DNA of 64,000 bases from Gluconobacter wancherniae NBRC 103581 (GTDB lineage: Bacteria > Pseudomonadota > Alphaproteobacteria > Acetobacterales > Acetobacteraceae): the NCBI RefSeq assembly GCF_007988885.1, contig NZ_BJUZ01000005.1:1-64000 (forward strand), written 5' to 3'. Positions within the stretch are counted from its first letter, which is position 1. Every line of letters begins with the position of its first letter. A model generated the notes under the pieces. The model ran no database searches, was not told where the DNA came from, and saw nothing but the letters and a program-made list of their open reading frames with translations. A program made the translations under genes and the position numbers. Below are positions 1-64,000 of the stretch, piece after piece.

Positions 1-25
1 TAAATACCCTCACTAAAAACTAATC

Positions 26-50
26 AAAAACGCCAGCGCCCAGATGGCGC
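26..50 (-). terminator. Possible terminator, minus strand
   Basis: Read on the minus strand, CGCCA and TGGCG arms (45-49 and 31-35) enclose a GC-rich loop and are followed directly by five T (30-26) and a T-rich stretch. It lies about 157 nt past the cysK stop, so it may end that transcript. Nothing else recognisable is seen in 1-206. The stem is short, so the call is weak. Confidence 0.35.
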
Positions 51-206
51 AAAGCGGAAATGCCTCATGAGACCGTCACTGTTCGTCTCACAACCATCAT
101 CAAAAACCTCATCCCAAACCAAAGCCAGCATCCGGCCTTCGTCTCGCTCCGTATTTGGCGACAAATTGCTTTGCCGCCAGTATTTTGTGTTTATGAACGT
201 TGAGCC

Positions 207-1202
207 TTAGCCAAGTCCTGAGAACAGGTTTGTAGAGAGATAGCGTTCCGCGAACGATGGGACGATTGCCACGATCGTTTTTTGTTTGTTGGTCGCACGT
301 TTGCCAAGCTCGAGAGCTGCATGGAGCGCTGCGCCTGCTGAAATCCCGATGGGAATACCTTCTATCGAGGCACATCGCCGAGCCGTCGTTATAGCGTCAC
401 GCTCTGCGACTTCGATAATTCCATCCAGTGCCTTTAGATCTAGTGTTTCAGGACAGAAACCAGGTCCTATACCCTGAATGCCGTGTGGTCCTGGTTCATC
501 CCCGTTTAGAATTGCGCTCTCCTGGGGTTCTACACCAAAAACCTTGAGCGTCTTTTTTCGTGGCTTTAGGCGGTGTGCAATGCCGGAAGCTGTACCTCCC
601 GTTCCTACACCAGCAATAACCATATCCACTGCGCCATCTGTATCAATCCAAATTTCTTCAGCTGTTGTTTCTGCGTGTACCGCAGGGTTTGCCTCATTGG
701 TGAACTGACTGGGCATCCATGCGTCTGGCAGGGTTTCGAGCAATTCTTCCGCTTTTTGAATAGCACCACTCATACCCAGCGTGGTGGGTGTTAGTTCAAT
801 TTCAGCTCCCATCAGGGCAAGCATTTTTCGACGCTCTATTGAGGCACCCTCTGGCATTGTGACGATCAGCCGGTAGCCCATTGCAACTGCGGCGAATGCC
901 AAGGAAATTCCTGTATTTCCTGAAGTAGGCTCAATAAGAACCGTGCGGCCGGGTGTTATGATCCCTCTGTGGGTCGCATCCTGGAGCATGGCAACTCCTA
1001 TCCGATCCTTGACCGAGCCAAGAGGGTTAAAAAACTCCAGCTTGAGCAGGACGCGGGCTTTAAGGCCATCCTGTTCTGTCAGGCGGGGTAACGCCACAAG
1101 CGGCGTTCCGCCTACAGTTTGTAAGAAAGATTCATACACGCGACCTCGCGGGGCGGAGAATGTTTCATGGAAGGATACGGAAGATGGAGCCTTTTTGATC
1201 AT
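207..1202 (-). CDS. cysK: Cysteine synthase (O-acetylserine sulfhydrylase)
   Basis: This is a PLP enzyme that makes L-cysteine from O-acetylserine and sulfide in the cytoplasm. The 331-aa protein shows the family's PLP-lysine motif GSVKDRIG near residue 62, the substrate/phosphate loop EPTSGNTG near residue 90, and a glycine-rich cofactor loop GVGTGGTASG near residue 198. Length is about normal (300-330), with an N-terminal extension of some 25 residues. The ATG at 1202 follows an AGAGGA ribosome site at good spacing. It is divergent from the Rrf2 gene and 0.7 kb from the sulfite reductase operon, so the locus links sulfide production to its capture. It could be a CysM or a cystathionine beta-synthase-like paralogue, but the short single-domain form favours cysteine synthase. 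Confidence 0.9.
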   Translation of the reverse strand: MIKKAPSSVSFHETFSAPRGRVYESFLQTVGGTPLVALPRLTEQDGLKARVLLKLEFFNPLGSVKDRIGVAMLQDATHRGIITPGRTVLIEPTSGNTGISLAFAAVAMGYRLIVTMPEGASIERRKMLALMGAEIELTPTTLGMSGAIQKAEELLETLPDAWMPSQFTNEANPAVHAETTAEEIWIDTDGAVDMVIAGVGTGGTASGIAHRLKPRKKTLKVFGVEPQESAILNGDEPGPHGIQGIGPGFCPETLDLKALDGIIEVAERDAITTARRCASIEGIPIGISAGAALHAALELGKRATNKQKTIVAIVPSFAERYLSTNLFSGLG

Positions 1203-1372
1203 ATATTTCCTCTATCAGAAAGTGTGTCGTTTTGCAGCGCCGTTCTTGGAGCGTCTGTTACAAGTCGCTTTGAAAGATTGACTTTTTTTAGAAAATATAA
1301 CAAATTCACGAAAAATGATCGCATGATTTGATCAAAAGCCTCTTTTTGTCATTCTTTTCTGTGGATTTCCCG

Positions 1373-1825
1373 ATGTACCTACGTCGCGACCGTGCCCTCA
1401 CGGCTGTTTCCATCATGTTGGATGTTGCTTTTTATGCGGGGCGCGCAGGAGTTGTGAGTGGTGCCGACATTGCGCGCCGCGGTGATATGCTTCGACGGGG
1501 CATAGAGCCTGTCTTGCAGGCTTTGTCTCGGGCCCAGCTTCTCGATAGCATTCGTGGGCCTAAGGGTGGATATCGGCTGGCTCGGGCTCAGAGAACGATT
1601 TCTCTTAAGGAAATAGTGGAGGCTGCTACTCTGGCTGAGAGGGAAGCAGACGAAGAGTCACAGGGTAGCCGCCTGTTTCAAAAGGTTGTTGGGCCGTTCT
1701 GGCAGTCTTTGGATAAGGAAGTTTCCGAAAGAATGTCCGGAGTGACGCTGGATGACCTGATACGTGAGGCTGAGGATGCTGGTTTGCGACGCCCGAACCG
1801 CGCTCCCATCTCATTCTCAATTTAA
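1373..1825 (+). CDS. Rrf2-family transcriptional regulator (CymR-like)
   Basis: This 150-aa DNA-binding protein has a winged helix in its first 80 residues; the stretch SIRGPKGGYRLAR is the typical Rrf2 wing. Family members such as IscR, NsrR and RirA carry three cysteines for an Fe-S cluster. This protein has no cysteine in the corresponding region, so it should sense something else, as CymR of Gram-positive bacteria does for cysteine status. It lies between divergent cysK and cysG-cysI, which makes it the likely local regulator of sulfur assimilation (inference). The ATG at 1373 is chosen because the family begins close to the first helix; a TTG at 1328 would add 15 hydrophobic residues. 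Confidence 0.8.
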   Translation: MYLRRDRALTAVSIMLDVAFYAGRAGVVSGADIARRGDMLRRGIEPVLQALSRAQLLDSIRGPKGGYRLARAQRTISLKEIVEAATLAEREADEESQGSRLFQKVVGPFWQSLDKEVSERMSGVTLDDLIREAEDAGLRRPNRAPISFSI

Positions 1826-1830
1826 TGAAA

Positions 1831-1862
1831 TGATTTAGTGAATAAAATAATTCACTAAATCA
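1831..1862. promoter_or_regulatory. Perfect 13-bp inverted repeat before cysG (candidate operator)
   Basis: TGATTTAGTGAAT (1831-1843) is repeated inverted at 1850-1862 around a 6-nt AT loop. It sits between the Rrf2 stop and the cysG start. The arms are AT-rich and no T tract follows, so an operator is more likely than a terminator. A related half-site, AATTCACGAAAAATGATC (1303-1320), lies in the cysK/rrf2 divergent promoter region and resembles AATTCACTAAATCACGATC at 1849-1867. Confidence 0.5.
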
Positions 1863-1913
1863 CGATCATTTCTGTTGGATTTTCGTTTCTAATGAAGCAT
1901 TCTCATTAATGTA

Positions 1914-3362
1914 ATGACGAATCCTGGTACCTTTCTTCCGATTGCTCTTCGCCTTGATGATACCAAGGCTCTTGTTGTGGGGGGCGGCAACGTGGCCGCC
2001 AATAAGCTTCGCCTTCTTCTGGGGCGCTGCCCGGAGATCTGTGTTCTGGCTGCGGATACCTGCGATGAAATTCAGCTTTGGGAAGAACAAGGGCGCCTGT
2101 TGGTCGTTAAAGGGCAGGTGACGGACGCTCTTCTGGAAGAACGTATTCCACAGACACGCATTGTTTTTGCAGCGACTGATGACCGTGTTTTGAATCGGCG
2201 TGTGGCGCAGATTGCTCGGTCTTTTAATGTTCTTGTCTGTGTGGTTGACGAGCCGGAGCCATCCAGTTTCATCACGCCTGCTCTGGTCGACAGGCATCCG
2301 GTACAGGTGGCGATTTCTACAGGGGGCGCAGCGCCTGTTCTGGCGCGCAGACTGCGTCTTCAGATTGAAGCCATGTTGCCAAGCGGCTTGGGTGACACTG
2401 CGCGTTTCATGCACGCTCAACGCCCATGGATCCGTGAAGCTCTCCCCGATATGCTTGAACGCAAGCGCGCATGGGAGGATTTCCTGGATGGTCCGGGTTA
2501 TGAAGCATCCTTAGGGGGGGATACGGATGCTGCGAGAGTTTGTCTTGAAGAAGCAATTACCCGCACGTCCTGTACGGGCGAAGCGTGGCTTGTTGGAGCT
2601 GGGCCAGGAGATCCGGACCTTTTGACACTGGGCGCGCTGCGTCTGATGCAGAACGCTGACAGTGTCTTATATGATCATCTGGTGCCTGCAGAAATCCTGG
2701 ATCGCGTCCGTCGGGATGCAGATCGTGTTTTTGTGGGTAAGCGTCGTAGCCACCACACTTTGCCTCAAGACGAAATCAATGCCGAGATTATTCGTCGTGC
2801 AAAGCGTGGTGAGCGTGTGTTGCGTCTGAAGGGCGGCGACCCATTTATTTTTGGACGTGGTGGTGAAGAAATGGAGGCTCTTGTGGATGCCGACATACCC
2901 GTCCGGATCATTCCGGGTATTACAGCTGCAAGCGGCTGTGGGGCTGCGGCAGGTATTCCACTGACACATCGGGACTGTGCACAAAGTTGCCTGTTTCTGA
3001 CCGGCCACGCCCGCACTGATGGGACACTCGACCTGCACTGGCCGAGCCTTGCACGGAAAGGTCAGACACTAGCGATCTATATGGGGCTTGCGCCACTCGG
3101 TGAGCTTGCGTGTCAGCTGATCGCGCATGGTCTGCCCCCTGATTGGCCAGCAGCGATCATCGAAAAGGGAACACGTGCAGACCAGCGTGTGATTGTCGGA
3201 ACCTTGGAAACTCTGGCCGATCTTGCCAGTTCCGCTGAACTTCGTGGACCAGCACTCACGATTGTGGGGGAGGTTGTGAAGCATCGTCGTGATCTTCGGA
3301 ACGTCACCGTTGCTGTGACCGCTGCCCAGTCCCCGCTTGCCGTACACCAGGAGATCTCTTGA
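1914..3362 (+). CDS. cysG: Siroheme synthase (bifunctional CysG)
   Basis: This makes siroheme, the sulfite reductase cofactor, from uroporphyrinogen III. The N-terminal half (about residues 1-200) is the precorrin-2 dehydrogenase/ferrochelatase module, with a Rossmann loop VVGGGNVAANK near residue 20. The C-terminal half (about 222-470) is the SAM-dependent uroporphyrinogen methyltransferase, with VGAGPGDPDLLTL, the GGDPFIFGRGGEE loop and PGITAASGCGAAAGIPLTHR. Its 482 aa match the usual fused CysG. The next gene begins one base after its stop, so the two are translationally linked. The neighbouring sulfite reductase confirms the role. Confidence 0.93.
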   Translation: MTNPGTFLPIALRLDDTKALVVGGGNVAANKLRLLLGRCPEICVLAADTCDEIQLWEEQGRLLVVKGQVTDALLEERIPQTRIVFAATDDRVLNRRVAQIARSFNVLVCVVDEPEPSSFITPALVDRHPVQVAISTGGAAPVLARRLRLQIEAMLPSGLGDTARFMHAQRPWIREALPDMLERKRAWEDFLDGPGYEASLGGDTDAARVCLEEAITRTSCTGEAWLVGAGPGDPDLLTLGALRLMQNADSVLYDHLVPAEILDRVRRDADRVFVGKRRSHHTLPQDEINAEIIRRAKRGERVLRLKGGDPFIFGRGGEEMEALVDADIPVRIIPGITAASGCGAAAGIPLTHRDCAQSCLFLTGHARTDGTLDLHWPSLARKGQTLAIYMGLAPLGELACQLIAHGLPPDWPAAIIEKGTRADQRVIVGTLETLADLASSAELRGPALTIVGEVVKHRRDLRNVTVAVTAAQSPLAVHQEIS

Positions 3363-3363
3363 A

Positions 3364-3675
3364 ATGAAACGTCCAACCCGGCTGTCTGCAGGCGAAAAGC
3401 TCGTCCTGACAGCTAACCGCCTTTTGGATGGACAGATTGTTTGGCGGGATGCTTTCGGACAATGGTTACCTCAGATCCGCCACGCCGAGACGTATGACGC
3501 TGAGTCCGCGGAACTGGCACTTGAGAACGCGAAGCACAATGCTCAGCGTGATGGCGTTGTCGGTGTCTATGAAGTGGCAGTTCAGGACGGCTCAGCCATT
3601 GAGCCTGTGAGTGTTCGTGAGCGCATTCGGGCGCATGGACCGACTGTTCATCCACAGTTTGCAACGGAGGCGTAA
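3364..3675 (+). CDS. DUF2849 family protein
   Basis: This 103-aa soluble protein has no signal peptide. Its core (residues 8-75, including LLDGQIVWRDAFGQWLP) matches the small DUF2849 family, which in alphaproteobacteria sits between cysG and cysI. Its biochemical role is not known; the fixed position suggests an accessory function in assembling or feeding sulfite reductase (inference). It lies 1 nt after cysG and 1 nt before cysI, clearly in one operon. The ATG at 3364 gives a full family-length protein. Confidence 0.8.
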   Translation: MKRPTRLSAGEKLVLTANRLLDGQIVWRDAFGQWLPQIRHAETYDAESAELALENAKHNAQRDGVVGVYEVAVQDGSAIEPVSVRERIRAHGPTVHPQFATEA

Positions 3676-3676
3676 G

Positions 3677-5347
3677 ATGAACGCTCCTGTAGGTCATTAT
3701 CAATATGACCAGATTGATCGTAATTTTCTTCAGTCACGCATTGAAGAATTCGAGAGTCAGGTGCAGCGTCGGATTGACGGAACACTGACAGAAGATGAGT
3801 TCAAGCCACTACGACTGATGAACGGTCTGTATTTGCAGCTTCATGCTTATATGCTCAGGATTGCCATCCCGTATGGTATTCTTGACAGCAGGCAGATGAG
3901 AAAGCTGTCGGATATTGCCCATCGCTATGATCGTGATTATGGGCATTTCACGACGCGTCAGAATATCCAGTTCAACTGGATACGTCTTGAAGACACGCCT
4001 GCCATTCTGCGTGAGCTTGCCGACGTGGATATGCATGCCATCCAGACGAGCGGTAACTGCATTCGCAATGTGACGTCTGACGAATTTGCGGGCGCGGCGG
4101 CTGACGAGCTTGTGGACCCGAGGGTCCATGCTGAAATTCTCCGGCAGTGGTCTACGCTGCATCCTGAGTTTACGTTTCTTCCGCGTAAGTTCAAGATCGC
4201 TATTTCCGGTAGCCCTAACGATCGTGTGGCTGCGCGTTTTCATGATATCGGCATTCTCGCGCGTCCCGGGGTGGACGGTACCGTTTTTCGGATTTTTGTT
4301 GGCGGAGGCATGGGGCGCACACCGATCATAGGGCAGGAAATTTTTGACGCTGTTCCTGAAGATCGTTTGTTGGCGACGCTTGAAGCTATTGTTCGTGTCT
4401 ATAATGCTCATGGCAGGCGCGATAATATCTACAAGGCGCGGATCAAAATTCTGGTTCAGGCTATCGGCATCGAAGCCTATCGCGAGGCAGTGGAGGCTGA
4501 ACTCGCCCTCATGAATCCTGATCACTACCGCCTTACGCCTGAAACCGTCGCGGCGATCCGTGCACGTTTTGCTGTGCCGGAACTTGTGGCGCCGGATAAT
4601 GCGTCTGAAGTGCTTGCTCAGCAGCGTATCGCAGATCGTGAATTTGATCTCTGGGTGCGGAGCAATACCCACGAGCATCGCGCATCTGGGCACATAATTG
4701 CTGTTGTTTCCATGAAGCCGGCTGGCGGTATTCCTGGGGACGCAACGAGTGTGCAAATGAAGCGCCTTGCCGATTTGGCTGACGTGCATTCCTTTGGCGA
4801 ATTGCGGATTACGCATCTACAGAACGTAGTGCTTGGACATGTTCGTCAGGACAGGCTGCACGATCTGTGGTTGAGCCTGAGAGAGGTTGGTCTGGCTTCC
4901 GCGAATGTTGGCCTTATTGGTGATATCGTAGCTTGCCCAGGTCTGGATTATTGCGCTCTGGCCAATTCACGGTCCATTCCGATTGCGCAAAAGCTTGGCG
5001 CGCGCTTTGGAAACGCGGATTTGCAGGCAGAAATCGGTGCTTTGAGCATCAATATATCTGGCTGCATCAATGCTTGCGGGCATCATCACGCAGGTAATAT
5101 TGGCTTGCTTGGTGTGGATAAGCGCGGAGAGGAATTTTTCCAGATTACTCTGGGTGGTCGGGCTGATCAGGGTGCGGCTATTGGCTCCATCCTCGGTCCG
5201 GCTTTGCCAGAGGACGACACGGTAGACGCCATTGCGCGCATTGTGGACTGTTATCTTGGCAAGCGTACGGCTGGTGAAACATTCCTGGATACACTCTCTC
5301 GGCTAGGGGATGTCCCCTTCAAGGACGCTGCATATGAAGCTGTTTGA
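3677..5347 (+). CDS. cysI: Sulfite (or nitrite/sulfite) reductase hemoprotein subunit
   Basis: This reduces sulfite to sulfide with six electrons, using coupled siroheme and a 4Fe-4S cluster. The 556-aa protein has the two siroheme/cluster cysteine pairs of the family: CPGLDYC around residue 418 and SGCINACGHHHAGNIG around residue 460. No flavoprotein (cysJ) gene is adjacent, so electrons may come from ferredoxin or an unlinked reductase. The ATG at 3677 has GGAGG six bases upstream; an in-frame start at 3611 would run into DUF2849 and is rejected. It overlaps the following DUF934 gene by 14 bp. Confidence 0.9.
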   Translation: MNAPVGHYQYDQIDRNFLQSRIEEFESQVQRRIDGTLTEDEFKPLRLMNGLYLQLHAYMLRIAIPYGILDSRQMRKLSDIAHRYDRDYGHFTTRQNIQFNWIRLEDTPAILRELADVDMHAIQTSGNCIRNVTSDEFAGAAADELVDPRVHAEILRQWSTLHPEFTFLPRKFKIAISGSPNDRVAARFHDIGILARPGVDGTVFRIFVGGGMGRTPIIGQEIFDAVPEDRLLATLEAIVRVYNAHGRRDNIYKARIKILVQAIGIEAYREAVEAELALMNPDHYRLTPETVAAIRARFAVPELVAPDNASEVLAQQRIADREFDLWVRSNTHEHRASGHIIAVVSMKPAGGIPGDATSVQMKRLADLADVHSFGELRITHLQNVVLGHVRQDRLHDLWLSLREVGLASANVGLIGDIVACPGLDYCALANSRSIPIAQKLGARFGNADLQAEIGALSINISGCINACGHHHAGNIGLLGVDKRGEEFFQITLGGRADQGAAIGSILGPALPEDDTVDAIARIVDCYLGKRTAGETFLDTLSRLGDVPFKDAAYEAV

Positions 5348-5771
5348 TCTTGGGGCACGCGCCTCAAACTTCCATGAACAGCTTGTTCCCCTCGATGAAT
5401 TACAGAATTTTCCGGATGCCCGTGCTGTGCTGCTTGAAGCAGAGCATGACCCTGAACGGTTGAAGCCGTTTTTAGCGCATCTGGAATTGGTTGTTCTAAG
5501 GTTTCCGATCTTCCGTGATGGACGCCCGTTCACACAGGCACGGGCTTTGAGAGAATATTTAGGCTTCAACGGTGAAATCCGGGCAGAGGGCCATATTCTT
5601 CCGGATCAGGCTGCTTTTCTGAAACGCTGTGGCGTGGATAGTGTTGTTCTGTCGGAGGGGAGTGATCCGGCGCTATGGGAAAAGCAACTCCATCGGTTTC
5701 ATGAAGCGTATCAGCGAGCGGTCCTTCCGGAAGCGCCGCTTGGTGTTGGGCTTCGTGTGAAACCGAATTGA
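5334..5771 (+). CDS. DUF934 family protein
   Basis: The 145-aa protein matches the DUF934 family, known only by its association with sulfite reductase operons in proteobacteria; FRDGRPFTQARALRE near residue 61 is the family signature. In many relatives cysH (PAPS/APS reductase) lies between cysI and this gene; here the start lies inside the cysI end, so nothing separates them. The function is undetermined. The ATG at 5334 overlaps cysI by 14 bp, which implies coupled translation. Confidence 0.8.
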   Translation: MKLFDLGARASNFHEQLVPLDELQNFPDARAVLLEAEHDPERLKPFLAHLELVVLRFPIFRDGRPFTQARALREYLGFNGEIRAEGHILPDQAAFLKRCGVDSVVLSEGSDPALWEKQLHRFHEAYQRAVLPEAPLGVGLRVKPN

Positions 5772-5775
5772 TTTT

Positions 5776-5809
5776 GGACGTCCTGCAGGAATGTGGGACG
5801 CCCATTTTT
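5776..5809 (+). terminator. Terminator of the cys operon
   Basis: GGACGTCC (5776-5783) can pair with GGGACGCCC (5795-5803) with one mismatch around an 11-nt loop, and ATTTTTAT follows. It comes right after the DUF934 stop and before the convergent lysR gene. Confidence 0.55.
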
Positions 5810-5835
5810 ATATTCCTGATCGAATTCTTTATAGA

Positions 5836-6774
5836 TCAGGCCTCTGTCATACGTGTTTTATGCGCTTTTTCAGCCGTGCGAATTCGTCGAGCCTGATGAA
5901 TGAAATACAGTTTGGCGCCGGACATTTTGGAAGAACGAAACACCAGATAAAGTGGTGCTGTGAGTGGTGTATTGGGTGCCAGTAGTACGTAGCTGACCCT
6001 GTTGATATGATGTTGATGCACAGACTGCGGCACTAGCGAGACGCCTAGACCCCCTGCAACAAGATTCAGAGCTGACATCAACTGCGGCGCTTTTTGTTTG
6101 ATATTTGGTGTGAAACCAGCGCCAAGGCAGGCATCGATCACTGTTTTGTATAGGCCGTTATTGTATTGGCTCTGGTAAAGAATGAAGTCTTCATCCGCAA
6201 GATCTTTCAGCATCAGGCCCCCAGAAGGCTGAGAGCGTGCAAAGCGATGAGTTGATGGGAGGGCAACAACCATTGGCTCATCAAGAATCAATTCGACTGC
6301 GATGTCAGACAGGTCTGCAATTGATGTTCGGATGAATGCCGCGTCGATTGTGCCATCCCTGATTCCACCGAGTAGCAGGGTTGAATTTCCTTCCGTAAGC
6401 GAAAGAAGTACGTCAGGCCAAGCCTCACGAAATTCACCCAAAGCAGCCGGGAGGCTTGGATGGCACATTGCGGAATTTGTAAATCCGATGGATAGCTCTC
6501 CGCTTTCGCCTCTCGCGACACGTCGGACATCTTCCAGAGTATCCTCGACGCGTTCAAGGACTTCATATGCGCCTTTGATCATGCTTCGGCCTGCCGATGT
6601 CGGATGGACGCCGCGGGCGTGTCGTTCAAAAAGCTGGATGCCGAGATCTGTTTCAAGGGCGCGGAGCAGGCGTGTCAGTGGTGGTTGTTGTATTCCCAAC
6701 CTCTCGGCAGCACGGGTCAGATTGCCTTCCTCGGAAATTGCAATCAGGGAACGCAGGTGTCGAAGTTCGAGCAT
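5836..6774 (-). CDS. LysR-family transcriptional regulator
   Basis: A 312-aa LysR-type regulator. The N-terminal helix-turn-helix (residues 1-60: HLRSLIAISEEGNLTRAAER then QPPLTRLLRALE) is classical, followed by a type 2 periplasmic-binding-fold sensor domain (about 90-295). It is divergent from icd-acn, so control of isocitrate/citrate metabolism is plausible but not proven. A perfect ATAC-N7-GTAT box, the consensus of the BenM/CatM branch, lies 4 bp upstream of its start codon and suggests autoregulation. The inducer cannot be read from the sequence. Confidence 0.85.
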   Translation of the reverse strand: MLELRHLRSLIAISEEGNLTRAAERLGIQQPPLTRLLRALETDLGIQLFERHARGVHPTSAGRSMIKGAYEVLERVEDTLEDVRRVARGESGELSIGFTNSAMCHPSLPAALGEFREAWPDVLLSLTEGNSTLLLGGIRDGTIDAAFIRTSIADLSDIAVELILDEPMVVALPSTHRFARSQPSGGLMLKDLADEDFILYQSQYNNGLYKTVIDACLGAGFTPNIKQKAPQLMSALNLVAGGLGVSLVPQSVHQHHINRVSYVLLAPNTPLTAPLYLVFRSSKMSGAKLYFIHQARRIRTAEKAHKTRMTEA

Positions 6775-6777
6775 GTC

Positions 6778-6792
6778 ATACCTTCTGGGTAT
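6778..6792. promoter_or_regulatory. LysR-type ATAC-N7-GTAT box
   Basis: ATACCTTCTGGGTAT is an exact match to the ATAC-N7-GTAT recognition pattern known for several LysR regulators. It extends to CATACC/GGTATG at 6777-6793. It nearly touches the lysR start codon, so binding would block the gene's own translation-initiation region; the divergent icd start is 142 bp away. Confidence 0.45.
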
Positions 6793-6933
6793 GGATAAAG
6801 TACGTGTTCTATATTGGTATCATTCCGCTTTCCCTTCTAGGGTCCGTTTGCCGTCGGCTCCCGGCTGGATTGTTACAATGAGCTCTGATGTCTGGAAAAC
6901 CGGCAAAAGAGCCTGCAAAGAGGACCCGTTCCG

Positions 6934-7956
6934 ATGACTCAAACCATTCCCGCCACCCTCATTTCCGGTGACGGAATCGGCCCGGAAATCATGTCTTCTG
7001 TGACGACTGTGATGAAGGCTCTGGATGCACCGTTTGTCTGGGAGCATCATGCTGCGGGTATGGGGGCATTGGAAGCCGAAGGGACGCCCCTACCGGAATC
7101 GACACTCGACAGTCTGCGCCGTACAGGGCTTGCGCTGAAGGGGCCTCTGACGACACCAGTCGGAACTGGGTTCAGATCAATTAATGTCACGCTGCGTCAG
7201 CAGTTTGGCCTGTATGCAAATCTTCGCCCCACGAAAACGATCGTTCCAGGAGGGCGCTTCGAAAACGTGGACCTTGTTGTCGTTCGCGAAAACATTGAGG
7301 GATTATATGCTGCGATGGAGCATTATCTTCCTGTCGGCGATGACCCGGAAGCTGTTGCCTATGGTGCAGGCTTCAATACGCGCGCAGAGTGCAATCGCAT
7401 TGTTCGTTTTGCATTTGAATATGCGGTGGCGAATAATCGCAAGAAGGTCACTCTTGTTCACAAAGCCAATATTCTCAAAATTCTGAGCGGAATTTTCCTA
7501 CACGAAGGTCGCCGTGTTGCGGCGGAATATGAAGGACGCATTGCGGTTGAGGAGCGTATTGTTGATGCTTGCGCAATGGAACTGGTTATCAAACCAGAGA
7601 ATTATGACGTTATCGTAACAACCAATCTGTTTGGCGATATTCTCTCTGACCTGGCAGCAGGACTTGTGGGAGGTCTTGGAATGGCACCGGGCGCCAATAT
7701 TGGTGAGAAAGTGGCCGTCTTTGAGGCTGTTCACGGCTCTGCCCCTGATATTGCGGGGAAGGGGGTTGCGAACCCGCTGGCACTCATGATGGCAGGCAGT
7801 ATGATGCTCGCTCATGTGGGGCGTCAGGATCTTTCCGGGCGGCTGGATATGGCGATTGAACAGGTGGTCACCAGCGGTGGCATTCGCACACGGGATCTGG
7901 GTGGCACGGCGACCACGCAGGACGTCACGCAGGCTCTGCTTCAGGCGATACAGTAA
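6934..7956 (+). CDS. icd: Isocitrate dehydrogenase, NAD-type
   Basis: This decarboxylates isocitrate to 2-oxoglutarate. The 340-aa protein belongs to the short IDH/IPMDH group related to mitochondrial NAD-IDH. It shows the substrate segment [14 protein letters not shown] near residue 87, [14 protein letters not shown] near 117, and the metal/active-site region [19 protein letters not shown] near 231. In the cofactor loop it reads HGSAPDIAG, with Asp-Ile where NADP enzymes such as E. coli Icd have Lys-Tyr, so NAD use is expected. It lies 53 bp before acn and is very likely cotranscribed with it. An AGAGGA site precedes the ATG. Confidence 0.88.
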
Positions 7957-8009
7957 CTGGCGCTTCTCGCCTTCGACAGTAAATTTCTGCATACAGGGAA
8001 TGTGAACAC

Positions 8010-10697
8010 ATGAAACAGATCGGATCTGATCTTCTCGAAAGCACGCGCGAGCTTTCTGTCGAGGGCCGCACATACCGGTATTTTTCTCTTCCGGCCGTGG
8101 TTGAGCGTGTGGGAGACTTCGCCCGTCTCCCGGTCAGCTTGAAGATCTTGCTGGAAAACCAGCTCCGTTTTGTGGACGGCACAACTTATACGGTTGAAGA
8201 TGCGCATGCGGTTGCTGACTGGCTGAAAGCGGCGTCGTCCACGCGTGAAGTTCCGTTCAAACCTGCCCGTATCCTAATGCAGGATTTTACCGGTGTTCCG
8301 GCTGTTGTCGATCTGGCTGCCATGCGGGACGGTGTTGTGTCGCTTGGCGGGGATCCGCGGAAAGTTAATCCACTGGTGCCGGTTGATCTGGTGATCGACC
8401 ACTCCGTTATGGTGGATGTGTCCGGTACGGCCGATGCTCTTGAGCGCAATGTTGCCATTGAATTTGAGCGCAATGCCGAGCGTTACGCCTTCCTGCGGTG
8501 GGGGCAGGAAGCATTTGAGCATCTGCGTGTCGTTCCGCCTGGTGCCGGTATCTGTCATCAGGTCAATCTGGAATATCTCGCGCAGGTTGTATGGACTGCC
8601 AATGTTGATGGCGTCGATTATGCCTACCCTGACACGTTGTATGGAACTGACTCACACACCACGATGGTGAATGGTCTTGGGGTACTGGGTTGGGGGGTTG
8701 GTGGCATTGAAGCGGAAGCCGCGATGCTTGGGCAGCCTATTTCCATGCTGATTCCCGACGTGATTGGTTTCCGCCTCGAAGGAAAGTTACCAGAAGGTAC
8801 CACCGCAACAGACCTCGTCCTGACAGTCACGCAAATGCTGCGCGCGAAAGGTGTTGTTGGGAAATTTGTGGAATTTTTTGGTTCCGCGCTGGATTATCTG
8901 CCAGTTGCAGATCGCGCGACCATTGCAAATATGGCGCCTGAATATGGCGCAACCTGCGGATTTTTCCCGGTTGATGCCCTGACTCTGGATTATCTCCGCC
9001 AGACTGGCCGTGACGAACACCGTATCGCCTTGACCGAAGCATATCTGCGGGCGCAGGGCATGTTCCGCGATGCCTCCACGCCGGATCCAGTCTTCTCGGC
9101 TGTTCTGTCACTGGATCTTGGAACCATTCGCCCCTCTATTTCGGGACCAAAGCGTCCTCAGGACCGCATTGATCTTGCGCTTGCAAAAACCGCATTTGAC
9201 TCTGCACTAACGGAGAGTTTGGGTGTGCAGTCGGCTGACACAAAAAAGCGTGTCGCCGTGGCTGGAGCTGATTACTCGCTTGGGCACGGCTCCATTGTAA
9301 TTGCAGCCATCACATCATGCACAAATACGTCTAATCCGGCTGTTCTGATTGCTGCAGGCCTTATAGCGCGAAAGGCACGCGCTTTCGGGCTCAAGCCAAA
9401 GCCATGGGTGAAAACCTCTCTGGCACCAGGCTCTCAGGTTGTTACGGATTATCTGGATCGCGCAGGTTTGTCGGCTGATCTCGATGCGCTGGGCTTTGAA
9501 ACTGTAGGGTATGGCTGCACAACCTGCATCGGAAATTCAGGTCCGCTAGCGCCTGCTATTGTTGATGCTATTGAAAATAATGGGCTGGTTGCGGCGTCGG
9601 TTTTGTCGGGTAACCGGAATTTTGAAGGCCGTATTTCTCCCAATGTCAGAGCTAATTACCTTGCGAGCCCTCCGCTGGTGGTTGCGTATGCTTTGCTGGG
9701 CACCATGTGCGAGGATATCACCACTGCTATTATCGGTCAGGCGTCTGATGGGCGGGATATTCGCCTTGCGGATCTGTGGCCAAGCAATGCTGAAATCGCC
9801 AGCCTTGTTGGCTCCGCAGTAACGCGTGAGGCATTTGTCGACCGTTATAGCCAGATTTCAAAGGGCACGAAGGAATGGCAGAATCTTGCAGTCGCCACGG
9901 CATCTGCAACGTACGATTGGCAGGAAAATTCGACTTATGTGCAGGAGCCGCCATATTTTGATGGCCTGACTCGGGAAGCCGTTTTGCCGTTGGATATCAA
10001 GGGTGCACGCATTCTCGCGCTTCTGGGCGATAATACCACGACGGATCATATTTCTCCTGCGGGCGCAATTGCGAAGGCATCGCCGGCTGGCGAATATCTG
10101 AGGCAGCATAACGTCGAATATCGCGATTTTAATTCATATGGCTCCCGACGAGGGAATGATCGCGTGATGGTGCGCGGTACGTTTGCAAATATTCGTATTC
10201 GCAACGAAATGGCGCCTGGGACCGAAGGTGGGATGAGTGTGCATCATCCCGATGGCGCAACCGGAACGATCTACGATATCGCAACGCGCTATGCTGCTGA
10301 GGGGACGCCGCTGGTTATTTTTGGCGGCAAGGAATACGGCATGGGTTCGTCGAGAGACTGGGCAGCAAAAGGAACAAGACTGCTGGGTGTTAAGGCAGTG
10401 ATCGTCGAAAGCTTCGAACGCATCCATCGTTCTAATCTCATCGGTATGGGCGTTTTGCCATTGACGTTTGAGCCGGGAACAACGCGCAAGACACTGGGGC
10501 TTGACGGAAGTGAAACCATCGAAATTCATGGTATCGAGAAGCTCGAGCCTCGTGGGACATTACACATGACCATTATTCGTGCAGATGGGAGTACGGATAA
10601 TGTACCTCTGATGTGTCGCGTCGATACGATAGATGAAGTGCTGTATTTCCGTAATGGTGGAATTCTACCTTTCGTTCTACGCGGCATGACAGCCTGA
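8010..10697 (+). CDS. acnA: Aconitate hydratase A
   Basis: This interconverts citrate and isocitrate through a 4Fe-4S cluster. The 895-aa protein has the family layout: domains 1-3 (about 1-560) with cluster cysteines in AITSCTNTSNPAV (near residue 434) and YGCTTCIGNSGPL (near 500), then the swivelling domain 4 with NTTTDHISPAGAI and KEYGMGSSRDWAAKG near 775. The length is typical of AcnA/IRP-type enzymes. Following icd in one apparent operon, it supplies that enzyme's substrate. Confidence 0.95.
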   Translation: MKQIGSDLLESTRELSVEGRTYRYFSLPAVVERVGDFARLPVSLKILLENQLRFVDGTTYTVEDAHAVADWLKAASSTREVPFKPARILMQDFTGVPAVVDLAAMRDGVVSLGGDPRKVNPLVPVDLVIDHSVMVDVSGTADALERNVAIEFERNAERYAFLRWGQEAFEHLRVVPPGAGICHQVNLEYLAQVVWTANVDGVDYAYPDTLYGTDSHTTMVNGLGVLGWGVGGIEAEAAMLGQPISMLIPDVIGFRLEGKLPEGTTATDLVLTVTQMLRAKGVVGKFVEFFGSALDYLPVADRATIANMAPEYGATCGFFPVDALTLDYLRQTGRDEHRIALTEAYLRAQGMFRDASTPDPVFSAVLSLDLGTIRPSISGPKRPQDRIDLALAKTAFDSALTESLGVQSADTKKRVAVAGADYSLGHGSIVIAAITSCTNTSNPAVLIAAGLIARKARAFGLKPKPWVKTSLAPGSQVVTDYLDRAGLSADLDALGFETVGYGCTTCIGNSGPLAPAIVDAIENNGLVAASVLSGNRNFEGRISPNVRANYLASPPLVVAYALLGTMCEDITTAIIGQASDGRDIRLADLWPSNAEIASLVGSAVTREAFVDRYSQISKGTKEWQNLAVATASATYDWQENSTYVQEPPYFDGLTREAVLPLDIKGARILALLGDNTTTDHISPAGAIAKASPAGEYLRQHNVEYRDFNSYGSRRGNDRVMVRGTFANIRIRNEMAPGTEGGMSVHHPDGATGTIYDIATRYAAEGTPLVIFGGKEYGMGSSRDWAAKGTRLLGVKAVIVESFERIHRSNLIGMGVLPLTFEPGTTRKTLGLDGSETIEIHGIEKLEPRGTLHMTIIRADGSTDNVPLMCRVDTIDEVLYFRNGGILPFVLRGMTA

Positions 10698-10711
10698 TTT
10701 TTTAAAGAATA

Positions 10712-10757
10712 TCGGAAATATCCTACTTTCCTGTTCGGGGCAGTGGGATATTTCCGA
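10712..10757 (+). terminator. Inverted repeat after acnA (possible terminator)
   Basis: TCGGAAATATCC (10712-10723) and its exact complement (10746-10757) enclose a 22-nt loop that has its own CTG/CAG pairing. It follows the acnA stop by 15 nt. No T tract follows, so intrinsic termination is uncertain; the hairpin could instead protect the mRNA 3' end. Confidence 0.45.
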
Positions 10758-10908
10758 AAAATACTCATTACACACGGTTTCTAAAAAAGATGATCAAGAG
10801 GTTTTGACCGAAAAAAACCGCTTCACTCTTTCCACATATCTTTTCACAGCCCATCGTGAAAGCGTGTGACGATACGATTATTGTGCATGTATCGCAGAGG
10901 AGAAAGTG

Positions 10909-11766
10909 ATGAGTAGCCAGAGTTTCTTGAGTGTACTGACAGGTTCGTTTTCGACGCCGAGTGCAGATAATCCTACAGTTGCCATGATGGAAGCCGCGTA
11001 CCGTCATGCAGGTCTGGACGTGCGCTACATTAATTGTGACGTTAAACCTCATAACCTTGAAGATGCAGTCCATGGTGCGCGGGCAATGGAGTGGGCTGGT
11101 TTTAACTGTTCCATGCCGCATAAAGCAGCCGTTATTGATTTTCTCGACGATATTGAAAAATCAGCAAAAATTATTGGCGCTGTGAACTGCGTGGCGATAC
11201 GTAAGGGAAAGCTTACCGGGTATAATACCGATGGGAAGGGCTTTCTCGCATCTCTCAAAGAAGTAGCAGAGCCGGAAGGAAAAAAAATTCTACTACTCGG
11301 TGCTGGTGGTGCAGCGCGTGCCATTGCAGTGGAACTCGCTCTGGCAGGCGCAAAACACATTCGTATTATCAATCGGGACAAGGCAAAGGCGGAAAAAATT
11401 GCTGACCTGATTGAAGACAAAACACACACTAAAGCCAGTGCACATGTCTGGAAGGGAAATGCAAGCGTACCGGATGATGTCGATATCATCATCAATGCGA
11501 CTTCCATAGGCTTGGGAAACGCTGAAGCTATTCCTCCTGTAGATCTTGAAACACTGAAAAAAGGTCAGATTGTCGCAGACGTAATTCCTAACCCGCCTGT
11601 TACCCGTTTTTTACAGGAAGCAAAGAAACGCGAATGCATAACGCTCACCGGTCTGGGTATGCTCGTACATCAGGGAATTATTGGTGCAGAATTTTGGTTG
11701 GGAAAAACTTTGGATGCGACGGCCATGAAAAATGCACTTGAAGATATTTTCGGTGTGAAAAAATAA
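10909..11766 (+). CDS. aroE: Shikimate/quinate dehydrogenase family protein
   Basis: A cytoplasmic two-domain oxidoreductase, 285 aa. The substrate domain has the catalytic lysine in NCSMPHK (around residue 70), GAVNCV and the aspartate in YNTDGKGF. The Rossmann loop GAGGAARA lies near residue 130, and LGMLVHQG near the end is also family-typical. The family normally reads NVT(I/V)PHK, so NCSMPHK is unusual. After the cofactor-binding strand it reads INRDKAK: an Asp where NADP-specific AroE has Thr, which suggests NAD preference (inference). Either shikimate or quinate could be the substrate. AGAGGAG lies six bases before the ATG at 10909; a GTG at 10906 is the alternative. The sequence looks more AT-rich than its neighbours. 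Confidence 0.75.
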   Translation: MSSQSFLSVLTGSFSTPSADNPTVAMMEAAYRHAGLDVRYINCDVKPHNLEDAVHGARAMEWAGFNCSMPHKAAVIDFLDDIEKSAKIIGAVNCVAIRKGKLTGYNTDGKGFLASLKEVAEPEGKKILLLGAGGAARAIAVELALAGAKHIRIINRDKAKAEKIADLIEDKTHTKASAHVWKGNASVPDDVDIIINATSIGLGNAEAIPPVDLETLKKGQIVADVIPNPPVTRFLQEAKKRECITLTGLGMLVHQGIIGAEFWLGKTLDATAMKNALEDIFGVKK

Positions 11767-11787
11767 GCGTAAAGCCATTAATTTTAG

Positions 11788-11823
11788 AGCGCACACCATC
11801 TGCTTCATGTAGATGTGTGCGCT
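11788..11823 (+). terminator. Hairpin terminator after the shikimate dehydrogenase gene
   Basis: AGCGCACACCATCT (11788-11801) pairs with AGATGTGTGCGCT (11811-11823) with one bulged C. The sequence ACTTTCGATTT follows. It lies 21 nt beyond the stop. Confidence 0.5.
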
Positions 11824-12212
11824 ACTTTCGATTTCAAACCGTAATAATTCTAAAAATATGTCGCTCCATATGAAGTTTGATTAAATCTCCAGTTGATCCG
11901 GTTTTTTGGGGTGCAAGTGCCACATTTATGTTTGGGTGCGCCGCTCAATATATTTTTGAACACTCAATTTCAGTTCCGGGCGCAAAAAGCGATATAGGTT
12001 AATAAACTCGCGTTCGTTTTGTTGAACCAGTGTCGGAAAGTGGACTAGCCAACGTGAACATTCATTGGATTCCTGAGCTTATTATGGCGTCTGGATTTAG
12101 CCAAGTTGGAGAAGGACGCTCGTTGCCATGAAAACGCCTCTGTAGACGAAAAGTGCTCCAGTTCTGACAAGCTGAACCGGAGCACTATACGCTAATTTTT
12201 TGAGTATAACGA
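11824..12212. other. Gene-poor stretch with a possible coding remnant
   Basis: No intact gene is seen here. On the minus strand, 12078 to the TAA at 11926 is an open 50-codon stretch without an ATG whose C-terminal part reads like real protein (FPTLVQQNEREFINLYRF and KLSVQKYIERRTQ). It may be the tail of a deleted gene at the border of the accessory region. The family is not recognised, and chance cannot be excluded. Confidence 0.25.
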
Positions 12213-14372
12213 TTAGGCTGTCAGGAGCATTTTGTCCTGCGGCCGTGGTGTCGTGACGATGTATGGGCCTGCTGCTCTGATCTGCAGGGCAAGTATTGCA
12301 ACGCTGTTCGGTTGACGCTCACCTAATGGTAAAACCGCATTACCCGTGGTCCAGCGCATTTGGCCGTCTTCGATGTTGTTCCATCCTGCTAGATCAACGT
12401 TATCCAGATGAGACCTAATGTTGCGCGTCTCGTTACTTTCAAATAGCGTGATGCCTCCCACCAGTACCCCAAGCTCACGACGATCATCAACGAATGGGCC
12501 GATTACATCGCTTGGGCGACCGGAGTTTGATACAATTCGAACTTGCCGTACGCCTGTGGGGACCATGAACATGACACGGTCATCGCCTTTGCGGGCCTGA
12601 TAAATCACTGTACCTGTATCGGTGAGTAGATGCAGGTCGGGGTCATTTGTCAGTATCGGCTGATGGCTTTGTGTGGTGCACTCTCCGATGCCTGCCCTGC
12701 TTTCAATTTTGTGAAAAAGCGGCTCAACAAACTCGCGAGAGACATCCAGTGGAGCTGAGGCATCGTCCCAGGTCGGGATGCGATGAGCATTGATGGAAAC
12801 AATCTTGCCATTACGGCGCGAGAGGCCATGATTTTCGGTGTTCAAGAAAGATTCCGAACGGGCGCCGTTGGCTGTTAAAACAGCATGTTCTTCTGTTTCG
12901 ATGTGAAAGACGTCGAAGCGGACCATCGAGGTATCGTAGAAAATCGAACGCCCATTGACCAGCATACGGGTGGGAACGAATTTACCATCAAGGAACATGC
13001 AATGCTCTGCGGTGACGAGTAGGTCCTGATAGGGAATGCCATCGGCAAGTGCATTTTTAAGAATACGTACTGGATAGCCTGCAAGATCGATAGGAAGTGA
13101 CGGGTTTGCCACAACAGACTTTGAGCCGACCCAGACAACGGATTTCGTCACGTCTGAGTTTGCCGCGTTATCCCATGACATGAGCGTGTCACCAACGGAT
13201 ATGTCCTCGACAGCTTTCTCTCCATCGGGAGTGCGGATCATTGACCCAGAAAGATAACAAGGCGTTGTGCCCTTATAAGTAACAACGCCACCAGTGCTAT
13301 CGCTAAAGGTTCCCGTGTATCCCTTTCCCACATCATAAGTGTAAGTATTTGAAGATCCAGTAATTGTTAGAATGCCAGTAGTTTTATTGTAAGTTGCTGT
13401 TCCTGTGACGTTCAGGTCAAGTTGGTCGCCTTGGCTAAAGCCACGGATAATTCCTTTAAATGTCGCACCGTTCGAGACATTAAGAGTGTTATTTGCACTG
13501 GAAAAATTGAATGTCTGACCAGAGCCGGTGTTTGTTCCCTGTAACGTCAAATTAGCATTGTTGGTGAGATTAACAGTTCCGCCTGAGCCAGTAAGAGCAT
13601 TGGCAATAATAAGGTTGGCGTCTGTTACGTTTATTGTTCCATTATTCGTATAAGAAGAAGAGCCGCCTTGAATTTGAATATTACCAGCGCCATTGCCCTT
13701 TGATGTTATGGACCAGTTTCCTGTGTTCGCAAAGCCGCCAGAACCTACCTGTGTAATTATTGTGGAAGCTGCGGGAACACTGAAAGAAACAGAGCCTGAA
13801 TTTGCTATTTGTTTGAAATTGAGATTTGTAGTTGATCCTGAGGATCCAGCAGAGTCATCTACGGAAAAAGAGCCGGTATTGTTAAAGGTCCCGCTTCCGT
13901 TTCCCCAGTTGGACGTCATTCCTGATCCGCTGGTATCAAGAACTCGAATGTTGCCTTCGTTTGTAAGATTTACAACGTAGGGAGCACTGATTGTTGAAGC
14001 GCCCGCAGACTCTAAGGTTATGCTTCCCGAAGAGCTGTTATTGATTGTTCCATACTGCAGGTAAACACTTGATTCGGAAGTCGTATTAGACTGATTGTAG
14101 GTTATTGACCCTGTATTGTTGAGTGTATTCGAAGACCCACTCCCCAGATAAAAGGTGTTCCCGGAGCCTACTGTTGAGGGAATATAGGAAATAATTCCCG
14201 CATTTGTTAGATTTCCATATATATAAACAGTATTAGCTGCTGGTGGCGTAAATAATAGCTGTCCTGATTTAGTGTTGGTAAGTGTGTTTGATGAAGAAGG
14301 GTTTACTGTAACGCTCGCAGTGTAGGTTTGAGTTGTGCTATTTGTCCCACCATTTTGGAAAGTGTCACTCAT
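12213..14372 (-). CDS. Repeat-rich surface protein with C-terminal Hint domain
   Basis: The 719-aa protein is low-complexity and rich in Asn, Thr, Ser and Gly over residues 1-370, with loosely repeated NxTNxGxI-like units typical of beta-helical passenger domains. A Hint (hedgehog/intein) domain starts near residue 371 with CYLSGSMIRTPDGEKAVEDI and includes TAEHCMFLDGKFVPTRML. Such Hint-2 proteins are common in acetic acid bacteria and are thought to self-cleave or be secreted; no classical signal peptide is visible. The ATG at 14372 has AAGGA upstream; a TTG at 14429 would add 19 residues. Base composition is more AT-rich than the core genome, so it may be acquired. Its role (adhesion or secretion) is inference. 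Confidence 0.7.
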   Translation of the reverse strand: MSDTFQNGGTNSTTQTYTASVTVNPSSSNTLTNTKSGQLLFTPPAANTVYIYGNLTNAGIISYIPSTVGSGNTFYLGSGSSNTLNNTGSITYNQSNTTSESSVYLQYGTINNSSSGSITLESAGASTISAPYVVNLTNEGNIRVLDTSGSGMTSNWGNGSGTFNNTGSFSVDDSAGSSGSTTNLNFKQIANSGSVSFSVPAASTIITQVGSGGFANTGNWSITSKGNGAGNIQIQGGSSSYTNNGTINVTDANLIIANALTGSGGTVNLTNNANLTLQGTNTGSGQTFNFSSANNTLNVSNGATFKGIIRGFSQGDQLDLNVTGTATYNKTTGILTITGSSNTYTYDVGKGYTGTFSDSTGGVVTYKGTTPCYLSGSMIRTPDGEKAVEDISVGDTLMSWDNAANSDVTKSVVWVGSKSVVANPSLPIDLAGYPVRILKNALADGIPYQDLLVTAEHCMFLDGKFVPTRMLVNGRSIFYDTSMVRFDVFHIETEEHAVLTANGARSESFLNTENHGLSRRNGKIVSINAHRIPTWDDASAPLDVSREFVEPLFHKIESRAGIGECTTQSHQPILTNDPDLHLLTDTGTVIYQARKGDDRVMFMVPTGVRQVRIVSNSGRPSDVIGPFVDDRRELGVLVGGITLFESNETRNIRSHLDNVDLAGWNNIEDGQMRWTTGNAVLPLGERQPNSVAILALQIRAAGPYIVTTPRPQDKMLLTA

Positions 14373-14651
14373 AACTGCTACATCCTTTTGAGGGTTTGCG
14401 AAGTCGAGCGTAAATGTTTTTTTTATCAAATCAAGAAAATACGTTATTTTTTTGGTAAATTTAATAAATTGACATTAAAATATTAACGATTTTTCCTTAA
14501 TTTACAAAATGATTGTGTTACAATCGCTTATGGCCTGTTGAGTGTAATTGAAGTTCTGCTCTCATTCCGTGACGGGCATGAAATGGACCTGTTCCGGTTT
14601 TATGCGTGTTGACTGAGCGTTTTAAGCGTGACTCAGGAGGGGCGGGGTACC

Positions 14652-14771
14652 ATGGCTGTGACGCACGCAGAAGAATTCTGCCATGGTGCGGTGAGAATTG
14701 CCTTGAGCCGCGGTCCGCTACTGAGGCAGGTGGCAACAGATGGAGGGTTCGAAAAAACCCTCTGGCTCTGA
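14652..14771 (+). pseudogene. Decayed IS3-family OrfA fragment
   Basis: A 39-codon open stretch reads AEEFCHGAVRIAL then RQVATDGG, recognisable as the N-terminal helix-turn-helix of IS3-family OrfA (usual form EEFKREAVRIALTSGLTRKQVA). It then runs out of frame into a short hairpin and stops. No OrfB, DDE region or terminal repeats are visible, so this is an insertion-sequence relic next to the IS5-type copy. Confidence 0.5.
14743..14762. repeat. Short perfect inverted repeat
   Basis: GAGGGTT (14743-14749) and AACCCTC (14756-14762) enclose six bases. It lies at the border between the IS3 relic and the IS5-type copy. It could be an element end or a chance hairpin. Confidence 0.3.
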
Positions 14772-14821
14772 ACGGTTGTCTGTGATTCCATTTCCTGTGT
14801 TTTGATTGAGGGAATGGCTCT

Positions 14822-15772
14822 ATGAAACAGCTTGGTTTCTTTGATGTTGAAGAGCGGCTTGCTCGGCTGAGCGGGCTTGGTGATCAGCTTGAAGCGTTCC
14901 GCCCTGATCTGGAGCAGGCTTTGGCCTATTCAGATGGGAGTAAAGGCGAGCGTCCGCCGTTTGATCCGGTACTGATGTTCAAAACCCTGGTGATCCAGAC
15001 GCTCAACAATTTGTTTGATGAACGGACGGAATATCTGATCAACGATCGCCTGTCCTTCATGCGTTTCCTTGGCCTGGGGCTGTCGGACCGTGTGCCTGAT
15101 GCCAAAACACTCTGGTTGTTCCGTGAACGCCTGACGCAGGCGAGAGCGATTGAGGGTCTGTTCAATTGTTTTGATACAGCCCTGCGAAACGCAGGCTATC
15201 TGCCGATGTCGGGCCAGATCCTGAATGCAACATTGGTAGCCGCTCCAAAGTAGCGCAACACGAACGCTGAGAAAGCCGACCTCCGGGTAGGGCGTATTCC
15301 TGAAGACTGGCAGGATAAGCCATCCAAATTGTCCCACAAGGATCGCCATGCGCGCTGGACACTGAAGTTCACCAAAGCGAAGCGGCAGGATGACGGAACG
15401 ATCCCCGCAACGGATCCTGCCGCCAGCGATGGCGCGCGATTGAGAGAGGGGCTGCTGGATAAAGCCAATATGGCCTCAAGCGTCTGGGCTGATACAGCGT
15501 ATCGCTCAAAAGCCAATGAGGGCTTTGTCTCAAAGGTTTACACGAAGAAGCCGCATCTCAAACCCGTGCCACTCCATATCCAGCGGTCCAATGCAAGAAA
15601 ATCGGTGATACGCTCGCGTGTCGAGCATGTCTTTGCTGATCAGAAATCGCAAATGGGTCTGTTCGTCCGAACTGTCGGCATCACCCGGGCCACCATGAGG
15701 ATCGGACTGGCCAATAGTGTCTACAACATGCGCCGCTTGCTCTTCCTCGAAAGATTGAACGCAAACGCATAG
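14822..15772 (+). pseudogene. IS5-family transposase, inactivated
   Basis: One reading frame covers a nearly whole IS5-type DDE transposase interrupted by an in-frame TAG at 15251-15253, where CAG would be expected. The N-terminal part (MKQLGFFDVEERLARLS) and the C-terminal part (VWADTAYRS, then SRVEHVFADQKSQMGL) are clear. Three lesions are seen. The first catalytic Asp is Asn (GQILNATLVAAPK). The TAG cuts the chain after 143 aa. About 30 residues that normally follow TIPATD, including the GYK region of the catalytic core, are missing. The transposase cannot be active. Element ends were not identified with certainty. Confidence 0.75.
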
Positions 15773-15793
15773 CTATCCAGCGGGGGACAGCCC

Positions 15794-15818
15794 TTGATCT
15801 GCTCAAAACGCAGATCAA
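15794..15818. repeat. Inverted repeat behind the transposase relic
   Basis: TTGATCTGC (15794-15802) and GCAGATCAA (15810-15818) are perfectly complementary around seven bases. It lies between the transposase stop and the end of the rep gene. It may belong to the IS right end; no T tract follows. Confidence 0.35.
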
Positions 15819-15840
15819 AAGTGACCCAAAGAACCGTCAA

Positions 15841-17178
15841 TCAAAGCGCCAAAAGCCAAAAATCACCAGCCAAGCGCATCAACCAACAGTTCTTCGATCC
15901 CTCTACCTCTAAACAACTTGAAATGACATCAGAATGAAGTGCTGTTGTCCTGATTGAATTCTGACGTCTGACCATGGATGTCTGGCTGACAGGAGATGCA
16001 TTGAAATCCTTCACTGTTCTGAAATGCATGACATGCACCAGAGCGGTCAGCGTTCTCGGCATTCCTCTGCGGACATAATGGAAATCGGGATGACGGGCTG
16101 ATATCCGGTTCAATCTCTCATCGGAAAATCTCCGCATCAGGAGCAGGGCTGTTCCACCAAGGGCTTTTCGCTTTATCAGCCTGTGAGCTGTGGCAACTCT
16201 TGCATCGGACAGAGTGCCATAGCGTTTGCCTGCATGAATACTCGTATAACGGCTTCGGATGTCCCGGGTCAGTCCAATAAACGTCAGGCTGGTTTCGGGC
16301 TTTCCATAGTCCTTGGTGAGATATCGCGAAACAGACAGCACATCGCGGATATCCTTGATGGCGTCTGCCTGTCGGTCCACTTCATTTGGAAACGCCTGAA
16401 GGATCTGTTCCTCAAGCCAGGCTCTCTGGGAGGGGTCTACATAGAGCTGGATATGGTAATGCGGTGTTTCATCATTCTGGAGTTCCAGCGCTGTCATCCC
16501 CGGCAGGAGAATATCCTTCTCCCGGGCTTTGCGTCTGACACTTTTCCAGCGTCTGGAGATTTCGGCTTTGGCCTCTTCATAGGAACAGGCATGGTATGAT
16601 CCGGGTAAGGTCAGGGTCAGAAACAGTCCCTGATAGTCCAGAAATCCCGTGGCGAAGTCGTGCAGGCTGTCGGCTATCGCCAGCGTGACTGCGTAATGTT
16701 TTTTGAGATGCCACTGACGTAAATCATGAGCAGACAGTCCGGTGTCCGGGTTCTGTCTGTCAGGAACGACGATGAACGTTTTGCTGGCTGTCAGTTTCTC
16801 GGCGTCAAAAGACTGTTGAATCCTGTCCCGTTCCGGGGAGAGGTCCAGAACCCTGCGGAGATTACGGCGTAACCTGTTGGCTTTGCGTGTGAGAACCTGT
16901 CCTGTGATTCGCTGGGTCTGTTTCAGCTCGTCATAAGATTGGGAGAGAAGGTTAAAGCCGGAAACGAGGTCTTCGGGCAGGGTTTCAACCCAGGCCACGA
17001 CGTCCATGGCAACCTGTTCGGTTTCTTCAAAACAGGCCAGAAATTCGCAGTTTCCTGCGATCTTTTGGGTGATTACGTTCTTGTAAAAAACATGCAGGGG
17101 CAACAGTCTGCGCCAGATGTCTGGTCTGGTGGTTCTTATCCAGTGGTCTATCTCGTCATACTGCACATCATCCTGCAT
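15841..17178 (-). CDS. HUH-family replication endonuclease (Rep)
   Basis: The 445-aa protein has the three motifs of rolling-circle replication initiators in order: FLTLTLPG (residues 186-193), the metal-binding HxH in PHYHIQLYV (H240 and H242), and a catalytic-tyrosine motif RYLTKDYGK (Y286, K289, Y291). Proteins of this type nick DNA at a replication origin and stay linked to the 5' end. Finding it between an IS relic and an integrase suggests an integrated plasmid, phage or satellite. The last 45 residues look unlike the rest and run up to the IS region, so the C-terminus may have been replaced by an insertion. The exact family (phage gpA-like or plasmid Rep) is not resolved. Confidence 0.65.
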   Translation of the reverse strand: MQDDVQYDEIDHWIRTTRPDIWRRLLPLHVFYKNVITQKIAGNCEFLACFEETEQVAMDVVAWVETLPEDLVSGFNLLSQSYDELKQTQRITGQVLTRKANRLRRNLRRVLDLSPERDRIQQSFDAEKLTASKTFIVVPDRQNPDTGLSAHDLRQWHLKKHYAVTLAIADSLHDFATGFLDYQGLFLTLTLPGSYHACSYEEAKAEISRRWKSVRRKAREKDILLPGMTALELQNDETPHYHIQLYVDPSQRAWLEEQILQAFPNEVDRQADAIKDIRDVLSVSRYLTKDYGKPETSLTFIGLTRDIRSRYTSIHAGKRYGTLSDARVATAHRLIKRKALGGTALLLMRRFSDERLNRISARHPDFHYVRRGMPRTLTALVHVMHFRTVKDFNASPVSQTSMVRRQNSIRTTALHSDVISSCLEVEGSKNCWLMRLAGDFWLLAL

Positions 17179-17335
17179 CTTTCCCCGTATAAGCGTGGAG
17201 AGAAGCAGAATGGTCTATAATGGTTTTGTCGCAGATACATGCCTTACTTCCTTCTCCTGAATGGTCTTCGGGATGTTCTCCAGTCCTGAGAGGGAAGTAT
17301 AGCAGATGGTCTTGCAGTTTTGTTTCGAAGAGGGA

Positions 17336-18970
17336 TTATTGTTTTCCCATTAATCTCTTCAGGTCCCAAAACTCAGGATATGACATGGAATCCGCAACAC
17401 GTTTGAGGTTTGTGATATCCACGTCATCGAAATAGACGGTATTGCCAACCGACTTGTTCAAGCCTTCATGTCCGAGAAAATCATCAATCCATGACTCTCG
17501 AAGTCCACCGTCGCCATGTTCATGAATATTGCGGAGCTTGGTTGAGACGTTGTGCCGGAAAGAATGAAAAACCTTCTCCCGGCCAATGCCGAGGCGCGAT
17601 TTAAAGCTCGAGAAATTTCTCTGGAAGATTCCGGACCGTTTCATGTCCATGCCTGTAAAATTCAGGTCCTTGAACAGATAACGACGTCGCTGGTTTTTAG
17701 CACGTTCGGCCATCTCTGCGAGGCCCGTATCCAGGAGGGGCTGACACAGGGGAACGATGCGAGCACCGGCTTCAGTCTTGGGGTCCCATGCTTCCCAGGG
17801 TGCGTCTTTATGAGCACGGTGGACCTGCACCACAATGCACCAGACATCCTGGATCTGGATGATATCCTGCGGTCGCAGTCGGCAGATTTCTTCCTCCCGC
17901 ATTCCCGTATAGGACGCGATGCCGACAATCAGACCAAAAGTGGCCTGACTGATGGTTTGGAACGGCCATGGATTTTCGATGAGCGTTATCAGGTCATCGT
18001 TTGACCAGCGGATACGCTGTGTTTTTGCTGTGGTGTCGAACTTCCAGCCTCCAACAAACGGGTTGCGGTCAACCTTGCCGATGGGTTCATAATGGCGCCA
18101 GAGAGCAGACAGTCGTGTGAAATGGTTCTTGGTCGCTTTTCCTGAGATACGCTCCAGATTTTTCCTATTGGCTTCTGAGACCAGTTCAGCGACGGTCCGC
18201 ATATCCTTGCGGTTTTTGCCGTAATTGACCGGCAGTTGCTCCATCATTGTTTTGAAATCGGAGGCATCTTCTCCCGCATAGTCGCGGATAGGTCTGTCAC
18301 CACAGATTTCGACAAACCTTTTATACGTGTTGCGATGTTCGGCGATGACGGAGGGTTTGGCTTTCTTGGCCTTGAGGCTCAGGAAGGTTTCGGACGCTTC
18401 CGAGAACAGGGGGGAAGGCTTGGGGGCTGGAAGCTGAACAAGTTGTGTCAGCACGGCAACCTGCTCTGCGAGCTTTGTCAAAGCGACCTCGCCCGGGTTC
18501 CTTGCAGACTTGCCCAGTTTGTAAATGATATCTGTCAGGGCGTTGATTTCGGGACCAATCTTTTCAAGCACGCTGGAGACCCGTTGGTGGTCTTCCATCC
18601 TTGCCAGAAGATGCTCGGCATTCATGGTGTTATAGCGAGCTTTCAGAGCCTGAATCTCACTGTCATAGGTCTGGATAATGGACTGAAACAGGTCCTGCTG
18701 GACAGGATGAAGGTCCGAGGTGGAGAGAGCTTCCTGAAACGTCTCAATCACAGTGTTGAGCGAAGATGTTTCTTCCGGGTGAGACATGGCCAGACTGATG
18801 CACTCGAAAAGCTGAGAGGTCAGTCCATACATGGCACAGGCACGGGTTCTGGCAAGATTTCTGTTTGGCGTCTCAAGAGAATGCCAGATTTCCCGCTTTC
18901 CCAGAATCGGCCTGAAGCGGAGAGGAATTCCGCGTCTGAAGTGGAAACCGGATTGCAGACGAATCAGCAC
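17336..18970 (-). CDS. Tyrosine integrase B
   Basis: A 544-aa site-specific recombinase. The short N-terminal domain begins FHFRRGIPLRFRP, a long coiled middle region follows, then a core-binding domain and a C-terminal catalytic domain with TGMREEEICRLRP (Arg), HSFRHNVSTKLRN (H-x-x-R), LGHEG, and a Tyr in NTVYFDDVD. Its start is 93 bp from a 27-bp copy of the tRNA-Leu 3' end, which marks it as the integrase that inserted an element there. It resembles integrase A (25989-27632) in layout and size. Together with the HUH Rep it belongs to an older element now cut off from the tRNA gene by the younger one. Confidence 0.88.
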   Translation of the reverse strand: MLIRLQSGFHFRRGIPLRFRPILGKREIWHSLETPNRNLARTRACAMYGLTSQLFECISLAMSHPEETSSLNTVIETFQEALSTSDLHPVQQDLFQSIIQTYDSEIQALKARYNTMNAEHLLARMEDHQRVSSVLEKIGPEINALTDIIYKLGKSARNPGEVALTKLAEQVAVLTQLVQLPAPKPSPLFSEASETFLSLKAKKAKPSVIAEHRNTYKRFVEICGDRPIRDYAGEDASDFKTMMEQLPVNYGKNRKDMRTVAELVSEANRKNLERISGKATKNHFTRLSALWRHYEPIGKVDRNPFVGGWKFDTTAKTQRIRWSNDDLITLIENPWPFQTISQATFGLIVGIASYTGMREEEICRLRPQDIIQIQDVWCIVVQVHRAHKDAPWEAWDPKTEAGARIVPLCQPLLDTGLAEMAERAKNQRRRYLFKDLNFTGMDMKRSGIFQRNFSSFKSRLGIGREKVFHSFRHNVSTKLRNIHEHGDGGLRESWIDDFLGHEGLNKSVGNTVYFDDVDITNLKRVADSMSYPEFWDLKRLMGKQ

Positions 18971-19063
18971 AACAGGGCTCGTTTTGTAGAAGCCCTTTGT
19001 AGAAGAATGGGGGCTCCGGGTTACTGAAAACCCTAAAAGCCGTTTATTTTCAATAACTTATAT

Positions 19064-19090
19064 GTGGTGCGAGCTGCGGGACTCGAACCC
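19064..19090. repeat. attL: left copy of the tRNA-Leu attachment repeat
   Basis: These 27 bases (beginning GTGGTGCGAGCTGCGGG) are identical to 27723-27749, the 3' end of tRNA-Leu. Both copies are also preceded by TTTTCAATAA and a near-identical TTA. The pair bounds an integrative element of about 8.66 kb. Confidence 0.85.
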
Positions 19091-19413
19091 AATGTTGCGG
19101 GACGTATCCCGCACACAAACCGTTGAAAATACGTCGAAAACGCCGACGCCAGTCTTTCCATTGCCATATACTCGTCAAGAGTCTGGCAGACATTCTGGTA
19201 ACGTCAAGCCTCTCTTGAGAGCTCTCATTGTAGGCAGTCGCACGATGTGTGGAGACTGGACTCAAACGTTACAAAAGGCTTCAAGAATATCTGAGACTGT
19301 ACGGTTAACGTGGTGGTCTCACATGACCCGCGTGCCCTGAAATTCCAGTTCTATTGGGACTAGAATAGAAAGCTGGCAGCGAACGAAATTATGAATGAAC
19401 GATGGGACATATC
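19091..19413. other. Left end of integrative element A, no gene
   Basis: No coding sequence is supported. Just inside the att copy is a hairpin, TGCGGGA (19096-19102) / TCCCGCA (19107-19113) with a CGTA loop, which may be a recombinase or excision-factor binding site. The rest holds nothing recognisable. Confidence 0.4.
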
Positions 19414-19923
19414 ATGAAAATTTCAGGTTTCGCACTTTCGAGCTTTCTTTTTGCCATAGCGCCTTTTTTGTCTGGAGGTGCGGCTTTGGCAGATGACATC
19501 CATATGGCCCAGACCCGTTTTGGTTTAGCAGATGGTTCCGACAATGTTCTCAAGGTGAATGGTCATCTCACTACTCCTGAAATCGACGGCAATAGTGGAA
19601 TGTTTGTCGAAAAAATTACCCAGACAGCAGATGCGGATTATCTGCTTCTAACGGACGTCGGAGGAACGGCCTGTCCGGCCCTGTTCTCCATCGTGAAGGT
19701 AACAGGAACCTCTGCAACTCCGATGGCCTGGTTCGGGAATTGTGATGATGAACCACAGCGCGCTATCGTTCCGGGCAAAAGTGTGACGCTGACTTTTCCC
19801 GCTTTTCGTCCACTTCGTTTTAAGGGTACCCCCGCAGTAACGTATGTCTACGACATTCCCACGGGCGTTTTGAAGAGGGACGGCAAAGCCGTTCCAACAG
19901 CCTGCAAAGGTAAATGCGAGTAA
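19414..19923 (+). CDS. Secreted protein of unknown function
   Basis: The protein has about 169 aa with a clear Sec signal peptide (a hydrophobic stretch FALSSFLFAIAPFLSGG and a cut after ALA near residue 27). The mature part is about 140 residues, probably beta-rich, with four cysteines (GTACPALF, GNCDDE, TACKGKCE) that could form two disulfides. The family is not recognised. It is the first gene inside the element, next to the mobilisation genes. ATG 19414 is chosen for a standard signal peptide; ATG 19402 adds four residues. It might be an entry-exclusion, adhesion or inhibitor protein, but nothing in the sequence decides this. Confidence 0.6.
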   Translation: MKISGFALSSFLFAIAPFLSGGAALADDIHMAQTRFGLADGSDNVLKVNGHLTTPEIDGNSGMFVEKITQTADADYLLLTDVGGTACPALFSIVKVTGTSATPMAWFGNCDDEPQRAIVPGKSVTLTFPAFRPLRFKGTPAVTYVYDIPTGVLKRDGKAVPTACKGKCE

Positions 19924-20113
19924 GCTTTACCTTAATAGTTTTTGAATAATTATTTGCCTGTCTGGTGTGATGTTTCCGGGCAGGCACTCCACGGTGAAGA
20001 ATTTATTTTAAGAAATTTGATAGCTCCTCTAATTTTCTTCTGTCGTTTTCTGAAATTCAGTTTCTGAATTGCTATCCTGTTTTCTGAGGTTCTCTTGAGC
20101 TGAGCCAGCAGTG

Positions 20114-20170
20114 TCGAATGGCTACCCAAGGGTAACCATTCGACAGCTGGCAAGGGGGAGTACCTCCCCC
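20114..20170. other. Candidate origin of transfer (oriT)
   Basis: Two consecutive inverted repeats lie just before mobC: TCGAATGG-C-TACCC (20114-20127) with its complement at 20130-20143 (one mismatched pair), and GGGGGAG (20154-20160) / CTCCCCC (20164-20170), followed by GTTGACCCCC. Inverted repeats upstream of mobC and the relaxase gene are where oriT normally lies. The nic site was not identified. Confidence 0.45.
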
Positions 20171-20211
20171 GTTGACCCCCACAAACGAAAAAGAAAACAG
20201 GATGCCCCGTT

Positions 20212-20619
20212 ATGCCTATCGCCCCATCTCCATCCCGTCACCGGTCCTCTCGCCTCTCTGTTCGGGCTTCGCCCACAGAGCTTGAACGCTGGAACAATGC
20301 TGCGCATGCCCTCGGCCATGTCACAACGGCTGCATGGGTTCGAACCTTGCTGCACGATGCAGAAGTCTCTCATCGCTCAGGCGGCGACATTGGTTCCGAG
20401 ATCCGTAGCCTGCGAAGCGATCTGTCCCGCATTGGTAATAACCTGAACCAACTCGCCCACGCCGCCCATCTTGGCGATGCTGTGGCCTGTGGTGATACGC
20501 TGGAGCACATCGACCGCCTCAAGGACCGGACAGATAGTTTGTTGAAAACCCTACGTCCCGTGCGTATCCGCCGCGTAAAACTCCCCTCTCATTCTGTTCC
20601 CGTGCACTTGGTGCACTGA
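20212..20619 (+). CDS. mobC: MobC-like relaxosome protein
   Basis: The 135-aa protein is basic at its ends, with a ribbon-helix-helix-like N-terminus (RLSVRASPTELERW). The MobC family signature LSRIGNNLNQLAHAAH lies around residue 78. MobC proteins help the relaxase open the DNA at oriT. The gene follows the candidate oriT by 41 bp and precedes the relaxase gene by 33 bp, the usual arrangement in mobilizable plasmids and elements. Confidence 0.8.
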   Translation: MPIAPSPSRHRSSRLSVRASPTELERWNNAAHALGHVTTAAWVRTLLHDAEVSHRSGGDIGSEIRSLRSDLSRIGNNLNQLAHAAHLGDAVACGDTLEHIDRLKDRTDSLLKTLRPVRIRRVKLPSHSVPVHLVH

Positions 20620-20652
20620 ACCGGCGATCAGGTCTTCGCAAGGTGCGATACG

Positions 20653-22455
20653 ATGATTGTTCAAGAAACCAGAATTAAGAGCAGCAGCGGGCATCAGGCG
20701 GTTTCACGTCATGTTCTCTCGGGAGCCCAGAACGAAGCCATCCGTCGCATTTCGGGCAGCGACTATCTGCTCAAGGATTGGATGAAAGAAGCGAAACGCG
20801 AAGGCATTCGATACGGCCTGAGGCACATTGCGTTTAATCCCTCCGAGACGATGACAGATCAGCAGCTGTCTGACTTTGCAGGAGACATCTGCCGAGAACT
20901 TGAGGCTGATCCCGAACGAATGACCTTCGTGATTCATCAGAAAGACGGGAAAACCCACGGCCATCTCCTGCTTCCCGAGTGGCAGCAGTCTCACGTTCTC
21001 AGTAGCAAATTCTCATGGGTCAGGTTGGAAAAGCTGGCCCGTCTCGCAGAGGTAAAGTTGGGGCACGCTTTGGTGCCAGGAAGGCATGACAAAGCTATCG
21101 TCAAAGCCCTCAGAGAGTCCGGAGAGCATGACGCTGCCAGAAAAGTTGAAGCCCTAATTCCGACTGAGAAGACACCGCCTCCCGTTGCAGCCTACACGTC
21201 ACAAGCAAGACGGATGGCGGAACGCCAGGATTTTGATCTTCCCACTGCTCGACGCGAGATCATGACGTTCTGGGAGAAGTCAGAGAATGATTTGCGGAAA
21301 TTCAGACATTTTCTGTCGAGCAAGAACTGGCACATGCGGGCTGGAGACCGAACAGATCGCGGGCGTGAGGCCCACATCATCGAGACAGCTGATGGCGTGT
21401 TGATTGGGTCATTCACGCGACTGACGAAAGTCAGAATGAAAGACTTCCGACAGCTTCTTGAAGACGAAGCCTCCAAGAAGCCGCTTCTGGACCTGCGCCC
21501 AGTTGCTCAAAAGAGTGAAGCACGAGAGGCCAGACGGGCCTTCCTGAGCCAGCGGGAACATACAGACGAGACGAAGGCAGAACGACTTCGGATCCAAGAG
21601 CGTCTGCTCAGCATTGTGCCATTCAAAAACCCTGAGCGCCTGAGCCCCGGATTGCAGATCTATTTCAAGGACTGGAAGAGGGAGATGCAAGCGGCCCGTG
21701 CCGTTCTGAACGCCAGGCATCCGTTAGAAAAGAGATATGGGTCAAAAGTCTCTCTGGATATGCAGACGGCAGACGTTATGAAAATGATGCGACAGGGCTG
21801 GGCCAAGCTGAGGAAGGCGAATGCTTTGGTCGCAGAGGCCCGTAAAGCGCTCAATGAGCTTGAAGAGCGGAAATGGGAATTTTTTCGAAAACGAAAAATC
21901 TCAGACGCGGAAAAGGTATTGCAGGAGGCTTTAGCTCAACTGGCTGAAATCCTCAGATATTGTGTTGAATTCATTCTCTATCATCTCGGGTTAAGCAATC
22001 AAAAGCCTGCGCCGCTTCAGATCCCTGTTCCAGTAGAGCAGGAGATGGCCCGTCAAGATTATCTCGAGAGGAGGGCAGATCTTCTCAAGACTCTTCTTGA
22101 TGAGAAGGCCTGCCGGGATTGGGTTAAGGGCCGATGCCGTGATGCGGAGCACAAACGCGCTCGCGTGATTGCACAATGGCACGAAGATCGTGTGCCAGAG
22201 GTGGAAAAAGCTGAGCAGATGGTCATGCAGCTTGAAACGCTCGCACGACTGCCACGCCGTATTCCTGGAGAGGTCAGGGCCCGTATTGAGACCCTCAAAA
22301 GGTGCGGTGACTTTCAAGGGACATTGAATGAAGTTAGGCTGTTTGACGCCATGCAACGACCTCTGGCGTTAGAAGAGTCGCCAAAAATAGTGTCTCATCA
22401 ACGTTCTAAGATTGAGAGGGTGGCAACCCCCTCAATTCAAGCTGCTCTTTTGTAG
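20653..22455 (+). CDS. mobA: Relaxase (MobA/VirD2 type)
   Basis: The 600-aa DNA-nicking enzyme starts conjugative transfer of the element. The relaxase domain (about residues 1-170) has the metal-binding motif with three histidines, FVIHQKDGKTHGHLLLPEW near residue 96. The catalytic Tyr is probably one of those in the first 55 residues, but I cannot say which. The rest (about 200-600) is long, charged and helical without a recognised helicase or primase motif. With MobC and oriT but no type IV secretion genes, the element can be mobilised only by a helper. Spacing to mobC is 33 bp. Confidence 0.85.
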   Translation: MIVQETRIKSSSGHQAVSRHVLSGAQNEAIRRISGSDYLLKDWMKEAKREGIRYGLRHIAFNPSETMTDQQLSDFAGDICRELEADPERMTFVIHQKDGKTHGHLLLPEWQQSHVLSSKFSWVRLEKLARLAEVKLGHALVPGRHDKAIVKALRESGEHDAARKVEALIPTEKTPPPVAAYTSQARRMAERQDFDLPTARREIMTFWEKSENDLRKFRHFLSSKNWHMRAGDRTDRGREAHIIETADGVLIGSFTRLTKVRMKDFRQLLEDEASKKPLLDLRPVAQKSEAREARRAFLSQREHTDETKAERLRIQERLLSIVPFKNPERLSPGLQIYFKDWKREMQAARAVLNARHPLEKRYGSKVSLDMQTADVMKMMRQGWAKLRKANALVAEARKALNELEERKWEFFRKRKISDAEKVLQEALAQLAEILRYCVEFILYHLGLSNQKPAPLQIPVPVEQEMARQDYLERRADLLKTLLDEKACRDWVKGRCRDAEHKRARVIAQWHEDRVPEVEKAEQMVMQLETLARLPRRIPGEVRARIETLKRCGDFQGTLNEVRLFDAMQRPLALEESPKIVSHQRSKIERVATPSIQAALL

Positions 22456-22639
22456 TCATGCCAATCGGTTATGGATTGTATCTCCGGTCGCTTAAGGGGT
22501 TTTTAGAACCCTCCAGATGAGCGCCTAACGGCCGATAAAACCTTGGTGTTTATTCCTGAATTCCTATTCTGTAGTTGTAAAAACAAATTTTTGCACATGC
22601 AAAATCCACCCATTCCAAAATCAGGTGTTTTTGGGACAG

Positions 22640-25600
22640 CTAATTACTATCTCCTTTTGGGTCGACCCCTTTCATCGCATTCTCTATAGTCTTAACTCCA
22701 TAATTAAGCCCGGTTGGACCAATTATTCTCTTTGCTGCATTTGAGAAATAATGTGAATCAACATTCTGATAATGAAGCCAGTAAAGTCTATTTAGCAATA
22801 AATGACTTACTGAAACTCTAACAACAGAAGAACCATTATAATTAGAAAATACTTGTTTTATAGATTCGTATCCCTTTTTGGGGTTTGACTCCATAAGCCA
22901 TACGGCCTTCAGTACGTCTTTTAGGCCATCAGATTCTTTACAAGAAAAAATAATCGGGCTTAGAACCAGTACTCCCGCCAGAGAACAAATATTATTCATT
23001 ATTCGAGAAATGGGCTCCATAATTAAATTTGTCTGAAAATAAGAAACAAAAACACCTATCTCTTTTTTTATTTTTGAAAACATTTCCTCATCAAAATCAG
23101 ATTCGTTCATAAACTTTTTTATATTATCATAAGATAATATTTCTTCTTTGAATTTTTTAAAATCTATTTTTAATCTGTTTATAGTCCAAATATTCGCAAA
23201 TTTATCATTGCAATCCAAACAGGATTTTATAATTCTCTCTTTTGAATTCTTATTTATAGACTCAGATCCGGAACCAATAAGAGTAAGAGTAATCACAGAT
23301 GCTCGCGACAAACCATCAAGAATATAAAATTCTTCCTGAACATTTTCTTCAAGATTTTCATCGTCATCTTTTTTTCTTTGATTCAAACCACTAATAACAT
23401 GATTTTGAGTGTCAAGTATTCTTTGCTTTTCTACTCTTACATTCTTAGTAGAATCTGCCTTTTGTAATTTATCAGCTATTTTATTAATATTTTTCGATAC
23501 ATCTGCCATATTCAAGGTATTAATAATTGAATTTAAATCAGTTTTCTTATGAAAGAAAACATTCTGATCTCCATATAATTCTATAGATAAATTTGTATAA
23601 AAATCAGAGTAATCGCATACGGAGTCTATAACATTTTCACTGGGACCCATTTCGCAATATAAATCAAATGAGTAAATATCAAAATTCTCTAATTCAGGAT
23701 TAAAGTATTCTTGCGCTAATGAATCATTTTCCTTCAGGGAGCATGCTATTAAATAGCTCTCCAAATAAGGATGAGAGAAATATACATTTCCTCCTAAATT
23801 GTGAAGAAGTCCAAATTTAAAAAAAGGACTGATAAACTCTGATTGATCTATTTCATAGCCATATTCATGCAAAAATTCAGATGAAATTTTCGCTAAATCA
23901 GTATCTTTGATGTAACTAAATTTATTTTCTATTTTATATTTACAAATTCTAGACAAAAATCTTTCTAATGTGGTTCGACTTAAGTTCAAAGAAGTTGGAT
24001 CATAAGCTACTATAAGACTCAGAAGACCCTGAACTGCAAATTGAATTAGCTCGGCTCTTTTATTGGCATTTATAAGAGCTATTAAGGTATCTTCTTGAAT
24101 TAGAGTAAAATAAGAAGGGTCAACCTCAATTCTAAATTTTCTGAATGTATTTTCAAGCCTAATCGCCACGGACTCCGCTTTTGACGGTGTCATATCGAAG
24201 GTCTTCTCAAGAAAAATAGCCGTTTCAGAAAAAGAAATTCTTTTCGTTGTATATTCAATTGTGTTTGTATCACTCAGAAAAGAGTCTAAAGTTCCTGCTT
24301 TATCTTCTATTTTTGACAAAATTACAACGAAGTTAGTTGATTCTATTATTTGATTTTTTAAAAATTCATTTTTTGTTCGGGATGAAAAATCTGGCTCTTC
24401 TATAATATAGACTTTTTCAAATAATTCATAATTTATATTATCATCTTTTAGATAATTCGGCGAAAGCTTATTAAAACTTTTTCTTGGAGGAGAAACATCT
24501 TTTCCATCTATTAAAATAGGAAGAATTTGCTTATCTCCAATTTGATTTCTTATCAAATAGTAAGACAAATATATTCCAAGATTAATTCCAGAAAATGTTC
24601 TCGGTATTCTAACAAATATATTTCTATTTTCTTTTAATGCCTCAAGAACACCTTCTGGCTGGTTTATATTACCATCAGCCGAATTTGCACCTGAAACAAA
24701 TTTTTGGACACGAGGTAACGGAAAATAGAAAGTGTCAGACTTAGAACTAAAGGAGGAACACACCTCCCTTAGACGAATTTTTATTTCATTATCGAGACGT
24801 GGAACAATATCGCTAGTTAAGTCAAATTTTTCTCCTATATCTTCGCCTTCGTCAGATTTTTTTTTTAAAAAATCAAAGAATTTTACATTTTCCATTTGTC
24901 GCTTCAGAAGACTAATTGCATTCTGCATAGCTAACGTGCGGAATTTACCAGAATTTGATGTCTCAACAGAATTTTTATTTCTATCTGCCATATCACTAAT
25001 ACCACGAATGGCTATAGATGGAATTTTAGCTTGTTCACACCAACCAAAAACTCCACCAGATTCAGTTTCTATAGCAATAACTTTTCTATTTATATCTTTT
25101 AATTTCTCATTAAAGGCATTACTAGCTGAAACTGGCCCACATACTATGGGGCCAATATGTAAACTATACTGTATTTCTTCATTTATAATTCCTATTAAAT
25201 TTTCATTTTCTTTTGTATCAACTTGCCATTTATTGTATATAGGCTTTAGTTCTGGGTGGACCTTCAAGAATCTAAACGATGTAATGTACTCTGCATCCAC
25301 CATATAGAAATCTGGAGAAAATCTTAATTTTGTCTCTTCATCTCGTTCGCTAAATTTATTGTTGTTTAATACGTCGATAATTTCGTTTGATACACATACG
25401 TCGCCTATTTTTACGTCGTCTGTGATTCCGCCAGCAATTCCTATTACTACAACAGCATGAGGTTTGAATTTTTGAACTGCTACGTCGACCGCAAGTGCAG
25501 AGCTTTTAGCTCCCATTTTATTAGAAAGTACTGAAAACAAACGAATCGAATCATTGCCGGATTCGTGTTCAAATAAAAATTGTGTAGTAGTGGAACTATC

Positions 25601-25690
25601 ATGAATAGGTGGAAATTTTTCTAAAAAAATCTCATACTCTTCGTCCAAAGCTATTGTCGCTAAAATTCTTGGTTTTTCATTTTCATTCAT
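22640..25690 (-). CDS. Nucleoside phosphorylase-like domain fused to degenerate STAND/NACHT-like module
   Basis: A 1016-aa cytoplasmic protein. Residues 1-265 form a purine nucleoside phosphorylase/MTA-SAH nucleosidase fold with GIAGG (84-88), GDV (96-98), CGPVSASNAF (184-193), IETESGGV (207-214) and RGISDMAD (229-236), so the key Glu and Asp are present. Residues about 320-650 look like a STAND/NACHT NTPase: a VYIIEEPDF Walker-B-like strand (427-435), a sensor-like FVVILSK, and a winged-helix end FFKFGLLHN...YFSHPYLESYLIA (623-649). The P-loop position reads IFVRIPRTFSGINLG (358-372), without the GxxGxGK(S/T) signature. The helical 370-residue C-terminus is unrecognised and may be the sensor. 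Nucleoside-cleaving effectors fused to STAND modules are known from surveys of bacterial conflict systems; an abortive-infection role is inferred. The gene is far more AT-rich than its neighbours. ATG 25690 has an AAAGGTG site; a TTG lies at 25714. Confidence 0.75.
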   Translation of the reverse strand: MNENEKPRILATIALDEEYEIFLEKFPPIHDSSTTTQFLFEHESGNDSIRLFSVLSNKMGAKSSALAVDVAVQKFKPHAVVVIGIAGGITDDVKIGDVCVSNEIIDVLNNNKFSERDEETKLRFSPDFYMVDAEYITSFRFLKVHPELKPIYNKWQVDTKENENLIGIINEEIQYSLHIGPIVCGPVSASNAFNEKLKDINRKVIAIETESGGVFGWCEQAKIPSIAIRGISDMADRNKNSVETSNSGKFRTLAMQNAISLLKRQMENVKFFDFLKKKSDEGEDIGEKFDLTSDIVPRLDNEIKIRLREVCSSFSSKSDTFYFPLPRVQKFVSGANSADGNINQPEGVLEALKENRNIFVRIPRTFSGINLGIYLSYYLIRNQIGDKQILPILIDGKDVSPPRKSFNKLSPNYLKDDNINYELFEKVYIIEEPDFSSRTKNEFLKNQIIESTNFVVILSKIEDKAGTLDSFLSDTNTIEYTTKRISFSETAIFLEKTFDMTPSKAESVAIRLENTFRKFRIEVDPSYFTLIQEDTLIALINANKRAELIQFAVQGLLSLIVAYDPTSLNLSRTTLERFLSRICKYKIENKFSYIKDTDLAKISSEFLHEYGYEIDQSEFISPFFKFGLLHNLGGNVYFSHPYLESYLIACSLKENDSLAQEYFNPELENFDIYSFDLYCEMGPSENVIDSVCDYSDFYTNLSIELYGDQNVFFHKKTDLNSIINTLNMADVSKNINKIADKLQKADSTKNVRVEKQRILDTQNHVISGLNQRKKDDDENLEENVQEEFYILDGLSRASVITLTLIGSGSESINKNSKERIIKSCLDCNDKFANIWTINRLKIDFKKFKEEILSYDNIKKFMNESDFDEEMFSKIKKEIGVFVSYFQTNLIMEPISRIMNNICSLAGVLVLSPIIFSCKESDGLKDVLKAVWLMESNPKKGYESIKQVFSNYNGSSVVRVSVSHLLLNRLYWLHYQNVDSHYFSNAAKRIIGPTGLNYGVKTIENAMKGVDPKGDSN

Positions 25691-25988
25691 TGCAGTAGAC
25701 ACCTTTTGAAACAATATTTTTACCCTATAATTTCATTTTCTCACGTGCAACAAAAAATATCCCGTCGGTTTCGAATAAATAGGAATTTTGCTTCCAAATC
25801 TACAATAATGCAATATATCGAGATTTATGGCGGTCTCGTAGAGACGCAGAAAATATGCAGAAATCTCATTGCTTGAAAATCTTTGACCTGATTGTGGGGC
25901 GAGCATGTGTTTGCTGATCAAAAACCACCATCTCAATCACAATGCTTATCCCACAGAGGCCTCTGCTTCCCCAGAGCTGCCGTCAGCT

Positions 25989-27632
25989 CTACGGAATGTC
26001 CAATGTGAATGTTGGGAATTCCAGAGCCTCGATGACATTTTTCAGGTTCTGCACATCAATGGAACTGGTGTAGTTCATCGTTCCCTGACTTCGGTGTGAG
26101 GCCTCATGTCCCAGCACCCGGTCAATCCAGAGCTCGCGGAAGCTGGCGTTCTGATTGCGCAGCTTTGTGGAGACGGTGTGGCGGAAGCTGTGGAATGTAA
26201 TTTCCGCTGGGAGGTCGAGCTTGGTTTTGAGTTTTGAGAACGCCTGCCCAAAGGCAGCGCCCCTGACCCCTTCACTTGATGTCGGCAGGTCCGGGAAGAG
26301 GAAGTGCTGGCCTGGCTCCAAAAAACTCATGATGCCTGCCCTGATGAGTCGAGAGTGGATCGGAACCAGCCGTGTTCCTGCTGCGGACTTCGGAGACCAG
26401 CCATCTTCCGGGTGCGGGCGCACATGGAAGCACGCTACTCCCTGTATGTTCTCAATGTCTTGACCGCGCAGATTGCAGATTTCGCCTAATCGTAAACCGG
26501 TGTAGAGCGCGACGTTGACCATCCCTGCGTATGTTCGACGGGAAATGCCGCGATGCTCCCATTGTGCCTGTGTCAGAAGAGCCAATTCTTCATCGGTCCA
26601 ACAGCGTCGTTCTGTCTTCTTGGCCGTATTGAAGGACCACTGCGCCCAAGGGTTCCTAGCAACGATTTCGCGTTGAACGAGTACGGACCAGAGAGACGAT
26701 AGCCGAGAGAAGTGGTTCTTCACGGTCTTACCGCTGACCGTTTCAAGCCCTTGCTCTTTGGCCGCTTCAACTGCTTTTCGAATGGGTAAACGGTTTTTGG
26801 ATTTCCCATGTGTCGTAGGGAGCCCAAGGAGCAAATCGTGAAAATCTCCTGCGGTCGTTCCCGTCACCTGATTAACGGGCAGGTCCCCGAAGGCCTCGAT
26901 GAACAGGTCGAGTGTTGTTTTCGTGCCTTTGATGGTGTCTGCACTCTTACTGGCATCATTGAGAACAAAGCGTTGAGCCATCGCGCTAATGGTCTGGGCC
27001 TTGGCCTTCTTGCGGTTTTCTTTAGTCGGAGACGGCAAGGCTTTAAGCGGTTCGTCTTCTGGTCTCTCCTCAGCAGAGAGGGCAGGCGCAGACGCGATAG
27101 CGCTGCCTGAGGCTTTGATGTCGACGACAAGTTTGCGAAGTCCTGCAATCTCATCACGCAGCATAGCCTCGCGGGTCTTCGTGACGGCCGCACCTACAGC
27201 CTGTGTCTGCTTCAAGCCGTTGAGGAAAGCATCGGTCTGTTCGAAATGTCCTGCGATGATGTCTAGAAAAGTGTCGACCTGCTGCGTGTAGGCTTTTGTC
27301 CGGAGCGCCTGTTGAGCCATTTCGACCTCATGTTTGGCCTCTTCTTCTTTCAGCCGGACGTTGTGATAGTTTTCCCAATCCTTCACGAACTGCTCGTAAA
27401 AACGGATGATATCGACAGCGGTCAGGGCTTTTTGTGTTGGCTCTGTCGTCATGCGCCGAATCTCCTGAAAGCATTGCCCTGTCTTGGCGTAGAGCAGGGC
27501 TGCTTTTTGCCGTGCCAGCAACTTACTGGACGTTTTGAGCGGGTGCGAGACTTCGCCTCGTCCCAGCCAAGAACGCAGGTCCAGAGGAACAGAACGCCTA
27601 AAATAGTATTGCGATCCGACGATTCGCAGCAT
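25989..27632 (-). CDS. Tyrosine integrase A
   Basis: The 547-aa site-specific recombinase of the element at 19064-27749. The N-terminus (YYFRRSVPLDLRSWLGRGEV) resembles integrase B. The catalytic C-terminus has TGLRLGEICNLRG (Arg), HSFRHTVSTKLRN (H-x-x-R), LGHEAS, and the nucleophile Tyr in GTMNYTSS. The start lies 90 bp from the tRNA-Leu 3' end, where it would act. No excisionase gene was recognised nearby; one may be missed or supplied elsewhere. Confidence 0.9.
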   Translation of the reverse strand: MLRIVGSQYYFRRSVPLDLRSWLGRGEVSHPLKTSSKLLARQKAALLYAKTGQCFQEIRRMTTEPTQKALTAVDIIRFYEQFVKDWENYHNVRLKEEEAKHEVEMAQQALRTKAYTQQVDTFLDIIAGHFEQTDAFLNGLKQTQAVGAAVTKTREAMLRDEIAGLRKLVVDIKASGSAIASAPALSAEERPEDEPLKALPSPTKENRKKAKAQTISAMAQRFVLNDASKSADTIKGTKTTLDLFIEAFGDLPVNQVTGTTAGDFHDLLLGLPTTHGKSKNRLPIRKAVEAAKEQGLETVSGKTVKNHFSRLSSLWSVLVQREIVARNPWAQWSFNTAKKTERRCWTDEELALLTQAQWEHRGISRRTYAGMVNVALYTGLRLGEICNLRGQDIENIQGVACFHVRPHPEDGWSPKSAAGTRLVPIHSRLIRAGIMSFLEPGQHFLFPDLPTSSEGVRGAAFGQAFSKLKTKLDLPAEITFHSFRHTVSTKLRNQNASFRELWIDRVLGHEASHRSQGTMNYTSSIDVQNLKNVIEALEFPTFTLDIP

Positions 27633-27722
27633 GCGCCTAACTTTCCCATTCTGGGAAAGACTGTGGGATAAACCCCCACTTTAACGCCGAGGTGCGTTTT
27701 TCTCTGTATTTTCAATAAGTTA

Positions 27723-27749
27723 GTGGTGCGAGCTGCGGGACTCGAACCC
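27723..27749. repeat. attR: right copy of the attachment repeat within tRNA-Leu
   Basis: Identical over 27 bp to 19064-19090. It overlaps the 3' end of tRNA-Leu (T arm, acceptor strand and CCA), so insertion left the tRNA intact. Confidence 0.85.
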
Positions 27750-27809
27750 GCACGTCCTTACGGACTCGAGATTTTAAGTCTCGTGCGTCTACCATTCCGC
27801 CAAGCTCGC
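27724..27809 (-). tRNA. tRNA-Leu (anticodon UAA)
   Basis: The 86-nt class II tRNA has a GCGAGCT/AGCTCGC acceptor stem, CGAGA/TCTCG anticodon stem with loop CTTAAAA (anticodon UAA at 27776-27774), a variable arm GTCCGTAAGGAC, a T loop TTCGAGT and an encoded CCA. It lies 9 nt past the stop of the metallopeptidase gene on the same strand, so it may be processed from that transcript. It is the integration target of element A and, by inference, of element B. Confidence 0.95.
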
Positions 27810-27818
27810 ACTGTTCTC

Positions 27819-28505
27819 TCAAGCTATGCGCAGGAGAGCAGTGCCGTTGTTGCGCAGCCAGCGCTCCGCGGCAAGACGTCCAGACGCACCTTTTGTACAA
27901 AATCTTTCAACAAGCGTCCAAAAAGCGGGGCTATGGTTGAAATGCTCTAAATGCGCGAGCTCGTGGATGACGACGTAATCACGGATGTGAGGTGGGGTGA
28001 AAACAAGTCGCCAGCTTAGCATAATCCGCCCTTCGCGTGTGCAACTTCCCCATCGGGAGCGAACGTCCCGCAGATCTACGCGCTTGGGGAAAAGCTGCAT
28101 GGCTCCGCTATAATGGCGAACACTGTTGTTGAGGCGCTTTGATGCCAGTTTGTGCAGAAAATCGCGAACACGACGTTCAGTATGTTCGGCCGCGCCGCTG
28201 ACATGCAGACCCTCGTCGTCAAGCCAGCATCCTCGTTTGGCTTCAGGCTCGTGGATAATGGGCGCAAGCTGGCCTTCGATCGGAATGGAATGACCAGCCT
28301 TCAGGAGAGTCTTGGGGGGCAAGGATGCCAGAGCCTTTGCAACCCATTCACCATGTTCCTGGAGAAAAGCCATTGCCTGTGCTTGGGTGGCTCTGGGTGG
28401 CAGAGTGAGCACGATATTCCCATCTACAGGCTCAATTCGCAGTGTAATGCGTTTTGCTTTCGTTGAGCGCTTCCAGATAACGGGAGTTGATGGAAAGCTG
28501 TTCAT
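27819..28505 (-). CDS. YgjP-like metallopeptidase (DUF45, M48-type)
   Basis: The 228-aa soluble protein has the zinc-protease motif HELAHLEHFNHSPAFW around residue 179, in which HExxH and a third ligand in NHSPxFW are conserved. The preceding strand DVRSRWGSCTREGRIMLSWRLVF is typical of the DUF45 (YgjP) family. Substrates are poorly known for the family. It is the last protein gene of a minus-strand run from 31824; its stop lies 9 nt before tRNA-Leu. Confidence 0.85.
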   Translation of the reverse strand: MNSFPSTPVIWKRSTKAKRITLRIEPVDGNIVLTLPPRATQAQAMAFLQEHGEWVAKALASLPPKTLLKAGHSIPIEGQLAPIIHEPEAKRGCWLDDEGLHVSGAAEHTERRVRDFLHKLASKRLNNSVRHYSGAMQLFPKRVDLRDVRSRWGSCTREGRIMLSWRLVFTPPHIRDYVVIHELAHLEHFNHSPAFWTLVERFCTKGASGRLAAERWLRNNGTALLRIA

Positions 28506-28522
28506 CGGGCCTACAAAGCCAG

Positions 28523-29011
28523 TCAGGCGCTTTTTTTTAATTTAGCACATGCCGGTGCAAATTTTGGCCATTCGCCGGGCCATTGCGCAAGATGGTTTTC
28601 CAGTGGGCCTGCGCGACGCTCACTGATGCACCGTCCCTGAACCGAAGCCTGTACGTTGTGTACGCCGTTTGCGCCTCCGCTTTTGAGGTGATGCCATTCG
28701 GGTAGGTCAAAGCCATCCCGAAGCAGGCGATAGGAGCAACTGGGAGGAAGCCAGTCTATATCGGCCAGGATCGCTGGTGTAAGGGAAACGCAGTCGGGTA
28801 CTTTGCGGTGGCGTTTGAGATAGTCAGTACATTGGCATGTCTGCGTATCCAACAGGCGGCATGCAACGTCCGTATGAACAATTTCGTCCGTATCTTCGTC
28901 GCGTAGTTTGTTGAGGCAGCAGCGCCCACAGCCGTCGCAAAGGGATTCCCATTGTGTTTCACTCATCTGATCGAGGGGGGTGGTTTGCCAGAAAGGCAGA
29001 TCCGCGCTCAT
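28523..29011 (-). CDS. YcgN family cysteine-cluster protein (UPF0260)
   Basis: A 162-aa cytoplasmic protein with the family's cysteine pattern CDGCGRCC near residue 30, a CRLLDTQTCQC cluster near 55, and DCVSLTP. The cysteines probably bind a metal or Fe-S cluster. The function is unknown. The ATG at 29011 overlaps the permease stop by 4 bp (ATGA). A longer upstream reading frame to 29374 lies over the permease gene and lacks family similarity. Confidence 0.85.
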   Translation of the reverse strand: MSADLPFWQTTPLDQMSETQWESLCDGCGRCCLNKLRDEDTDEIVHTDVACRLLDTQTCQCTDYLKRHRKVPDCVSLTPAILADIDWLPPSCSYRLLRDGFDLPEWHHLKSGGANGVHNVQASVQGRCISERRAGPLENHLAQWPGEWPKFAPACAKLKKSA

Positions 29012-29421
29012 GAAAGATCCAGTGCTGCACATGTGAAAGAAAGAACGGCGGCCAAAAGGCTGGAAAACAGTATTGATGGCAGCAGGAGTGGTAGCCAGAT
29101 CAGGCGAAGGCGAGCTGTGGTGTCTGCGCCCAGTCCTATTGCGGCCCGGGTCAAATCTGATGGACGCCTCAGGACAGCGTTTCCGATTGGGAAGACAATG
29201 GCGGTAGCCAGAAGAACGCCCTGCCAGAAGGGTAAATAACTGCCAGAAATTATCGCTTTGTGGACAGCAGGCAGCATAAATGCTGTCCCTAGGGTCGGTA
29301 GCAGAAGAAGAAGGCCCAGGTTTCGGCAAACCGGACGCGGCAATACCCGCAGAAATAGGGCCGCGAGAACGCATCCTGATAGAAGTCCGGATAGCACGAT
29401 TAGCAGGTTATGAAAAATCAT
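29008..29421 (-). CDS. Half-length ABC transporter permease
   Basis: This 137-aa membrane protein has about four hydrophobic segments and the EAA-type loop that contacts the ATPase (AAIGLGADTTARLRLIWLP near residue 92). PotB/PotC-type permeases usually have 260-290 aa, so only the C-terminal half is present. The start overlaps the binding-protein stop by 4 bp, and its own stop overlaps ycgN by 4 bp. With the motif-less ATPase beside it, the complex may be non-transporting, or may need another permease. A truncated remnant is the alternative, but the tight overlaps argue it is translated. Confidence 0.65.
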   Translation of the reverse strand: MIFHNLLIVLSGLLSGCVLAALFLRVLPRPVCRNLGLLLLLPTLGTAFMLPAVHKAIISGSYLPFWQGVLLATAIVFPIGNAVLRRPSDLTRAAIGLGADTTARLRLIWLPLLLPSILFSSLLAAVLSFTCAALDLS

Positions 29422-30608
29422 GGGGTGTCGCTGCCGAACCATGTTCGGAAACGCTGCTCAAGTGCATCACCGTTCGCCAGCCAGAATGTGTCGCTTATAG
29501 TAAGGGCGTGTGTGTGTGTGTCATTCAGGCTGTCCGGTACGTCCTCTAGATGGGGCGACTGGATATGCAATCGTTCCAGCGTCTGGCGTGCGTCATTGTC
29601 GGACACAGTCGAGGGAACTGCCCAGAAAAGGGGCGTGCGTATCATTTGGTCTGTTTCGGCAACAAAAATGGACGTTGCAGCTCCGGCCTTCACATGTGCG
29701 CTGATGCTGGTGATTTCGCTGACGGGCGCGCTTGTCATGAGGGCGCCGCTTTGCTGCATGATGCGGGCAGCATCATCAGGGGTCCGCCACCACACGATAT
29801 ATGGGCGCAGGACGTCCAGTTTGCGGAATGCCCTGTCCACGCCAGCGGGTGTGGATAGCTGGTTGTAAACATCATCAGGCCCAACGCCGTCAGCCAGCAG
29901 GGCAATTTCCAGTGTACCACGTGCACCGAAATGCAGGCCACGTCGTCCCGGATGGCGGGCGACGCTCCAGAAGGCGGCCCATCCCGGCTGACCAGGAAGA
30001 CGCGAGCGATCCCAGGCCAGTGCTACATCTTCGTGGCCCCCCGGCAGACCACAATTTGTGGCGGCTTCGAGCGGGCGGACCCAGCCCGCGGAGCATGCTT
30101 TTGCGAGCTGGGTACCATCCACGAGGACTGCTGCCCATGCTGGCGGATGGGATGTGGCGCCTGTTTGCAGTGTGGCGATTTTTCCATCCCATTCGACGAG
30201 GTGCGTGGTGCTGTCTGGTGTCACGATACCGCTGGAGGCAATCACACCCTGCGGCACGCCCCATCCGGGTGCCTGTGGAGCCGTATGGCGGGGCACAGTT
30301 TTTCGTCTTGCACGATGGATTGTGTGCTTTGAATGCTGAGCGTGAGCAGATGCCGATGAGGGTGAAAAGAGCGAAACACCGCTTGCAACGACCCTGTCCA
30401 GAAAAGCGCCCACGCCGTCCTGTTTCTGAATTGAGGAGGCGGAGGTTGCGTGTGCTGGTGCTGCGAAGGATGAAAATGCTGCGCCCAGCAGTGCCAGCGT
30501 CAGGCAACCAGACCTGACGACGCGCAACGCACATGACGCTTTTGACTGCTGCAAGGGCAGCAGGCCTGATGCGAATGGCGGGGGGGCAGGCCGGATCAGA
30601 AAGAACAT
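29418..30608 (-). CDS. PotD-like periplasmic binding protein
   Basis: Up to 396 aa, with a signal peptide (LTLALLGAAFSSFAAPAHA). The C-terminal two thirds match polyamine-type binding proteins: TPAGVDRAFRKLDVLRPYI near residue 253, then a tryptophan pair and SGALMTSAPVSE. A His/Arg/Pro-rich linker lies between signal and fold. The ligand is uncertain because PotD ligand residues were not checked. The ATG at 30608 has its purine run directly adjoining; a TTG giving MRVVRSGC may be the true start. It belongs with the ATPase upstream and the permease downstream. Confidence 0.6.
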   Translation of the reverse strand: MFFLIRPAPPPFASGLLPLQQSKASCALRVVRSGCLTLALLGAAFSSFAAPAHATSASSIQKQDGVGAFLDRVVASGVSLFSPSSASAHAQHSKHTIHRARRKTVPRHTAPQAPGWGVPQGVIASSGIVTPDSTTHLVEWDGKIATLQTGATSHPPAWAAVLVDGTQLAKACSAGWVRPLEAATNCGLPGGHEDVALAWDRSRLPGQPGWAAFWSVARHPGRRGLHFGARGTLEIALLADGVGPDDVYNQLSTPAGVDRAFRKLDVLRPYIVWWRTPDDAARIMQQSGALMTSAPVSEITSISAHVKAGAATSIFVAETDQMIRTPLFWAVPSTVSDNDARQTLERLHIQSPHLEDVPDSLNDTHTHALTISDTFWLANGDALEQRFRTWFGSDTP

Positions 30609-30666
30609 CCTTTTAGAAGTGGGTTAGGCGCTACTGCCTGTCTGCAGTGCGGTTTATGGGAGCATT

Positions 30667-31824
30667 CTAATACAGGTCGGTGCGAAGCGGAAAGGCTGTG
30701 GCATGTGCGGCCGGCCAAGCTACCTGCACAGGAGCTCCTGTTTTTGGAATCTGCCTGGCTTGAAGTGGTGGTCTGCGTAGCTCGATTTCAGTGCCATCCG
30801 CGAAGCGAACGCGCATCCGGATATGGTCTCCGAGGTGTAGACTATGCGCCAGCGTGCCCTGAAGCGGAGGCAAATCATCATCCATTCCAAGAGACTGTGT
30901 ACCGAAGAAAGGAGCGACCCGATCAGGGCGAACGCACACGAGGCATTCATCGCCTTCTTTCAGGTTTTCCGTTGCAACTGCTTCCGCAACGCCACCGCAG
31001 GCCAGATGGACACGTGCTACGTCGTCTGAAATTTCAAGGACCTGTCCCGTAAGTGCGTTGGCCTCACCGAATGCGATAGCGACTTCGGGGGATGCTGGGT
31101 GTTCGTAAAGGCGCGCTGCATCAGCACATTGCAGCAGAACAGCATTCTGAAAGACTGCGACCGGGCCGCCGGGGCGAAGTGCGTCTTCGCGGCGGGAAAC
31201 TGCGTGGAAAATAGTCAGGTCCAGTGCTCGGGAAAGTGTTGCAAGCAGGCTGGAGATTTTTTGCGCCGAGTGGGCGTCGAGGCGGGAAAGGGGGTCATCC
31301 AGTAAAAGCACGGCAGGGGCTGTCATGAGTGCGCGAGCCAGAGAAACACGGAGTTTCTGCTCTGATGTCAGTGCTTCGGGTTTCCGCCCGTCCAGTCCGT
31401 CCAGTCCCAGCAACGCAATCATTCGGCCCGTTTCAGCGCGGATTTCAGAGCGGTCTATTCCTGCTGCACGACGTGAAAAGCCAATATTCTCACGAACGTC
31501 GAGGTGATCGAAGAGCGGGTCGCGCGTACTGACGAGAGCAATCCCGCGCTTGCCTGCGCGGAGTGTGCTGACGTCTTCGCTTCCTATCAGGATACGGCCC
31601 CCCAAAAGCGGATAAAAGCCTGCGATTGTATCCAGCAGGCGCGAAAGTGCATCCGAACTGTTGCCGAAGGCCGTAACGGTTGTGCCTTTTATGATGGTGA
31701 GGTCGACAGGTAGATAATTAATGCCTGCACGGACACCATCGAGCGTCATCGCGGGTGGCTGGGCAGGGCGGGTAGCAGCTTTTCTGTTGATGGAAAGATG
31801 GGAGCTGGTGGAACGGATGGTCAT
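30667..31824 (-). CDS. ABC transporter ATPase-like protein with degenerate motifs
   Basis: The 385-aa protein has the PotA-type layout: ABC domain (about 27-240) plus a TOBE domain (about 250-375). Every nucleotide motif is altered. Walker A reads GNSSDALS (54-61), with Leu for Lys. The Q-loop Gln is missing (LVSTRDPLFDHL). The signature reads LTSEQK (152-157) for LSGGQ. Walker B is LLLDDP (173-178), with Asp for the catalytic Glu. The H-loop His (207) remains. ATP hydrolysis is therefore doubtful; a regulatory or structural role, or decay, is possible. AGAGG lies before the ATG. It heads the run of genes down to tRNA-Leu. Confidence 0.75.
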   Translation of the reverse strand: MTIRSTSSHLSINRKAATRPAQPPAMTLDGVRAGINYLPVDLTIIKGTTVTAFGNSSDALSRLLDTIAGFYPLLGGRILIGSEDVSTLRAGKRGIALVSTRDPLFDHLDVRENIGFSRRAAGIDRSEIRAETGRMIALLGLDGLDGRKPEALTSEQKLRVSLARALMTAPAVLLLDDPLSRLDAHSAQKISSLLATLSRALDLTIFHAVSRREDALRPGGPVAVFQNAVLLQCADAARLYEHPASPEVAIAFGEANALTGQVLEISDDVARVHLACGGVAEAVATENLKEGDECLVCVRPDRVAPFFGTQSLGMDDDLPPLQGTLAHSLHLGDHIRMRVRFADGTEIELRRPPLQARQIPKTGAPVQVAWPAAHATAFPLRTDLY

Positions 31825-31910
31825 GCAACCTCTGAGGATAGTCTCGCGTTCTAGGCGGATAAGCCGCCATGGGTTGGTGGCCGTTCAATATATGTCGAGA
31901 GGGTTTGAAT

Positions 31911-32186
31911 ATGAGCCGCAGCAACGTCAAGGACAACGTCGAAGCCATCACAGAGTCTACGCAGGAGCAGATCGACAGTCTTCGTTCGCAGCTGCAGCAG
32001 CTTCTGGACAGCGTGAGCCCTGTTCTGTTGCAGGCTGCAGACCGTACAGAGCACGCCGTTGCAAATGCCCGTAAAATCACGGATCATGAAATTGAAAACG
32101 TATCAACGCGCGTGCGGGCACAGCCTATTGCAGCCGTCCTGATCTCTGCTCTCGTAGGCTTTGTGGCTGGTCGCTTTTCAAAGTAA
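31911..32186 (+). CDS. DUF883 (ElaB/YqjD) family inner-membrane protein
   Basis: A 91-aa protein whose first 65 residues form an amphipathic, Gln/Glu-rich coiled helix, followed by one membrane segment ending GFVAGRFSK; the glycine-containing tail AALISALVGFxxG is the family mark. Relatives (E. coli YqjD, ElaB) sit in the inner membrane and bind ribosomes in stationary phase. ATG 31911 is used; an upstream start at 31869 would add an unrelated stretch. Confidence 0.75.
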   Translation: MSRSNVKDNVEAITESTQEQIDSLRSQLQQLLDSVSPVLLQAADRTEHAVANARKITDHEIENVSTRVRAQPIAAVLISALVGFVAGRFSK

Positions 32187-32263
32187 CGGTCGGCCCTTGA
32201 TCAGACAGGGGGCATGCGCCTTGCCTGCTCCCGCTCTGTAACTAACAAAGGCGATCGACCAGT

Positions 32264-32701
32264 ATGAGCAATCCACTAGACCTCGGACAGGAAGCGCTCT
32301 CCGCGCAAGGGAAAATCTTTGCGCGTTCCGCGACCCGAATCGGACGTCGGATTGCATATGGTGCAGTTGCCGCCGTTTTCCTGATGTTTGCGGCTATCTC
32401 TTTTCATGGTCTGCTGTGGGCCATCGGGCTGGATCTTTTGGGGCTCAGCTATGTTGCCTCCGCTCTTTGCGTGCTTGGCCTTGACCTGCTGATTGTTATT
32501 GTTTTCGCGTTACTCGCCCGCCGTTCAATTCCTGACCCTGTGGAAATTGAAGCGCGTATTCGCCGTGACCGTAAGCTGATCGAACTCAAGCAGGCAGTTG
32601 CCATTTCTGCTCTGACCGGCCTTGTTTTCGGACCAGCCGGAAGGTTCACTGGTAGAAAAGTCACAGCAATCATCAAAAACATTTTCTTCCGCGGGAAATA
32701 A
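32264..32701 (+). CDS. Small membrane protein, holin-like/YqjE-like
   Basis: A 145-aa protein with two central membrane helices (about 30-55 and 63-87), then a charged linker and a third weak hydrophobic stretch. It resembles the YqjE/phage-holin-superfamily membrane proteins that accompany YqjD in other bacteria, but similarity is only at the level of layout. It follows the DUF883 gene by 77 bp, as yqjE follows yqjD. Confidence 0.5.
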   Translation: MSNPLDLGQEALSAQGKIFARSATRIGRRIAYGAVAAVFLMFAAISFHGLLWAIGLDLLGLSYVASALCVLGLDLLIVIVFALLARRSIPDPVEIEARIRRDRKLIELKQAVAISALTGLVFGPAGRFTGRKVTAIIKNIFFRGK

Positions 32702-32875
32702 CGCCAAGGTTCCCGCATAATGGTTTGGGACTGTCTGGCCAACCACACAAGTTTGGCGTAAGGACACCAGATCGCCGTGACGGCGCCTCGATTTGAGGAG
32801 TCGCCGCGGACTTGCGAGGAGTCCCGTGGATAAAGCGCCGAACAGTCTGCTGATAGCTTGCAAGGGTCACCCCTG

Positions 32876-33070
32876 ATGCTTGCAGAAGTAAACATATTTG
32901 GCGTCTTCGTTTCTCCTATTGCCGTTTACGCTATAGCCGCAGTATTCGTGACCCTGTTTCTCCGCAGCATATTGTGGCGAACCGGGGCACTTGCTTGGTT
33001 CTGGCATGTCGCTCTCTTCGAGATTGCACTCTATGTCTGTGTTCTCTGTTTGCTCATCCTTTATGTCTAG
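32876..33070 (+). CDS. DUF1656 (AaeX-like) membrane protein
   Basis: A 64-aa protein with two membrane helices. The start EVNIFGVFVSPIAVYA is typical of DUF1656 proteins, which precede HlyD-type fusion proteins in aromatic-acid or biocide efflux operons. The ATG at 32876 is chosen for family length. It lies 12 bp before the fusion protein gene. Confidence 0.8.
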   Translation: MLAEVNIFGVFVSPIAVYAIAAVFVTLFLRSILWRTGALAWFWHVALFEIALYVCVLCLLILYV

Positions 33071-33082
33071 GAGGGGTCGGCA

Positions 33083-33994
33083 ATGAACTGGACCCGTGGT
33101 CTGATACGAGTCGTCCTGACTATTGTAGTCCTTGCACTGGCTATTTCATTGGGGCGGACCATGTGGGACATTTATGTCCTCTCGCCTTGGACACGTGACG
33201 GTCGTGTCCGCGTTTATGTGGTTGATGCTGCCCCTGAAGTTTCCGGGACGGTTGTTTCCGTTCCTGTCGTAGACAACCAGCTGGTCCACCGTGGCGACCC
33301 TCTTTTCGTTCTCGATCCTGTGCGTTTTCATCTTGATGTTGATGCAGCACGTGCCCGTCTTGCGGGTGCTGAAGAAGATCTCAACCTGCGCACATCTGAT
33401 GCAAAGCGCCGCATGGGGCTCGGTGGCATTGTTTCTGCGGAAGAGCAGGAAGACTTCAATTCGAATGTTGAGACCCAGCGCGCCAAAGTGAATGCTGCAA
33501 AGGCAGAGCTGAATACAGCCCTTCTCAACCTGCAGCGTTCCACGGTTTACGCAGCGGTTGACGGGTATGTCACCAACCTGAACCTTCGTGTAGGTGACTA
33601 CGCCCATGCCGGTGAACCCCGCATGGCGGTCATTGATGCCAACAGTTACTGGATCAATGGATATTTCGAGGAAACCAAGATGCACGGAGTGCATGTTGGT
33701 GACGTCGCGAGAATCAAGCTGATGGGATACCGCCAGATACTGACAGCACATGTTGTCAGTATTGGGCGAGGCATTAATGACCAGAACGGTGTATCGGATC
33801 GACTTGGCCTTCCAGACGTCAATCCGATCTTTACCTGGGTCCGGCTGGCGCAACGTATTCCGGTCCGTCTGGAGTTCGATGATGTTCCCCCGACCATCAC
33901 CCTTGCGGCTGGCATGACCGCAACCGTGACAATCGGTCAGGAAACGCCTGGCGCTCGTGGTAAGCTGACCACCTGGCTGCAGAATCATCTCTGA
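33083..33994 (+). CDS. HlyD-family membrane fusion protein (AaeA/EmrA-like)
   Basis: The 303-aa periplasmic adaptor has one N-terminal membrane helix (about 8-30), a biotinyl-lipoyl half (VDAAPEVSGTVVSVPVVDNQ), a short coiled-coil hairpin (about 85-150) and beta-barrel segments. Such proteins join an inner-membrane pump to an outer-membrane channel. The operon has the channel (next gene) and DUF1656, but no FUSC or MFS pump gene is adjacent. Confidence 0.88.
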   Translation: MNWTRGLIRVVLTIVVLALAISLGRTMWDIYVLSPWTRDGRVRVYVVDAAPEVSGTVVSVPVVDNQLVHRGDPLFVLDPVRFHLDVDAARARLAGAEEDLNLRTSDAKRRMGLGGIVSAEEQEDFNSNVETQRAKVNAAKAELNTALLNLQRSTVYAAVDGYVTNLNLRVGDYAHAGEPRMAVIDANSYWINGYFEETKMHGVHVGDVARIKLMGYRQILTAHVVSIGRGINDQNGVSDRLGLPDVNPIFTWVRLAQRIPVRLEFDDVPPTITLAAGMTATVTIGQETPGARGKLTTWLQNHL

Positions 33995-33995
33995 T

Positions 33996-35513
33996 ATGTC
34001 CCGCAAGCTCCTGGCCCTTGCAATGGGCACTTGTCTGACCCTGAGTGCCTGCACTGTGGGTCCGAAGTACAAACCGGACGACATGAAGGTTCCGGATGCC
34101 TTCTCCGAGCAGCCACACGCGGCGACAGCTCAGGAGATTGCCCGCACTGAAGCAGACATGAAGGACTGGTGGGCGCAGTTCCACGATCCGATGCTCAATG
34201 CGCTTGTCGTGCAGGCGATCAAGGGAAACTACGATCTTCAGGCCGCGTCCCAGCATATTATTGCTGAGCAGGCTGTTCGCCGTGAGGCCCAGTCCGCTTG
34301 GTATCCGCAGCTCGATGCGTTTGCTGGCGGTGGTGATGACCGATATTCGGTCAACGTCGATAACTGGCCCCTGCGACCAGGCAATCCGGCCAACCGCCCG
34401 CAGGCCTCCATCCTGACTTATGGTGCGAAGGCTTCGTGGGAGATTGATCTTTTCGGTCATATTTCCCGGCAGGTCGAGGCCCGCAAGCGGATCGTCGAGG
34501 AGACGATCGAAGAGCGCCGGGCCATTCTGGTTTCGTTGCTGTCCGAACTTGCGACTGATTACGTGACGCTTCGTTCCGTGCAGGAGCGTCTGGATGTTAC
34601 CGAGCATAGCATCAAGGTTGCTCAGGCCTCCCGTGACCTGACTGAGCGTCTTTACACTCATGGTTTGGGTAACACTCTTGCCGTGGCGCAGGCGCAGACC
34701 GAGGAACATCTCGAACTTTCACGGCTTGCACCGCTTCACGCCCAGCAGGACAGGCTGACGCACGCAATCGCTGTGCTTCTGGGGCAGATGCCTGGTTCGC
34801 TTGAACAGGAACTTGAGGTTCGACGTCCTCTGCCCTCCATGCCGAGCTTCCCGGCCACGTTGCCGTCCATCGTTTTGGCCAACCGTCCGGATATTCGTGA
34901 AGCAGAGCGGCGTTACGCTGAAGACACGGCACGTATCGGGATTGCGGTTTCCAACCTGTATCCAAAATTCGTGGTTCCGCTCACGTTCAACCCGAATGCG
35001 TCTGCAGCCTATCAGGCGTTCCAGCTTGGTGGCATGAGCTGGCAGGCGATGATGCTGGCGACGTTGCCGATCATTCACGGTGGTCGATATACAGCAGAAA
35101 TTGCTCAGGCACGCGCAGGCGCTGAAGCAAGCCGCCTTCAGTATCGTGAAACTGTCTTGAAGGCGTTCCGTGAAGTCGAAGACTCCATGACCGACTGGCA
35201 GCATGACAACGAACTGGTTGCACAGCTTGAGCAGGCGTCTACGGATGCGGGGCTTGCAAGGGATCGGGCCCGCAAGCTGTTTAGTGCTGGTCTGACCGGA
35301 TACCTGAACGTTCTGACTACCGAGCAGACCGCTCTGTCCGCGCAGGATCAGGCGGTTGTGGGGCGCATGGCACGCTTGCGCGATGCGGTGTCGCTCTACA
35401 CGGCCATGGGCGCGGGCTGGCAAGGTAAAACTCTCGAAGACACGACGCTTCCCATTGAGAAGGGAAAGCAGAATTTCCTGGCACGAACAGTGTTGCGAGC
35501 GTTTTCTCGCTGA
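33996..35513 (+). CDS. Outer-membrane efflux lipoprotein, NodT/OprM type
   Basis: A 505-aa TolC-like channel with a lipoprotein signal (LTLSACTVGPKYK; the lipidated Cys is about residue 19). Two repeats of long coiled helices (about 60-250 and 280-470) are family-typical, with LANRPDIREAERR at the junction. It follows the fusion-protein gene by 1 bp, so the two form one export unit. Substrates are not predictable; organic acids or aromatic compounds are usual for DUF1656 operons. Confidence 0.9.
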   Translation: MSRKLLALAMGTCLTLSACTVGPKYKPDDMKVPDAFSEQPHAATAQEIARTEADMKDWWAQFHDPMLNALVVQAIKGNYDLQAASQHIIAEQAVRREAQSAWYPQLDAFAGGGDDRYSVNVDNWPLRPGNPANRPQASILTYGAKASWEIDLFGHISRQVEARKRIVEETIEERRAILVSLLSELATDYVTLRSVQERLDVTEHSIKVAQASRDLTERLYTHGLGNTLAVAQAQTEEHLELSRLAPLHAQQDRLTHAIAVLLGQMPGSLEQELEVRRPLPSMPSFPATLPSIVLANRPDIREAERRYAEDTARIGIAVSNLYPKFVVPLTFNPNASAAYQAFQLGGMSWQAMMLATLPIIHGGRYTAEIAQARAGAEASRLQYRETVLKAFREVEDSMTDWQHDNELVAQLEQASTDAGLARDRARKLFSAGLTGYLNVLTTEQTALSAQDQAVVGRMARLRDAVSLYTAMGAGWQGKTLEDTTLPIEKGKQNFLARTVLRAFSR

Positions 35514-35597
35514 GAATTGCTGGTGGCTGTCCGTTCCGTGTGCCTAAATTCTTCCGCTCAAGCGGTTTGATGATCTGGCATTCAGGAGAAGAACGGA

Positions 35598-36560
35598 ATG
35601 CTGATGTCTAGATGGACGTTTCTGCCGGTGCTGGCCGTACTGTGTGGTGGCATTTCAAACGCTGCCCCCGTTTCCACCGATATGACGATATCAGGGCCTC
35701 AGGGGGCGCTGGCGGGGACATTCCTGAGCTCGGGCGATCATGCACCGATAGTGTTGATGATACCGGGTTCTGGCCCCACAGATCGTGATGGTAACAGCGC
35801 CACTGGCATGCGCCCCGCAACACTGAGGTTGCTGGCTGAAGGCCTTGCAAACAGAGGCATTTCCTCCGTCCGCATTGACAAACGCGGGATGTTTGGAAGC
35901 CAGGCCGCAATCCCTGACGCCAATAAGGTTACCATCTCCGATTATGTTGACGATGTCCGGAACTGGGTGGGCGCAATTCGCAAGAAGACTGGCGTGCGCT
36001 GTGTCTGGGTTCTGGGGCATAGTGAGGGCGGGCTCGTTGCACTGGCTGCAGCACAGAAACCTGATGGAATCTGTGGATTGTTGCTCTTGTCTACCGCTGC
36101 CGTGTCCATGGACCGTCTTATCGGCTGGCAATTGCATAGAAATCCGGCCAATGCGCCTTTGCTGCCGCAGGCCGATATAGCGCTTGCCCGACTGAAGGCT
36201 GGTGAGCATTTCGATGATTCTGGCCTTGCAGTACCGTTGCGTCCGCTGTTTTCCAAGGAAATTCAGGGATATCTGATTGATGTCATGCATTATGATCCCG
36301 TAAAACTTGCATCGAAAATCTCGTTGCCGGTGTTGATCGTTCAGGGTGGCAGGGACGTGCAGGTCTTTCCCCGGAATGCAGAAATGTTGAAAGCTGTGTG
36401 CCCGAAGGCAGAGGTTCTTATGGTTCCTCAGATGACGCACGTGCTCAAGACAACGCCAGGTTCTGCGCCGCAGGACATGCTGAGGACATATACCGACGCA
36501 TCTTTACCTCTTTCGCCTGAAATTGTGCCTTCTGTTGCGCAGTTTGTTCTGAGACATTGA
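35598..36560 (+). CDS. Secreted alpha/beta hydrolase
   Basis: 320 aa with a Sec signal peptide (ending about ISNAAP, residue 24). The oxyanion region VLMIPGSGPTDRDGNS and the nucleophile elbow GHSEGG (Ser about residue 144) define a COG1073-type serine hydrolase; Asp in QGGRDVQVF and His in MTHVLK complete a plausible triad. It should act in the periplasm on an ester or amide, identity unknown. AGGAG lies 9 bases before ATG 35598. Confidence 0.8.
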   Translation: MLMSRWTFLPVLAVLCGGISNAAPVSTDMTISGPQGALAGTFLSSGDHAPIVLMIPGSGPTDRDGNSATGMRPATLRLLAEGLANRGISSVRIDKRGMFGSQAAIPDANKVTISDYVDDVRNWVGAIRKKTGVRCVWVLGHSEGGLVALAAAQKPDGICGLLLLSTAAVSMDRLIGWQLHRNPANAPLLPQADIALARLKAGEHFDDSGLAVPLRPLFSKEIQGYLIDVMHYDPVKLASKISLPVLIVQGGRDVQVFPRNAEMLKAVCPKAEVLMVPQMTHVLKTTPGSAPQDMLRTYTDASLPLSPEIVPSVAQFVLRH

Positions 36561-36593
36561 CCTTGTGCGCTGTCCGCCACACATCTGGGAATA

Positions 36594-36767
36594 ATGAGTG
36601 ATCATATGACAATGTCTGATGGACATCCTGCAGAGGACTATCTGAAACCAAAACTTGAAGCCCTGATCGAGGGTGCAGTTAGCGCAGGCTTTTCGCGTGA
36701 CGTTACGGTTGCAGTGCTGATCGATCTGCTGGACGACAGCGTTGCGCTAGATGTGGAGACGAGATGA
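36594..36767 (+). CDS. 57-aa protein translationally coupled to a DnaJ-family gene
   Basis: A short frame encodes an acidic, helical protein (middle LEALIEGAVSAGFSRDVTVA, end LLDDSVALDVETR) without signal or membrane helix. Its TGA overlaps the next ATG (ATGA), a strong sign of coupled translation. The family is not recognised. By position it could be a chaperone partner or regulator; this is inference from arrangement only. Confidence 0.5.
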   Translation: MSDHMTMSDGHPAEDYLKPKLEALIEGAVSAGFSRDVTVAVLIDLLDDSVALDVETR

Positions 36768-37669
36768 GCGACCCCTACTCGGTACTGGGTGTTTCCAGAA
36801 CTGCTACGGACAAGGAAATCCGTAGTGCGTACCGGAAACTCGCCAAGGAATACCATCCGGATCATAACCCGGATAACAAACAGGCCGAAGAGCGCTTCAA
36901 GGCGGTCGGGCAGGCCAACGCGATCCTTGGAGACAAGGAAAAGCGCGCACGTTTTGATCGTGGCGAAATAGACGGTGCCGGACAGGAGCGCGCGCCGTAT
37001 GGTGCTGGCTTCGGTGGTGGGCAGGGGCCAGGCGCACAGGGCTTCCGCGGTGGCGAGTTCAATCAGGAAGATCTGGGATCGTTCTTCTCGGATATGTTCA
37101 GTGGCGGTTTCAGCGGAGATTTCCAGCCAGGAGGCGCTGGTGGCCGCCGCGCTACAAAAGGCTCTGATCGTCGTTTCAGTGTTTCGGTATCGTTTGAGCA
37201 GGCTGTCCTGGGTACTTCCCTTGAGCTTGCCTTGGGCGAAAGCGGCCATACGGAAGTCCGCATTCCGCCGGGCGTTGAAGACGGGCAGACTTTGCGCGTG
37301 CGGGGCAAGGGTGCACCGGGGCGTGCAGGCATGGGCGGACAGCCCGGCGTTGCCGGAGATGCCCTGCTGACGATCACCGTCACTCCAGATCCGCGCTATA
37401 CCCGCGAGGGACGTAATCTGCGGGCTACGCAGGATGTGGATCTCAAGACGGCTGTTTTGGGTGGAAAACTTCGGGTGCCTACTCCCAAGGGTACCGTTAC
37501 GATGACCATTCCCAAGCATTCTGACAGTGGCACGGTTCTGCGTCTGGGCGGCCGTGGTATTGGCGCTGACAAGAACAATGCTGCGGGGGATCTTCTGGTG
37601 ACGCTTCGGGTTGTTATCGGCAAGCCGTCTGCTGCGCTGGAAGAATGTCTCGGCAAGCAGGAAAGCTGA
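36764..37669 (+). CDS. DnaJ-family co-chaperone (CbpA-like)
   Basis: 301 aa: a J domain (residues 1-70) with the HPD motif at 31-33, which stimulates Hsp70 ATPase; a Gly/Phe-rich linker (about 75-125); and the two-barrel C-terminal substrate domain (about 140-285), with PTPKGTVTMTIP. The zinc-finger repeats of true DnaJ are absent, so it is a class B/CbpA-type co-chaperone. It is coupled to the 57-aa gene upstream. Confidence 0.88.
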   Translation: MSDPYSVLGVSRTATDKEIRSAYRKLAKEYHPDHNPDNKQAEERFKAVGQANAILGDKEKRARFDRGEIDGAGQERAPYGAGFGGGQGPGAQGFRGGEFNQEDLGSFFSDMFSGGFSGDFQPGGAGGRRATKGSDRRFSVSVSFEQAVLGTSLELALGESGHTEVRIPPGVEDGQTLRVRGKGAPGRAGMGGQPGVAGDALLTITVTPDPRYTREGRNLRATQDVDLKTAVLGGKLRVPTPKGTVTMTIPKHSDSGTVLRLGGRGIGADKNNAAGDLLVTLRVVIGKPSAALEECLGKQES

Positions 37670-37679
37670 GCTGGTGGGT

Positions 37680-37823
37680 ATGATGCGTCGCGCCAGAGCA
37701 CGCCTTCCATCATGGCCATGGCGTGAAATTCTCGGCGTTATCGTAGCGTTGATTTTCGTGGTAGGTCTGGTTTTGATCAGCATGCATGCTCAGCTTCTCG
37801 CCGGGGAGTGGCATTTGCCTTAA
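37680..37823 (+). CDS. Small single-pass membrane protein (47 aa)
   Basis: Basic N-terminus (MMRRARARLPSWPWRE), one membrane helix (ILGVIVALIFVVGLVLI) and a short tail. It starts 10 bp after the DnaJ-family stop and is followed 35 bp later by the POT transporter, so it could belong to either. The function is unknown. An upstream start at 37611 would overlap the chaperone gene and is not favoured. Confidence 0.5.
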   Translation: MMRRARARLPSWPWREILGVIVALIFVVGLVLISMHAQLLAGEWHLP

Positions 37824-37858
37824 GGTGCGTGCCCGTCTCATCAAATGACGGGCTTCGC

Positions 37859-39361
37859 ATGACCGGATCTACATCTACGCTTACCGCTTCACACCAACCT
37901 GCCACCCGCAGGCAGGCTTTTACAGTCGTTCTGGCAATCGAGCTGTGGGAGCGGTTTGGCTATTACGGCATGCAGGCTGCCCTGACGATCTTTATGGTCG
38001 GCCAGCTTCGTATGTCCGACACCGCAGCCAATCTTCTCATGGGTGCACTGGCGGCCTTTACCTACATCACGCCTCTGTTGGGCGGTCTCATCGGAGACCG
38101 GCTTCTGGGAGCCCGCCCAGCGATGGTTCTGGGGGCGGTTTCGTTGGCCGCAGGATATGCCCTGCTTGCTGTTTCCCTTGGTTCTCCGCAATTTTTCCTG
38201 ATTGCAATGGCATTGATCGCCGCGGGGAATGGTCTTTTCAAACCCAATGCCGGAAATCTCGTCCGCAGAATTTATGAGGGTGATAATGCTGCCCTCGATG
38301 CGGCATTCACGCTCTACTATATGGCGGTCAATGTGGGATCGGCCGTGTCGATGCTTCTTACCCCATGGTTGCAGGATAATTATGGAGCGCCCGTCGCCTT
38401 CGGCGCATGTTCCGTCGGGCTGGTCATTGGTCTGGTTTATTATCTGTGGCGCGCGCGTTGGCTTTCCCAGACCATCGCAGCAAACGAGACTTCCTCAATG
38501 CAATGGGGACGGCTGGGGTTGGTCGTGGCAGGCATGGTTGTCGTGACTGCTGTCATTGCCTGGATTCTGGGGAACGCCGCTCTCGCGCGGACCTGCGTGA
38601 TTACGGCTGGCGTCGTGCTGATCCTGGGATGGGCAGTTCTCTATGTTCAGGCCCCTGCGCAAGAGCGGCCGGGTTTGCGTCTGACATATCTGCTTTCAAT
38701 CCAGACCATGTTCTATCTGGCCTTCTATCAACAGATGATGACATCGCTGACCCTGTTCGCATTGCGCGCTGTTTCTGGAGATTACGAGATTGCGGGCGTC
38801 ACGCTGTTTCATCTATCTGCGGGACAGTTTCAGGCATTGAATTCCATCTGGATCATGATCCTGAGCCCGATCCTTGCGGTGTTATACAACCGGCTTGGCG
38901 CCAAGGAGCGCGATATTTCCCTGCCGCGCAAGATGCTCCTCGGATACCTGTTTGCGGCTGCTGCCTTTGCAATATGGTGGGTGGCGTCCATTACCGCGCA
39001 TGGGCTTGTTTCGCCGTGGATCATGGTTGTTGGTTATGGATTGCTCTCCACGGCTGAACTCCTGACCAATGGTCTCGGCCTCGCGGTGATCGCGCGATAT
39101 GCACCTGCAAGGCTCAGCGGCTTCCTCATGGGAGGGCTTTATCTGCTTTGGGGCATCTCAATGTATGTCGGCAGCATCATCGCTAATGAAGCAGCGATGC
39201 CGTCCGATATGGTCTCGTCTGTGGGGCCAGCGTTTTATGCGCCCCTCTTCAGGACATTGTTCGCTACAGCTGTTGGAATTGTGATCGCGCTTGCTTGTTT
39301 GGAGCCTTTGGCTCGTCGTTGGGCCGAAGAACACGTAAACGTGATGATTGGCAAAGGTTAA
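37859..39361 (+). CDS. POT/PTR-family proton-coupled peptide transporter
   Basis: The 500-aa inner-membrane carrier has about 14 hydrophobic segments. The POT signature ExxERFxYY appears as ELWERFGYYGMQ near residue 30, and the second motif region GNGLFKPNAGNLVRRIYEG follows near residue 125. It imports di- and tripeptides with protons in most characterised members. The ATG at 37859 places the signature at the usual distance. Confidence 0.9.
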   Translation: MTGSTSTLTASHQPATRRQAFTVVLAIELWERFGYYGMQAALTIFMVGQLRMSDTAANLLMGALAAFTYITPLLGGLIGDRLLGARPAMVLGAVSLAAGYALLAVSLGSPQFFLIAMALIAAGNGLFKPNAGNLVRRIYEGDNAALDAAFTLYYMAVNVGSAVSMLLTPWLQDNYGAPVAFGACSVGLVIGLVYYLWRARWLSQTIAANETSSMQWGRLGLVVAGMVVVTAVIAWILGNAALARTCVITAGVVLILGWAVLYVQAPAQERPGLRLTYLLSIQTMFYLAFYQQMMTSLTLFALRAVSGDYEIAGVTLFHLSAGQFQALNSIWIMILSPILAVLYNRLGAKERDISLPRKMLLGYLFAAAAFAIWWVASITAHGLVSPWIMVVGYGLLSTAELLTNGLGLAVIARYAPARLSGFLMGGLYLLWGISMYVGSIIANEAAMPSDMVSSVGPAFYAPLFRTLFATAVGIVIALACLEPLARRWAEEHVNVMIGKG

Positions 39362-39573
39362 CAGCCCATCGAATGAACTGTTTGTAATTTGGCGGAAATC
39401 CTCGGAAACCAAGTCGTATTGTTGTGATAATTGTTGCGACGATGGCACGGGTTTCATGAAAGATGAGGGTTTCCTTGGCTTTCCGCTCTATTCTGGACCA
39501 GTTCTGGACTGTATGAGTCGCCCCTTCTGATCGAAAGCCGACGCGATGGCATAAAGAGGGGCAGTTCCAGATC

Positions 39574-41154
39574 ATGCAGCAAGTTAGCAGTGAGTGGTTG
39601 AAAGTTCTGGGGATGGCCTGCGCCATAAGCTCTGTATTTCCCTTGGGACTTTCAGGTGCGTATGCCGAGACGACAAAGAAAACTGCGGCGAAGCACCATT
39701 CATCTGCACAGCCTCCTCATCAGACCGGTAACATTGCTGCGAACCATCCTCACACGATGGGTTCGCCGGTCATCCGCAATACGGGGCGTCAGCCAACATT
39801 TCCGGCGATCCAATCTGCAGGGCCTGTTCCGGCTCAGGATAGTGGGGCGATCAGTGACTCCACCCAGCACAGCTTTTTCCCGGCGAGTTTTCATGACTGG
39901 CTGACGCAGAGCACCATGACCGGCGACTGGGGTGGATATCGGACACGTCTGACCAATATGGGCATCAATATTGGTGGCCATTATCTCGAAGACAGTGCCG
40001 GAAATCCGATGGGGGGCAAGTCCAAGAACGTTCGGTATGCAGATGAATTCGGCATCAACGTCGATTTCAATCTAAAGAAGCTGACAGGCTGGAATCTCGG
40101 TATGATCCATACTCTGATTACCGCACGTCAAGGGCTTGGACTTGGCGCCACACTGCCGGCGCTGGACAGTCCACAGCAGATTTTCGGTTCGGGTGAGACG
40201 GTTCGATTGACGCGTCTATCTTGGGAAATGCCCTGGAACCATTATGTCTCGACGGAAGTCGGTGAAATTAACACTGAGAATGATTTCGAGCAGTCGTCAA
40301 TGTACTGGGGGATGAGCCAGTACTGTCAGTTCGAATCAAATGCGATCTGCGGTATGCCTCAGTCCATCGCGATGAATTCAGGTTATGGTTATTACCCGAC
40401 GGCCCATCCGGGCGCATGGGTGAAGTTCTATCCTGCGGGCAATAACCATTATCTCGTCCAGTTCGGCGCTTATTCAGTCGATCCAGTGATCTCGAATACG
40501 CATAATGGCTGGAAGATGAACCTTCACGGTGCGACGGGTACTTACGTGCCGTTCCAGCTCGGCTGGCATCGCGGCGGTAATGATGATTTCAGTGGCCCGC
40601 TACAGACGAACATCAAGATTGGTGGTTACTGGGATTCATCGCAGGTCAGCGATGTATATTCCAAACTGGCGTCCTACGGCGTGCCGTCACAGTATCTGAT
40701 CTCTGCACCGACCGCCAAGGTTCGTGGCCGTTTTGGTGGTTGGTTCCAGTTTGATCATATGCTTGAGCGCGATGCGTCCGACCCGAGCCGTGGAACGTCT
40801 TTCTTTGGCTCGTTCACCTGGGGTGATCCGCGTACGGCAGTTGCTCCGTATTTCATCACCTGGGGTTTGACCCGCAAGGGCACGTTTGCAAACCGTCCGA
40901 ACGATACGATCAGCCTTGGTATGAAGATGCTCTGGGTCAATCCGAAGCTGACGATCTGGGCTCGTCAGATGCAGGCTGCAGGTGCAGATTTCAACAAGCC
41001 TTCAGGCGAGAGTGCCATGGAACTCAACTATGGCTGGCGCCCGACACCTTGGCTCGTGATCCGTCCGGGTGCCCAGTATATCTGGAACACGGGTGGCACA
41101 CATCGCTACAAGAACCCGCTGCTGCTTGATTTCGAAACAGGTATCACGTTCTGA
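39574..41154 (+). CDS. OprB-family carbohydrate porin
   Basis: A 526-aa outer-membrane beta-barrel with a signal peptide (LSGAYA, about residue 29) and a His/Pro/Gln-rich linker (30-105), then the OprB barrel with TGDWGGYRTRLTNMGINIGG at its start and a terminal aromatic (LDFETGITF). OprB porins admit glucose and other sugars. It ends with a strong terminator and is convergent with the TonB receptor gene. Confidence 0.88.
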   Translation: MQQVSSEWLKVLGMACAISSVFPLGLSGAYAETTKKTAAKHHSSAQPPHQTGNIAANHPHTMGSPVIRNTGRQPTFPAIQSAGPVPAQDSGAISDSTQHSFFPASFHDWLTQSTMTGDWGGYRTRLTNMGINIGGHYLEDSAGNPMGGKSKNVRYADEFGINVDFNLKKLTGWNLGMIHTLITARQGLGLGATLPALDSPQQIFGSGETVRLTRLSWEMPWNHYVSTEVGEINTENDFEQSSMYWGMSQYCQFESNAICGMPQSIAMNSGYGYYPTAHPGAWVKFYPAGNNHYLVQFGAYSVDPVISNTHNGWKMNLHGATGTYVPFQLGWHRGGNDDFSGPLQTNIKIGGYWDSSQVSDVYSKLASYGVPSQYLISAPTAKVRGRFGGWFQFDHMLERDASDPSRGTSFFGSFTWGDPRTAVAPYFITWGLTRKGTFANRPNDTISLGMKMLWVNPKLTIWARQMQAAGADFNKPSGESAMELNYGWRPTPWLVIRPGAQYIWNTGGTHRYKNPLLLDFETGITF

Positions 41155-41200
41155 AAATCGCAACCCTTGCCCTTCATGAGGGGCAGGAAATTTGCGGAAA

Positions 41201-41232
41201 AAGCCTGATCGGTAACCGATCAGGCTTTTTTT
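41201..41232 (+). terminator. Strong intrinsic terminator
   Basis: AAGCCTGATCGG (41201-41212) and its perfect complement (41216-41227) with a TAA loop, running into a seven-T tract. It ends the oprB transcript and sits 10 bp from the convergent receptor gene's stop; the A-run on its other side may let it act in both directions. Confidence 0.9.
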
Positions 41233-41242
41233 GTATTCGGGC

Positions 41243-43450
41243 TTAAAGATCTGTCGTGAAGGAGACCTTGAAAGTCCGTGGAGCGCCTTGAAGGAGGTAG
41301 CCGTTGAAGGAGGATGCCCAGTAACGTGTGTTGGCGATGTTATCCACGCCAAAGCGCAATGTGACGGGCTTGTGATAGGTGACGAACGTGTAGCGTGCAC
41401 CCAGATCGAACCGTGTCCAGACGGGGAGATGCAGCGTATTGGCCGTGTTGACCCACTGTTTCCCCGTATTGACGACACGCCCGACAACAGTTGCGCCTTG
41501 CAGGAACGGCACATCATATTCGAGGTTGCCGTTGATTGTGTAGTTCGGAACTCCGATGGCTGAGTGGCCATTCTGGAGACCGCCTGCTGTGTTACGCAGG
41601 GAAGCGTCAATGAGTGTTCCACCACCATTGAAGCGCAGGCCGGGTAGGATCTCACCATTGACGCTGAGCTCTACGCCGCGGTTCCGCTGAAGACCGTTGA
41701 GGCGGTAGGCATATGTGCCGGTGGAGCCGATGGCCTCTGCATATCCGTAAGGTTGTGAGATCTGGTAAAACGCCAGAGACGCGCTGAAACGTCCGATGTC
41801 ATACTTGGCCCCAACCTCGTACTGCGTGGATTTGTAGGGCGGGAAAACCTGACCTACGTTAATGACGTTGCCCGTGGCAGTTGGCCCCTGAGACAAGCCC
41901 TCAATCCTGTTGAAATACAGGGATGTCTGGCGCGTCGTATGAATGACAAGGCCCACCACCGGGGTGATGGCATCCTGATTGTAATGGGCATTTTCGGCGC
42001 CTCGTCCGGTCTTGGAATACTGATATCCATTGATCAGCATGTTCTGGTAGCGAAAGCCGCCGGTCAGTGCGACACGATCATGAAAGAACGACATCGTATC
42101 GGAGAAGAACAGGCTGTACAGGCGTGTTCTGCTGGTTGATTGTGGATCATCCAGAACACCGTTGGAGTAGGTCTGTGCGGGCGCGGCGACTGCTGGGGTG
42201 TTATAAATGTTTGTAGTGATGGGCGTCAGCGCCATGCTGTACGCAGCACCACTATCAGCCCAGAGCGATGAGCCACCGGCGTTGATTTCGTGTCGAACCG
42301 GCCCAGTGCTGAAATGTGCGCGAACTCCCGCTCTCGTGCTTTCATTGGTCTGAGCATAGGGTACGTACATGCTGCCGGCCGTGGCCGCGCCTGTCGTGGC
42401 GTTCTGTACGGTCGGGGAGGAGTAGTTACCATCCTCGTTGCTTCCGAGGCCCCCGAACGCCCCATAGACCGTGATATGATCTGAAAGATCGTGCTCGGCA
42501 TTGAGCATGCCGAAGATGTAGTTGAGGTTGTTATAGGCCCAGCGCTGGCCAAAATTATGTGATGCCGAGGGTACGCTGGGCACGGAAGTCACACCACTTC
42601 CCAGGAAGATGGCAGGGCGCCCGCCATCCACACCCTGGTTTTGATAGTTCATGTCCAGTGAAATGCGCGTGCGGTTGCTGCTGTCGTGCCAGTCGAAATC
42701 CGCACCAAGAACCGCAGAATGACGGTATTCGTTATTGATTGCGTCTTCACCGGACATGCCTGCGACGTTAAGGCGCACACCAAAGTTCTTTTCCGGTCCG
42801 AAACGACGTCCGACATCAATGCTGCCACCCCCCATGGCGCTGCTGGTGTAGTCTCCCGTCAGGCGCGTGATGGGGGCATTGGTGGCATGTTTGAACATCA
42901 GATTGATGTTGCCGCCAATGGCTGACCCGCTGGGCGCTGCGCCATTGAGGAAAGCGCTGGCACCGTTCAGGACCTGAACCTGATCGTATGGCTGTGGCGA
43001 GACGAGCTGTCTGGGCGTGATGCCGTAAAGGCCATTGATGGCAATGTCATCGCCATTCAGCACGAAGCCACGAATGACGAACATTTCCGAGAAGTTGCCA
43101 TAGCCATACGTTGTCCGCACCGAAGGGTCGTTTTCGAGGACTTCGCCCAACGTTTGGGACTGCTGGTTCAGGATCAGGCTTGAGTTGTAACTGCGGATAT
43201 TGAACGGCACATCCAAACCGCGCTTGTTGCCGAGCGCACCAAGCTGGCCTCCACTGGTGACTTCCATCTGGTTGCGGCGCTTGGCTTTTACAACGATCTG
43301 TTCGTCCGTCTGGGCGGCGGCTTTCTCCGGAGTGGCGGCGGGTTGGCTCGCAGCGGCATGCGCGGACATGCTGACGCCTGCGAGAAGGAGAAGCGACAGA
43401 CTTGCGAAGGTGTGACGCTGCGGGAATTTCGCTGCAGGGAGTGCGCTCAC
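41243..43450 (-). CDS. TonB-dependent siderophore receptor
   Basis: The 735-aa outer-membrane protein has a signal peptide (VSMSAHA), a TonB-box region (EQIVVKAKR near residue 50), a plug domain (about 75-180, with YGYGNFSEMFVIRGF and IAINGLYGITPRQL) and a 22-strand barrel ending FKVSFTTDL. It resembles ferrichrome/ferric-coprogen-type receptors; the ligand cannot be named. A Fur-like box lies 42 bp upstream, which fits iron control. Confidence 0.9.
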   Translation of the reverse strand: MSALPAAKFPQRHTFASLSLLLLAGVSMSAHAAASQPAATPEKAAAQTDEQIVVKAKRRNQMEVTSGGQLGALGNKRGLDVPFNIRSYNSSLILNQQSQTLGEVLENDPSVRTTYGYGNFSEMFVIRGFVLNGDDIAINGLYGITPRQLVSPQPYDQVQVLNGASAFLNGAAPSGSAIGGNINLMFKHATNAPITRLTGDYTSSAMGGGSIDVGRRFGPEKNFGVRLNVAGMSGEDAINNEYRHSAVLGADFDWHDSSNRTRISLDMNYQNQGVDGGRPAIFLGSGVTSVPSVPSASHNFGQRWAYNNLNYIFGMLNAEHDLSDHITVYGAFGGLGSNEDGNYSSPTVQNATTGAATAGSMYVPYAQTNESTRAGVRAHFSTGPVRHEINAGGSSLWADSGAAYSMALTPITTNIYNTPAVAAPAQTYSNGVLDDPQSTSRTRLYSLFFSDTMSFFHDRVALTGGFRYQNMLINGYQYSKTGRGAENAHYNQDAITPVVGLVIHTTRQTSLYFNRIEGLSQGPTATGNVINVGQVFPPYKSTQYEVGAKYDIGRFSASLAFYQISQPYGYAEAIGSTGTYAYRLNGLQRNRGVELSVNGEILPGLRFNGGGTLIDASLRNTAGGLQNGHSAIGVPNYTINGNLEYDVPFLQGATVVGRVVNTGKQWVNTANTLHLPVWTRFDLGARYTFVTYHKPVTLRFGVDNIANTRYWASSFNGYLLQGAPRTFKVSFTTDL

Positions 43451-43491
43451 GGTAACCTCAGATAAACAGAATTGGCACGCTCCATACGATA

Positions 43492-43508
43492 TTGATAATT
43501 ATTCGCAA
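43492..43508. promoter_or_regulatory. Fur-like iron box before the TonB receptor
   Basis: TTGATAATTATTCGCAA closely resembles the alphaproteobacterial Fur-type pattern TTGCGAATnATTCGCAA, an imperfect palindrome. It lies 42 bp upstream of the receptor start. A weaker related inverted repeat TGCG-AA-CGCA (45158-45167) lies upstream of the second oprB. Confidence 0.5.
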
Positions 43509-43532
43509 GTCCATGAGTGTGGAGAAGTGTTT

Positions 43533-43553
43533 CAGCCCCCCTGAAGGGGGCTG
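43533..43553 (-). terminator. GC-rich hairpin after the second oprB
   Basis: CAGCCCCC (43533-43540) and GGGGGCTG (43546-43553) form a strong stem with a five-base loop, 23 bp past the oprB stop on the minus strand. No T tract follows, so termination may need Rho or be partial. Confidence 0.45.
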
Positions 43554-43575
43554 TGTTCAGGCAATCCAGCTGGTC

Positions 43576-45120
43576 TTAAAGGACAACCGTGAACTGGACG
43601 CCAAAGACTGCTGCGTCATGGAAGGTGGTCGTGGCGCTGGGCCGCTGGATATATTGGAAATCCGGCTGAACGGCCATCGCGCGGGCGACATGTGCGCTGT
43701 AGAACAGCTCATAAACGTCTTCATGGCTCTGCACACCATAAACAGGGCCAAACTGGTTGCTCTGAAAGGGAAGATTCAGGGCTAACGAGGATTCCTGCTG
43801 CAATGCAGCTGTGCGGCTCATATCAAAATGCTGCCACATGGCACCTACCGTATCCAGCGGGCGGCCCCATTGTGCGCCGCTATCGATCATACCAACCCAT
43901 GTGTGATCTCGCATCGCAACGGTCTTGCCGTCGCTATACATGGCGCCTGCCATGGCGATCAGGCCGTTACTCGCGCCTTCGCCGTTGCGCATGAGCATCT
44001 GGTCCATGATCAGCCACGCACTGTTGCGTCCGGCTTCATAACGGGCGGGGAGGCCAGTAGCCTGCCATGAGTTGCCGTTGGCGTCTTCATAGAGGTTTTT
44101 GTAGCGCGAATTATCGTAGGAATAGCCGATCTTGTAGTGTCCGATCAGCTTGTGCTGTCCGAAAGACGGCGTCCATCCAAGCTCGACCGGGGTGGAAAAT
44201 TTTCCAAGCCCGGACTGCGCCCAGGCCCAGCCCGAAATGCCGCCATTATAGGAGTGCGGGCTGACGGCAAAGAGCCCTGCCATGATATAGGTGTCGGAAG
44301 TGGGTACTACCCGGACCACTGCGCCTAGATTGCCTGATGGCCAGTCACGATTGCCTTCAGTGCTCTTGTTGGGGATTGGGTTACCGCACATGGCAACATT
44401 CATGAAGTCGCAGAACAGCGGGGATGCAGCAAAGAAACTGCCCACAGGAATCCAGCCAGCACTGACATCGATGCGGTTATGATAAAATGCGCTCTCGCCA
44501 TACATCGCTACCATGTGCGCCACTACATTTCCGCGCGCGCCATAAATTTCCTGGACTGCCGCGATAGAGTCCCCGAAATTGCGCGAAACGCTCTGGCCAT
44601 GCCCGTTCACAACAATCGCGTGCGTCCAGAAATTTGGGATACCGGCGAGCTTGTCCCAGTCTACATCCATTTCGATGCCAAACTGACCTGTATCCGAGTA
44701 AGCGCGTTCCTTGCCGCCTGTGACATTGCCCGCGAATTCCTCATTTATCGCTGCGAGAAGGTGAATGCCATGCTTCAGCAGCCACGGCTGGGCGCCTGCC
44801 CAGTCTCCCAGGAAATGCTGCGCTCCCATCGGGGCTGAAAAATATGGCCCAGGGTCCGTGACGGGGCTGATTACTGCCGCTCCGCGGAAGGAGTTTCCCA
44901 TAATCGGACTGCTGGTGTTCACGCTTCTGCTGTTTCCGGTGTTCTGCGTTGCAGAAGGGCCGGATGCGGTGGTCGAGCCTTCGGAATTTGCAGACTGGGC
45001 TATTGCCCTGCCGGGGCTCAGGGCCAGCCAGGTCAGGGAAAGCAACCCCAGGAGTACGACACTCAGTCGTTCGGGACGGGCTTTGGTGCGGGTCCGAGCG
45101 CAAATGTTGAGCACAGCCAT
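43576..45120 (-). CDS. OprB-family carbohydrate porin (second copy)
   Basis: 514 aa. A basic N-terminus, a signal peptide (LLSLTWLALSPGRAIAQ) and a Ser/Asn/Thr-rich linker precede the barrel, which begins FLGDWAGAQPWLLKHGIHLL and ends AAVFGVQFTVVL. It is only distantly similar to the OprB at 39574, so it is probably a different sugar channel. The ATG at 45120 has AAAGGAT upstream and gives a standard signal peptide; a farther start at 45219 would add 33 residues. Confidence 0.85.
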   Translation of the reverse strand: MAVLNICARTRTKARPERLSVVLLGLLSLTWLALSPGRAIAQSANSEGSTTASGPSATQNTGNSRSVNTSSPIMGNSFRGAAVISPVTDPGPYFSAPMGAQHFLGDWAGAQPWLLKHGIHLLAAINEEFAGNVTGGKERAYSDTGQFGIEMDVDWDKLAGIPNFWTHAIVVNGHGQSVSRNFGDSIAAVQEIYGARGNVVAHMVAMYGESAFYHNRIDVSAGWIPVGSFFAASPLFCDFMNVAMCGNPIPNKSTEGNRDWPSGNLGAVVRVVPTSDTYIMAGLFAVSPHSYNGGISGWAWAQSGLGKFSTPVELGWTPSFGQHKLIGHYKIGYSYDNSRYKNLYEDANGNSWQATGLPARYEAGRNSAWLIMDQMLMRNGEGASNGLIAMAGAMYSDGKTVAMRDHTWVGMIDSGAQWGRPLDTVGAMWQHFDMSRTAALQQESSLALNLPFQSNQFGPVYGVQSHEDVYELFYSAHVARAMAVQPDFQYIQRPSATTTFHDAAVFGVQFTVVL

Positions 45121-45419
45121 GAGGTGCCGATTATCCTTTTCATCGTGGATTAATAATTGCGAACGCATTCTCTGCTCGAGGAGGGGCAGGAAAAAATCGC
45201 ATATTTCAGGTTTGAACATCTCATGTCGCAGAATGGTGCAGGGGGTGTCAATGCAAAGGGAAAGAATAATCCGGATTCAGAAATGTATCTGCGAGAATTT
45301 CGACTCATAAAATACGACGAAACAGCATGTCACGATGAACTTATTGAACCTTTGTGGGGAATAGTGCGTAATAAGTGAGAATTTTCACTAATCTTATGAA
45401 ATATGGAGATAAATTACCC

Positions 45420-46052
45420 ATGGTCGCCCGCTCAATTTTTGTTCGTACAGCTCTCGGGTTTGCACTATTTACTGCATCATTAACGAGCGTTGTTCCGTTG
45501 GATAATGCGTATGCCCGTGCGCTTCCTGCCCAGACTGCACCCCTGACGCTGAGTGCGGTCAAGGTTGAAGGAAACAAGGCGGTATCCACGGAGGATATTC
45601 TGCGGGCATTTGGCCATCAGCCAGGTGATCATGTGACGCAGGATGATCTCAAGGCTTCCCAGCAGCGTGTGGCGGACCTCTACAGCCAGCGCAACATTGG
45701 CGGCAGTCTGGGTGAGCAGATGAAGATTAAGGGTGCGTCGGTGATGGTGACTCTGCTGATTGGCGAGCAGTCTGCCCATCCTGCGGCGACGGGTCAGCAG
45801 CTCGTGCTTGATCAGGTGGAGTTCAAGGGAAATACCCGTATCCCGACGGAAGCGCTCGCAGCGGTGACACATCTGCGCCCAGGTGGTGCAGTGTCTGACA
45901 AGTCAGTCGTTACGGACGAAAGCGCTATTCAGTCAGCGTATAAAAGCAAGAACCTTGCTGTGCGTATTCAACCGGTGGCGACATATCCAAATCATGATCA
46001 CCACGTGGTCCTGACCTGGCAGATTGACGAAAATCCGTCTCCGGCAAAGTAA
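45420..46052 (+). CDS. Periplasmic protein with two POTRA-like domains and no barrel
   Basis: A 210-aa protein with a signal peptide (LTSVVPLDNAYA). Two repeats follow: LSAVKVEGNKAVSTEDILRAF...DDLKASQQRVADLY and LDQVEFKGNTRIPTEALAAV, each with the FKGNxxI/VxxExL pattern of POTRA domains in BamA, TpsB and FtsQ. The C-terminal barrel of the BamA/TpsB families is absent; the frame stops cleanly after the second repeat. It may assist outer-membrane protein or polysaccharide assembly, or be a truncated paralogue. GGAGA precedes the ATG at 45420; starts at 45375 and 45396 are possible. Confidence 0.6.
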   Translation: MVARSIFVRTALGFALFTASLTSVVPLDNAYARALPAQTAPLTLSAVKVEGNKAVSTEDILRAFGHQPGDHVTQDDLKASQQRVADLYSQRNIGGSLGEQMKIKGASVMVTLLIGEQSAHPAATGQQLVLDQVEFKGNTRIPTEALAAVTHLRPGGAVSDKSVVTDESAIQSAYKSKNLAVRIQPVATYPNHDHHVVLTWQIDENPSPAK

Positions 46053-46067
46053 GACTGGAGCCTGCGC

Positions 46068-46685
46068 TCAGGTCAGTGTTTCGGGGTCTAGGGGCGCAGG
46101 TTTCAGTTCTGACGGCAGATAGAGTGGATGTTCAGGGCGTCCGCTCTTGCTCAGGCGAAGTGCTGTTACCTTAATGCCTGCCTTGCCCAGCATGCGCGCC
46201 ACTTCGGTGCCCCGCGGACGGAGTGTCTTTATCTGTGGGGCTCCATAGGCCAACACGACGAGGTCTGCCTGCCTTGCCATCTCCAAAAGATGTTTGTCAT
46301 TTTCTGGGCCGATTGGATCAGGGACTTCAAGAAGGCGCTTCTGATCCGTGCATCGATAGGCAAAGCTGTTACCGACGAATATCCCACCATATCCCCATGC
46401 CCGGGCATAACGCTGGCATTTTGCAACCGTCCGATCGTCTCCAATCTCGGTAGCGAGTGACGGGTTCATCATGAGCCACATGACCAGCGGAGCGGACGGG
46501 TCCCATGTACGTCTGAGCGTATAACGATAGCAGTCTGCCGGGCCGCCATAGATTGCAGTACTCACCACGTCTTCCGAGAGCCTGAGGGCTTTCGAGTTAC
46601 CAACATGGTGGTTTCCGAAAAGATCAGTGGTTGTGGGCTGGTTGGTATTGCGTGGCCGGGGAGAGAGTCGTGACATATGGGCCAT
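46068..46685 (-). CDS. DUF1643 family protein
   Basis: A 205-aa soluble protein with YRYTLRRTWDP, MWLMMNPSLATEIGDDRTVAKC near residue 70 and GGIFVGNSFAYRCTD, the DUF1643 signature. The biochemical function is unknown. The first ATG lies 62 bp inside the phospholipase gene upstream; no later good start was found, so the overlap is probably real and the two genes are coupled. ATG 46676 is an alternative. Confidence 0.75.
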   Translation of the reverse strand: MAHMSRLSPRPRNTNQPTTTDLFGNHHVGNSKALRLSEDVVSTAIYGGPADCYRYTLRRTWDPSAPLVMWLMMNPSLATEIGDDRTVAKCQRYARAWGYGGIFVGNSFAYRCTDQKRLLEVPDPIGPENDKHLLEMARQADLVVLAYGAPQIKTLRPRGTEVARMLGKAGIKVTALRLSKSGRPEHPLYLPSELKPAPLDPETLT

Positions 46686-47880
46686 TCCAGTCGCGGTCGA
46701 AAATACTGAGCATCGTGCCGGTCAGCTTTGTACCGTGCACGAACAGGGACGCATCAACGGTATTGTTGAAATAGCTCCATTCCCAGTTGCCGGTACCAAT
46801 CATGAAAGCATCATCATCGGCGATGGCGTATTTTGCGTGTTCGACGCGAGCATAAGGAATGAAGCCTTCCTTCGCCATCGGAACTGTAGAAAATTTCACA
46901 GTAATATGGGGCAGAACGGCCAGACTCTTGAGATAGGCCTGCATAGGTTGATGCAGGGCCCAGTCCGCGACGATGATCTTCACATTCACGCCGCGTGCGG
47001 CGGCATCGCGGATGGCAGTGTCGATTTCAGGCCAATATCCGGGTGGCCCGTACTGGCGGATCGCACTCAGCGTCATCACCTGAATGCGCAGATCATGACG
47101 TGCCTGATGGATCAGGTTTTCAAGCGCCGGCTGCTCTGCCGTGTACCATCGTGGCAGCATGGAAGGGGGGCTGAAGGCTGGAAATGCCAGTACCTTCGCA
47201 CCGTCCTGTTCAAAGGAGATCGGGTCTGATTCCGTTGTGGGTGGAACTGCGGGAGGCGCGGCCGTGAGGTACTGCTCTTTTGCGAGCAGTTTGCCGCCAC
47301 CGAGCGCCCAGAGTTCCTCAAATGCGCCCTCCATGCTCTCTGCAAAGCGGGCGTCTGTAATCTCGGCGCCAAGTTCGTGGTTGTGGTCGAGCGCGCGCCA
47401 GTCCCAGTTCTGGCTCCCGATGAAGGTTACGTCACGATCCACGATCATATATTTGGCGTGCAGGATACCGCCGGTGAGGTGATCTGTCGGTAGAATTTCG
47501 ATATGAATGTTCGGGAAGGCCTTGAAGCGGTCCAGAACAGGCTGGGTATCGTGCAGGAAGCTCGGCTCCACCAGAAGCCGGACCTGAACACCCGCTCTGG
47601 AGCGTTCCTCCAGTGCGTCGAGCACGCCGGAGAGTGCCTCGCCTTTTTTCTCTGCGATGTAGAATGCTGCGATATCGACGCTTTTTTTCGCGTTATGTAG
47701 CATTTCCAGCCATACCTCACGCGCACGAGGCATGCCGGGCTCGCCATAGATTGTCCCTGTAGGAACACTTTCGACGATACGGATACCGTCCGCCGCATGG
47801 GCATCAAGGGTGGTGCATAGCCCTGTCGCGGCGAGCAGTCCTGTCAGCAGGAGAGACAGGGGACGTCGTGAAAGGGCCAT
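46624..47880 (-). CDS. Secreted phospholipase D-family protein
   Basis: 418 aa with a signal peptide (LLTGLLAATGLCTTLDAHA). Two HKD catalytic motifs are complete: HAKYMIVDRDVTFIGSQNWD (near residue 141) and HAKYAIADDDAFMIGTGNWE (near 350), so one active site should form in the periplasm or outside. The family includes phospholipases, cardiolipin synthases and nucleases; this short two-HKD form could be any of these. It overlaps the DUF1643 gene by 62 bp. Confidence 0.85.
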   Translation of the reverse strand: MALSRRPLSLLLTGLLAATGLCTTLDAHAADGIRIVESVPTGTIYGEPGMPRAREVWLEMLHNAKKSVDIAAFYIAEKKGEALSGVLDALEERSRAGVQVRLLVEPSFLHDTQPVLDRFKAFPNIHIEILPTDHLTGGILHAKYMIVDRDVTFIGSQNWDWRALDHNHELGAEITDARFAESMEGAFEELWALGGGKLLAKEQYLTAAPPAVPPTTESDPISFEQDGAKVLAFPAFSPPSMLPRWYTAEQPALENLIHQARHDLRIQVMTLSAIRQYGPPGYWPEIDTAIRDAAARGVNVKIIVADWALHQPMQAYLKSLAVLPHITVKFSTVPMAKEGFIPYARVEHAKYAIADDDAFMIGTGNWEWSYFNNTVDASLFVHGTKLTGTMLSIFDRDWNGPYVTTLSPATQYQPAHNH

Positions 47881-47912
47881 GGGAAGAGTCCTGCAGCGGG
47901 GGAGGGTGCTTC

Positions 47913-48464
47913 TTAGTGCGTTTTTGCCTGAAGAGTTTTTACTGCGGCAAGTGTACGGGCCACGTGATCGTCAGGAGACATGGATGCGTAGGTCAGGATG
48001 ACTTTTCCATCGGGAGCAATAACGTAGGAAGTACGGCTCGACATGTGCAGCAGTGGCATTTTCGCTTTGTAAGCTGCCGTAATCTTGCCAGACGGGTCTG
48101 CTGCCACAGGGAACGCGCTGCGGCATTCGCTGACGGAGAATTTGTCCAGCTTGGCAATCGGATCCATCGAAATCCCGATGACGGATGCACCGGCGGCTTT
48201 GAAGTCAGGTATTGCTTCGGCAAAATCGTGGGCTTCGAGTGTGCAGCCTTTTGTGAAAGCGGCTGGATAAAAATACAGGACTACCGGGCCTTTTTTGAGG
48301 GCCTCGGCGAGATTGTAGGTGAATTCCTTACCGCCCAGACTGGCAGGGGCACTAAAATCCGGAGCAGTAGATCCGGTTTCCAGTGCGGCATGCGCTGGAG
48401 TGCAGGCAAGGGCGCCAGTCAGGACAGTTGCGCAGAAAACTGATGCTTGCAGAATACGGCGCAT
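47913..48464 (-). CDS. Periplasmic peroxiredoxin (Bcp-like)
   Basis: 183 aa with a signal peptide (ALACTPAHA). The AhpC/TSA fold carries the peroxidatic cysteine in YPAAFTKGCTLEAHDF (about residue 74), where the Pro, Thr and Cys pattern is kept. A second Cys (SVSECRSAF, about 113) may resolve it. It should reduce peroxides in the periplasm. It lies 32 bp before the phospholipase gene on the same strand. Confidence 0.85.
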   Translation of the reverse strand: MRRILQASVFCATVLTGALACTPAHAALETGSTAPDFSAPASLGGKEFTYNLAEALKKGPVVLYFYPAAFTKGCTLEAHDFAEAIPDFKAAGASVIGISMDPIAKLDKFSVSECRSAFPVAADPSGKITAAYKAKMPLLHMSSRTSYVIAPDGKVILTYASMSPDDHVARTLAAVKTLQAKTH

Positions 48465-48488
48465 GTAATGTTTCCGATCGTATGAATT

Positions 48489-49877
48489 CTAGAATGTAGA
48501 GCCGGGAGGAACCACGACGCACGGCGAAGCGTGCGACAGACGGTGACAGGCTGCAACAGCATTTTCATGCGACAGCCCCGTCAGACGCGCCCGGAACAGG
48601 TGAGCCTTGCCAGCTTTTACGCTTGCGACCTGCGTATGGGCAGATGAAAGTGTCACCCCGCCATTGCTATGCGCACGCGATGCAGCAGCACCCGCCTGAC
48701 CGGCATTGGCAAATGCACCAACCTGAATGGCCCAGGTATGTGGGCCTGACGTATCAGGAGCGGGTTCCTGATGTGTCGTATGTGTTGGCGCTGTGGCGCG
48801 CATGGGGGGAGCAAGACGGTATTGCGGCTTTGCCGTGGGCATGACGGCCATGATGGGCTGCGCGGGGAGGCGATGCCCGATCGGAATTTCATGTGCGGTG
48901 ACACGATCATCAGAGCCGTCAGAGTTGTCGTCGTCCGAAACCTGATCCGGATGATATGCAACTGTCTGGGGTGCCGTCGTTCGAATGCCGCGTGCTGCCC
49001 ATGCCGCACTCACACTCGTAGGGCTTGCAGATGCAGTGGTGGGAATTGCCGTGGCAGCAGCCTCGGGTGCTTCGGCAACCTGCATTGGCGCTGAAGCATC
49101 GTCGGCATTTTCATGCGTGTTCTTCTGGCGCCATGCAGCCCGGATGGAGTTGCTCTCCTGTGTCGTTTCATCGGACATTTGAGGAGTATTCTGAGCCAAC
49201 TGGACGCGTGCATTTGGGTCATGCTGAGATACGAGAAGATCAGCGTTTGATCGGTTATGTGGCCATATTCCGGCAATTTGCGGCCCGATTGCGGCAACAT
49301 ACCGGCGTGTTTCACGTGGCAAAGGGCGTCCACGGCGCAGATAATTGTCAAGGCTTCCAGGGCCATCATTATACGCTGCGAGAAAGCCTGGAGAGCCGTA
49401 GATGTCATACATCTGGCGGAGGTAGGCCGTGCCCGCGAGGATATTGTCATGGGGATCGTACGGATCGTCGCCCAGACTATATTGTACGCGCATGTCATCA
49501 TACGTTGGCGGCATGAGCTGCAGCAGGCCCATGGCCCCCGGTACGGAAGTGGTAAAATTGCCGCTGCTGTCATAGAGCTGGCCACGCGATTCGCGCATCA
49601 TGACTGCCCGGATCCACGGATCCGGTACATCGAAGCGTTCTGAAGCCTCACGAATATATGGCCCCCATGGGTCGTCTGGCGGGCCTGGGGGGGCGTAGTA
49701 AGATTTTGCGTGGGCGCGGTACGTGGCGGCTTCCTGGGATACGGGAAGCTGTGGCCCGGAGGAATTGGGAGTCCCGGCACATGCCGCCAGCAGGCCGATC
49801 AGCCCCAGCGCTGCACCGGAGCGCAGAGCGCTAAGACGGCTTGAAGAGAGCTGAAACGGTGAGATCGATCGTGGCAT
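48489..49877 (-). CDS. Lipoprotein lytic transglycosylase with SPOR domain
   Basis: The 462-aa envelope protein has a lipoprotein signal (LIGLLAACAGTP; the lipidated Cys is about residue 33), an SLT domain (about 75-205) with catalytic Glu in MMRESRGQ and GAMGLLQLMPPTYDDM and AYNDGPGSLDNY, a long Ala/Thr/Pro-rich linker, and a C-terminal SPOR domain (about 385-455, WAIQVGAFANAGQAGAAASRA) that binds denuded peptidoglycan at septa. It cleaves glycan strands, probably at division. The start at 49877 gives a proper signal; 50018 would add 47 residues. Confidence 0.87.
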   Translation of the reverse strand: MPRSISPFQLSSSRLSALRSGAALGLIGLLAACAGTPNSSGPQLPVSQEAATYRAHAKSYYAPPGPPDDPWGPYIREASERFDVPDPWIRAVMMRESRGQLYDSSGNFTTSVPGAMGLLQLMPPTYDDMRVQYSLGDDPYDPHDNILAGTAYLRQMYDIYGSPGFLAAYNDGPGSLDNYLRRGRPLPRETRRYVAAIGPQIAGIWPHNRSNADLLVSQHDPNARVQLAQNTPQMSDETTQESNSIRAAWRQKNTHENADDASAPMQVAEAPEAAATAIPTTASASPTSVSAAWAARGIRTTAPQTVAYHPDQVSDDDNSDGSDDRVTAHEIPIGHRLPAQPIMAVMPTAKPQYRLAPPMRATAPTHTTHQEPAPDTSGPHTWAIQVGAFANAGQAGAAASRAHSNGGVTLSSAHTQVASVKAGKAHLFRARLTGLSHENAVAACHRLSHASPCVVVPPGSTF

Positions 49878-50101
49878 CGGGCCGAGCTTACCTGATGAAA
49901 GGGATGCGTGCTTGCTGAATTGAGGATGTCCTGAACCACAATTGCGGCGAAACTTGGAAAATCCGAGGGTCTGGAACAGCAGGGTATTCGGTCTCCGCAC
50001 CGCAATCTGATAGGGCATGTGCCAAGGTTAGGCGCCCGTTTCCCGAATCACAAGCATTGCCCTGGTTGTGGTCCTGCCCATTGATCGGCTACGCGACAGC
50101 T

Positions 50102-50983
50102 ATGACCGAAACTTCACCGGCATCACCCGGCTCCCACAACGACGTCCTTCAGATGCAGAATGCCGCACTGGTGGCAGGGGTGAAGAAGCGAATGTCCCCG
50201 CTGGGCATGGCGCTGGCGGACCTCGTCGAAACTGCGCGACTCTGGCGCCTAGGTGTTATGCTGGGCGTACTTGATATCCGTCTGCGATATCGTGGATCCG
50301 CATTAGGGCCTTTGTGGATGACGGTGACGTCAGCGCTTATGGTTGCCTCAATGGGCATTATCTACAGCACATTGTTTCACATGAAACTTGGTGCGTATCT
50401 GCCTTTCCTCGCCCTGTCGCTGATGCTCTGGCAGGCGGGGCTGTCGAGCCTTATTTCGGAATCCTGCGAATGCTTTGTGAGCGCAGAGGAATCCATCCGG
50501 TCGGTACGTCAGCCATTCCTGCTTCAGGCGGTGAGAATGCTCACGCGCAATGCCGTGGTTTTTGGCCTCAACCTTATTGTGCCGTTTGTCGTCTTCGTGA
50601 TTTTCGGTCGTTGGCCGGGGTTTGACGCGGTTCTGGCACTCCCTGGCCTTCTCTTATGGATGCTGGACGGGGTTGCGGCCTGCATGCTGCTCGGAAGTCT
50701 GTGTGCCCGTTTTCGGGATGTGCCGCCCATCATAGGCTCGCTCATGCAGATCGTTTTCTACGTTACCCCAATCATCTGGATGCCGCAGCAGATGGGCCCG
50801 AACTCCAGGCTGCTGATCTACAATCCGTTTTATGCCCTGCTGGAGATTGTGCGTGGGCCTCTTCTGGGTACGCCGCCCGCGCTTTCCGTTTGGGGAATGG
50901 CGATCGGCTCAAGTCTGGTATTCGGCCTTATTGCCACCGTTGTTTTCGTGAAGGTGCGCGCGCGCCTCGTGTTCTGGATCTGA
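50102..50983 (+). CDS. ABC-2 type glycan export permease (Wzm-like)
   Basis: A 293-aa inner-membrane protein with six hydrophobic segments; the entry segment VLDIRLRYRGSALGPLWMTV and the last part FYVTPIIWMPQQMGPNSRLLIYNPFYALLEIVRGPLL are typical of O-antigen/capsule permeases. It pairs with the ATPase gene 4 bp downstream. No glycosyltransferases are nearby, so the exported polysaccharide is made by genes elsewhere. Confidence 0.88.
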   Translation: MTETSPASPGSHNDVLQMQNAALVAGVKKRMSPLGMALADLVETARLWRLGVMLGVLDIRLRYRGSALGPLWMTVTSALMVASMGIIYSTLFHMKLGAYLPFLALSLMLWQAGLSSLISESCECFVSAEESIRSVRQPFLLQAVRMLTRNAVVFGLNLIVPFVVFVIFGRWPGFDAVLALPGLLLWMLDGVAACMLLGSLCARFRDVPPIIGSLMQIVFYVTPIIWMPQQMGPNSRLLIYNPFYALLEIVRGPLLGTPPALSVWGMAIGSSLVFGLIATVVFVKVRARLVFWI

Positions 50984-50987
50984 GACG

Positions 50988-51773
50988 ATGGCCCATATCA
51001 GTCTGCAAAACCTTTCGTTGTCTTATCCGGTGCTGCACGGAAGTGCGCGCTCTCTCAAAAAAACCCTGTTCGCGCGGGCCCGCGCCTCGCTGGGGAGCAC
51101 CAAGTCCAAGGTCGGAGGAGCTTTGCAGAACGGCGTTTCCGGGCTTGAGGTTCTGGCACTCAAGGACATTACGTTCGATGTTGAGGGTGGAGAGCGTCTT
51201 GGGCTGGTCGGGCATAACGGTGCGGGTAAAACCACCCTACTGCGTGTGCTTGGTGGTATTTATGAAACGTCTTCAGGCAGTCTGTCGGTTGAAGGTGAAA
51301 CGCATGCGATGATCAATCCTGGTTCCGGCATGAATCAGGAACTGACCGGGCGTGAAAATGTACATCTTTTTGCCCGCAGGCTTCAGCTTGACGTCAAGGA
51401 AACAGAAGCGCTGGAGGCCGACGTCGAGGCTTTTGCGGAACTGGGTCCATTTTTTGATCTTCCACTGAGGCTCTATTCCGCAGGCATGTCTGTTCGGCTG
51501 GGTTTTGCTCTGGCGACCGTTCCCCGTCCGCAGATTTTGCTTATGGATGAATGGTTCATGGCCGGAGACAGCAATTTTCAGGCGAAGGCACGTGTTCGGC
51601 TGGAGAGCATGGTGGAAACGGCTGAGATCCTCGTCTTTACGTCGCATTCGCTGGATATTTTGCGGGAGTGGTGCACGCGGGTCCTGTGGCTCGAAGCGGG
51701 CAAGATTGTCATGGACGGAAAGCCTGACGCTGTTCTTGACGCCTATGAGGCGTTCGTTGCCGAAAGTGGCTGA
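50988..51773 (+). CDS. ABC glycan export ATPase (Wzt-like, short form)
   Basis: 261 aa. All ATPase motifs are intact: Walker A GHNGAGKTT (about residue 76), signature YSAGMSVRLGFAL and Walker B ILLMDEW. It lacks the C-terminal glycan-binding domain of long Wzt proteins, so it is the KpsT/short-Wzt type that recognises lipid-linked glycan by a common tail. It couples to the permease upstream. Confidence 0.88.
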   Translation: MAHISLQNLSLSYPVLHGSARSLKKTLFARARASLGSTKSKVGGALQNGVSGLEVLALKDITFDVEGGERLGLVGHNGAGKTTLLRVLGGIYETSSGSLSVEGETHAMINPGSGMNQELTGRENVHLFARRLQLDVKETEALEADVEAFAELGPFFDLPLRLYSAGMSVRLGFALATVPRPQILLMDEWFMAGDSNFQAKARVRLESMVETAEILVFTSHSLDILREWCTRVLWLEAGKIVMDGKPDAVLDAYEAFVAESG

Positions 51774-51904
51774 TACCTTCTGGTGAGATCTATTCATCTC
51801 ACCAGACTGTGTTCCTTTGTCACGGGCAGTTTATTTGTCCGGTTCAGGCATGTGTGGGCGTTCTGGCCGCATTGAAATGTTCTGAAAAAAGGGAGCGCTT
51901 CTAC

Positions 51905-53065
51905 ATGCGCCCATTGCGGGTTCTGCTTCTTTCCGGTCTGGCCCTGTCTGGCCTGCTGATGGTCAGCTCTGCGGCTGTTGCGCAGACAGTTGTCTCCGCC
52001 AATGACGGCCATACACTTCTTGAGCACGGTGTTCAGGTGCTGCCACGGCCTGTGCTGCATGACAGCCTCAGCACGCTGACGCGAGGTGCTGATGGCCTGT
52101 GGCGCGTAGTGGCAAATGTTGATGTCCCTGCAAGCGTTGTCGGCCCCCCAACCGGCCTGACACTGACGCCAGATGGCCATTATGCGATTGTGAGTTCAGC
52201 TTCTAAAGCGGACCCAGCAGGTGGAAAGATCGTACCCGATGACAGGGTGAGCGTCGTTGATCTCAAAGGTGCCGCACCAAAGGTCGTGCAGACAGTACAG
52301 GCCCGGCCGGGGGCTACGTCCGTTCGGCTAACGCCTGATGGCACTCATCTTATGGTGGCGAACGGCAAGTCCGGGTCCATCAGCTGGTTTAGTTTCCGCG
52401 ATGGCCATCTCTCCAATGAGAAAGTCCTGATGATGCCCGTCGAGGGGGGCTTCGTGGGAGGTGTAGCGATCTCGGCAGATGGCAAAAAGGCGTTTGTCAG
52501 CCTGTGGAAGGGCGATCTGGTCTTCACCATTAATATTGATGGTGATGATCTGCATATTGATCCGTCCCCCATTCTGCTGGCACCCGGTGCCTGGACGATG
52601 CGCCTGACGCCGGATGGAAAATATGCATCCGTCAATGTGCTGGGTCATGGGGAGGGATTGCCGGGGGCTATCGCCATGCTGGATCTGCGGGGGCCAAGCC
52701 TGAAGGTTGTGGATCGTGTAGTTGTGCCAAATGCTCCGGAAGGGACTGATATTTCCCCGGATGGTCGCTATCTGGCCGTGGTATCCCAGAATGGTTCAGC
52801 GCTACCGGAGAGCTCGGCGCGATATCATGCCCGTGGTATCGTGACTGTATTTGCTCTGAATAACGGGCATCTCAAACAGGTTGCGCAGGCACCGGGTACT
52901 CTGTGGCCTCAGGGGCTCGTCTTTTCTCCGGACGGGAAAGAAATCATCACGCAGGGCGCTGTGGACCACAAACTCCGTACGCTGTCGTGGAACGGAAAGG
53001 TGTTGAAGGTTCAGGGAGACACGGACCTTCCAGGTGCAGGTGCCGATCTGGAACGGCAGCGATAA
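51905..53065 (+). CDS. Secreted beta-propeller (YncE-like) protein
   Basis: 386 aa. Signal peptide (LLMVSSAAVAQ, cut near residue 26), then seven or so repeats of the form LTPDGxxxxVxN (for example TLTPDGHYAIVSS, RLTPDGTHLMVANG, SISADGKKAFVSLW, DISPDGRYLAVVSQ), typical of YncE/lactonase-type propellers. The ligand or enzyme activity is not predictable. ATG 51905 is used because it begins the signal peptide. Confidence 0.78.
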   Translation: MRPLRVLLLSGLALSGLLMVSSAAVAQTVVSANDGHTLLEHGVQVLPRPVLHDSLSTLTRGADGLWRVVANVDVPASVVGPPTGLTLTPDGHYAIVSSASKADPAGGKIVPDDRVSVVDLKGAAPKVVQTVQARPGATSVRLTPDGTHLMVANGKSGSISWFSFRDGHLSNEKVLMMPVEGGFVGGVAISADGKKAFVSLWKGDLVFTINIDGDDLHIDPSPILLAPGAWTMRLTPDGKYASVNVLGHGEGLPGAIAMLDLRGPSLKVVDRVVVPNAPEGTDISPDGRYLAVVSQNGSALPESSARYHARGIVTVFALNNGHLKQVAQAPGTLWPQGLVFSPDGKEIITQGAVDHKLRTLSWNGKVLKVQGDTDLPGAGADLERQR

Positions 53066-53128
53066 GGTTGGCGCTCATGCTGGGGCGGTCTAGGATCGGG
53101 CCGTTCCATCCCATGAAGGAGTCACACG

Positions 53129-53347
53129 ATGTCTTACGCCGCTATTGACGCCGCCCGCGTTTCACGGGCTTCAAAATCCGCCCTCCAGACGCTTTCAACG
53201 GTCAAGGAGACGTCCGAAGCCCACCAGCGCAAGACCATTATGATTGAGCGTATTCAGGCGCTTGCCGCTGCAGCAGCAGAAACTGAGGGCTGCGGTGTGA
53301 TTACCCTGACGTCAGAAGAGTTTTGGCTGATTTCCAAAAACTGGTGA
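53129..53347 (+). CDS. Small helical protein of unknown function (72 aa)
   Basis: Alanine-rich and helical, without signal or membrane segment; the C-terminus TLTSEEFWLISKNW is unlike the rest. AAGGAG nine bases before the ATG supports translation. No family is recognised. Confidence 0.55.
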   Translation: MSYAAIDAARVSRASKSALQTLSTVKETSEAHQRKTIMIERIQALAAAAAETEGCGVITLTSEEFWLISKNW

Positions 53348-53390
53348 TCTGGGAGGCAGGGGACGTCCCCCTGCCGCACATAAACTTCGA

Positions 53391-53783
53391 TCAGCCCTTG
53401 TAGGATGCGATTTCGATAAGATTTCCGTCCGGATCCCGGCAGTAGACGGACGTCATGGGCCCAAGGGCACCGATGCGGGTCGCCGGGCCGTTGAGCACTT
53501 CCACACCGCATTTTTCAAGATGGTGTACAACATCTTCGCTATCAATGGCGCTGGTGAAGCACAGGTCGGATGCGCCGGGAACGGCGCCCTTTGCTGTCTC
53601 CCATCCTTCTGATCCTTCAGGGCGAAGATTGATCTTCTGGCCGCCGAAGCTCAGTGCGACGCGATTATTGCGGCCATATTCCTCGATATCCATCCCCAGA
53701 ACGCGCTGGTACCACGACGCCGAAACCGTTCTGTCACGGACGGTAAGAACGACATGGTCAAGTCGGTCAACGGTAAAGCGCAT
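53391..53783 (-). CDS. VOC-superfamily (glyoxalase/dioxygenase-like) protein
   Basis: 130 aa in two beta-alpha-beta-beta-beta units: LDHVVLTVRDRTVSASWYQRV and, in the second half, YCRDPDGNLIEIAS. The metal-ligand His and Glu of the family are present at these places. Members include lactoylglutathione lyase-like and antibiotic-resistance proteins; the substrate is unknown. ATG 53783 is chosen since the fold begins immediately. Confidence 0.82.
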   Translation of the reverse strand: MRFTVDRLDHVVLTVRDRTVSASWYQRVLGMDIEEYGRNNRVALSFGGQKINLRPEGSEGWETAKGAVPGASDLCFTSAIDSEDVVHHLEKCGVEVLNGPATRIGALGPMTSVYCRDPDGNLIEIASYKG

Positions 53784-53861
53784 GGATTTGCCTCGTTGGG
53801 ACAGTTTGAGTGGCAAGTATAGGACGGGATTGCTGGTGGAGGCCATGCCCCCGGAGATCCC

Positions 53862-54947
53862 TCACTGACTGGAAATATGTTGCGGGCGCTTGTGCTGTTC
53901 AAGCCAGCGCCCCAAAGGTCGCGCGATCATGGGGCCAAGCACGATGACAGCAATCATTCTCGCTGTCTGCAATGAGACGATGAACGGCAGGTTCACAGGG
54001 ATGCTCGCGCTGATGATGACGACTGTATCCAGCCCGCCCGGGCTTGTGGCCAGATAAGCGCTCAGCAGATCGACATGTGCCAGTTTGGCAACCGGAAATG
54101 CCAGCGCCGCACAGGTCAGGATCAGGATGGTGGAAGACAGCGCGACAGCAGGCAGAGCGCTGAGGGCGTGGCGAAGGACGGGCCCTGTGAACCGTAGGCC
54201 TATGGTCCAGCCCAGAAGAAAATATGCCGGAACCCGCAGCCATTCAGGCGTTGCGACGGTAAATATGCCCGTCAGTTTCGCAATTGTGCCCAGAAGGATC
54301 GTGAGAAGCAGGGGGGCTGCTGGAATGCGGAGTCTGGGGCCTAGCAGGCTGCAACATAGTATGAGGGCGACTGTGGGATAGATGTCACCCACGCCACTTG
54401 GCGGTAGGTAGGGGACATGGTGGCCTGCAGTGACAATTCTGGCGACCACCGATGTAGCAATCGCGACAAGAATGACGCGGAAATAGAGCATGAACGCCAC
54501 GAGGCGTGCATCCGCACCAAAAGCCTCGCACATCAGCGTCATCATAGACGCGCCGCCCGGAGATGAGCCCCAGAGGGCTGATGTTCCCGGGACGACACGG
54601 AAATATGCCAGAACGGCACCGGTCCCGAAGCTGACCACGACAACGGACAGCACACTGAAAAGCATGATGCCGCTATGCTGGACGATATCTCGCAGAACAG
54701 GTGCCGAAAGGCCTGAGGCCACCATGCAGGCAATAATGGCCTGTGAGAGCGAAAACAGGCTTTTCGGGACACGCACACCATGCCCGGAGACCGCAACAAT
54801 GATTGCTGCGATCATGGGGCCGAGCATCATGCCAGCAGACAGATGCACAGCAAGAAATACAGCCACTGCCAGGACAGACAGACACAGCAGGCCAAGCCAG
54901 CGTAGGATGGTGGTGTGCAGGCTGAGTGCTGGTGGGAGTTCAGGCAT
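53862..54947 (-). CDS. AbrB-family (AbrB duplication) membrane protein
   Basis: A 361-aa protein of about ten hydrophobic segments with two related halves (for example LGPMIAAIIVAVSGHGVRVP and LGPRLRIPAAPLLLTIL; AYLATSPGGLDTVVIIS and ALWGSSPGGASMMTLM), the mark of the AbrB/ammonia-monooxygenase-annotated family. Its transport substrate is unknown. The start overlaps the stop of the isochorismatase-like gene by 8 bp, so both are one unit under the divergent TetR gene. Confidence 0.8.
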   Translation of the reverse strand: MPELPPALSLHTTILRWLGLLCLSVLAVAVFLAVHLSAGMMLGPMIAAIIVAVSGHGVRVPKSLFSLSQAIIACMVASGLSAPVLRDIVQHSGIMLFSVLSVVVVSFGTGAVLAYFRVVPGTSALWGSSPGGASMMTLMCEAFGADARLVAFMLYFRVILVAIATSVVARIVTAGHHVPYLPPSGVGDIYPTVALILCCSLLGPRLRIPAAPLLLTILLGTIAKLTGIFTVATPEWLRVPAYFLLGWTIGLRFTGPVLRHALSALPAVALSSTILILTCAALAFPVAKLAHVDLLSAYLATSPGGLDTVVIISASIPVNLPFIVSLQTARMIAVIVLGPMIARPLGRWLEQHKRPQHISSQ

Positions 54948-55512
54948 CCAGAGTGAGATTATCCGATGTGACGACACGGGCAATGCGTGGGAACACGACG
55001 TTTACGGCCATGTCATGCACTTCCTTGCCGAAAGAGGTGCAGGAATCTTCGACGATTACGACGTTATATCCCAGTTCCCATGCGAAGCGCGCGGTTGATT
55101 CGACGCCAAAATTGGTGGCGATGCCCGTAAGAACGATGGTTTTGATGCCTCGGCGTCGCAGGGAACTGTCCAGCTTTGTGCCGGTGAATGCGCCCCATTG
55201 CTGCTTGAGAATGACCAGATCTCCCTCCTGCACAACGCCTTCCGCGAATTCGGCCCAGTCCGCAGGAAGCTGGCGTAGTGCCGCGCGTCCACCGACATCG
55301 CTCAGCCCACAGGGTGCGTCCCGCCCATCTTTTCCGAAAGCCACATGCACGGGCACGACAAGGCCGCCTGCTTTGCGAAAGCGCTCTGCCAGGGAGAGGG
55401 ATTTCTGGAGGATGGTGGCAGAATCATAGGGCGCAAGATCCATGCCGAGGATGCCGCGTTGAAGGTCAATCATCACGAGTGCGGTGGTCGTGGGATCAAG
55501 TGATATGGTCAT
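54940..55512 (-). CDS. Isochorismatase-like hydrolase lacking the catalytic cysteine
   Basis: 190 aa, Rossmann-like. The triad Asp (VMIDLQRG) and Lys (VILKQQWGAF) are visible, but the position of the nucleophilic Cys reads TGIATNFGVESTAR, with Gly. Isochorismatase itself also lacks the Cys, so an enol-ether or similar hydrolysis is possible; cysteine-dependent amidase activity is not expected. It is cotranscribed with the AbrB gene and divergent from tetR. Confidence 0.8.
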   Translation of the reverse strand: MTISLDPTTTALVMIDLQRGILGMDLAPYDSATILQKSLSLAERFRKAGGLVVPVHVAFGKDGRDAPCGLSDVGGRAALRQLPADWAEFAEGVVQEGDLVILKQQWGAFTGTKLDSSLRRRGIKTIVLTGIATNFGVESTARFAWELGYNVVIVEDSCTSFGKEVHDMAVNVVFPRIARVVTSDNLTLDA

Positions 55513-55541
55513 GCGTGACACTCCTGAGGTCCTGGAATAGG

Positions 55542-55553
55542 GTAGGCACCTAC
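55542..55553. promoter_or_regulatory. Candidate TetR operator
   Basis: GTAGGCACCTAC is a palindrome (arms GTAGG/CCTAC) in the middle of the 65-bp divergent region between the isochorismatase-like and tetR genes. TetR-family proteins usually bind such sites to repress both directions. Confidence 0.45.
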
Positions 55554-55577
55554 TAATAGTTGAGGATTATCTCGCAT

Positions 55578-56192
55578 ATGTCAAAAGGAGTCGAAATACC
55601 GGCACGTATCCCGATCCGACGTCATGGCGTAGCGAGGGTGGAAGCCATTCTGGAAGCCGCCACGAAACTCTTTGCGGAGCGTGGATTGCAGGGCACGACC
55701 ATGTCTGCCGTGGCCGAGGAATCGGGAACGGCCCCAGGGTCGCTCTACAGGTTTTTCCGTAATCGGGATGAAGTGTGGGATGCGCTGCTGGATCGGTATG
55801 TCGCGCTGCGTTACGACCAGTTGTCAGAGTTGAGGGCCTGTGCACCACTCATGACGACGCAGGAACTGGCCCGGCATATGGTTCAGGATATGCAGAACCG
55901 TTTTCAACTTCGCAAGCTTGCGATGTCTTTTCTGGAAATCAGGGAGGATCTGGCGCCGAGGCGAAGGGAGCTGCGGCTCGAAATCCTGAGACGGACCGCC
56001 GATGTTTTGCAAGCACACGCACCGGAGGCAGACCCGGAAAGGCTGCCTGTTATTGCACGGATGGCGTCACAGATGCTCAGGATGGTCGCCGGCCTTGAAA
56101 AAGTTGAGGCCGACGGGGAGGGGGCAGTCATGCCAGAGCTGGAGCGTGCCCTGTGCCTCTACCTCACGGATACCCTGAGGAGGGTGCCGTGA
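55578..56192 (+). CDS. TetR/AcrR-family regulator
   Basis: 204 aa. The N-terminal helix-turn-helix is plain (AILEAATKLFAERGLQGTTM, then GTAPGSLYRFFRNRDEV, residues 20-70) and the rest is an all-helical ligand domain. It is divergent from the isochorismatase/AbrB pair and likely represses it. The ATG at 55578 is preceded by GAGG. Confidence 0.87.
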   Translation: MSKGVEIPARIPIRRHGVARVEAILEAATKLFAERGLQGTTMSAVAEESGTAPGSLYRFFRNRDEVWDALLDRYVALRYDQLSELRACAPLMTTQELARHMVQDMQNRFQLRKLAMSFLEIREDLAPRRRELRLEILRRTADVLQAHAPEADPERLPVIARMASQMLRMVAGLEKVEADGEGAVMPELERALCLYLTDTLRRVP

Positions 56193-56201
56193 GGTAGAGG
56201 G

Positions 56202-56756
56202 TTATTTCTGTGGCTTCTTGCGGAACGCTGCGAGGCTGACGACTTCCGCCTCTTTGGGTTCTTCGAGCTGAACTTCCGGGTGGTGAGCCGGATCGATATC
56301 GTCTGGCTCAACGGCGTCTTCCGGAATTTCGATATCTTCCTCAAGTTCGCCATGTGCGCTCGCGAAACGCAGAGCCATGCGGATGTGTGGGTCTGCGAAG
56401 GCGGTGATGGCAGAAACCGGGATAACCAGAATGCTGCCGACGCCGCCAAAAGACAGGCCTACAGACACGGTGTTCTTGTCGCGATCCAGTGCCAGATCCC
56501 AGAACTGGTGCTGGATGACGATGGTCATTTCTTCAGGATATTGCGCGCGTAGGCGGGACGGTACCACCACGCCCGGGCGATCGGTGCGGAATGTCAGGTA
56601 GAAATGGTGGGCGCCAGGCAGGCCTTCGGCTGCAACGTGCTCGATGGCACGCAGCATGACTTCGCGATACGCGTCTTCAACCCAGTCATCATAGGGAAGA
56701 AGGCTGTCCGGCAGGTCGTCGAACCCGTCATGGCCGTTGTTGTCGTCGTCGCTCAT
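56202..56756 (-). CDS. sspB: SspB-type ClpXP adaptor
   Basis: A 184-aa protein that delivers ssrA-tagged proteins to the ClpXP protease. The tag-binding domain (about 15-125) includes FRTDRPGVVVPSRLRAQYP and LSFGGVGSILVIPVSAI; an acidic linker follows, and the C-terminal VSLAAFRKKPQK is the ClpX-docking tail. It matches the alphaproteobacterial form. The tmRNA gene lies just upstream on the same strand, joining tagging and degradation. ATG 56756 gives the usual N-terminus. Confidence 0.87.
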   Translation of the reverse strand: MSDDDNNGHDGFDDLPDSLLPYDDWVEDAYREVMLRAIEHVAAEGLPGAHHFYLTFRTDRPGVVVPSRLRAQYPEEMTIVIQHQFWDLALDRDKNTVSVGLSFGGVGSILVIPVSAITAFADPHIRMALRFASAHGELEEDIEIPEDAVEPDDIDPAHHPEVQLEEPKEAEVVSLAAFRKKPQK

Positions 56757-56810
56757 GGTTAAAAACCTGAATATTGTACGGTCAGTTGGGTCAGGTCTGC
56801 GACAGACGCG

Positions 56811-57100
56811 CGCCGAAGGCAAGTTGTCTTTGTGCGATCTTGTTGAAGTGGGAGGCTTCTGTTGCCCGGTGCCTCCCGAACCGCGCTTATCGCTTATGCA
56901 GCGACAGCGAGCACCTTAGAGTTATCATTGGCACTTGTAAGTTTAGCCCGATGACGGTGGTACAATACCGGGCAAAAGATAAGTCTTTACCGTGCGCGTC
57001 GAGCCTGTTTCGTCCCCACAGACCCCCTTTTGAGGGGTTTTTATTGGTGGAGACGCCGGGCACTGCCCCCGGGTCCACAACACTTATTCCACTTACCGTT
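56811..57100 (-). ncRNA. ssrA: tmRNA, circularly permuted two-piece form
   Basis: On the minus strand the acceptor piece comes first, with a T-arm hairpin CCGGG/CCCGG, and ends CGTCTCCACCA (last A at 57045). A spacer with a CCCCTCAAAAGGGG hairpin follows. The coding piece then starts GGGGACGAAACAGGCTCGACG (5' G at 57017). GGGGACG pairs with CGTCTCC to close the acceptor stem, with one G-U. The tag frame at 56932-56894 encodes ANDNSKVLAVAA then TAA. A pseudoknot follows: GGGAGGC/GCCTCCC stem, and GGCAA in the loop with TTGCC at 56822-56818. This arrangement is known from alphaproteobacteria. The outer ends are approximate. It frees stalled ribosomes; SspB next door handles the tagged products. 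Confidence 0.9.
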
Positions 57101-57137
57101 TATCGCCATAGCTAGGGACGAACCCCCTGCACCGCTG

Positions 57138-57166
57138 AACATAGGCCTGCACGCGCGCCTTCGCAA
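57138..57166 (-). promoter_or_regulatory. Candidate ssrA promoter
   Basis: On the minus strand TTGCGA (57166-57161) and TATGTT (57143-57138) are separated by 17 bp, a sigma-70-like layout. It would start transcription near 57131, ahead of the acceptor piece. Confidence 0.5.
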
Positions 57167-57229
57167 GAGGATTGCGAAAAACTCAATAGGCTGGTGACCC
57201 GAAGGAGGTCAGCATGCTAGAGGCAGGTC

Positions 57230-58150
57230 ATGGCTCTGACATCTGAACAGCGCGCCGAAATCGACGCGCAACGTACCGCTCCCCAGCTGACTTCCCGCCC
57301 GACCGTACCGGCGATGGAAGAGCTGCTTTACACGCCTTTCGAGGTTCTGGATCACGGTTTTGTCCGTGTCGTGGACTATATGGGTGATGATGGTGCTGTC
57401 GTGCAGGCCGCCCGCGTTTCCTATGGCCGGGGCACGCGCAAGGTATCAGAGGATGCGGGGCTTATCCGTTATCTGATGCGCCATCGTCATTCGACGCCGT
57501 TCGAGATGTGCGAGATCAAATTTCACGTGAAGCTGCCCGTCTTCGTGGCGCGCCAGTGGATTCGCCATCGCATGGCGAGCGTAAACGAATATTCGGCACG
57601 GTATTCGATTCTGGATCGTGAATTCTATCTGCCTGCGCTGGATCAGGTTTCGGCCCAGAGCAGCTCCAACCGTCAGGGACGCAGTGATGCGCTGGACGAA
57701 GATGCTGCCCGTCAGGTGCTGCATCTTCTGCATCGGGATGCCACCCAGTGCTACGATGATTACGAGACTATGCTTGACCCCGAGGGTATGGGTCTTGCCC
57801 GTGAACTTGCCCGCATGAATCTTACGCTGAACACCTATACGCAATGGTACTGGAAGGTTGATCTGCATAATCTCATGCACTTCCTCGCACTGCGTGCGGA
57901 TGCACATGCGCAATACGAAATCCGTGTTTATGCCGAAAAAATGATTGAGATTCTCAAGGCATGGGTTCCGGCAACGGCTGCGGCTTTCGAGGAATATCGT
58001 CTGGGTGCTTTCACGTTCTCTGCCGGGATGCTCAAGGTGCTGCGTAGGCGTCTCGCCGGTGAGGACGTAGGGCAGGAGAATTCCGGCCTGACGAAACGGG
58101 AATGGATTGAGATGAATGCCATGCTGGACGCTCCCCATCCACATGGCTGA
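57230..58150 (+). CDS. thyX: FAD-dependent thymidylate synthase
   Basis: 306 aa. This makes dTMP from dUMP with methylenetetrahydrofolate, FAD and NADPH. The ThyX signature RHRxxSxNExSxRY is complete ([15 protein letters not shown] from residue 112), and the upstream RHRHSTPFE loop and the later [17 protein letters not shown] also match. It is longer than many ThyX (220-260) but usual for alphaproteobacteria. The ATG at 57230 has AGAGG upstream; an out-of-frame ATG at 57213 stops after ten codons. Confidence 0.94.
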
Positions 58151-58168
58151 TCAGGCAGGAAACCGGGC

Positions 58169-58390
58169 TTGAGCGATCTTGAAACCCTGTTGCGGGAAGC
58201 GAGGCTCCAGCAGGAAAAGGAGCCTCTTGCCGAGCCTGTTGTGCGGCAAGCAAGCCTGCGGCCATGGGGCATCACGGCCGGGGTGTTTGTCCTGATTTTT
58301 CTTGGAATCCATTTTCTCTGGCCAGTTCCTGCGAAGCGTGGCCTTCCCTTCTGTGGTCCCACAGTTACGGTATCTTGCCAGAAACCCTGA
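58169..58390 (+). CDS. Small single-pass membrane protein (73 aa), TTG start
   Basis: A charged N-terminal helix (LETLLREARLQQEKEP) is followed by one membrane segment (GITAGVFVLIFLGIHFLW) and a short tail with two cysteines. It begins with TTG, preceded by AGGA, 18 bp after thyX. No family is recognised. Confidence 0.5.
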   Translation: MSDLETLLREARLQQEKEPLAEPVVRQASLRPWGITAGVFVLIFLGIHFLWPVPAKRGLPFCGPTVTVSCQKP

Positions 58391-58481
58391 CGGTCAGATT
58401 TGTCGTGGTGTAGTCAGGCTATCCCAATGACTTCCAATCCATGCGAAACCTTTGTGCATTCATGTAGCAAGGAGTTTCGCA

Positions 58482-59213
58482 ATGACCCAACGTGTCGCCA
58501 TCGTAACCGGCGGAAGCCGCGGTATCGGTGCAGGAATCGCTCTTAAGCTTGCTGAAGACGGCTATGATGTCGCCTTTTCCTATGCGCGCAATGCAGCGCG
58601 TGCAGAAGAAGTCGCTGCCGAAATTCGTGCCACAGGCCGCCGGGCACTTCCCATTCAGGCAGATGGCGGTTCAGCCGAGGGCAACCGCGCCATTATCGCC
58701 CGCACTATCCAGGAGTTCGGACGCATCGATGCGCTCGTTTGTAATGCTGGAATGTATCCTTATGGATCAATTGATCAGGCGGAAATCGAACAGATCGAGC
58801 AGGTTCTGAACCTGAATCTTCGCGCTGTTATGATCGAGACGTCTGAAGCAGTGAAGCATATGACGTCTGGCGGTCGTCTGATTTATATTGGTTCGGCGTT
58901 TGGAGAGCGTTCGCCGTTTCCGGGTATTTCGCTCTATTCCGCAACCAAAGCGGCACTTCCCGGATTTGCACGGGGCGTTGCGCGTGATCTGGGGACACGG
59001 GGCATTACGGCCAATGTCGTGCAGCCGGGGCCGATCGACACGGAACTTAATCCGGCAGATGGCGAGGGTGCGGCTCTGATCCGCAGTTTCTGTGCCACAG
59101 GCGGGTATGGAAAGGTGTCGGACATTGCAGAGGCCGTGTCATATCTCGCAAGCCCGGCTGCAGGTTATGTCACGGGCACTGTGCTGACTGTCGATGGAGG
59201 ACTGTGCGCCTGA
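58482..59213 (+). CDS. Short-chain dehydrogenase/reductase
   Basis: 243 aa, classical SDR: TGGSRGIG cofactor loop (residues 10-17), NAG near residue 88, catalytic Ser in YIGSAF and YSATKAAL (Y-x-x-x-K near 154), and PGPIDTELNP. It resembles FabG-type 3-oxoacyl reductases but may act on another alcohol or ketone. AAGGAG lies seven bases before ATG 58482. It ends at a strong hairpin shared with fba. Confidence 0.87.
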   Translation: MTQRVAIVTGGSRGIGAGIALKLAEDGYDVAFSYARNAARAEEVAAEIRATGRRALPIQADGGSAEGNRAIIARTIQEFGRIDALVCNAGMYPYGSIDQAEIEQIEQVLNLNLRAVMIETSEAVKHMTSGGRLIYIGSAFGERSPFPGISLYSATKAALPGFARGVARDLGTRGITANVVQPGPIDTELNPADGEGAALIRSFCATGGYGKVSDIAEAVSYLASPAAGYVTGTVLTVDGGLCA

Positions 59214-59226
59214 TAGGATCAATCAT

Positions 59227-59251
59227 CTGGCGGAATATTTTATTCCGCCAG
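59227..59251. terminator. Bidirectional hairpin between the SDR and fba genes
   Basis: CTGGCGGAATA (59227-59237) and its perfect complement (59241-59251) with a TTT loop lie between two convergent stops. It is symmetric, so it could serve both genes; no long T tract. Confidence 0.6.
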
Positions 59252-59261
59252 AATGTGCTTC

Positions 59262-60335
59262 TCAGGATTTCGCGATGGAGCGCCCCTTGGCACCAAGGGT
59301 CTCGAAAGCTTCATCCAGGCGCTGGATAATGCTCTTCTCGCCTGCACGCAGCCATTTGCGTGGGTCATACAATGATTTCAGGGGCTTGCCCGAGGTCGGG
59401 TCAATCTGGTGGCGGAAGGCCTCCGGATTTTCAAAGACGCGGGCGCCCACGCCTTCTGCGAATGCGAACTGCACATCCGTATCGATGTTCATCTTGAACA
59501 CACCATAGGATACCGCGGCTTCGATATCCGCGACTTCCGAACCCGAACCGCCGTGGAAAACCAGGCTGAGCGGCTTTGGTCCCGTTTTTGCCACTGCTGC
59601 GACAGCCTGCTGGGAGGCAAGAAGAATCTCGGGGCGCAGCTTGACGTTCCCAGGCTTATAGACGCCATGGACGTTACCGAAAGACGCCGCGATGGACACT
59701 GTGCCGAGAGGGGCCAGCAGTTCCCAGGCGCGCAGAACGTCTTCGGGTTGCGTGTAGAGATGCGCGTTGTCCGCACCCTCTTCAAGGTCATGGCCAACGC
59801 CATCTTCCTCGCCGCCGGTTACGCCCAGTTCGATTTCGAGTCCCATGCCCAGAGGCGCAAGGCGCTTAAGCATCTCAGCCGAGGTTTCCAGATTTTTCTC
59901 GATCGGTTCGGCTGAAAGGTCGAGCATATGTGATGTGAAGAGAGGGCGTCCTGTGGCGGCAAACTCGTCTTCGCTGAGGCTGATCAGGTCATCGAGCCAC
60001 GGAACAAGCTTGCGATCGGCGTGGTCGGTATGGAGGATGACCGCAATCCCGTATTCCTTCGCCAGAAGGTGGACATGGCGCGCAAGGGAAGCAGCACCAA
60101 GGACGCGGGCACGGTGCGCATCCGGGAGGCCTTCTCCGGCAAAGAAGCGTGCACCACCGTTGGATGCCTGAATAATGACGTCTGATCCATTGCGGGCTGC
60201 GGCTTCAAGGACGGCGTTGACGCTGTTCGTTCCAACGACATTGACGGCCGGCAGGGCGTATCCGCCGTCCCGGCAGGCATCAAGCAGAGTGCGGTAGTCT
60301 GCGCCACTGACGACGCCTGGAGAGATGCTTGGCAT
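59262..60335 (-). CDS. fba: Class II fructose-bisphosphate aldolase
   Basis: 357 aa. The zinc enzyme cleaves or forms fructose 1,6-bisphosphate. The metal and catalytic motif VILHTDHADRK lies around residue 106, with LEIELGVTGGEEDG near 172, GNVHGVYKPG near 233 and FHGGSGS near 267. The length matches the class IIA (E. coli FbaA-like) group. It supports gluconeogenesis and the pentose cycle in acetic acid bacteria, many of which lack a full glycolysis. Confidence 0.93.
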   Translation of the reverse strand: MPSISPGVVSGADYRTLLDACRDGGYALPAVNVVGTNSVNAVLEAAARNGSDVIIQASNGGARFFAGEGLPDAHRARVLGAASLARHVHLLAKEYGIAVILHTDHADRKLVPWLDDLISLSEDEFAATGRPLFTSHMLDLSAEPIEKNLETSAEMLKRLAPLGMGLEIELGVTGGEEDGVGHDLEEGADNAHLYTQPEDVLRAWELLAPLGTVSIAASFGNVHGVYKPGNVKLRPEILLASQQAVAAVAKTGPKPLSLVFHGGSGSEVADIEAAVSYGVFKMNIDTDVQFAFAEGVGARVFENPEAFRHQIDPTSGKPLKSLYDPRKWLRAGEKSIIQRLDEAFETLGAKGRSIAKS

Positions 60336-60505
60336 GGTGGGCTCCGGATCACAGGAGACAAAGAGGCATGTGCCTCAGACAGGAAACGTGCATTGTATAT
60401 GTGAGAACGTATGACAAGTCAGCGGTTCGCACGTTTTGGTGTTTTGTGACCTAGTGTGCAGCTGTGTTGCCTGTTGTGCTTTCCGCACGGTATCATGGAG
60501 GCATT

Positions 60506-61270
60506 ATGGCACCGAATCTCTCCGATCCAGATCTCCCTGCCCGCATTCTCGTGGTCGAAGACGACGCGGGAATGAGAACACTCATCCTGCGCGCGTTGCA
60601 GGGTGGGGGTTTCCGCGTCCGTGGCGTTTCCAGTGGCGAGGAAATGTGGGCTGCTCTCGATGTGGCACCTGTGGACCTCATCATTCTCGATGTCATGCTT
60701 CCGGGCGTGAGTGGCATTGAGCTCTGTCGTGCTCTGCGCAATGGGCAGGGTGCGGCACATCCGAACGAAACCGCGCCTGCGCAGGTCCCCATCATTATGG
60801 TTTCCGCGCGTGCTGAAGAACGTGATCGTGTGACGGGTCTTGAGATTGGCGCGGATGACTACGTGCCCAAGCCTTTCGGCCAGCGTGAGCTTCTTGCCCG
60901 TGTTCGTGCCGTTCTGCGTCGCGGAAGCGTGGGCACGTCTACTGAAAAGGTTCGCCGTGAGACGTTGCGTTTCGCAGGGTGGACACTGGATCTTCGCCGC
61001 CGGGAACTGACGGATCCAACAGGTGCGACGGTCGATATCTCAGGCGCTGAGCACGATCTGTTGACGAGCTTCCTGGACAATCCACAGCGCGTGATCGCCC
61101 GTGACCGTCTGCTGGAACTGTCCCGAACACGTCTGGGTGATGTCTCTGATCGCAGCATCGATGTGTTGGTCAGCCGATTGCGCCGCAAGCTCGGGCATGA
61201 TGCCGATACGCTGATTCGCACAGTGCGCGGTCTTGGATACATTTTCGTTGCAGAGGTTGAGCGGGTCTGA
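60506..61270 (+). CDS. OmpR-family response regulator
   Basis: 254 aa. The receiver domain (about 12-135) has acidic pair EDD, phosphorylated Asp in LIILDVMLPG (near residue 65) and Lys in YVPKPF. The C-terminal winged helix (about 155-250) ends SRLRRKLGHDADTLIRTVRGLGYIF. A kinase gene follows at once, so this is a two-component pair of the OmpR/EnvZ type. GGAGG precedes ATG 60506. Confidence 0.9.
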   Translation: MAPNLSDPDLPARILVVEDDAGMRTLILRALQGGGFRVRGVSSGEEMWAALDVAPVDLIILDVMLPGVSGIELCRALRNGQGAAHPNETAPAQVPIIMVSARAEERDRVTGLEIGADDYVPKPFGQRELLARVRAVLRRGSVGTSTEKVRRETLRFAGWTLDLRRRELTDPTGATVDISGAEHDLLTSFLDNPQRVIARDRLLELSRTRLGDVSDRSIDVLVSRLRRKLGHDADTLIRTVRGLGYIFVAEVERV

Positions 61271-61299
61271 CTGGCGCGCACCGCATATTACTTTGGCCT

Positions 61300-62673
61300 T
61301 TGGGTCTTGTCGGGAGGGTCACTGTCGTACTCGCAGTGGCCATCACGATGGTCTTCCTGGCCAATGCTGTTTTCTACGAAGAAGCTGAAACCTATATCGT
61401 CGATGATGCGCGGATTGCGCAGCTTGGCGAGGCTCTCAGCACGGATTTGCGTGTTCTGGCGGCAGCGCCCCTTACACAGCGGTCTTTCCTTGCCGTGATG
61501 CTTTCGGGCGCGGAGCTCAATCTGAGCTGGCAGCCCGTGAATACTGTGCCTGCCAGACATGGCGCGCATTTGTCCTATGGACTCGGGCAACTTACCCGAC
61601 GCCTGATCGAGAATGATCCGGCGCTCGTCCATGCTCATCTTTCGCTTTATACGATTGGCGCCGGTGTTTCGGACGTCATGGGTTCCGTCCAGCTTCCGGA
61701 CGGTAGCTTTATTTTCTTTCGCGTGCCAGGAATGCTCGGTCGCCACCAGCATGTTACCCGCGGACTTGCGTCTGCCGCCATCGTCGCTGGTGCGGTTGTG
61801 CTGGCTGCGACGATGCTTGTTCGCGGCCTGAGCATGCCTCTACGCGCGCTGGCAGGTGTTGCTGACCGGATTGGCTCAAACGAGACGTGGGTCCCGCTGG
61901 ATGAGCGCGGACCTCGCGAAGTCCGTGGTCTCGCGCGCGCCATGAACGCCATGCAGAAGCGGATTCAAAGCCTGATTAACGATCGTACGCAGGCGCTTGC
62001 GGCTGTATCACACGATCTGCGGACGCCCCTCACAAGGCTTAGGCTGCGATGTGGGTTTCTGAATGATGGTGAAGCCCAGTCTGCGATCGAAGCGGATCTG
62101 GACGAAATGGAAGCCATGGTGAATGGCGTTCTTGCCTATCTTTCAGGCGCGGATGATCCGGAGGTTCCCAGAACGATCAATCTTGTTGCGACTCTGGCCA
62201 CGCTTCTGGACGACCACGCCGACCGTGGGCGGGATGCACGATATGAAGGACCGGACAGAGCGCTCGTCAGGGTGCGGCCTCTGGCGATCAAGCGCGTTCT
62301 GTCCAATCTGATCGAAAACGCTCTTAATTACGGCGGTAATGTTCTGGCAACGCTTGAGCGTACCGCAGATGGTGGTGTGCAGGTTTCCATCAGCGATAAT
62401 GGCCCCGGCATTCCCGAGAGCGAATATGAACGTGTTCTGGCCCCTTTCTACAGGCTGGAGAGCTCACGCTCCCGACAGACGGGCGGTATGGGACTCGGGC
62501 TGGCTATTGTGACGCGTGAAATTGCTCGAGAGGGGGGATACCTTAAACTCGGGCGTGGAGATGCCTCTAAGGGATATGGTGGGCTGTGTGCCACAATCGT
62601 GCTTCCTCCATCGGAGGAGCCGGTCTCAGCGCGCGGAAGCAGGACTAATCCGGTCCGGGGTCTTGCTTCCTGA
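61300..62673 (+). CDS. Sensor histidine kinase (EnvZ-like)
   Basis: 457 aa: membrane helix 1 (about 5-22), a periplasmic region, membrane helix 2 (about 155-175), HAMP, a HisKA domain with AVSHDLRTPLTRLRL (His near residue 238) and an ATPase domain with N box SNLIENALNYG, DNGPGIP and GGMGLGLAI. No ATG or GTG fits: the frame is open only from 61261, so translation starts at TTG 61300 or a CTG at 61267. Signal unknown. Confidence 0.87.
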   Translation: MGLVGRVTVVLAVAITMVFLANAVFYEEAETYIVDDARIAQLGEALSTDLRVLAAAPLTQRSFLAVMLSGAELNLSWQPVNTVPARHGAHLSYGLGQLTRRLIENDPALVHAHLSLYTIGAGVSDVMGSVQLPDGSFIFFRVPGMLGRHQHVTRGLASAAIVAGAVVLAATMLVRGLSMPLRALAGVADRIGSNETWVPLDERGPREVRGLARAMNAMQKRIQSLINDRTQALAAVSHDLRTPLTRLRLRCGFLNDGEAQSAIEADLDEMEAMVNGVLAYLSGADDPEVPRTINLVATLATLLDDHADRGRDARYEGPDRALVRVRPLAIKRVLSNLIENALNYGGNVLATLERTADGGVQVSISDNGPGIPESEYERVLAPFYRLESSRSRQTGGMGLGLAIVTREIAREGGYLKLGRGDASKGYGGLCATIVLPPSEEPVSARGSRTNPVRGLAS

Positions 62674-62715
62674 ATTAAAGTGGCACATCTCAAGGGCAAC
62701 TGGAGAATGAGAGCC

Positions 62716-63288
62716 ATGACTTCAATGCTGATCGAGACTGAGGATACCCCGAACCCCGCGACCCTGAAATTTCTTCCGGGTCGCAGCGTGACGGGCGATT
62801 CCCGTCCTGTTGATTTTGGCGATGCGGATGCGGCTGTAGGTCGTTCGGCGCTTGCGGAATCATTGTTTGATCTTCCGGATGTGCGACGTGTGTTTCTGGG
62901 AAGCAACTTCGTTTCCATCACCAAGGCTGATGGTGTCAGCTGGGGTGATGTGAAGCCTGTCGTGCTCACTGCGCTGACGGAATTCTTTGCGACTGGCCGA
63001 CCGGTTCTGGCGGGTCATCAGGATACTGTCGAACATGATATCGCCCCTGAAGACAAGGAAGTCGTGGCTCAGATCCGCGAGCTTCTTGATACACGGGTCC
63101 GTCCGGCTGTTGCTGGGGACGGTGGCGATATCGCATTCCGTGGCTACAAGGACGGCATCGTATACCTGACGATGCAGGGTGCATGTTCGGGTTGCCCGTC
63201 TTCCCGCGCGACGCTTAAGCATGGCGTCGAGAACATGCTCCGTCATTACGTGCCGGAAGTGGTTGCGGTCGAGCAGGTCGAGGATTGA
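62716..63288 (+). CDS. NifU-family Fe-S scaffold/carrier protein
   Basis: 190 aa. N-terminal Nfu domain (TEDTPNPATLKFLPG and SLFDLPDVRRVFLGSNFVSI) plus C-terminal NifU domain with the cluster-binding CxxC in GACSGCPSS near residue 154. Such proteins deliver 4Fe-4S clusters to enzymes such as aconitase. GGAG lies ahead of ATG 62716; ATG 62707 is possible but too near the ribosome site. Confidence 0.9.
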   Translation: MTSMLIETEDTPNPATLKFLPGRSVTGDSRPVDFGDADAAVGRSALAESLFDLPDVRRVFLGSNFVSITKADGVSWGDVKPVVLTALTEFFATGRPVLAGHQDTVEHDIAPEDKEVVAQIRELLDTRVRPAVAGDGGDIAFRGYKDGIVYLTMQGACSGCPSSRATLKHGVENMLRHYVPEVVAVEQVED

Positions 63289-63291
63289 GGA

Positions 63292-63945
63292 ATGGAGCAG
63301 CAGACATCTGACCTGCCCGTAATGGATATGAACGAAACGGCTGTACCGTCTGGTCCGGTGCCGGGTGCGGAGAAGCTGTTTACGGATGCGAGAACACCAC
63401 AGGCGTTTTCGCCGCGTCCGGTCAGTGAAGATGTTCTGCGTCGCCTGTATGATCTGGTGAAGCTTGGCCCAACCTCGGGTAACTGCTCTCCGGGTCGTTT
63501 TGTCTTTCTGACTAATCAGGATTCGCGTGAGCGCATTCGCCCTGCGCTGTCTCCAGGGAATGTTGAGCGGGCCATGAGTGCCCCGGTTCTGGCCGTTATC
63601 TGTCAGGACCCATTGTTCTTTGAGACATTGCCGCGGCTTGGGTCTCAGGAAGGTCTGCGGGACTGGTTTGCAGCAGATGTCGGCCTTTCGGAAGAAACGG
63701 CGTTTCGTAATAGTACGCTAGAAGGCGGCTATCTGATTATTGCTGCGCGAATGCTTGGCCTGTCAGTGATGCCAATGTCTGGTTTCGATAGCTTCATGGT
63801 TGAAGATGCGCTTCTTGCGGCAACGGGTTGGCGGGCAAATTTTCTGGTTGGTCTAGGCTATCCGGCAGAAAACGAACCACATCCAGATCATGCAGTACCC
63901 CGGGCACCTCGTCTTGATTTCGGTGAAGCCTGTCTGTGTCTCTGA
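63292..63945 (+). CDS. Nitroreductase-family protein, RutE-like
   Basis: 217 aa FMN-type fold. FTDARTPQAFSPRPVSED and KLGPTSGNCSPGRFVFL near residue 60 match the malonic-semialdehyde reductase (RutE/HadB) branch. It would reduce a reactive aldehyde with NAD(P)H, but the rut genes are not nearby, so a different substrate is possible. It begins 4 bp after the NifU gene's stop. Confidence 0.82.
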   Translation: MEQQTSDLPVMDMNETAVPSGPVPGAEKLFTDARTPQAFSPRPVSEDVLRRLYDLVKLGPTSGNCSPGRFVFLTNQDSRERIRPALSPGNVERAMSAPVLAVICQDPLFFETLPRLGSQEGLRDWFAADVGLSEETAFRNSTLEGGYLIIAARMLGLSVMPMSGFDSFMVEDALLAATGWRANFLVGLGYPAENEPHPDHAVPRAPRLDFGEACLCL

Positions 63946-64000
63946 AAACTCTGGTTTTTAATGGCGCCGGTGCTGGTGCGGGACACACCAACCTGATCGC
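63936..64000 (+). CDS. Start of a further gene, cut by the window end
   Basis: From a GTG at 63936, overlapping the reductase end by 10 bp, 21 codons are open: SLKTLVFNGAGAGAGHTNLI. A short beta strand and a glycine-rich turn recall the N-terminal domain of biotin-protein-ligase-like amidotransferases, but too little is present for a family call. Confidence 0.35.
   Translation, partial: MSLKTLVFNGAGAGAGHTNLI

Follow-up and report, generated by a model that had tools for sequence, protein, structure and literature searches.

Immune nucleosidases that act on ATP were reportedly described by Rousset and colleagues in 2023, as the third gene of Detocs and as Cap17. Cap17 is tabulated as a PNP effector of bacterial NLR-like systems (PMC10952713), and fungal NLRs with a PNP_UDP_1 domain exist for which Walker A and Walker B are used as landmarks of the NB domain (PMC12258605); an earlier note on this DNA, made from its letters alone, had likewise called nucleosidase-STAND fusions known. 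Another close relative is DS-8, a validated antiphage protein that joins a metallophosphatase to a NACHT module (model NF053861; PMC13092281), and inactive STANDs (iSTANDs) are described as acting with MoxR-vWA partners in ternary systems (PMC7159879). PNP-NLR fusions, inactive STANDs and DS-8 are each already known. A conserved, single-gene and partnerless PNP-STAND lineage lacking the P-loop was not found in the open-licence literature searched, and the same search returned no paper on nSTAND4 or on an antiphage NLR that is P-loop-less or has a degenerate Walker A.

Here, we analysed a window of 64,000 nucleotides (the whole stretch of DNA considered; Gluconobacter wancherniae NBRC 103581, start of contig NZ_BJUZ01000005.1), in which a mobilizable element carries such a gene (Table 1). 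Our preferred reading, to which we give a probability of roughly 0.57, is that it encodes a single-gene sensor-effector of the NLR/STAND type that defends against phages or other MGEs, is armed with a nucleosidase and does not use canonical NTP binding for its switching. The likeness to DS-8 lies in a single gene that combines an effector, a STAND module, an nSTAND4 segment and a helical C-terminus, with detectable profile kinship; the effector differs, being a metallophosphatase there and a PNP domain (PF01048) here. Detocs shares the PNP domain, whose best PADLOC score is to PDC-M60C (we take PDC-M60, from its architecture, to be Detocs), which is also the top match of the third gene of a Detocs-like set in a sibling element, L099; here, in contrast, one gene fuses the domain to a STAND, with no three-gene set and no Response_reg match at E 1. 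In bacterial and fungal PNP-NLRs, too, an NLR-like switch bears the PNP domain as its N-terminal part; unlike in the fungal ones, Walker A and Walker B are lost here. With the iSTANDs, the protein would share a catalytically inactive STAND and nucleotide-acting N-terminal domains, but its PNP effector is fused and no MoxR or vWA gene is adjacent. Finally, MTANs share the fold and the catalytic Glu/Glu/Asp, whereas here the domain is fused to a STAND and scores 70.5 bits with the curated MTAN profile, under the cut-off of 169.

Table 1. Features of the element and of its cargo protein (positions in the window; residues are those of the cargo protein).
Feature	Position	Strand	Basis or remark
Attachment repeat, distal copy	19065..19090	+	26 bp identical to tRNA-Leu 3' end
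MobC/NikA-like mobilization accessory protein, 135 aa	20212..20619	+	NikA-like E 2.1e-9, MobC E 1.2e-7
MobA/VirD2-like relaxase, 600 aa	20653..22455	+	PF03432 E 2.2e-4, 21.9 bits, under 24.6 cut-off
Cargo slot	22345..25968	.	Bounds from DNA homology breaks against sibling elements
Cargo gene, PNP-STAND protein, 1016 aa	22640..25690	-	Sole gene of the slot
Residues 656-1016, C-terminal helical region	22643..23725	-	Presumed sensor
Residues 593-647, nSTAND_NTPase4 (PF24406) segment	23750..23914	-	Profile match
Residues 486-563, HD1-type segment, HP[ST]YF (DPSYF here)	24002..24235	-	Most conserved of seven segments compared
Residues 341-485, five-strand nucleotide-binding-type core of STAND/NACHT fold	24236..24670	-	Predicted structure
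Residues 427-433, Walker B position; Asp replaced by E here	24392..24412	-	Family alignment
Residues 358-373, P-loop position, [RK]x[FY][PS]xxx[LI]xW motif instead	24572..24619	-	Family alignment
Run of 10 A, inter-domain linker, CDS 825-834	24857..24866	-	Sequence
Residues 1-276, MTAN-fold nucleosidase/phosphorylase domain	24863..25690	-	PF01048; catalytic residues
Tyrosine integrase, DUF6538 + Phage_integrase, 547 aa	25989..27632	-	Pfam; adjoins tRNA
tRNA-Leu(TAA), integration site	27724..27809	-	Proximal attachment repeat formed by 3' end, 27724-27749

The effector belongs to the PNP/MTAN superfamily by its fold and its catalytic Glu/Glu/Asp, and its active site reads as intact in the alignment: E18, E210, R229 and D233 are invariant across the family where aligned, the 7-13 of 87 family proteins with no letters in a given column being excluded from these counts. 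When a profile of the family's PNP domains was compared over all six frames, MTANs included, Detocs-like PNPs scored 37-71 bits, five MTANs over their own cut-off 44-58 bits, seven weaker MTAN-like matches 7-63 bits and the 13 reported of 14 other PF01048 proteins at most 28.9 bits. By these scores the profile is no nearer to Detocs-like PNPs than to MTANs and, as it does not separate the two, we do not use kinship as an argument for (d)ATP. A (d)ATP substrate is a guess by analogy with Detocs, and an MTA/SAH-like substrate fits the sequence equally well. Another PNP fusion was seen in the course of this work, an MTAN-like domain within a 649-aa frame (L151, G798:C264:8995-9666) that scores 84 bits, under the MTAN cut-off, and 63 bits with the family PNP profile.

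Homologue searches returned at least 34, at least 64 and at least 56 proteins, at least 87 of them distinct with the protein itself included; rarer architectures could escape these lists. PF01048 is present in 54 of the 64 matches listed for the STAND-only query and, among the six inspected of the other ten, P0031, P0032 and P0044 start within the PNP domain. The PNP-region query listed only family members within the allowed length range. The pairing of PNP and STAND thus seems stable among the matches listed, where relatives of about 1000 aa are numerous.

At the P-loop position, neither the protein itself (VRIPRTFSGINLGI) nor any of the 84 family proteins with letters there has GK[ST] (three of the 87 aligned lack a residue at the loop and are excluded from the loop counts), and GxxxxGK[ST] occurs nowhere in any of the 87, so that the STAND Walker A signature is absent. 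In its place, 81 of the 84 have [RK]x[FY][PS], with x limited to S, T, N, A and E. Counted over the 84 proteins, R or K occupies position 364 in 83, Y or F position 366 and P or S position 367 in all, and W position 373 in 79, the protein itself lacking this W and having I. The Walker B Asp position, 431, is occupied in 86 proteins by E (54), D (12), N (12), S (4), T (2), Y (1) or H (1); it is acidic in 66 and the canonical Asp in 12, short of the STAND Walker B signature. In the first 70 proteins, 30 of the 78 columns of the HD1-like segment reach a frequency of 0.9 or more (mean top-residue frequency 0.80), as against 8 of 145 in the nucleotide-binding core. P525 and Y527 are invariant (87/87), and P525 aligns in a joint alignment with a Pro motif of the P-loop-bearing relatives.

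Despite these replacements, the fold appears to be retained. Because a full-length fold search was filled by MTAN chains, the STAND module was folded alone, via the family protein P0003, and Foldseek grouped the AlphaFold model with NOD2, NLRP3 and NLRC4; the model has an alpha/beta NTPase core, HD1 and winged helix in NLR order. A sequence search of solved structures with a STAND-only profile gave nothing meaningful (best E 0.19). On the predicted structure, then, the NACHT/STAND fold is kept, while the P-loop and, outside the 12 proteins just counted, the Walker B Asp are absent from the family members examined. The loss of Walker A is not decay, judging from the alignment, because it is common to 84/84 proteins, comes with a conserved replacement motif and is accompanied by invariant PNP catalytic residues. 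The earlier note had read the protein as a nucleosidase joined to a NACHT/STAND-like module that had lost its Walker A, and had asked for a structure prediction: both the fusion (PF01048 plus STAND fold) and the loss are confirmed, and the prediction gave an NTPase fold whose hits are NLRs. Its word degenerate holds for the missing signature but not as decay, and the class it named stands, refined by profile comparison to DS-8-type STANDs.

This refinement rests on searches with PF24406 in two overlapping genome sets, 299 from the phylum and 369 from one class, which gave eight distinct hits beyond the protein itself, seven with a complete NTPase core and one (L064) cut by a contig end. The effector is a metallophosphatase in two of the seven, TIR in four and a weak DUF4062 match in one. 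The protein itself scores 22.9 bits with PF24406 by protein scan, under the cut-off of 27, and 29.4 bits, over it, by genome search. With the DS-8 model, three TIR-STANDs score 335-570 bits across the STAND and C-terminus and one metallophosphatase protein 194, all under the cut-off of 790, and our protein 19.1; a genome search with this NCBIfam model matched 62 of 147 genomes, mostly over short N-terminal stretches and none over the cut-off. An hhalign comparison of the family with four relatives gave a probability of 94 and E 1.4e-7 over 530 columns, starting just past the P-loop, and a joint MAFFT alignment, which has no gap across the P-loop, sets GKT opposite PSQ-type residues (SGI in the protein itself). 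With its nSTAND4 segment and its homologous core and C-terminus, the module is a member of the DS-8-type STAND superfamily. These comparisons suggest that the STAND module is a chassis able to take on one nucleotide-acting effector or another, and that its P-loop has been swapped for a different loop in the PNP lineage. GKT is kept in six of the seven complete relatives; the remaining one (L140 2523-4391, minus strand), with a DUF4062-like N-terminus (Pfam match under cut-off, 18.2 versus 24.7 bits), has GLT, apparently a separate loss of the phosphate-binding Lys, so loss of this Lys does not look unique to the PNP lineage.

In our preferred reading, the C-terminal helical region, which we infer to be the sensor, would perceive an infection signal together with the STAND scaffold and change shape. 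As the P-loop and the Walker B Asp are lost, switching would presumably proceed by ligand-driven opening or assembly and not by canonical ATP binding and hydrolysis, and the remodelled loop [RK]x[FY]P may help. Opening or assembly would turn on the N-terminal MTAN-fold nucleosidase, which may split a purine nucleoside or nucleotide at its N-glycosidic bond, leaving the infected cell starved or killed, an abortive outcome. A more specific idea, which we advance tentatively and at less than even odds, is that these proteins form a lineage of NLR-type immune receptors whose switching needs no ATP. With the conserved [RK]x[FY]P...W loop in place of the P-loop, the receptor would be either opened by the trigger alone or held closed by a purine nucleotide that its own nucleosidase destroys. 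If the nucleotide-locked form were true, one molecule would serve this NLR as both fuel and target. Moreover, a family as numerous in nature as this one, with the fold and an apparently intact effector retained but the loop exchanged, would provide a direct route to asking what NTP binding contributes to NLR activation.

The alternative that survives best, which we consider rather unlikely, is that the STAND has kept nucleotide binding (of ATP, ADP or the effector's substrate) through the remodelled loop and the HP[ST]YF motif of HD1, and acts either as a switch locked by the nucleotide or by sensing the pool destroyed by the PNP domain. The loop is not random, given the strong conservation of 364, 366, 367 and 373 over 84 proteins, and the invariant P525 and Y527, the former opposite the Pro motif of relatives with a P-loop, point the same way; however, other residues stand where the phosphate-binding Lys and Ser/Thr would be, the Walker B Asp has not been kept, and the core is among the less conserved parts of the protein, far behind HD1.

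The gene is carried by an 8.66-kb element bounded by two exact 26-bp copies of the 3' end of tRNA-Leu(TAA), with 0 expected in 100 shuffles. An integrase beside the tRNA, attachment repeats, a relaxase just under its profile cut-off and MobC together give it, on sequence grounds, the character of a mobilizable integrative element of the tRNA-site type, in line with the earlier note, which had placed the gene as cargo between relaxase and integrase and called it more AT-rich than its surroundings. Indeed, the gene has 31.1% GC versus 52.6% in the remainder of the element. It is the sole copy in the 2.78 Mb genome, and the slot, flanked by relaxase and integrase, holds a single ORF of at least 80 aa on the coding strand. 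This bears on a second alternative, namely that the STAND is a passive scaffold or dimerisation arm and that the energy comes from a partner, for instance a chaperone-like ATPase, which the host or a phage encodes at another locus. Precedent for it exists in the MoxR-vWA ternary systems (PMC7159879), but the slot contains no partner gene and no recurring neighbour was seen at the relatives' loci inspected (by eye and with partial Pfam scans), and we regard this alternative as improbable.

The core of the tRNA-Leu attachment site is present in 14 of 26 genomes of the genus, our own included (a hit being 23-31 bp long and at least 93% identical; in 8 of the 14, a copy lies on the contig that holds the tRNA), and is therefore a busy tandem integration site. 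We compared 11 stretches from seven att-bearing genomes and scanned selected proteins in five (L098-L101 and L105), the cargo scan excluding L097, L102-L104, L106 and L107. A common MobC-relaxase-integrase chassis surrounds differing cargo in L099, L101 and L105, with identities of 69-90% for MobC (90% for the MobC/NikA-like protein of L099), 60-66% for the relaxase and 70-92% for the integrase (in L099 aligned over its first 444 residues only). DNA homology to these three ends at 22199, inside the relaxase end, and restarts at 25969; with L097 it extends to 22344. The cargo of L099 consists of three genes matching PDC-M60A, B and C (weakly for the A gene, at E 3.7e-7); the second has a receiver domain and the third a receiver plus PNP, an architecture from which we call the set Detocs-like. 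L101 carries HsdM, HsdS and a PtuA-like ATPase, and L105 a type III methylase, a Res-like protein and a UvrD-like helicase. In the more distant L100 (relaxase 54% and integrase 40% identical), the cargo comprises an MvaI/BcnI-type restriction-modification pair, a GmrSD-like protein, a HEPN protein and SIR2-like and HerA-like genes, whereas L097 does not fit the pattern, with mob-gene DNA 82% identical, no integrase hit and genes that look metabolic by eye. From these comparisons, the PNP-STAND gene appears to be exchangeable cargo of a tRNA-Leu mobilizable element, and one and the same chassis carries PNP-STAND in one species and a Detocs-like set with a PNP third gene in the slot of a congener. 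Defence, the role proposed in the earlier note, gains likelihood from the Detocs-like set and the restriction-modification genes in sibling slots.

Two further observations were made in these stretches. The SIR2-like and HerA-like genes of L100 (3055-6406, plus strand) are adjacent, lie behind the integrase of a tRNA-Leu element and are probably a SIR2-HerA defence pair. L098, which carries HsdR-like and dynamin-like genes, has a 548-aa ORF (15389-17035, minus strand) with no Pfam match that resembles the element relaxase from about residue 80 on and has an unlike N-terminus; by that match, it may be a chimeric or recombined relaxase gene.

Relatives are sporadic: 11 of 195 genomes matched at E 0.001, three of them over the full length (our own included), 4 of 397 genomes in the bacterial family matched at E 1e-20, and 1 of 26 in the genus matched. 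The phage records searched gave no match, and a single plasmid record covers at least 80% of the protein. The neighbourhood survey suggested by the earlier note returned mobile or phage contexts, with a plasmid among them. The relative in L002 adjoins an integrase and a resolvase; that in L004 has a resolvase as its neighbour and a weak integrase-like gene close by; that in L020 forms two ORFs on a viral contig with capsid and tape-measure genes; and the copy in A. oryzifermentans belongs to a plasmid of 116 kb, where it lies amid an HsdR gene, BrnT and MazF toxin genes and transposases. The relatives in L022 and L023 have 47 and 53% GC among ORFs of mostly 61-72%. A metabolic nucleosidase or phosphorylase with a decorative C-terminus and no defence role is thus very improbable: the PNP domain does resemble MTA/SAH nucleosidases, but we rejected a housekeeping function on the sporadic distribution, the AT-rich insertion into higher-GC hosts, the mobile or phage contexts and the defence genes in sibling slots, and the host encodes two further PF01048 proteins.

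The linker between the two domains contains a run of ten A. In the A. oryzifermentans homologue (L021 10835-10843) the run has nine, the frame changes there, and PNP and STAND are annotated as two ORFs. We give little weight to phase variation through this run, as 570 of 2000 synonymous shuffles also yield A10 at the same place. The annotated A. thailandicus protein likewise starts after the linker; its gene was sought in a second family sample and not found. That the gene is a decaying pseudogene with a P-loop lost by drift, as low GC and the frame-broken A. oryzifermentans copy might suggest, is a negligible prospect and was rejected on family-wide conservation, the loss being common to 84/84 proteins, with no variation at the PNP catalytic positions and at some in HD1, and about 1000-aa relatives being numerous among the matches listed.

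Several features of the surrounding island are also worth recording. A second tandem element abuts the distal attachment repeat (15841-18970), with an integrase (17336-18970) and a G2P/GPA-like Rep (15841-17178) that are 92% and 85% identical to those of a congener stretch (L104) directly at the tRNA-Leu attachment site; its far end was looked for and not found. An IS-like transposase, split over two ORFs by eye, lies near it at 14822-15772. Between the distal attachment end and the mob genes (19209-20030), DNA homology to the sibling elements is broken, possibly marking a second exchangeable slot. Finally, a 738-aa repetitive protein (12213-14429, minus strand) beside the island has a stretch that looks Hint-like by eye (CYLSGSMIRTPDGEKAVEDISVGD).
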